From a virus, in IMG/VR virus record IMGVR_UViG_3300036835_000269, positions 1 through 21,612 of that record: 21,612 nucleotides of DNA; one strand, given 5' to 3'. The notes below the pieces were generated by a model. It made no database searches and had not been told where the DNA came from. It worked only from the letters and a program-made list of their open reading frames with translations. Of the stretch, positions 1 to 21,612 are shown piece after piece (within the stretch, counting starts at the first letter, position 1; each line of letters starts with the position of its first letter). The position numbers and the translations under genes were made by a program.

Positions 1-295
1 GCTGGCGGTACTTCTCTGACGTGAGATGCACGACGCCGAGCGAGTCCTTGTAGTAGCGCAACTGAGCGGCGGTCGCCGAGGTGGCCTCCACCCAAGTGGA
101 CGACGGCGTCATCGCCACCGACTGCCACGACTGCTGGGTCTCCACCTTGGCGGCCGTGACCGCGCTGTCCTTGATCTGGTCGGCCTCCACGTCGTTGACC
201 GCGACCACGAGCGCCTCGAGGGCAGCCAGCGTCTTCGGGTCCTCAGTGGTGATCGGCAGGCCGATCGTCGGGAGGTCTAGGTCCACGCGCGCCAT
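1..295 (-). CDS. Tail fibre/appendage protein, N-terminal part (runs off left edge)
   Basis: Partial gene: 98 codons are visible from the ATG at 295 to the window edge, with no stop. It begins MARVDLDLPTIGLPITTEDP, continues with an Ala/Val-rich helix (LAALEALVVAVNDVEADQIK) and ends in a Ser/Thr-rich stretch that looks beta-stranded. It is the last visible gene of the virion array, directly after the tail-nozzle gene, and its ATG overlaps that gene's TGA by one base (TGATG), so translation is probably coupled. Position and composition fit the virion-attachment end of a tail fibre or receptor-binding protein. No family motif is recognisable in the part seen, so this is a context-based call. 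Confidence 0.6.
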   Translation of the reverse strand, partial: MARVDLDLPTIGLPITTEDPKTLAALEALVVAVNDVEADQIKDSAVTAAKVETQQSWQSVAMTPSSTWVEATSATAAQLRYYKDSLGVVHLTSEKYRQ

Positions 296-1809
296 CAGTC
301 CCGCCTCGTCGTGATCGACATCGTGTAGGCGTCGACCTCCCAGAAGTCCGAGCCCGCGCTGTAGAACGACAGCGACCAGGCGCGGCCGACGCCGGGGGTG
401 TAGATCCAGCCCTCGCCCACGAGGCCGCCGCCACCGAAGGTGCCGGCGCCCGTACCGAACTGGCCGGCGCCGCCGAACAGGGCATCCTCGCCGGTGAAGT
501 CCCCGGTGCCGCCGAGCTCGCCGACGAACGCGTCGTAGTCGGTGGCGACGTAGATGTCCACCGTGCCACGCGCGTCGATGTGGATCTCGTTGCAGCGCTT
601 GCGCAGGTGGGGGGTGCCGAACGCGTGGAACGGGCCGGACCAGTAGGACTCGAATGCGCCGTCCGGGTCGGTGGCCGTCTCGCCCTCGCCCTCGGTGAAC
701 ATCGACCACAGGTCGCCGCCATTCAGGCCGATCGGTACCAGGTCGGTGCCGTAGTCCCACACCGCCAGGTTCGTCACCGTCGGCGTATGGACCCACCACG
801 AGTCGAGCTCGACGTCGTAGTCGAGCACCTGCTGGATCTCCACGTCCGAGCCGAACGTGGCGGACAGGTAGTAGTGGCCGTTGATGAACGTCGCCTGGAC
901 GCTGGGCAGGTTGGCCGCGGAGATCTGGTCGAGCGTCGGCTGAATCTGCTCGCTGATTCGCTTCACGGTGTCGCCGGTCGTGATGAACACGCCCTGCTGC
1001 GGGTCCAGGAAGAAGCAGCCCGTGGGGGTGGCGACCACGCTGCCGGGACTCAGGGTACCGACGTTGTCGGCGAACTTGCGGTTGGCGGAGGTCTCTTCGT
1101 TGTAGACCGCCCAGATGCCGCGCTCCTTGAACACGAGGAGGTAGCTGTTGATCCCGCGCAGCGCCGTGAGCGGCAGCCCGTCGTCGGGGTTGAACTTGGT
1201 CTCGCGGTCGGTCGACCAGTCGGTCGGGTCGCCGATGCCCGACCAGAACAGCTTGTACGGGTCGGAGGACTTGCCGGCGACCCAGAGCGTGTTCTGCCAG
1301 TACTCGAGCAGTGTGCCGTTCGGCAGCGAGCCGGTGACCGCGGTCCACGAGCCGGTGCCGGCGCCGGTGCCGTCCGTCTCGCGCGGGGTGTCGGTGCCGT
1401 TCATGCCGAACGCCGGCCCCTGCGAGGAGATCGTCGGCATCCGCAGGAACGTCCACGGGGCGGTGGTATCCAGCCCGGAGGCGACCAGCGACGTCTTGGC
1501 GAACGCGTCGTCGATCGCGAACAGGCCGCCGGCGGTGGACGAGGCGACGGCGAACGACGTCGAGCCGCTGCCGATCACCGACAGGTCCTTGAAGGTCAGG
1601 CTGTCCGCGTCCTCGTAAACGGCGGCGCAGCCGTTACGGCGGGAGATGTTCCCGCGGTGCTTGGACACCACGTTCTGCAGCGCGCGCCCCTCGGCGCCCA
1701 GCCCCTGGGGGTCGTCCTCGGCGCCCTCACGCAGACCGAAGACGCCGTCGGCCGTGTTCAGGCCGCGGGCGAACCGGGCGAATTTGTACGCCTTCTGGCC
1801 GCGCGCCAT
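295..1809 (-). CDS. Podovirus tail nozzle/stabilisation protein (P22 gp10 / T7 gp12-like)
   Basis: 504 aa, start ATG 1809. The sequence is beta-rich with segments typical of tail nozzle and DNA-stabilisation proteins of short-tailed phages: an N-terminal ARFARGLNTADGVFGL strand, then near residues 165-235 an EYWQNTLWVAG...LFWSGIGDPTDWS block followed by LLVFKERGIWAVY. Such WSGIGDPTDW and FKERGIW motifs recur in propeller-like proteins that form the distal tail tube. A Gly-rich tract lies near residues 430-470 (GGTGDFTG...GGGGLVGEG). It follows the adaptor gene by four bases with no clear ribosome binding site. The product would assemble below the adaptor and close the DNA channel. The short-tail class is well supported; the exact homology to gp10 versus gp12 is inferred. 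Confidence 0.75.
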   Translation of the reverse strand: MARGQKAYKFARFARGLNTADGVFGLREGAEDDPQGLGAEGRALQNVVSKHRGNISRRNGCAAVYEDADSLTFKDLSVIGSGSTSFAVASSTAGGLFAIDDAFAKTSLVASGLDTTAPWTFLRMPTISSQGPAFGMNGTDTPRETDGTGAGTGSWTAVTGSLPNGTLLEYWQNTLWVAGKSSDPYKLFWSGIGDPTDWSTDRETKFNPDDGLPLTALRGINSYLLVFKERGIWAVYNEETSANRKFADNVGTLSPGSVVATPTGCFFLDPQQGVFITTGDTVKRISEQIQPTLDQISAANLPSVQATFINGHYYLSATFGSDVEIQQVLDYDVELDSWWVHTPTVTNLAVWDYGTDLVPIGLNGGDLWSMFTEGEGETATDPDGAFESYWSGPFHAFGTPHLRKRCNEIHIDARGTVDIYVATDYDAFVGELGGTGDFTGEDALFGGAGQFGTGAGTFGGGGLVGEGWIYTPGVGRAWSLSFYSAGSDFWEVDAYTMSITTRRD

Positions 1810-1813
1810 GGCG

Positions 1814-2542
1814 CTAGCAGTCCCACTCGCCCCAGGCGCCCTCGACCACGTCGGGCTCGGCGTCGCCGACGCCGCCGGTCGTGGCGTCGTAGAGCTCGGC
1901 CCGGTACTGCTGCCGCCAGTAGGACGCCATCTCGGCGTCGTCCTCGTTGTCGAAGCACTGGGCCTTGGCGTACGCCATGACGGCGCGGTCCAGGTCGGCG
2001 CCGAGGCCGGTCGTGTCTAGGTCGCTGTCCATGATCGCCGGGCGGGTCATGCCGACGACCATCACGCTGCCGCCGCTGCCGGCCGGCTGCACGTCGATCG
2101 CGACGCGCGGGTACGGGGTGTTCGTGTTCTTCTGCCGGCGCACCGTGTAGACGAGCGGCAGGGTGCTGGTGGCGTGGCCGAGGCCACGCAGGTCCTCGAC
2201 CTTCACGGGGCGGAGCTCGTACATCGCCTGGGCGACGAACGCGGTCTCGCCGCTGGAGCCGGTCGCCGGGTAGGTGGGGGCGGTCGACGGGACTGTCCAG
2301 ACCGAGTTCACCTTCCAGAACGGCGCCGAGCCCGTGGGGGCCGCGACGGCGCCGCTGGAGTCGTACGTCAGGATGATGGACTCCTGCTGGATGTCCAGCT
2401 TGCGGCAAATGTCGGTGACCGCGTCGTTGAGCGCGCGCTTGACGAACTCGGCGTAGCGCGTGCTCGAGAACGAGTTGAAGGTCACGCGCTCCTGCAGCTG
2501 GGCGAACGTGTCGCCAGTCGTGCCGTCGAACGTGTAGCTCAT
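1814..2542 (-). CDS. Head-tail adaptor (tail tubular protein A / gp4-gp11-like)
   Basis: 242 aa. The N-terminal half has the helical pattern of podovirus adaptors (FAQLQERVTFNSF, then YAEFVKRALNDAVTDICRKLD), a central beta portion, and a C-terminal helix with ADLDRAVMAYAKAQCFDNEDDAEMASYWRQQYRAEL, typical of proteins that dock under the portal ring. The end is acidic and Trp-containing (EGAWGEWDC). It lies between the 149-aa protein and the nozzle, the usual place for this gene. The start ATG overlaps the upstream TGA (ATGA). The role is inferred from length, helix pattern and gene order; no catalytic function is expected. Confidence 0.7.
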   Translation of the reverse strand: MSYTFDGTTGDTFAQLQERVTFNSFSSTRYAEFVKRALNDAVTDICRKLDIQQESIILTYDSSGAVAAPTGSAPFWKVNSVWTVPSTAPTYPATGSSGETAFVAQAMYELRPVKVEDLRGLGHATSTLPLVYTVRRQKNTNTPYPRVAIDVQPAGSGGSVMVVGMTRPAIMDSDLDTTGLGADLDRAVMAYAKAQCFDNEDDAEMASYWRQQYRAELYDATTGGVGDAEPDVVEGAWGEWDC

Positions 2543-2988
2543 CGGTAGTGGCTCCGGATGTAGATGCGCGGGTTCGAGCCGAGCGTCTCGCGCTGGATGG
2601 CGCGGAACAGCGGGGCGGCCCGCTCACGCAGCATCTGGTCGGTCTCGTAGTCGCGGTCTGCCTTGGCCTTCGCGTCAAGAGCGTCCAGGCGGGCGGCGGC
2701 GCTGATGCCGTTGCGGACCTCGTACGCGCGCTGCTCGAAGTCGCGGACGACGCGCTCGTTCCACTGGTCCATCGGGACGCGGCCGACCAGGTGCTCGGTG
2801 CCGTCGGCGGTGCGCTGGGAGACGACGAATGCCATCGGCCCCTCGGCGAAGCGCGTGTGCAGCGGCGGGTCGAGGTCAGCGAGCATCTTGGCGACGCGCC
2901 CAGCCTCGCCGCTCACTTCGTAGATGCGACCGTCGTGGCCGCGGAGGATCTGCGTTGCCAGCGTGGGCGTGACGTCGATCTGACTCAT
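2539..2988 (-). CDS. Unknown virion-region protein, connector/completion candidate
   Basis: 149 aa, family not recognised. The N-terminus (MSQIDVTPTLATQIL) leads into a charged helical protein containing RDFEQRAYEVRNGISAAARLDALDAKAKADRDYETDQMLRER and a basic end (RIYIRSHYR). Its place between the decoration-like protein and the adaptor suggests a head-completion or head-tail joining part. A strong GC hairpin and a degenerate copy of the repeated start-associated element sit directly upstream; no clear Shine-Dalgarno is present. It overlaps the adaptor by four bases (ATGA), so the two are probably co-translated. No enzymatic motif is seen. Confidence 0.6.
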   Translation of the reverse strand: MSQIDVTPTLATQILRGHDGRIYEVSGEAGRVAKMLADLDPPLHTRFAEGPMAFVVSQRTADGTEHLVGRVPMDQWNERVVRDFEQRAYEVRNGISAAARLDALDAKAKADRDYETDQMLRERAAPLFRAIQRETLGSNPRIYIRSHYR

Positions 2989-3030
2989 ACGCCCAATGCT
3001 GGCCCCCGCGCCGATCGAGGCGCGGGGGCC
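2989..3030 (-). terminator. GC hairpin (attenuator/terminator-like) with a degenerate start-associated element
   Basis: A perfect 12-bp inverted repeat: GGCCCCCGCGCC (3001-3012), loop GATCGA, then its complement (3019-3030). No T-run follows on either strand, so it is a partial terminator or RNA-stabilising stem rather than a classic intrinsic terminator. The loop carries the TCGATCG core of the repeated start-associated element, here 30 nt before the ATG at 2988 instead of 29. A second small stem GCC-N7-GGC lies between hairpin and ATG. Confidence 0.6.
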
Positions 3031-3054
3031 GAGCGTGGCACTACGACTCGTGAA

Positions 3055-3423
3055 CTACGCCGCCCGACCCTCGACGCGCAGACGCACGACGAAAGTCGAG
3101 AGGTTGGTGTTGGCCGTGACCTGCGGCTGGGCGACCGCAGCGCCGGGCGTGGCGTTCTGGCCGAAGGCCATCAGCTTGCCGGTGCTGTAGTTGAAGCCCA
3201 CCTGGAACGTGGTGGACGCGGCCGTGCTGAGCGCCGGCCCCATCGGCTCGACGCACCAGATCTCCTTGAGCCCGAAGGCCGAGGGGGTCAGCGTCTCGCC
3301 GCCGGTGGTGTAGTTGGCGCCAGCCGAAAGCTGGACATCGCGGTAGACGGTCTTGCGATCGCCGTCGGCGAAGTCGATGCTGCGGCCGTGCTTGGTGACC
3401 TTGGTGACAGTTCCGAGAGCCAT
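3055..3423 (-). CDS. Small beta-rich virion protein (capsid decoration / head-fibre candidate)
   Basis: 122 aa. The sequence is almost all beta-strand with Thr/Ala/Gly turns: MALGTVTKVTKHGRSIDFADGDRKTVYRDVQLS near the start, then GLKEIWCVEPMG and a Thr-rich C-terminal half. Small proteins of this kind lie right after the major capsid gene in many phages and decorate the shell. The start is clear: AAAGGAG nine bases before ATG 3423. It is isolated by a strong hairpin on each side (3446-3471 and 3001-3030), as expected for a product needed in large but separately tuned amounts. Decoration is inferred from position; a membership in a named family cannot be claimed. Confidence 0.6.
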   Translation of the reverse strand: MALGTVTKVTKHGRSIDFADGDRKTVYRDVQLSAGANYTTGGETLTPSAFGLKEIWCVEPMGPALSTAASTTFQVGFNYSTGKLMAFGQNATPGAAVAQPQVTANTNLSTFVVRLRVEGRAA

Positions 3424-3445
3424 GTTGTGTCTCCTTTCCGGGGAC

Positions 3446-3471
3446 GCCCCCCGCGCTCACGCGCGGGGGGC
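3446..3471 (-). terminator. Hairpin after the major capsid gene (partial terminator)
   Basis: Perfect 11-bp stem GCCCCCCGCGC / GCGCGGGGGGC with a four-base loop, starting 14 bases after the capsid stop codon on the minus strand and lying 20 bases upstream of the good ribosome binding site of the next gene. There is no U-tract, so read-through is likely. Probably tunes or stabilises capsid mRNA. Confidence 0.6.
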
Positions 3472-3484
3472 TAGACCCTCAGTC

Positions 3485-4711
3485 CTATCGCGCCTGCTTG
3501 GCGGCGTCGTCCTCGGCCGACTCGATGCGGCCCGTACGCGCCGGGTCGGTGCAGACCAGGCTGACGTGGTAGCGGTACCACGACTGCCAGGCCGCGACCT
3601 TCTGGCCGGCGGTGGTGTGGTCCTTGAGCTCGACCTTGGCGCCGTCGCCAGCCTCGGACTCCATGAAGCCCGGCTTGGTCAGCTGCATGAGCTTCAGGAC
3701 TTCGTCGCTGATGCCGAAGACGTACCCCTTCGGGCAGTCGTCGTCGATGATGCACTCGTGGCCGTTGACCTCGAGCGAACGGTAGCCCGCCTTGATGTTC
3801 TGCGTGGCCTCGTTCATGTAGCGACGCTGCGAGGCGAACTCGTCCGCCAGGCGACGGCGGATACCGCGCGTGGTCAGGTAGATGTTCATCTCGCCGCGGC
3901 CGTTCTCGCCGATGCCGTCCGACAGTTGCTCGAACAGGCTCTCGCCAGCGACAGCGCTGGCGGCGTCGACAACCTCGCCGTCCCAGTTGCTGTAGGTGGA
4001 CGAGTCGATGCCGTGAAGCGTGCGGGCGTCGTTGGTGATCGCGCGCAGGCCCTCGACCTCGTTGTTGAGCGAGCCGCTGATGACGTAGCGGTCGCCGGAC
4101 GTGCCGGTCACCGAGGTGCTGAACGTGATGGTGCTGTTCGCCTCGCTGATCGACGACACGACCTTGCCCGTGCTCGTCGCCGTGTCCGACGCGGCGGGGT
4201 ACTGGTCGAGCACGTCGCCGACGTGGACGTACTGCACCGACGCCACGGTCTGCGTGGCGCTGGTCGCGGTCGCCGTCGAGGTGGCGACGACGCCCGCGGC
4301 GCCGGCGTTGTACCACTGACGGTTCAGGTCCTTCGCCATGTCGATGGCGACGTTCTTCATCTTGCGAGCGACGGCGGACTCGAAGGCGCCCTCCTTGGAC
4401 TTGGAGACCTCCTCGAGGGCCTCGGTCCACTCCAGCGCGTAGTAGTGGAACGCCATCGTGGCCGTGGCCTCGACGTCCACTTCGCTGATCGCGACCGGGA
4501 GCACGCCGCCGTCGGCGCGCGAACCACGACCGAGCGAACGGCTGACCGTCACGGGGAAGCGAACGTGCTCGCCCGAGAAGTCCATCGTCGCCTGCTCCTT
4601 CTGGAGCCGGTCGTGGAGGAACGACTTGTCGTTGAGAACGCGCACGGGCGGGAGCGTGTAGAGCTCCTTCAGGAGCGCGCCCTGGGTGGTGGTGTTGCTC
4701 GTCTGAGCCAT
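3485..4711 (-). CDS. Major capsid protein
   Basis: 408 aa, ATG 4711 preceded by AGAGG about nine bases upstream. It lies directly after the scaffold gene, as in HK97-fold phages that use a separate scaffold. The N-terminal arm (LLKELYTLPPVRVLNDKSFLHDRLQKEQ) is followed by FSGEHVRFPVTVSRSLGRGSRADGGVLP, a pattern seen in phage capsid proteins, then a helix with EWTEALEEVSKSKEGAFESAVARKMKNVAIDMAKDLNRQWY (spine-helix-like), a Thr/Ser-rich beta insertion, and a C-terminal domain with RRRLADEFASQRRYMNE and VEVNG-type strands. The product would form the icosahedral shell. No protease gene is seen next to it, so maturation cleavage is not predicted. The fold is inferred from order and length; the assignment itself is strong. 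Confidence 0.85.
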   Translation of the reverse strand: MAQTSNTTTQGALLKELYTLPPVRVLNDKSFLHDRLQKEQATMDFSGEHVRFPVTVSRSLGRGSRADGGVLPVAISEVDVEATATMAFHYYALEWTEALEEVSKSKEGAFESAVARKMKNVAIDMAKDLNRQWYNAGAAGVVATSTATATSATQTVASVQYVHVGDVLDQYPAASDTATSTGKVVSSISEANSTITFSTSVTGTSGDRYVISGSLNNEVEGLRAITNDARTLHGIDSSTYSNWDGEVVDAASAVAGESLFEQLSDGIGENGRGEMNIYLTTRGIRRRLADEFASQRRYMNEATQNIKAGYRSLEVNGHECIIDDDCPKGYVFGISDEVLKLMQLTKPGFMESEAGDGAKVELKDHTTAGQKVAAWQSWYRYHVSLVCTDPARTGRIESAEDDAAKQAR

Positions 4712-4728
4712 GTCGGGTTACCTCTGGG

Positions 4729-5604
4729 TTAGGCGTGTGCGGATGCGTTCCGCTCCCGATGCAGTCGCAGCGCCTCGTCCCAGTCGTCGACCGGCTGCAC
4801 CGGCGACGACGCGCGCCCACCCGGCTCCGACGGAGCGGGGGGCGTGGGCTGGCCATCGACGAGCGCCTTCTCCGCCTCGCCACGCAGGGACTGCATGAAC
4901 TCGAAGGCGGCCTTGATCGGCTCGTCATGGTCGGACTGGAACCGCTTCGCCAGCGCAATCAGGCGCTGCTTCTCGGCCCCCTCGAACGGCTTGCCATTCA
5001 GGCCCTCGACCTCGGCGAACTCCTTCTGGTAACCGGCCAGCGCCTGCTCGCGGAGAGTGTTCAGCTGCTGCTGCTCCTCCCACTGCTGACGCTGCTGGTT
5101 CTGCCACGCCTCAAACTCGGCGCGGGTCAGGGGTGCGTCGTTGTCGTCCGCCTCGTCAGCCATGGCCTCGGCCTGATCCAGGTCGACGCCGGCGGCCTGC
5201 GCGATCGCGAGGATCGCGTCACGGGCGGTCTCCGGGTTGGAGAGGTCCTGGGCGAACTCAAGCAGCGCGCCGACGCCCTCGGCGCCAACGTCCTGCAGAC
5301 CGAGTTCGCCGAACGGCTCCCAGGACTTGCGGTACTCCGCGTGCTCCTGGAACTTCGCGTTGGCGTTCCGTTCGATGTTCTTGAGGTGCTCTTCTACGAA
5401 CGAGCGATGCTCTTCGGGAACGGTCGACAGGTCGTAGAGACCCGTCTGAGCGTCCTGCTGGCCCTGGCCCTCGGGCTGTACCGCGGACGTGGAATCGACG
5501 TCAGACTGGCCCTGGCCCTCGGGGGGCTGTACCGTCTCCGTCTCGGTTGAAGTCTCGTCGCCGACGAGGGCGTCGAGCGGGTTGTCAAACCCCTGCTCGC
5601 TCAC
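4729..5604 (-). CDS. Capsid scaffolding protein
   Basis: 291 aa, very acidic and Gln/Glu rich, with the low-complexity N-terminus (TSTETETVQPPEGQGQSDVDS, with two GQGQ blocks) and long central helices typical of internal scaffolds: FVEEHLKNIERNANAKFQEHAEYRKSW, then ALLEFAQDLSNPETARDAILAIAQAAGVDL and a Gln-rich helix QWEEQQQLNTLREQ. The C-terminus is basic (RLHRERNASAHA), fitting an electrostatic contact with the capsid protein. It starts with GTG at 5604 overlapping the previous stop (GTGA) with GGAGAGG just upstream. It lies between the portal region and the capsid gene, the classic scaffold position. Confidence 0.85.
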   Translation of the reverse strand: MSEQGFDNPLDALVGDETSTETETVQPPEGQGQSDVDSTSAVQPEGQGQQDAQTGLYDLSTVPEEHRSFVEEHLKNIERNANAKFQEHAEYRKSWEPFGELGLQDVGAEGVGALLEFAQDLSNPETARDAILAIAQAAGVDLDQAEAMADEADDNDAPLTRAEFEAWQNQQRQQWEEQQQLNTLREQALAGYQKEFAEVEGLNGKPFEGAEKQRLIALAKRFQSDHDEPIKAAFEFMQSLRGEAEKALVDGQPTPPAPSEPGGRASSPVQPVDDWDEALRLHRERNASAHA

Positions 5605-5867
5605 CTCTCCTCGCCGCCTTCCTGCTTGTCCTCCGTGGGACTCTCGGGCTCGGCGGCCGTGCGCTCCTGGTGGCGCTTGCGGGCCGTCTCGAACGAGTAG
5701 TCGTCCTCGGGGGTGTCGCGCTGCTCGCGCGGGGCGCTCGCGCCCGGCGCGGCCTGCTCGCCCTTCAGCGTCTCCAGCTGAGAGTGCAGGTCCTTGTTGT
5801 CGCCGCAGTGCGCCAGGACGACGTCAATCGCCTCGCGCAGGGACGGCTTCGGTTTCGTGAGTGCCAT
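5601..5867 (-). CDS. Small charged protein between portal and scaffold
   Basis: 88 aa, family not recognised. A short N-terminal helical part (SLREAIDVVLAHCGDNKDLHSQLETLKGEQ) is followed by a disordered, highly charged tail (TPEDDYSFETARKRHQERTAAEPES...). The tail resembles a scaffold-associated or head-assembly accessory protein, but nothing proves this. It carries a full copy of the repeated start-associated element before ATG 5867 and lacks a clear Shine-Dalgarno. It overlaps the scaffold start by four bases, so the two are probably translationally linked. Confidence 0.65.
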   Translation of the reverse strand: MALTKPKPSLREAIDVVLAHCGDNKDLHSQLETLKGEQAAPGASAPREQRDTPEDDYSFETARKRHQERTAAEPESPTEDKQEGGEER

Positions 5868-5897
5868 GTCCCGAGCGTGGACACGGCGTCGATCGAG
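5868..5897 (-). promoter_or_regulatory. Start-associated element, copy C
   Basis: The whole 30-nt gap between the portal stop (TAG) and ATG 5867. On the minus strand it begins CTCGATCGACGCCG, placing TCGATCGAC at -29 to -21, and ends in TGTCC-N7-GGACA, a five-pair stem whose last A is the A of the start codon. No AGGAGG-like sequence at normal spacing. Confidence 0.7.
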
Positions 5898-7982
5898 CTA
5901 CGCGCCGGGCGGCGGAACGGGCGGCGGGGCGGCGTCAGGCAGCGGGTTGCCGGACGGCTGGCCCTGCACTATGTTCTGCGCGGGGGCACCCGGCACGATG
6001 CCAGGCGCAGGCATCCCGCCTGGCATCGGGGGTGGCCCCGCCGCGATGGCGGCCATGCTCGCGTCCTGCTGCTGCTTGCGCACCGCGGCGCCCTTGTGCT
6101 CGGCGATGTGATTCAGCCACACCTGCTGGCGCTGCGGGGGCAGCGCACGGAAGCGCAGGTTCTTGCCGCTGTCCTGGTGCGTGTCGATGTGGACGTGGTC
6201 GTCGTCGATGTCGTTGACGACCGGGTCCTTGCCACGCAGGAACTCCGCCCACTCGCGCTGAGCCATCGTCAGGTCCGCGGTGGCCGAGCCGACGATGTTC
6301 TCCAGGCCGCCGACCTGCGTGTCCTTCAGCACCTTCGACAGCGCCGACTTCTGCATCGGCAGCGAGTACTGAAGGAACATGTTCAGGTAGTCGCGGATGC
6401 CCGCCTGGCGCGCGGCCAGCGAGCGGGGGAACGTCGAGTTCGGGACGACCGAGATGCGCGGGACGTGGAACGAGGCGGTCGCGCGGAACGTGTCCATGTC
6501 GATGATGCCGTCCTCGCCGGTGACGACGACCAGGCGCTCCGTCGAGTAGTACTTCGACATGAGCTCGATCACGCGCTGGCCGACCTCGCCGATCGCGTTC
6601 TCCAGCGCCTCGACGTCCGGGCCGAGCCGGGTGGCGTCCTGCTCCTGGATCAGCGAGATCGCGGAGGCGGCGGTGACGCCCGGCGGGACGGCGGAGCCGC
6701 CCTGCTCGTACTGGCCGGCCACCTCGCGGAAGCCGCCCTGCAGCTGCTCGAGGAAGTTGAAGGTGTAGCCCGGCACGCTCGGCGGGTTCAGGTACTGCAC
6801 CGGCGGGGTGGTGCCGTTGAAGTTCGCCTTGACCTTCTCGCCAGGGACGCCCGATATCTTCACGTTCGCGAGGGCGTCGATCAGCATCGACGGATTCCCG
6901 AACTTGCTCAGGTTCTCCGCCAGCTGGGAGATCATCTTGTTCCAGCGCGCCTGGATCGGCCGCAGGTCCGTTACCACCGCGTCCGGCCAGAAGCGGCCGG
7001 GCACGATGATGCCGGGGAACATCGTGTACGGGATGCACTTGTACTCGTTCGGCCCCTCGTACAGGACCGTGGTGCTGGTGAAGACCAGGTGCCGACCGTC
7101 CGGGTTGCCCTTGCTCGCGGGCTCCCAGAGCTCGTAGACGCGGATGCCGATGTGCTCGCCGGCCTGCTGGTCAACCGCGGTCGAGTGGTAGCCCGACTCG
7201 ACGACGCCGACCATCGCCGGCGCGTCCGGCTGGATGTCCTTGCCGTAGTGGTCCTTGACGTACTCGGGCGAGCGCACGGACTCGTCGATGAGCCAGCGGC
7301 AGTCCTCGATGCAGGTCGCGAGCGGGTCGGGGTAGAGGTCGAACGGCGACCGGACGTGCAGGACGATGTCGCCGCCGCCGATCGTCTTGCGGCCGAGGAC
7401 ATCGTCCATCTCGGGCATCTCGCCGGGGCGCAGCACACGGCCGGTCTGCGGGTGCATCATGGCCTGGCCCGTCTGCGGGTGGACCATGACCTCCGTGCCC
7501 TTGCCCTTCATCGGGTCCCAGCACGCCTTGACGAAGCCGGCGCCGCAGGTGCGCGACCAGGTCACAGCCTCGCGGCGGGCGGCGGCGAAGCGAAGGTTGT
7601 CGTAGGCCCACTCGAGCAGGCGGGTGGCGGCCTGGGCGCTGTTGACCGCGTCGTCGCTGGCGCCATCCGGGATAGCCGCCCAGCCGGGGCGCTGCTTCGT
7701 CAGCTTCGCGACCTCGGTGCGGACGATCGGCCGGATGCGGTTGTCGGTCAGGCGGACCTGACCCTTGCGCGAGCGGGGGCGGTACAGGCCGCGGCCGTCG
7801 TGGGCTATCCACTGGTCGCCCTGGTAGTTGGCGAGGTTCAGGTACCAGTCGCCCTCGTACTTGCTGCGCGCGGACTTCGCCAGGCGCAGGCGCTCCTTGG
7901 CCTTACCGAGGCCGAGCGACTTGAACTCCTGCTGGGTCTGTGGCGCGGACTGCGTCGCCGTCTCCTGCTCGTAGGAGGCCAT
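5898..7982 (-). CDS. Portal protein (P22-like)
   Basis: 694 aa, the size of P22-type portals. It shows typical family segments: KERLRLAKSARSKYEGDWYLNLANYQGDQW near residues 28-58, TDNRIRPIVRTEVAKLTKQRP, then SPFDLYPDP, VPGRFWPDAVVTDLRPIQARWNKMISQLAENLSKFGNP and the helix region GPDVEALENAIGEVGQRVIELMSKYY. The product forms the dodecameric ring at one capsid vertex through which DNA enters and leaves; it binds TerL during packaging and the adaptor afterwards. The C-terminus is Pro/Ala/Gly rich. An oddity is a tandem eight-residue duplication (HPQTGQAMMHPQTGRVL) near residue 180, visible also in the DNA at 7435-7490. The start ATG overlaps the upstream TGA by one base. Confidence 0.9.
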   Translation of the reverse strand: MASYEQETATQSAPQTQQEFKSLGLGKAKERLRLAKSARSKYEGDWYLNLANYQGDQWIAHDGRGLYRPRSRKGQVRLTDNRIRPIVRTEVAKLTKQRPGWAAIPDGASDDAVNSAQAATRLLEWAYDNLRFAAARREAVTWSRTCGAGFVKACWDPMKGKGTEVMVHPQTGQAMMHPQTGRVLRPGEMPEMDDVLGRKTIGGGDIVLHVRSPFDLYPDPLATCIEDCRWLIDESVRSPEYVKDHYGKDIQPDAPAMVGVVESGYHSTAVDQQAGEHIGIRVYELWEPASKGNPDGRHLVFTSTTVLYEGPNEYKCIPYTMFPGIIVPGRFWPDAVVTDLRPIQARWNKMISQLAENLSKFGNPSMLIDALANVKISGVPGEKVKANFNGTTPPVQYLNPPSVPGYTFNFLEQLQGGFREVAGQYEQGGSAVPPGVTAASAISLIQEQDATRLGPDVEALENAIGEVGQRVIELMSKYYSTERLVVVTGEDGIIDMDTFRATASFHVPRISVVPNSTFPRSLAARQAGIRDYLNMFLQYSLPMQKSALSKVLKDTQVGGLENIVGSATADLTMAQREWAEFLRGKDPVVNDIDDDHVHIDTHQDSGKNLRFRALPPQRQQVWLNHIAEHKGAAVRKQQQDASMAAIAAGPPPMPGGMPAPGIVPGAPAQNIVQGQPSGNPLPDAAPPPVPPPGA

Positions 7983-8299
7983 CAGCTAGCCACCGTCCCG
8001 ACCAGGTGCGACTCATCGACGTCGTCCTCGTCCTCGTCGATCAGAGCCTCGGGCTCCACGAGCCCGAGGCTCTTGAGCACTTCGTGCGGGTCGACCGGCT
8101 CAGGCGCGGGGATAGCGAGTGCCGCCTGCGGTGCCTGCACGCGTGTCAGGAGTTCCCAGCGCTCACGCGCCATCGCGGCCTCGCGGCCCGCGTGGTGCGC
8201 GAGCAGGCGCGACACCTGGTTGGCGTGGCGGTCGGCTTGGACGAGGACGGCGACGATCGCCACGACAGCGACCAGCGCGACAATCCCGAGAGCGATCAT
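7982..8299 (-). CDS. Small single-pass membrane protein
   Basis: 105 aa. Residues 2-20 (IALGIVALVAVVAIVAVLV) form one clear transmembrane helix, followed by a charged helical region (QADRHANQVSRLLAHHAGREAAMARERWELL) and an acidic C-terminus (EALIDEDEDDVDESH). ATG 8299 overlaps the upstream TGA (ATGA) and the gene's own TGA overlaps the portal start. The layout, one N-terminal helix with a coiled cytoplasmic or periplasmic part, could fit a holin or spanin-like role, but no lysin is present in this window and the place before the portal is not typical. Function unknown; the membrane helix is what can be seen. Confidence 0.7.
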   Translation of the reverse strand: MIALGIVALVAVVAIVAVLVQADRHANQVSRLLAHHAGREAAMARERWELLTRVQAPQAALAIPAPEPVDPHEVLKSLGLVEPEALIDEDEDDVDESHLVGTVAS

Positions 8300-8691
8300 G
8301 CCTCGTCCTTCTCGTAGCGGTTGCGCCGCTGGGCCGGGGCCTTCTTGACCTTCGGCGGCGCGGGGTCGCGGTCGCGCTCGGGGCGGTGCGACAGCGCGAG
8401 CTCGATCCGGTCGGCGTACTCCTCGGCCTTCTCGGCGCGCTCCTTCAGCGCGGCGATCTCGTGCTGCAGCCCCTCGACCTTGCTGGCCTGCTCGGGGAGC
8501 AGCGCGGCCGCGGTGCGGATGCACTTCTCGCAGATGACCAGCCAGTCGACATGGCCGGCGCGCGGCCGGTTCGGGTCGATCAGCGCGCCTTCGTAGCCGG
8601 CCTGGAAGTCGACGTGCGCGCGGTCGGTGTACTGGCCGTAGCATGCCGCGCAGGCCCGTGGCGGACGGGAAGCGAGTCGAGGAGAAGCCAT
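8296..8691 (-). CDS. Zinc-ribbon plus coiled-coil protein
   Basis: 131 aa. Two Cys pairs, C14-x2-C17 and C54-x2-C57, frame a zinc-ribbon-like domain, with a conserved-looking core between them. Residues about 66-100 (EQASKVEGLQHEIAALKERAEKAEEYADRIELAL) are a strong coiled coil, and the tail is basic (KVKKAPAQRRNRYEKDEA). Such proteins are frequent hypothetical genes of actinobacterial phages; their role is unknown. It starts with ATG 8691 behind a full start-associated element and overlaps the next gene by four bases. Confidence 0.7.
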   Translation of the reverse strand: MASPRLASRPPRACAACYGQYTDRAHVDFQAGYEGALIDPNRPRAGHVDWLVICEKCIRTAAALLPEQASKVEGLQHEIAALKERAEKAEEYADRIELALSHRPERDRDPAPPKVKKAPAQRRNRYEKDEA

Positions 8692-8721
8692 GCCCAGACG
8701 ATGGGCGCGGCGTCGATCGAG
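8692..8721 (-). promoter_or_regulatory. Start-associated element, copy A
   Basis: Fills the 30-nt gap between a TAG stop and ATG 8691. It begins CTCGATCGACGCCGCG and ends with GCCC-N7-GGGC, a four-pair stem touching the start codon. From TCGATCG to ATG is 29 nt, the same as copies B-E. No canonical ribosome binding site. Confidence 0.75.
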
Positions 8722-9891
8722 CTAGCGGTGACGCTCGCTGAATGGGGCCTTCGGCTGGACCAGCGTCCACTTGCCAAGGCGAACCGACAGGACGCCACCC
8801 TCGATGTCCGGCAGGGCGGCCACCGAACTGACGCCGCCAATCGCAGCCGCGGCGTTGTAGCGAATCGACCCACCGACCGTCACGCCCTCTTCCGCGGCGA
8901 CGGTGACCGCGCCGCCGCGGAAGACCTTGCCGGCGATGGTGGTGCTGCCCGCGGCGGATACCGAGGCAGCACCAAACCACGGCTGATGCCCGCTGGCCGC
9001 GACGCTCGAGACGGCCGCGATGGAGGCAGCACCTTCCCAGACGGTCGAGCCCACGTTCACCGTGCCCGCGGCTGTCACGCTGCCCGCGGCGGTGATGGAC
9101 GCCGCGGCGTTCGCGCGGAACGATCCCGCTATCGTGGTGCTGGCCGCGCCGGCGGAACTCGCCGCACCGTAGCGCGTCGACATACCGGCGACGGTGGTGC
9201 TGGCAGCCGCCGAGATCGTGGCCGCGCCGTTCTGCACGGTGCCGCCGCCCGCGCTGCCCTTGATCTCAACGGCAAGGCGCGTGCAGTTGGCCGACGAGAA
9301 GCCGGTGATGCCGTAGCTCGTCGTGCCTGCCGACCCCTGGTCGGGCCAGTCGAACGCGAACTGCGTGTACTGACCGCTGATGAACTCCGCGTGCTCCTGC
9401 GTGCCGCCTGCGGGGGTCGCGGCCACGGTAACGTCGTTCGTGGCGTTCCAGTCCGCGAGCGCCCACACCACGCGGCTGTTCGCGCCGGCGCGGGTGAGGC
9501 TGATCGTCTGCGAGTTGCCGGCGGCGGTGACGACGTTGCCGACCCCGTCGCTCCCGCTCCACACCCATACCTCGATGCCCGAGAACTGCGACGACCCGCC
9601 GTGGCTCGACGAGATCGTCACGCCCGAACCGGACGCGGCGGCGGTCGCCGTCCACACGTAGCCCTTGCACGAGCTCGCGGTGTTCGTCGGGTTCGATCCC
9701 GAGGCGGGCGTCGGGGCCGTGAACGTCAGTCCCGTGGCGGTCGGCGTGGTGAGCGTGCCGCCGTTGTCCCCGGTCGTGCCGATGACGACAATGACGTCAC
9801 CGGCCGACCAGGAAACGGAGACGGTCTCCGCGGTGCTGTTGTTGTCCGCGAAGTTCGACTTCGCGTACGCGGAGAGCGTCGGTGCTGCCAT
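8722..9891 (-). CDS. Repeat-containing surface/virion protein (Ala/Gly beta repeats)
   Basis: 389 aa. Residues 1-212 form a beta-rich Ser/Thr/Gly domain (VSVSWSAGDVIVVIG, then GIEVWVWSGSDGVGNVV and FAFDWPDQGSAGTTSYGITGF), as in adhesin-like domains. Residues about 218-365 are roughly 20-residue degenerate repeats of the type GAASI-A-ASTTVAG (about seven units: GAATISAAASTTVAG, GAASSAGAASTTIAG, NAAASITAAGSVTAAG, GAASIAAVSSVAASG, GAASVSAAGSTTIAG and others), likely a beta-solenoid or fibrous shaft. The C-terminus (LSVRLGKWTLVQPKAPFSERHR) looks like a cap. There is no signal peptide. It follows the beta-helix protein by three bases. A fibre or surface decoration is inferred; no receptor specificity can be read from the sequence. 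Confidence 0.65.
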   Translation of the reverse strand: MAAPTLSAYAKSNFADNNSTAETVSVSWSAGDVIVVIGTTGDNGGTLTTPTATGLTFTAPTPASGSNPTNTASSCKGYVWTATAAASGSGVTISSSHGGSSQFSGIEVWVWSGSDGVGNVVTAAGNSQTISLTRAGANSRVVWALADWNATNDVTVAATPAGGTQEHAEFISGQYTQFAFDWPDQGSAGTTSYGITGFSSANCTRLAVEIKGSAGGGTVQNGAATISAAASTTVAGMSTRYGAASSAGAASTTIAGSFRANAAASITAAGSVTAAGTVNVGSTVWEGAASIAAVSSVAASGHQPWFGAASVSAAGSTTIAGKVFRGGAVTVAAEEGVTVGGSIRYNAAAAIGGVSSVAALPDIEGGVLSVRLGKWTLVQPKAPFSERHR

Positions 9892-9894
9892 GGG

Positions 9895-11799
9895 CTAAGG
9901 GGAGCCGACCGGACTTCCGTCGTCGTCCCAGACGTTGCGCGTCCAGGTCAACTGGCTCGGCAGGCTGGCCGCGAAGCCGTAGTCGCCCGAGCGCGGGAAC
10001 AGGCCGTAGTCATCGGCGCCGCCCTGGCACACCCAGGTGCCGCCGCCGCCCTGGACCTCGTTGCCGTGGTCGCAGCGGGTGAACATGTTGTCCGTGATGA
10101 CCGCGGTCGCCTGGTCGCACCCATCCTTCGGGCAGACGCTCATCGCCCAACCGCCGCCGGCGAACAGGTTGCGCGTCGCCGTCAGGTGGTTGCCGTGGCC
10201 GCCGTCCATGAAGATGTTGGCGGTCTGGCCCTCCAGGTTGATGAACGTGTTGTGGGTCGCCGTGAACGTGTTGTCCCAGACGTAGATGTTCTCCAGGTGG
10301 TCGCCGGGGATCGCCTCGTGGATCTTCGAGTAGGAGTCCGAGATCACCGACCCCTCGCCGCAGAGGCAGAGGGAGTCCACGTCGCCGTGCTGGTAGAGGT
10401 GGTCGCCGAGGACCTTGCCGCCGAGCGTGTTCCGGATCGCGTGCTCGACACCCACGCCCGTGGGCGAAGTGAGTTCGACGTTGCTCACGGTCACTGTGTA
10501 GGGGCCGTTGACGTGGATGAGGCTGTTGCCGCACGCCGAGCCGCCGCAGCCCGAGTTGCCGGTGATGCGGCTGTTCTTGATCGTGACGTTCGCGTTGACC
10601 TCGATCGAGCCGGTGATGTCCTTGCCGTCGATCACCTGGCCGGGCGTGTTCGCGTTGATCGAGCCGGACGACGTGAGCGTCGTATCAGCCGGGACGCCGA
10701 CATTGCCGTAAGCCGGGTCGGGGAAGCCGCAGGAGCCGGGGCTGGTGAAGCAGGTCCCGGTCGGGGGCGGTTGTACCGGGTCGGTCTCGTCGTTGTCCGA
10801 CGAGTCCGCGCACCCCGGGTCGGCGGCGTCGATCTTGCCATCGCCGTCGTTATCCACGCCGTCGGCGCACTGGGCGACCGGGGGCTGCTCGACCGGGCAG
10901 CCCCCGTTGCTCGCGGGGCCTGGGTCGCTCGGGCAGTCGTCGCTCGAATCGGGCGTGCCGTCGCCGTCCGTATCGGTCGGGGGCGGTGTCTGATCCGCGG
11001 AGACCGTCACGTCGTGCTCGACGGTGGCCGTGTCGCCATCCGCATCGGTGACCGTCAGGCGGACATGCTTGACGCCGGCGCCGCTGAACGTGAAGTGGAG
11101 CGGGTCGCCAGAGCCGAGCGGCCACTGGGTGCCGCCAGCGCCGTCGCCACCATCGTCCTCCCAGGTGTATGTCAGCGGGGCGTCGCCGCCACCCTGCGCG
11201 TCGAACGTAACCTCCTGGCCGACGGTCGGATCGGAGGGACTGGACGTGAACGCCGCGCTCGCCGGCGTGTCCGCCGGCGGCGCGACATCGGCGTCGCCAT
11301 AGAGGCTGGCGCGACCGGTGCCGGACCAGGCGTGACCGACATCGTAGGAGGCGGGCAGCGAGGTGTGCGTGTCGCCCGACGACGTGTACGCGGTCTGCGT
11401 GCCACCGTCACGGAACCGGAGCGTGCCGGTGCTGCCCTCGGGCTGCAGGATGGCAGTCCAGTAGGTGGCGCCCGCCGTCACGTTGAACGGGGTGACGGCG
11501 CAGTCGTTCCAGCCGGACCGCGGTGCCGTCACCGTGCAGGAGCCCAGCTTCGCCGACGGGCGGCTGCCACCGGAATAGACGCCGACCTGAACCTGCGACG
11601 CGGTGCTCGAAGAATCGAGGTAGACGTGCAGCGTGTCGATCGGGCCGGTCGCGTCGGCGGGGGCGCTGAACGCCTCTGCCATCCCGACGGGGTTCGTGTC
11701 GAGGTTCGGCTTGATGCTCGAAACTCCGACGCCTGCGGCAGCCGTGCCGGGGAGCGCGAGGGCGAAGACCGTGCCCAGCGCGAGGATGAGTTTGCGCAT
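9895..11799 (-). CDS. Secreted-type beta-helix protein with PKD and thrombospondin-3 repeats
   Basis: 634 aa. Residues 1-22 are a typical Sec signal peptide (MRK, hydrophobic core LILALGTVFALALPG, AxA site TAAAG). Then a beta-sandwich (about 25-170), a PKD-like domain (about 178-270: FTSSPSDPTVGQEVTFDA... ending VRLTVTDADGDTATV), calcium-binding thrombospondin type-3 motifs (about 274-345: DTDGDGTPDSSDDCP and CADGVDNDGDGKID), and a right-handed parallel beta-helix (about 365-634) with NVTIKNSRITGN and NIYVWDNTFTATHNTFINLEG rungs, as in pectate-lyase-like folds. It resembles secreted actinobacterial proteins and may have been acquired from a host. It could be a tail spike/depolymerase or a secreted product. 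A full start-associated element precedes ATG 11799. Catalytic residues cannot be assigned. Confidence 0.75.
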   Translation of the reverse strand: MRKLILALGTVFALALPGTAAAGVGVSSIKPNLDTNPVGMAEAFSAPADATGPIDTLHVYLDSSSTASQVQVGVYSGGSRPSAKLGSCTVTAPRSGWNDCAVTPFNVTAGATYWTAILQPEGSTGTLRFRDGGTQTAYTSSGDTHTSLPASYDVGHAWSGTGRASLYGDADVAPPADTPASAAFTSSPSDPTVGQEVTFDAQGGGDAPLTYTWEDDGGDGAGGTQWPLGSGDPLHFTFSGAGVKHVRLTVTDADGDTATVEHDVTVSADQTPPPTDTDGDGTPDSSDDCPSDPGPASNGGCPVEQPPVAQCADGVDNDGDGKIDAADPGCADSSDNDETDPVQPPPTGTCFTSPGSCGFPDPAYGNVGVPADTTLTSSGSINANTPGQVIDGKDITGSIEVNANVTIKNSRITGNSGCGGSACGNSLIHVNGPYTVTVSNVELTSPTGVGVEHAIRNTLGGKVLGDHLYQHGDVDSLCLCGEGSVISDSYSKIHEAIPGDHLENIYVWDNTFTATHNTFINLEGQTANIFMDGGHGNHLTATRNLFAGGGWAMSVCPKDGCDQATAVITDNMFTRCDHGNEVQGGGGTWVCQGGADDYGLFPRSGDYGFAASLPSQLTWTRNVWDDDGSPVGSP

Positions 11800-11830
11800 T
11801 CCCCGACGATGGGCGCCGGGTCGATCGAGC
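11800..11830 (-). promoter_or_regulatory. Start-associated element, copy B
   Basis: 31-nt gap between a TAG stop and ATG 11799. It begins GCTCGATCGACCCGGCG; TCGATCG starts at -29. The 3' part has CCC-N7-GGG against the start codon. It shares GGCGCCCATCGTC almost exactly with copy A (GCGCCCATCGTC). Confidence 0.75.
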
Positions 11831-12226
11831 CTAGTTGAGTGAGAGCGTCAGGCTACCGCTGAGGATCTTGAATCCGTCGCCGCTGTTGACCGTCTTCGAC
11901 GCGGTCAGGTCGCCCCACCAGAGGAGGTTCCCGGCCGTGGAGGCGTCGAAGATGCCGATCTGCGTGATCGTTCCCCAGTTGGCCGAGGCGGTGCCGAAGT
12001 CGATGTCGGCATTGCTGGTGATCGCCCCCGACGCGGCAGCCGCGAACTTCGAGGCGAGCGACACGCGAGCGTACGAGCCGCCGCTCACCTCCGTGCCGCC
12101 GCCAGAGTCGGACGGCGTGGCGGTGAAGAGCGCCAGGTAGACCGGCGACGGCATCGTCCAAGACGTCTTGCCGACGCTGTGCTCGAGGATCTTGAGCTCG
12201 GCGTAATCGGAGAGCGACCCGGCCAT
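11831..12226 (-). CDS. Small phage fibre-like / virion protein
   Basis: 131 aa. The sequence SPVYLALFTATPSDSGGGTEVSGGSYARVSLASKF, followed by ANWGTITQIGIFDASTAGNLLWWGDLTASKTVNSGDGFKILSGSLTLSL, is a recognisable phage family usually annotated as tail fibre or minor structural protein: YLALFT..P.D.G.GTEVSGGSYARV and W.TIT..GIFDA. The whole protein looks like one beta-sandwich. It is in the surface block just after TerL and shares the strand and short spacing of its neighbours; GGAG lies about ten bases upstream of ATG 12226. Virion location is inferred. Confidence 0.75.
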   Translation of the reverse strand: MAGSLSDYAELKILEHSVGKTSWTMPSPVYLALFTATPSDSGGGTEVSGGSYARVSLASKFAAAASGAITSNADIDFGTASANWGTITQIGIFDASTAGNLLWWGDLTASKTVNSGDGFKILSGSLTLSLN

Positions 12227-12230
12227 GCGA

Positions 12231-12533
12231 CTAGATCTCCGTCACGCCGACCGTGCTCGCCGAGGCGGCGATGGCAGCGACCGGGCCGGTGTAGGACGTG
12301 GTGGTCCAGCTGCCGCCGTTCGCCTTGAGGAGGATGCCGTCCCCGGCGACGGCGGTCGGGTCCGCGCCCGCGTCGGCCGTGGTGCGCAGCTTCAGCGAGA
12401 CGTCGACCGTCGCGTGGGTGTTGACGATCGTGAGCTCCAGGCGCTGCGGGAACTCCTCGACGATGACCGCAGACGACGTGGTGACGTCGGCGCCATCGGA
12501 GATGTGGGCGTTTTGCCGGCGGGGGTAGGCCAT
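12231..12533 (-). CDS. Small beta-sandwich virion protein
   Basis: 100 aa from ATG 12533 (MAYPRRQNAHISDGADVTTSSAVIVEEF...). An upstream in-frame ATG at 12605 would reach into terL and is disfavoured, because a start-associated element ends exactly at 12534. The alternating pattern RLELTIVNTHATVDVSLKLRTTADAGADPTAV and WTTTSYTGPVAAIAASASTVGVTEI suggests a compact beta-sandwich, as in small phage surface proteins. It is the first gene after terL. No named family is claimed. Confidence 0.65.
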   Translation of the reverse strand: MAYPRRQNAHISDGADVTTSSAVIVEEFPQRLELTIVNTHATVDVSLKLRTTADAGADPTAVAGDGILLKANGGSWTTTSYTGPVAAIAASASTVGVTEI

Positions 12534-12564
12534 ACACGGACTGTGGGGTCCGTGTCGATCTAGC
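12534..12564 (-). promoter_or_regulatory. Start-associated element, copy D
   Basis: 31-nt gap between the TerL stop (TGA) and ATG 12533. It begins GCTAGATCGACACGG (one change in the core, TAGATCG) at -29. It holds the largest stem of the family: ACACGGAC-N6-GTCCGTGT, eight perfect pairs ending at the start codon. No Shine-Dalgarno. Confidence 0.7.
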
Positions 12565-14199
12565 TCACTGCCAGTAACCGCTCCCGTATAAAGACGGCCC
12601 GTCATCGTGCGCCGCGATCGAGCGCTTGATGTCCGCCCGGATCATCTTCTGCTGCGGCGACAGCCGATCCTCCATCGACTCCGCCTCGGGGATCGGCAGC
12701 GCCGTCACCGCGTAGCGCAGCGCGTCCGTCGCGTGGTCGTCGCGCTTCACCGGACGCTCAGGCGCGGCGTCCTCAGAGCGCCCGGTGGTCTTCCACCGGG
12801 CGCGGAGCAGCTGATCGATCAGCACCTCATTCGACGCCATGATGTGGATGCGGTTGCTGTCGAACAGCTGGCGCAGCGTGTTGATGCCCGGCCGCACGTC
12901 GTTGATCGCGATGCGGGTCTTCAGCCCCGCCTCCTGGTAGGCGAACTGGTCAGTCACGCCGGTCTGGTGGTCGGTGCGCTTGATCGCCGGGTCCGCCATG
13001 AAGATCGGAAGCGGGAGCACCCAGCGCTCGGCGGCGCGCTGGATCTCCTGCGCCACGCTGGAGATCACCGTCTTCTCGCAGATCACCTCGGGACCGACCC
13101 ACACGCCATCGTGGTCGAGGCCGACCCACACGGCTGCCGCCTGGTGGCGGAAGCCGGGGTCGAGGCCGCCGAGCAGCATCTGGCAGTGCGAGGACCGCAG
13201 CCGGTCGAGGACGATGCCGTCCGGCACGACGTGGCGGCTGCGAGCGAACTGCTCGTACACGCGGCCGGCCATCGAGACGAACAGGCCCTCCTGGCGGGCC
13301 TTGCGCTCCTCGTCGCTGGCGGCCATGGCTAGCGCGGCCGCCTTACCCTCTGGGTCGATGACCGGGTTGTCGTCCTGGTGGAACCGGTGGCCGTAGATCG
13401 GGAAGTCGATGCCCTGGAAGCTGATCGCGGCGAAGCCGGACTTGGCCGCCTCGCGGTCGGGCTGCTGCTCCTCCCACGGCTTCCACAGGTCGTCGTACAC
13501 CCAGGTCATGCCGTCCAGCGGTGTGAAGGTCATGCGCAGGTCGCCGTTGTAGTCGACGAGGCGCTGGATGCACTCGCCAAAGATCTCGCGCCCGTGGTCG
13601 TGCAGAGCTTCCTCATCAAAGTGAACGATGTGCAGCGGCACGCCCTGGAAGACCTCGACGTCCATGCCCTGCGTCATCATGCTGATGGTCGAGCCGTTCT
13701 TCAGGTGGAGCGTCGAGAACTCCTTGCTATACGCCTTCTCGACGCTGTTGCCGACCAGCTGCGACTTCGGCATCCACTGGCGCATGATGGGAAGATGAAT
13801 CTTCTCGACGGCGCGACCGGACACCGCGATCAGAAAGACCTGGATCGGCGGCTCCCAGCGCTTGTACGCCTGCAGGTGTGGCGGGACCGCCTCGCGATCA
13901 ATCACGTCGATGATGACCGAGATGTCGCCGGTCATCGTCTTGCCGGCGCGGTTGCCACCCGGCGCCAGCCGGAACTTCACAGGGCGGCCGTCGGGGGTCT
14001 TCCAGTTGCGCAGCCAGGCGTCCTGCGGGATGTGCGGGCGGCCGACGCCCTTCGGGTCGAGCGGGTCGAAGCGCCAGAGGGGATTGTTCTTCTGATTGCC
14101 AGCCATATCGGCCAACGCCCGAATGGCCTGCCGCCGCTCATGCGGCGGCAGGGCCTCTAATACGCCCTCGCGCAGCTTGAAGCGGGTCGCGTCACTCAC
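12565..14199 (-). CDS. terL: Terminase large subunit
   Basis: 544 aa, taken from GTG 14199, which overlaps the exonuclease stop (GTGA); the longer open frame upstream lies in coding sequence of another gene and is not used. ATPase: Walker A GGNRAGKT at 81-88, Walker B HIVHFDEE at about 190-197, coupling motif TFTPLDG near 224-230. Nuclease (RNase H fold): GGLDPG with D347, MADP with D403, and RDDHATDALRYAV with D487/D488/D492. The enzyme powers DNA packaging into the prohead through the portal and cuts the concatemer. The length is normal for the family. It sits between the DNA-metabolism genes and the surface block instead of directly before the portal. Confidence 0.95.
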   Translation of the reverse strand: MSDATRFKLREGVLEALPPHERRQAIRALADMAGNQKNNPLWRFDPLDPKGVGRPHIPQDAWLRNWKTPDGRPVKFRLAPGGNRAGKTMTGDISVIIDVIDREAVPPHLQAYKRWEPPIQVFLIAVSGRAVEKIHLPIMRQWMPKSQLVGNSVEKAYSKEFSTLHLKNGSTISMMTQGMDVEVFQGVPLHIVHFDEEALHDHGREIFGECIQRLVDYNGDLRMTFTPLDGMTWVYDDLWKPWEEQQPDREAAKSGFAAISFQGIDFPIYGHRFHQDDNPVIDPEGKAAALAMAASDEERKARQEGLFVSMAGRVYEQFARSRHVVPDGIVLDRLRSSHCQMLLGGLDPGFRHQAAAVWVGLDHDGVWVGPEVICEKTVISSVAQEIQRAAERWVLPLPIFMADPAIKRTDHQTGVTDQFAYQEAGLKTRIAINDVRPGINTLRQLFDSNRIHIMASNEVLIDQLLRARWKTTGRSEDAAPERPVKRDDHATDALRYAVTALPIPEAESMEDRLSPQQKMIRADIKRSIAAHDDGPSLYGSGYWQ

Positions 14200-14771
14200 G
14201 GTCGCCAGCGCTTCGGCGCCTTGAGCAAGCCACGATCGAGGAGCTCTTGACGTAGTTGCTTGTGCTGGAGAACGTCGTCCACCACACGCTTGCGCGTTCC
14301 CGCCCGCCCCTCCGGGGTTAGTCCGTTCGCCACGCGCCACTGGGCGCCGGTCATATGGTGCTTGTCGGCACCGACCCCGAACGTGATCGCCAGATTCTCC
14401 TGAGACTTGCCGAGATCCTTCACCGCGTACACGTCGGCTTGAGTATCCTGCACGAGAATCGACTTCATCATCGGTAGGCCCATGCGAATGCAGTGATCGT
14501 TGATGAGGGGCAGGTCGTGCTTGCGCAGGTAGTGCCCCGTCACCATGTCCGCCTCGTTGTACGCGGCCAGGAACTTGACAATCAGGTCGCACTCGTTACT
14601 GAGGTCTTGTTCCAGTAACTCGCAGTGAACCTTGTCCTGCCCGATCCACGACCAGGCGATGCCGGTGATCTGTGACTCTTTCCGCCATTCCGAGTAGTGC
14701 ATCGGTCGACACTCGGAGTCGAAGTCGAGGATGCGCAGTGGGCGGCGCTGGATGCTGAGCCTAATCGCCAT
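14196..14771 (-). CDS. DEDD-type 3'-5' exonuclease (RNase H-like)
   Basis: 191 aa. Motif ExoI is LDFDSE (D18, E20), ExoII is GHYLRKHDLPLIN (residues 79-91, D86), and ExoIII is around RVVDDVLQHKQL (D165/D166), where the usual Tyr is absent. The middle VQDTQADVYAVKDLGKSQENLAITFG resembles the DT...L..LA..LG region of polymerase B/DnaQ-type proofreading domains. Expected activity: removal of nucleotides from 3' ends using two metal ions. No polymerase domain is attached. Its start overlaps the preceding gene by 11 bases and its end overlaps terL by four, so it is produced together with the terminase. Whether it acts in replication, recombination or packaging is open. Confidence 0.75.
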   Translation of the reverse strand: MAIRLSIQRRPLRILDFDSECRPMHYSEWRKESQITGIAWSWIGQDKVHCELLEQDLSNECDLIVKFLAAYNEADMVTGHYLRKHDLPLINDHCIRMGLPMMKSILVQDTQADVYAVKDLGKSQENLAITFGVGADKHHMTGAQWRVANGLTPEGRAGTRKRVVDDVLQHKQLRQELLDRGLLKAPKRWRP

Positions 14772-14964
14772 CCGACCCAGCGATCTCGACGATGGTCGAA
14801 TCGATCACGAACCCACGCGTACCGGCGGCCTCGAGTTCCGCGACCTCGGGAGCGAGGGTGTCCAACTCCCAGTCGATTGCCTCAAGGCGCTGGCGAAGGC
14901 GAAACTCGGCCCGCCTTGCGGCGGCAAGCTTCTTCTTCGCGCGGACCGTCTCCACATCAGCCAT
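14761..14964 (-). CDS. Small coiled-coil protein
   Basis: 67 aa starting at ATG 14964, chosen because AAGGAG lies seven bases upstream; a longer frame to 15033 has no such site. The sequence is a Lys/Arg/Glu-rich helix (ETVRAKKKLAAARRAEFRLRQRLEAIDWELDTLAPEVAELEAAG) followed by a short beta part (RGFVIDSTIVEIAGSDGD). It overlaps the HTH gene by eight bases and the exonuclease by 11. No family is recognised; an accessory subunit of a neighbouring DNA enzyme is possible. Confidence 0.7.
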   Translation of the reverse strand: MADVETVRAKKKLAAARRAEFRLRQRLEAIDWELDTLAPEVAELEAAGTRGFVIDSTIVEIAGSDGD

Positions 14965-15346
14965 GCATGATCTCCTTGGTTTCGAGTTGAGCTTGCTCAA
15001 GCTGCTTGATGATGTCCGCGCGCTGGCGGCCAAGACTCCAGCGACGCTTCGACAGCCACCGGCTACTACCCAGTGACTGGTCCTGCGTGCGCGATACGGC
15101 TAGACGTCGCTCGCGAAACTCAGCGTCCGTCGCGTAACGCTCGCGACGGCGAGCTAGTTCGCGCTCGCGGTACTCGGGGGAACGCTTGCGTTCGCGGTGG
15201 CGTTCCGCGACGGCCGGATCCAGCATGCGACACACCGTGTAATGAGTCCACCCAACCTCGCGCCCGATCGCGCGATAGCTCAACCCCTTGTCGCGCAACT
15301 CCCGCATTCGGGCGCGCTCCTCATCGGTGACGGGGCGGCGCTTCAT
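14957..15346 (-). CDS. Helix-turn-helix DNA-binding protein, small terminase candidate
   Basis: 129 aa. Residues 7-43 (TDEERARMRELRDKGLSYRAIGREVGWTHYTVCRML) are a clear recombinase/resolvase-like helix-turn-helix. A very basic stretch follows (HRERKRSPEYRERELARRRERYATDAEFRERR), then a C-terminal helix (RQRADIIKQLEQAQLETKEIMHG). Position two genes before terL and the HTH-plus-helix layout suit a small terminase subunit, but a transcription regulator is equally possible. The start overlaps the upstream stop (ATGA), and a start-associated element is written into the end of the upstream gene. Confidence 0.75.
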   Translation of the reverse strand: MKRRPVTDEERARMRELRDKGLSYRAIGREVGWTHYTVCRMLDPAVAERHRERKRSPEYRERELARRRERYATDAEFRERRLAVSRTQDQSLGSSRWLSKRRWSLGRQRADIIKQLEQAQLETKEIMHG

Positions 15347-15738
15347 GCATCCACCGTGCCGCCGGCGTCGATCGAGGGCCGGTCGTCGATCAGCGTCCCG
15401 TGCGCCAGCGCGTCCAGGAAGACGTGGACGTTCGCGCCGATGTGAGCCATGTGGTGCTCGCCCGAATCGGGGTCAATGTCCTCGCCATCGTTCAGCGCGG
15501 CGATGTGCCGGCGCACCGCGGCCACGTAGGTCGTGATGCGGATCGCGTCCCGCCGCCAGTTGCGGGCGCCGTACTTCTCGGCGCCGTGCTGGAGGACGCG
15601 GCTGATCGGCTCGTCCGCCGCGCGCTCCAGGCGCTCGAGCGGGGCCTTGCCGTCCTTCTGCGCCTGGACGTACTTCGGGTTCTCGGCGTGGATCTCGTGA
15701 TGGGCGGCCATGAAGTTCGGTCCCATTGCGTGCGCCAT
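15343..15738 (-). CDS. dATP/dGTP diphosphohydrolase-family protein (MazZ-like, formerly DUF5664)
   Basis: 131 aa. The pattern HGAEKYGARNWRRD (51-64), YVAAVRRHIAALNDGEDIDP (71-90), SGEHHMAHIGANVHVFLDA (92-110) and DDRP (118-121) is that of the phage family named for dATP/dGTP diphosphohydrolase (N-terminal domain), in the MazG-like all-alpha pyrophosphohydrolase group. Members hydrolyse dNTPs to dNMP and diphosphate; in 2-aminoadenine phages MazZ supplies dGMP for base-Z synthesis. The family is also found in phages without base Z. GGAGGGG lies six bases before ATG 15738, which directly follows the upstream TAG. The neighbour upstream is an HD hydrolase like DatZ. Activity is inferred. Confidence 0.75.
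   Translation of the reverse strand: MAHAMGPNFMAAHHEIHAENPKYVQAQKDGKAPLERLERAADEPISRVLQHGAEKYGARNWRRDAIRITTYVAAVRRHIAALNDGEDIDPDSGEHHMAHIGANVHVFLDALAHGTLIDDRPSIDAGGTVDA
15347..15375 (-). promoter_or_regulatory. Start-associated element, copy E, inside the preceding coding region
   Basis: TCGATCGACGCCGG begins exactly 29 nt before ATG 15346, as in copies A-D, but here the element encodes the last residues (SIDAGGTVDA) of the diphosphohydrolase-family protein. The 3' half diverges; GCA-N7-TGC can form a three-pair stem, and GGTGG could act as a weak ribosome binding site. Confidence 0.6.
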
Positions 15739-16263
15739 CTATCGCCCCTCCAGGAGTTGCCGGTGTCGTGCAAGGAACTGCGCCTCGGCCGTGTCGGGCG
15801 TCAGCCCGAGCGGCCACGGCGGCGACCAGGTGGGGGGCTCCGTGTTCCCCCAGTACTCACCCAGCCCGCCGCTCGCCTTGAGTTCGTACGCCTCGATCCG
15901 CAGAGCCATCCTGTCCGCCCACTTCACGTCGGCCTCGGTCATCGTCGAGACCGGGAAGCCGAACGCGTCGGCGACCGCCTGGTCGATGCGCTTCGTGAGT
16001 CCCTTCCAGCCGATCAGGTGCTGCTTGAGCGGCGTCGGAATATCTCCCAGATACGCCTCGTGGCTGTCGTGATGCAGCGTCCCCAGTCCCGGGACCAGGG
16101 ACTCGCAGAGCAGCGCGTGCTCGGCGACCGAGTAGAAGCGCTCCGTATGCCCGTTGAACCGGCACATCTGCGACAGGGCGCGGGCGATGTCGACAACGTC
16201 GATCTGGTCAGCCGTCGGCTGGTCGTAGTCGAGGTACCCTCCGCTGTAGGTCTCCAGCTTCAC
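15739..16263 (-). CDS. HD-domain nucleotide phosphohydrolase (YfbR/DatZ-like)
   Basis: 174 aa from GTG 16263, with AAGGAG five bases upstream and a GTGA overlap with the endonuclease stop. The HD metal-binding set is visible: H49 (YSVAEHALL), H65-D66 (LHHDSHEAYLGDIPTPLK) and D117 (WADRMAL); QIDVVDIARALSQMCRFNGH near 20-39 is the conserved N-terminal part. Family members remove phosphates from deoxynucleotides; DatZ of cyanophage S-2L is a triphosphohydrolase that destroys dATP and is of similar size. Lying next to a MazZ-like gene, it fits control of the purine dNTP pool. Substrate specificity cannot be read, and many phages carry such genes without modified adenine. Confidence 0.85.
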   Translation of the reverse strand: MKLETYSGGYLDYDQPTADQIDVVDIARALSQMCRFNGHTERFYSVAEHALLCESLVPGLGTLHHDSHEAYLGDIPTPLKQHLIGWKGLTKRIDQAVADAFGFPVSTMTEADVKWADRMALRIEAYELKASGGLGEYWGNTEPPTWSPPWPLGLTPDTAEAQFLARHRQLLEGR

Positions 16264-16616
16264 GCTCGCTCCTTGAGGTAGGCGGCCGCAGCCAGCAGCC
16301 AGTCGGGGGTCATCCAGGCAGGGAGGGCGCGGTTGCAACGAGCGCACAGCAACCCTCGTGGCTTTCCTGATCGGTGATCGTGGTCGCGGTCCAGCCGGCG
16401 AGAGCCGGGGCCGCGCTTGCAGATCGCGCAGTGCTCGCCGCCGTTGAGCTCGGCGTACTGCTCGTAGGTGAGTTCGAGTGCCGCGTAGTGCCCCGCCCGC
16501 CTCTTCGGCGGGCGGGGCTTCCCGCAGCCCGAGCACTTCCGGGTACGTGGAAGGTTGTGGGTGCCGCAGACCGCGCCGGCGGACTGACGCCGGCAGGTCC
16601 ACCCGCGGGCTCTCAC
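16260..16616 (-). CDS. Endonuclease VII-like HNH nuclease with extra N-terminal zinc finger
   Basis: 118 aa from GTG 16616 (GTGA overlap with the preceding gene). The C-terminal part is a recombination-endonuclease-VII type His-Me finger: C63-x2-C66, RDHDHRSGKPRGLLC with D78/H79/D80/H81, C91-x2-C94, then NRALPAWMTPDWLLAAAAYL. T4 endonuclease VII resolves branched DNA before packaging; many phage relatives are nicking or structure-specific nucleases. The N-terminal 35 residues (W6, C8, C17, N21, C28, C31, then KPRPPK) match the W-C-C-N-C-C order of RanBP2-type zinc fingers except for a longer first Cys spacing. It lies just before the nucleotide hydrolases. Confidence 0.85.
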   Translation of the reverse strand: MRARGWTCRRQSAGAVCGTHNLPRTRKCSGCGKPRPPKRRAGHYAALELTYEQYAELNGGEHCAICKRGPGSRRLDRDHDHRSGKPRGLLCARCNRALPAWMTPDWLLAAAAYLKERA

Positions 16617-16786
16617 CGACGCTCGTCCTTCGTCGCGGCCAGCGAGCGGCGATTGAGCTCCAGGTCGCGATGCGCGGCCTCCCTGGTGTCGCGCAGCGGG
16701 CCGCACCAGCCGTCGCGGCCGGCGGCGTAGTAGTAGATCGGCGAGCCGTAGACATCCGACTGCAGGGTCTCGACGCGATCGGTCAT
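16613..16786 (-). CDS. Small unknown protein
   Basis: 57 aa starting at ATG 16786; GGAGG four bases upstream decides this start over a longer frame. Sequence TDRVETLQSDVYGSPIYYYAAGRDGWCGPLRDTREAAHRDLELNRRSLAATKDERR: a short beta hairpin-like part with aromatic residues and a charged helix. Overlaps both neighbours by four bases. No family recognised. Confidence 0.7.
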   Translation of the reverse strand: MTDRVETLQSDVYGSPIYYYAAGRDGWCGPLRDTREAAHRDLELNRRSLAATKDERR

Positions 16787-16977
16787 GCGTCCTCCGTGCG
16801 CTTGAGCGTCGCCAGGTGCGTGGTGCAGCACCAGACTTCCTGCGCGACGCGGATGGTCTTGGAGCCCTTCGGCGACCCCTTACGCAGGGTCAGCTTCTGG
16901 TTGGTCTCGGTGCCGCACCAGGCGCAGGGGCCGCGGTCGGGCGGCGGGGAGACCGGGATGGACGTCTGTCCGGTCAC
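16783..16977 (-). CDS. Small Cys-rich (zinc ribbon-like) protein
   Basis: 64 aa, GTG start at 16977 overlapping the previous stop (GTGA). C-x2-C (CAWCG, about residue 18) and a later CC-x2-H (VWCCTTHLATLK) flank a basic strand region (KLTLRKGSPKGSKTIRVAQE), a layout expected for a small zinc-binding, possibly nucleic-acid-contacting protein. The same style of small Cys pair proteins occurs in early regions of many actinophages. Function unknown. Confidence 0.7.
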   Translation of the reverse strand: MTGQTSIPVSPPPDRGPCAWCGTETNQKLTLRKGSPKGSKTIRVAQEVWCCTTHLATLKRTEDA

Positions 16978-17078
16978 TTCATCATCCCCACCATGCGCAT
17001 GACGTTGTCCAGGTCGATCGGCGGGAAGACGACGACCGGTGGCTTCAGCAGCCAGGGGCGACGGGGCGGAAGGCGCAT
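16974..17078 (-). CDS. Very small protein, 34 aa
   Basis: A short frame fitted exactly between two genes: its ATG at 17078 shares a base with the upstream TGA (TGATG), and its own TGA overlaps the next GTG start. GAGGGGGG lies just upstream. The product begins MRLPPRRPWLLKPPVVVF and ends with a Met-rich helix (NVMRMVGMMK). Tight packing on both sides and a ribosome binding site argue for a real gene; function unknown. Confidence 0.6.
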   Translation of the reverse strand: MRLPPRRPWLLKPPVVVFPPIDLDNVMRMVGMMK

Positions 17079-17473
17079 CACCAGCCCCCCTCGGTGTGGA
17101 CGAACTCGGTGCCGCGGAAGAACGCAGACAAAGCGACCGGCGGCTGCTCGATGCCGTTGACGTAGCGCGCGCCCTTGTTCGCCAGGAACATCACCTGCAC
17201 CAGACCGCGCTCGTCCTCCTGCAGGACGGCCACCACGGTGCGCACGCCCATGACGCCGGCGTCGGCGAGACGGTGCTTGGCGACCGTCAGCAGCTGCTCG
17301 CGCCGGGAGTCGTATCCGTCCGACCCCACCTGGGCGCGGACGGGCTCCAGCTTCTCGATCGCCTCGGGCGGCGCGTCCGGGCAGCGGACGGTCAGGAACG
17401 CCTCGTGGGGGGTGTCGAGCTCGCGGCGGTTCGACGCCTTGCCGCTGACCGGGTCGCCGGGCTTCCAGGTCAT
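17078..17473 (-). CDS. Unknown protein between the methyltransferase and small Cys-rich genes
   Basis: 131 aa, family not recognised. An alpha/beta pattern: MTWKPGDPVSGKASNRRELDTPHEAFLTVRCPDAPPEAIEKLEPVRAQVGSD, a helix REQLLTVAKHRLADAGVMGVRTVVAVLQEDERGLVQVMFLANKGARYVNG, and an aromatic end. No catalytic motif is evident. ATG 17473 overlaps the methyltransferase stop (ATGA) and its TGA touches the next start, so it is part of the same translational chain. Confidence 0.7.
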   Translation of the reverse strand: MTWKPGDPVSGKASNRRELDTPHEAFLTVRCPDAPPEAIEKLEPVRAQVGSDGYDSRREQLLTVAKHRLADAGVMGVRTVVAVLQEDERGLVQVMFLANKGARYVNGIEQPPVALSAFFRGTEFVHTEGGW

Positions 17474-18087
17474 GCCGTCACCGGCGCGTTCGCCTCGAAG
17501 ACCGCCCGGGCGAAGCCCATTGGTGTCGCACTGCGGAGATCTGCACGGTCGGCCGTCGGGGGGAGGCGATGCATCCGACTACCGTCCGTAGGCTCGACGG
17601 GGCGGGGCTCGGGCATCCGGAAGCCGCCGCCGGTCCACAGGCACGTCTTCTTCGTGTAGGTGTCGCCGGCGGGCTCCAGGTAGCCGCCGAAGTCGCAGGG
17701 GTCGAAGACGTGATCCGGCTTGCGGTGGTGGGAGGAGAGAACCCCGACGGGGTTCTCAATGAAGTACGGGGCGCCCGACCACTCCGCGGCGACCAGGCAA
17801 GCGTTGAACAGTTCAAGGGCGTCCGTCAGTAGCGGCAGCCCCTTGGCCTGGAAGTCTCGGGCGCCGCTGACCGCCAAGTGCGTGCAGGGCGGGAAGGCAG
17901 CCACGAGGGCGATCTCGCCGGCGGGCGGCGTCCATGAGCGGACGTCCCCCCAGACGAAGTTGACGCCGTCCTCGTGGCGGGCGCGGCGAATCGAGTGCTG
18001 GACGTCGACCGCGTAACACTCGTAGCCGGCGTCGGCCCATGGCCGCAGGAGGTTGCCGGTCAGGTCGCAGAGGGAGACGACGATCAC
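17470..18087 (-). CDS. C5-cytosine DNA methyltransferase-like protein (short form)
   Basis: 205 aa from GTG 18087, overlapping the upstream stop (GTGA). Motif I-like SLCDLTGNLLRPWADAGYECYAVD (5-28), motif IV AFPPCTHLAVSG with the catalytic-type Cys68, and motif VI-like FIENPVGVLSS (109-119) are all present. The part TKKTCLWTGGGF (145-156) is common in phage members of this family. The full target-recognition domain of host C5 methyltransferases is missing, as in many phage short forms, so the target and even the chemistry (5-methylation of C versus a modified reaction) are uncertain. Possible role: protecting phage DNA from restriction. It heads the nucleic-acid metabolism part of the leftward array. 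Confidence 0.8.
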   Translation of the reverse strand: MIVVSLCDLTGNLLRPWADAGYECYAVDVQHSIRRARHEDGVNFVWGDVRSWTPPAGEIALVAAFPPCTHLAVSGARDFQAKGLPLLTDALELFNACLVAAEWSGAPYFIENPVGVLSSHHRKPDHVFDPCDFGGYLEPAGDTYTKKTCLWTGGGFRMPEPRPVEPTDGSRMHRLPPTADRADLRSATPMGFARAVFEANAPVTA

Positions 18088-18185
18088 CGCTTGAGCCCCT
18101 TCGCATGGGCGGCGCGGCGGGCCGCCCTACGCCGGCGATGGCGGGCGGGGTAGCTGGCCTTGGTCTTGGGATGGCGCTTGCTCAC
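18084..18185 (-). CDS. Tiny, very basic protein (33 aa)
   Basis: Starts at GTG 18185 with AGGAGGT eight bases upstream, the strongest ribosome binding site of this area. Sequence SKRHPKTKASYPARHRRRRAARRAAHAKGLKR, more than half Arg/Lys/His, so it should bind nucleic acid or acidic partners. Its stop overlaps the methyltransferase start. A longer in-frame start at 18314 would cover the hairpin at 18226-18254 and is not preferred. Function unknown. Confidence 0.7.
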   Translation of the reverse strand: MSKRHPKTKASYPARHRRRRAARRAAHAKGLKR

Positions 18186-18225
18186 TGCGGCGGACCTCCT
18201 GGTTCGTGGGTCCTGTGGACCGGGA

Positions 18226-18254
18226 GAGGGGCCGGGCGCTAAGCCCGGCCCCTC
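18226..18254. terminator. Strong hairpin between HNH gene and downstream operon
   Basis: Perfect 12-bp stem GAGGGGCCGGGC / GCCCGGCCCCTC with loop GCTAA, followed by no T-run on either strand. GGACC/GGTCC outside it can lengthen the stem. It lies 57 bases after the HNH stop (leftward reading) and 41 bases before the next start codon, so it probably separates or attenuates the two units. Confidence 0.55.
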
Positions 18255-18310
18255 AATGGGTGGTCCGCCAGGTGCCACTAGGAGTGTGTCAGATGCACCA
18301 GATGGAGGCG

Positions 18311-18721
18311 TCACTCTGACGCATGGTGCGCAGCATGGCAGGTGGCGCAGAGGACGTCACACTTGGCGACCTCGGCCCAGATCTGCGCCCAGGTCGCGCG
18401 ATGGTCGACCATGCGGGAGACCTCGGCCACCTTCGTCGCCGGGTCGCGGTGGTGGAGGTGCAGGTCCTCGGCGGCGCCGCAGTGCCGACAGCCGCGCTCG
18501 GCGCGGTACGCCGCTACAGCGGCGCGCTTGCGCGCCTTGTCGCGCTTCCGCTGCGCAGGGACGTCGCCTCGTGCGCCGTCGAGCCCCTCAGCCCGGCGCC
18601 GGCGCTTGTACTCGGCCCGACAGAGCTTGCACTGCCCCCGAGTATCGCGAGGGGGGTTCTCGCCGTGGGCCTCGACGCAGCCCGGAGTCCGTGGTCGTCC
18701 GCGTGCCATACGTTCCAGCAT
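18311..18721 (-). CDS. HNH endonuclease
   Basis: 136 aa. Two Cys pairs (C31-x2-C34 and C78-x2-C81) are followed by LHLHHRDPATK (88-97) and CDVLCATCHAAHH (121-133), the H-N-H/His-Me finger with zinc-binding cysteines. A basic stretch (KRRRRAEGLDGARGDVPAQRKRDKARKR) lies between. It stands alone ahead of the array, separated by a hairpin from the next gene, which fits either a free-standing homing endonuclease or an early nuclease. Start ATG 18721; a second in-frame ATG (18709, MARGRP) is possible and no strong ribosome binding site decides. Confidence 0.8.
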   Translation of the reverse strand: MLERMARGRPRTPGCVEAHGENPPRDTRGQCKLCRAEYKRRRRAEGLDGARGDVPAQRKRDKARKRAAVAAYRAERGCRHCGAAEDLHLHHRDPATKVAEVSRMVDHRATWAQIWAEVAKCDVLCATCHAAHHASE

Positions 18722-18727
18722 GACACA

Positions 18728-18749
18728 CCACCCCGATGGAGCGGGGTGG
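18728..18749. repeat. 8-bp hairpin in the leader of the HNH gene
   Basis: CCACCCCG-ATGGAG-CGGGGTGG, perfect, six-base loop. On the minus strand it lies six bases before ATG 18721 and could sequester the only G-rich ribosome-binding candidate (GGGGTGG). Confidence 0.5.
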
Positions 18750-18905
18750 GGCGGGAATTAGCCAAGCGGAGCTCGAATCTGACCGACCGGGAGTCCCAAC
18801 GGGACGCGTCGCGCGGAGGGGGGTGACACCTTTGGCACCCTTTGCTAAGGCATGTTCTGGACCCGACCGTGTGGAGTCACAGAGATGGGCGACGCGCGCG
18901 ATCTT

Positions 18906-18929
18906 CCCCCCGCCCCCGCCCCCCGCCCC
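18906..18929 (-). other. G-quadruplex motif
   Basis: The minus strand reads G4-C-G6-C-G5-C-G6: four G-runs of at least four, each separated by one base. Single-base loops and long runs are the most stable class of G-quadruplex. It lies upstream of the leftward array in noncoding DNA. Confidence 0.7.
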
Positions 18930-19142
18930 TAGCGCCTGCGGCCGATGGTTGAGCCATGTTTTGGCCGTGGTCCGTGGTCGAATGCTGTGTGCGTGGCAGC
19001 ATGCGCAGAGCAAGCGCCGATGTACACAGGGATTGCGCCCTGTCACTGGGATAGACAGGGGGGCAATGGCCGGCGCTCCTGTACACGGGCGTGCGAGAGC
19101 TCGCGCCTGGACGCCGTGATAGCGCCACCGCGAGCGCAGTGA

Positions 19143-19187
19143 TCGGCTACCGAACTGGACTGGACTGGACTGGACTGGACTAGCCGA
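19143..19187. repeat. Pentamer tandem repeat inside an inverted repeat
   Basis: Five full copies of ACTGG plus a partial ACT (19154-19181) are framed by TCGGCTA (19143-19149) and TAGCCGA (19181-19187), a perfect 7-bp inverted repeat. The repeat is not in a gene. Confidence 0.85.
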
Positions 19188-19270
19188 GCCTCTATGGCTG
19201 CGCGATGTACCAGTCTGCCCGACTGAGGGCGCAGTTCGACCAGGGAGCGGGAACGGGGAGCCACGCGCCA

Positions 19271-19289
19271 GCGCCGCTAGGCGCGGCGC
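19271..19289. repeat. 7-bp GC hairpin
   Basis: GCGCCGC-TAGGC-GCGGCGC, perfect stem with a five-base loop, in the noncoding region just before the GAGCG cluster. Confidence 0.5.
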
Positions 19290-19307
19290 ATGGCGCTGCG
19301 ATGCGAG

Positions 19308-19373
19308 GAGCGGAAGCCCCGCAGCGAGAGAGCGCGTGAGCGAAGCGAGCGCTCCGAGTGAGAGCGTAGAGCG
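19308..19373 (+). repeat. GAGCG word cluster
   Basis: GAGCG occurs at 19308, 19330, 19338, 19347, 19362 and 19369; the copy at 19347 is part of the palindrome GAGCGCTC. Spacing between neighbouring copies is mostly 7-15 bases. Iteron-like in appearance, but in GC-rich DNA such a short word can cluster by chance. Confidence 0.4.
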
Positions 19374-19396
19374 AATGCCGATCTAGGCGCGTCATC

Positions 19397-19411
19397 TGTG
19401 ACTTGGTCACA
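19397..19411. promoter_or_regulatory. Operator-like palindrome 1
   Basis: TGTGAC-TTG-GTCACA, a perfect 6-bp inverted repeat with a three-base centre, 17 bases upstream of the -35 box of the rightward promoter. It has the size of a site for a dimeric HTH regulator. Confidence 0.55.
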
Positions 19412-19414
19412 CAT

Positions 19415-19445
19415 CACGCTGACGCTCTTGACTTGTGTCAGCGTG
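19415..19445. promoter_or_regulatory. Operator-like palindrome 2 spanning the -35 box
   Basis: CACGCTGAC (19415-19423) and GTCAGCGTG (19437-19445) form a perfect 9-bp inverted repeat with a 13-base spacer that contains the -35 hexamer. A protein bound here would block RNA polymerase. Confidence 0.6.
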
Positions 19446-19463
19446 CGACCGATGATATGCCTA
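19428..19463 (+). promoter_or_regulatory. Rightward promoter, predicted leaderless
   Basis: -35 TTGACT (19428-19433), 17-bp spacer, -10 GATGAT (19451-19456). The start codon ATG begins at 19463, seven bases after the -10 box, where transcription should start, so the mRNA would be leaderless. Confidence 0.65.
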
Positions 19464-19684
19464 TGACCGATCACACACGCCGGCCCATGACGCCCGCTGA
19501 AGCCGCGGCCGCCTTCCTGACCGCCGCGGAGCTCTACGACGCGAAATACGCGGCGAGCAGTCCGTCTAGCCGCTGGCCGTCCATCCGGCGCCGTTACGAG
19601 CGGATGTGGGACGACGACCAGCTGCCGCCTCTGGGCGTGAGGCGCCAGCCGCAGTCACCCGCACACGTCAAGGAGCGCGGCTAG
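19463..19684 (+). CDS. Small unknown protein, first gene of the rightward operon
   Basis: 73 aa from ATG 19463, chosen because a -10 box lies six bases upstream; the longer frame from 19403 would start inside the operator. The sequence MTDHTRRPMTPAEAAAAFLTAAELYDAKYAASSPSSRWPSIRRRYERMWDDDQ has one amphipathic helix and a basic, Pro-containing tail. No family recognised. There is no ribosome binding site, as expected for a leaderless transcript. Being first behind a regulated promoter, it is likely an early product. Confidence 0.7.
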   Translation: MTDHTRRPMTPAEAAAAFLTAAELYDAKYAASSPSSRWPSIRRRYERMWDDDQLPPLGVRRQPQSPAHVKERG

Positions 19685-19694
19685 ACGCGTTCAG

Positions 19695-19730
19695 CCACGG
19701 ACGTCGCGCCTAGCCGCGCGACGTCTGTGG
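19695..19730 (+). terminator. Long hairpin between first and second gene of the operon
   Basis: CCACGGACGTCGCGC / GCGCGACGTCTGTGG with loop CTAGCC: ten perfect inner pairs, one G-U pair in RNA, and four outer pairs. No T-run follows, so it is an attenuator, RNA-processing site or stabilising stem rather than a full terminator. Confidence 0.6.
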
Positions 19731-19773
19731 GTGAGCCGTCCGGCCACCACAACTACCAGAGAGGCAGGAAGCC

Positions 19774-19992
19774 GTGTCCAAGAAGGATTTCGAGCTCATA
19801 GCCCGCGTACTGCGCGAGTCGCACCTCGGACTCACGTTTGAAGGGCGCATCACTCGCGAGGGGCTGGCGCGTGAGTTCGCCGACGCTCTCGCAGACACCA
19901 ATCTGCGTTTCGACTACCACCGCTTCATCGCCGCATGCGTGGGCAAGGACAGCCACGACAGTGCCGGGCGCACTGTCCGCTACTCGCGATGA
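19774..19992 (+). CDS. Small phage protein of a widespread unknown family
   Basis: 72 aa, GTG 19774 with AGGAAG just upstream. MSKKDFELIARVLRESHLGLTFEGRITREGLAREFADALADTNLRFDYHRFIAACVGKD resembles small hypothetical proteins common in phages and some bacteria (KDFELIA..LR.......LA..FAD.L...N.RFD..RF...C). All-helical. Function unknown. Its TGA overlaps the next ATG (ATGA). Confidence 0.8.
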   Translation: MSKKDFELIARVLRESHLGLTFEGRITREGLAREFADALADTNLRFDYHRFIAACVGKDSHDSAGRTVRYSR

Positions 19993-20198
19993 CCACGCGG
20001 CCCTACAGCCGCCCCCTGACCGTCACCCGTGACATCGCGCTGGCGGTCACGGGGGACGCGCTGAACATCTCGTCTCGTCTCGCCCTGGCGTGCAACGAGA
20101 CGCCGTTTTACGACGCGCTGGAGCTTGACGGCTTCACGGCGCACCGCATTACCGCCGTGATGGCGGACTACTACCCGAACGAATCCGAGAGGAACTAG
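19989..20198 (+). CDS. Small unknown protein
   Basis: 69 aa from ATG 19989 (MTTRPYSRPLTVTRDIALAVTGDALNISSRLALACNETPFYDALELDGFTAHRITAVMADYYPNESERN), ATGA overlap with the previous gene decides the start. Mainly helical, slightly acidic. No family recognised. Confidence 0.75.
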   Translation: MTTRPYSRPLTVTRDIALAVTGDALNISSRLALACNETPFYDALELDGFTAHRITAVMADYYPNESERN

Positions 20199-20200
20199 CC

Positions 20201-20404
20201 GTGGACATCCAAACCCTACGCGCGCGCATCGCCGCCATGCGGGATGACGCTTCCAGCGACATCCACGAAGACGATGCCATCTGGGAGGCCGAGGCGACCG
20301 GTCAGGACACCGAGGCCGCCGAGTGGTCGGGCGTTCTGATCGGTCGCGAGGAGGCGTTCCGCCAGGTGCTCGACCTGATCGACGAGCACGCCGAGGAGGC
20401 GTGA
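20201..20404 (+). CDS. Small acidic unknown protein
   Basis: 67 aa from GTG 20201, with GAGAGGAA nine bases upstream and only two bases after the previous stop. Highly acidic: MDIQTLRARIAAMRDDASSDIHEDDAIWEAEATGQDTEAAEWSGVLIGREEAFRQVLDLIDEHAEEA, two helices around a short turn. An acidic, possibly DNA-mimicking protein is a thought, not a finding. Confidence 0.75.
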   Translation: MDIQTLRARIAAMRDDASSDIHEDDAIWEAEATGQDTEAAEWSGVLIGREEAFRQVLDLIDEHAEEA

Positions 20405-20598
20405 TGATCGACTACAGCATCCACCGCGAGCGCGTGCGCCTCTACCTGGACGCCGGCCTCTCGTACAACGACGCGATCGCACGCGCGAACGCCGAACTCA
20501 AGCCCCAGCACCGGTTCATGCATCCGACCCAGGTCGTAATGCATCAGAACGGACGTCCGATCGGACGCACCGTGCGTCCCGTTGGATGGTGGCTGTGA
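20404..20598 (+). CDS. Small unknown protein
   Basis: 64 aa from ATG 20404 (TGATG overlap); GTG 20401 is an alternative start, and GAGGAGG lies just before both. MIDYSIHRERVRLYLDAGLSYNDAIARANAELKPQHRF, a helical part, is followed by a basic tail ending in GWWL. The coding sequence of the tail contains three overlapping palindromes (20550-20579). Function unknown. Confidence 0.7.
   Translation: MIDYSIHRERVRLYLDAGLSYNDAIARANAELKPQHRFMHPTQVVMHQNGRPIGRTVRPVGWWL
20550..20579. repeat. Three overlapping palindromes
   Basis: CGGACGTCCG (20550-20559), CGTCCGATCGGACG (20554-20567) and GGACGCAC-C-GTGCGTCC (20563-20579) overlap in 30 bp. The half-site GGACG/CGTCC occurs four times. They lie in the 3' part of a small gene. 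Confidence 0.6.
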
Positions 20599-20714
20599 TC
20601 GATCGTGAAGCGCTCGCCGATTGGCTCGACGAGCGCGACGCGCTTGAACCCGAAGAGGAACCCGAGCCGGATGACTTGCGCCACGATCCTGCCGAATGGG
20701 TCCTGACTGACTGA
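20595..20714 (+). CDS. Very small acidic protein (39 aa), last gene of the operon
   Basis: GTG 20595 overlaps the preceding TGA (GTGA). The product starts MIDREALADWLDERDALEPE and is extremely acidic with a central EEEPEPDD run. It ends 23 bases before the terminator stem. The coupling to its neighbour and its strong composition support it as real; function unknown. Confidence 0.6.
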   Translation: MIDREALADWLDERDALEPEEEPEPDDLRHDPAEWVLTD

Positions 20715-20737
20715 TCGAGCACAGACCCGCGAAATAC

Positions 20738-20770
20738 GAGAGGCCCCGCGAAAGCGGGGCCTCTCTTTGT
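20738..20770 (+). terminator. Rho-independent terminator of the rightward operon
   Basis: Perfect 12-bp stem GAGAGGCCCCGC / GCGGGGCCTCTC closed by a GAAA tetraloop and followed by TTTGT. It ends the six-gene operon. Confidence 0.9.
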
Positions 20771-20773
20771 GCT

Positions 20774-20803
20774 GCGCCGACTATGACGGAGGGGAGTCGG
20801 CGC
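20774..20803. repeat. 9-bp inverted repeat after the terminator
   Basis: GCGCCGACT (20774-20782) and AGTCGGCGC (20795-20803), loop of 12. It lies just beyond the end of the minus-strand gene 20827-21150 and could end that transcript, though no T-run is seen on the minus strand. The rest of the 20715-20826 gap shows nothing else. Confidence 0.5.
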
Positions 20804-20826
20804 CTCCCTGTTCGGGGGGATGGGAG

Positions 20827-21150
20827 CTAAGCCTCTAGGGCTACATCAAGCCGCACGGCAAGCGAGACCCGTTCGCATGCCGCGTGACACGCCGGCGTGA
20901 CGAGATCGTTCGCGTACGCGAGATCCTCGAGAAGATCCAGGTCGTTGGTCACGGCCTCGCGCAGTATCGCCTTGAGCGCGGCTGCCTCAGTGGCCGTCAG
21001 CTTCAGTGTGACAGTCCCAATCTCTTCCGGGTGCTCGACTGTCCGAGTCCTGACCCGCGGTCGGCTGCCACGCATGACCCGCGCCACGCGTACGTTCTTG
21101 AGCGCCGGATCGGCATGACCCGCGATCAGGTTCTCAGCGTTCCTCTCCAT
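20827..21150 (-). CDS. Small unknown protein, divergent from the RHH regulator
   Basis: 107 aa from ATG 21150 (MERNAENLIAGHADPALKNVRV...), chosen for the very good GGGAGGG four bases upstream. In-frame ATGs at 21216 and 21234 would add a hydrophobic segment (GLAVSLAAVSLAAMGGH), and the latter lies nine bases after a TACAAT box, so a longer signal-like form cannot be excluded. The protein has a basic first half (RVMRGSRPRVRTRTVEH) and a helical second half (LKLTATEAAALKAILREAVTNDLDLLEDLAYANDLV) with two Cys (TPACHAACERV). No family recognised. Confidence 0.6.
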   Translation of the reverse strand: MERNAENLIAGHADPALKNVRVARVMRGSRPRVRTRTVEHPEEIGTVTLKLTATEAAALKAILREAVTNDLDLLEDLAYANDLVTPACHAACERVSLAVRLDVALEA

Positions 21151-21239
21151 ATGCCCTCCCATCGCGGCCAGCGATACGGCGGCCAGTGACACGGCCAGCC
21201 CCTTGCGTCCCTGCATGCTCTCCCTGCCCCTCATCGTCC

Positions 21240-21275
21240 TTGAATTGTACTCGGATGCGCGTACACTCGGCAGGA
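21240..21275 (+). promoter_or_regulatory. Rightward promoter, overlapping a leftward -10 box
   Basis: -35 TTGAAT (21240-21245), 16-bp spacer, -10 TACACT (21262-21267). On the minus strand TACAAT (21249-21244), five of six matches to TATAAT, overlaps the rightward -35, but no good leftward -35 is seen. Predicted rightward start lies at or next to ATG 21275. Confidence 0.5.
21246..21265. promoter_or_regulatory. TGTAC-N10-GTACA operator candidate
   Basis: A 20-bp interrupted palindrome lying between the -35 and -10 boxes of the rightward promoter and covering the leftward -10. Its place before a ribbon-helix-helix gene suggests autoregulation. Confidence 0.5.
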
Positions 21276-21370
21276 TGATGGCAGAACTTGAGGACGAATG
21301 TCCGGCATCGGACGTGACCCGGGCGCATTCTGGCGCGTTTGGCTGCCTGATGGAGAATTTGCACAGGTAG
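21275..21370 (+). CDS. Possible leaderless leader peptide (31 aa)
   Basis: ATG 21275 lies eight bases after the -10 box. The frame encodes MMAELEDECPASDVTRAHSG and ends LMENLHR; its TAG (21368) is part of the AGGTAG that would serve the next start codon. It could be a short coupled leader for the RHH gene, or chance: the evidence is position only. Confidence 0.3.
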   Translation: MMAELEDECPASDVTRAHSGAFGCLMENLHR

Positions 21371-21375
21371 CAGCC

Positions 21376-21594
21376 ATGCCGAACGAACGGATAGAGTCCA
21401 ACGACGTGCCGCTCGAGCCCACATCCGTGCGCCTGGACGATGAGGCGCGTCGCTTCCTGCGACAAGAGGCACGGACCCGCGGCGTGAGCGAGTCTGAGGT
21501 GGTGCGTCAGGCGATCACGTTCTACGCCGGATACCTAGTCCGCCTACGCGAAGAGGACGAGGGCCGGCCCCCCGAAGGGGCCGGCCCTCGCTGA
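21376..21594 (+). CDS. Ribbon-helix-helix (CopG/Arc-type) regulator
   Basis: 72 aa from ATG 21376 (AGG eight bases upstream). ATG 21298 with GAGG close by would give a 98-aa form and is possible. Residues about 16-54 (TSVRLDDEARRFLRQEARTRGVSESEVVRQAITFYAGYL) match the RHH fold: beta strand TSVRL, helix A, turn RGVSESE and helix B. Such proteins bind palindromic operators as dimers of dimers, often their own promoter, and can be antitoxins or phage repressors. No toxin-like gene is directly beside it. The end of the coding region contains a strong hairpin. Confidence 0.75.
   Translation: MPNERIESNDVPLEPTSVRLDDEARRFLRQEARTRGVSESEVVRQAITFYAGYLVRLREEDEGRPPEGAGPR
21558..21590 (+). terminator. Hairpin at the end of the RHH gene
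   Basis: Perfect 14-bp stem CGAGGGCCGGCCCC / GGGGCCGGCCCTCG with loop CCGAA, overlapping the last codons (EDEGRPPEGAGPR). No T-run follows (CTGATTC), so termination may be partial. Confidence 0.6.
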
Positions 21595-21612
21595 TTCAGC
21601 TGGGGCGTCAGC

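Follow-up and report, generated by a model that had tools for sequence, protein, structure and literature searches.

A recurrent HD phosphohydrolase–DUF5664 gene pair outside Z-phages and its possible role in dNTP-pool control

In phages with 2-aminoadenine (base Z) in their DNA, the HD-superfamily enzyme DatZ converts dATP to dA in one step. In S-2L DatZ (PDB 6ZPA), Q29 is strictly conserved, W20 and I22 form the sugar and base gates, and R19, K81 and K116 are the phosphate residues (PMC8065100). MazZ of Acinetobacter phage SH-Ab 15497 is a fusion of a DUF5664 and a DUF550/MazZ domain, with purZ and datZ beside its gene. The DUF5664 protein of Arthrobacter phage Wayne, a PurZ0 phage, hydrolyzes dATP, dUTP and dGTP to dNMPs in vitro, with the highest kcat for dATP and about half of that value for dUTP (PMC12884076). 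Another HD family, which includes the YfdR/Sb35 prophage proteins and Agrobacterium Atu1052, is annotated as deoxyribonucleoside 5'-monophosphate phosphatase. The assignment is tentative. YfdR, the best-studied member, has a much lower affinity for nucleotides than YfbR and was found to be a DnaA-binding protein, and initiation of replication is inhibited when yfdQRST is overexpressed (PMC4776307). Phage T5 encodes a dNMP phosphatase, Dmp, which reshapes the pool of dNTPs and has an influence on a dNTP-sensing host defence (PMC12265719).

The window analyzed here is a complete virus record of 21,612 bases (IMGVR_UViG_3300036835_000269), which is a genome fragment. A first-pass annotation had described two adjacent hydrolase genes in it as DatZ-like and MazZ-like and had raised base Z as a hypothesis, naming general dNTP-pool control as the safer reading. 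The coordinates, minus strand and adjacency of the two open reading frames were confirmed, and the genes and signals concerned are as follows.

16260..16706, minus strand: endonuclease VII-like gene
15739..16263, minus strand: HD phosphohydrolase of the YfdR/Atu1052 type (phrog_318), 174 aa, GTG start at 16263
15742..15752 (approximate place), minus strand: Shine-Dalgarno-like GGAGGGG within the 3' end of the HD gene, before the TAG-ATG junction
15343..15738, minus strand: DUF5664 protein (PF18909), predicted dNTP pyrophosphohydrolase, 131 aa, homologue of the assayed Wayne protein
14957..15346, minus strand: helix-turn-helix protein (HTH_38)

The TAG stop codon of the HD gene abuts the ATG of the DUF5664 gene, and GGAGGGG lies upstream of this junction. 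The start of the HD gene is overlapped by the endonuclease VII-like gene through the four bases GTGA, and the stop of the DUF5664 gene by the helix-turn-helix gene through ATGA. Because of these overlaps and the TAG-ATG junction, the four genes probably form one translationally coupled run.

The HD protein matched phrog_318 far beyond chance (E 3e-48, PHROG profile search), and its membership in this YfdR-type family was also indicated by the N-terminal family motif SG...D.IA..LS..CRF.GH..FYSVA(E/Q)H and by the HD residues. Its key residues are R35, H49, H65, D66, E69, K80, K114 and D117; H49, H65-D66 and D117 had been numbered correctly in the first-pass annotation and are invariant in a 32-member family alignment, and the catalytic residues are strictly kept in 89/89 YfdR-type members of a larger alignment. 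Since all metal and phosphate residues are present, the protein should be catalytically competent. Full-length identity with phage members of the family is about 40%, and they share with it the same signature, namely Y in place of DatZ Q29 and F in place of DatZ W20; the pairing with DUF5664 is, by comparison, a feature of the window. The AlphaFold model (mean pLDDT 90) resembled Atu1052 (PDB 2GZ4) with Z 21.9 over 169 residues, and the scores for DatZ (Z 8.1) and YfbR (Z 7.9) were far lower, followed by small alarmone hydrolases (Z about 4 to 5). The near-equality of DatZ and YfbR means that the fold does not tell a monophosphatase from a triphosphatase. NCBIfam assigned no family to either the HD protein or the DUF5664 protein, and PADLOC assigned nothing.

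We compared the HD protein with DatZ by family profile, phylogeny and signature residues, and all three ruled out its identification as DatZ. The match to the DatZ family phrog_7076 had an E value of only 0.0014, compared with 6e-22 to 4e-75 for true DatZ controls. A tree of 105 proteins showed a 100%-supported split between 78 DatZ sequences and a group of the window protein with all 26 YfdR-type sequences. In the full alignment, the Q29 column is occupied by Q in all 78 DatZ sequences and by Y in 88 of the 89 YfdR-type sequences, the window protein having Y; at the gate positions it has F for W20 and a gap for I22. The window residues H49, H65, D66 and D117 do align with the S-2L metal ligands H34, H66, D67 and D119, and the phosphate residues R19, K81 and K116 also have their counterparts; however, these residues are not diagnostic of DatZ, because the YfdR-type family has them too.

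The second protein matched Pfam PF18909 (dGTP_diPhyd_N, DUF5664) beyond chance (E 8e-25, 87 bits against a cut-off of 27), its residues 25-120 aligning with profile positions 5-99 of 99. The DUF550/MazZ domain (PF04447) was absent from it in the Pfam profile search, in which, with the same library, S-2L MazZ matched PF04447 and the SH-Ab 15497 protein matched both domains. Having PF18909 alone, the window protein is no MazZ of the S-2L kind, and the MazZ-like label does not hold; judged by its domain content, it corresponds to the partner with which DUF550 forms a fusion in some Z-phages. It is 38% identical over 91 residues to the N-terminal DUF5664 half of the SH-Ab 15497 protein, and 31% identical over 80 residues to the Wayne protein, which differs in an extra N-terminal part and in tree position. 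By its likeness to the latter, the window protein is predicted to be a dNTP pyrophosphohydrolase acting on dATP, dGTP and dUTP. No convincing solved relative was found by sequence, and the structures most similar to the AlphaFold model (mean pLDDT 91) scored poorly, at Z 4.6 or less; MtHISN2 (4.5) and E. coli MazG (3.0) lay among unrelated helical proteins, and these scores are diagnostic neither for nor against a MazG-type fold. In a DUF5664 tree of 113 rows, based on 100 columns and a quick method with the other rows picked by similarity to the window-headed alignment, the window protein was one of 82 rows in a 99%-supported set that contained no sequence from a true PurZ phage, and the 22 PurZ-phage sequences and Wayne were outside this set. 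We also observed that DUF5664 proteins match phrog_2252 (E 2e-31), labelled 'endolysin; inhibits RNA polymerase', a label that sits on DUF5664 genes in several public phage records (H42, H47, H64, H69) and looks like a propagated mis-annotation.

As the first-pass annotation had stated, no PurZ was found within the 21.6-kb record. Searches of related records gave the same result. PurZ was found in none of 50 other whole records with DUF5664, where two adenylosuccinate synthetase matches were both of the PurA type. These two apparent PurZ genes, in the records of L232 and L237, keep the PurA-type motif GFGDEGKG, and their PurZ-profile scores are 37-38 bits, as against 321-441 in PurZ loci; the records themselves (L260 and L261) are 80- and 64-kb viral contigs carrying a PurA-type adenylosuccinate synthetase (GDEGKG) together with DUF5664. 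PurZ was found in 0/22 phrog_318 records, and PurZ, DUF5664 and phrog_318 in 0/45 records with a related terminase, a run in which PF18909 matched no control genome, the same model having matched in another run. Conversely, in 80 PurZ loci from IMG/VR the HD proteins found all scored as DatZ and never as the window type. Seven PurZ loci (L070, L074, L075, L076, L079, L081, L083) have DatZ and a stand-alone DUF5664 with no DUF550 by profile, and in these Z-phages DUF5664 may take the role of MazZ.

The pair itself was found to recur. An HD gene followed on the same strand by an adjacent or overlapping DUF5664 gene is present, besides the window, in L169, L186, L204, L216 and L246, and the two genes follow each other closely in L187 and L221; the records of all seven loci yielded no PurZ. 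The DUF5664 domains of L187, L216 and L221 are nearly identical and should be counted once, and the other pair loci lie in different parts of the tree. L169 was identified by way of its HD gene and so adds no independent support for enrichment. The cultured Rhizobium phage RHph_TM3_3_14B has an HD gene (EVB67_020) and a DUF5664 gene (EVB67_023) separated by about 0.8 kb, upstream of which lies a MazG-like gene, and its complete genome has no PurZ by a search in which the SH-Ab 15497 control was matched. Roseobacter phage DSS3P8 was rejected as a further case, since its HD gene is followed by a gene other than DUF5664. Most phrog_318 loci have no DUF5664, so the HD protein also works without it. 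The pair occurs in PurZ-free phage contigs, and both families are found in ordinary phages, as the first-pass annotation had remarked; the families are known, and the recurrent coupled pair outside Z-phages is a modest new point.

In its structural genes the window is similar to Arthrobacter phage Jasmine, Cellulosimicrobium phage DS1 and podovirus ctEqG8, whose genomes are 42-47 kb, suggesting that about half of the genome is probably missing from the record. None of these three has PurZ, DatZ, DUF5664 or a YfdR-type HD gene, and the HD-DUF5664 pair therefore looks like an accessory acquisition. No relative was found in single-protein scans of viral contigs with the HD protein, portal and terminase or in a scan of genome contigs with the DUF5664 protein, so that these scans revealed neither a host nor the other half of the genome, and a megablast comparison of 11.6 kb of window sequence with phages gave no match. 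A stand-alone DEDD 3'-5' exonuclease-like gene lies three genes after DUF5664 (14196-14771, minus strand), and distant homologues follow DUF5664 in L169 (11644-12384) and L176 (10637-11401); such an exonuclease is within 3 kb of DUF5664 in 7/87 loci, and a general link between the two is weak. Among the structural genes, 9895-11799 (minus strand) encodes a 634-aa PKD-domain protein, which could be a tail or adhesion protein.

We consider, with moderate confidence, that the HD and DUF5664 genes constitute a small module acting on the dNTP pool, probably with translational coupling, in a phage with ordinary DNA. The two family assignments, the intact catalytic residues, the coupling of the genes and the recurrence of the pair in PurZ-free phages are direct observations. 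By homology to the Wayne enzyme, DUF5664 would convert dATP, dUTP and dGTP to dNMPs and pyrophosphate, and the YfdR/Atu1052-type HD protein would then remove the last phosphate from the dNMP, leaving the deoxynucleoside. A joint route from dNTP through dNMP to nucleoside would be the simplest reading of a coupled pyrophosphohydrolase and HD phosphatase, although we infer the substrates, the order of the two steps and the purpose. The net conversion of dATP to dA by the pair would serve general trimming or clean-up of the pool, not the making of room for base Z. Three points count against this explanation: the substrate of the HD family is putative, YfdR being a weak nucleotide binder that was found to bind DnaA; the fold search was equivocal between a mono- and a triphosphatase; and most phrog_318 loci lack DUF5664. 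T5 Dmp, which would work like the window HD protein, is a precedent for a phage dNMP phosphatase, though a non-homologous one; it was rejected as a homologue because it belongs to a different PHROG (phrog_415) and showed no profile match.

A less probable reading, to be taken seriously nonetheless, is that DUF5664 serves chiefly in the house-cleaning of dUTP or damaged dNTPs, the HD protein acting on the resulting dUMP or on another nucleotide, for example an alarmone. The activity of the Wayne enzyme on dUTP and the resemblance of the HD fold to small alarmone hydrolases are consistent with this, but the assayed enzyme is fastest with dATP (PMC12884076), and the alarmone hydrolases score far below Atu1052 and also below DatZ and YfbR. 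We find it rather unlikely that the HD protein acts chiefly by regulating host replication and is paired with DUF5664 through a common early-gene module and not through a common pathway. YfdR belongs to the same family, and its DnaA binding, its low affinity for nucleotides and the inhibitory effect of yfdQRST (PMC4776307) favour such a role, but the strict conservation of the catalytic residues in 89 family members argues for catalysis, and the coupling to a nucleotide hydrolase recurs in different phages.

Clearance of a normal purine dNTP for a modified base other than Z, such as a deazaguanine, seems very improbable. Stenotrophomonas phage Bhz54 has a phrog_318 HD gene in the region of queE and queC, and the window has a methyltransferase-like gene at 17470-18087 (minus strand), whose 205-aa product matches phrog_757, labelled DNA methyltransferase (E 2.5e-63), and has an FPPCT motif; however, no hypermodification gene was recognized in the window, and most phrog_318 relatives are enterobacterial phages with no adjoining modification genes in the records examined. 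The least credible reading is that the phage makes Z DNA with the HD protein as DatZ, DUF5664 in the role of MazZ and PurZ and DpoZ in the missing half of the genome: such a half probably exists, and stand-alone DUF5664 does adjoin DatZ in some PurZ loci (L075, L076, L081, L083), but the HD protein lies outside the DatZ clade, lacks the DatZ signature and is of a type seen in no PurZ locus, the window DUF5664 groups with PurZ-free phages, and relatives by gene pair or by terminase have no PurZ.

The base Z hypothesis is thus not supported, since the HD protein is not DatZ, the second protein has no DUF550 and PurZ is absent from the related whole records examined. What stands of the first-pass annotation is the gene pair and the more cautious interpretation as general dNTP-pool control, which we judge to be better than Z-DNA; the DatZ and MazZ identities do not stand. 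More tentatively, phages with ordinary DNA may carry the coupled route from DUF5664 to the YfdR-type HD protein to convert selected dNTPs to nucleosides, as a convergent, two-step counterpart of DatZ that would shape the dNTP pool in infection and perhaps help to avoid host immunity that senses or depletes dNTPs, a possibility that we regard as less likely than not.

These results indicate that the domain labels DatZ-like and MazZ-like do not together predict Z-DNA, which corrects a tempting over-reading; what does predict it is the HD subfamily, distinguished by Q29 or Y, in combination with PurZ being present. The cultured phage RHph_TM3_3_14B offers a system for the joint biochemistry of the recurrent coupled pair.
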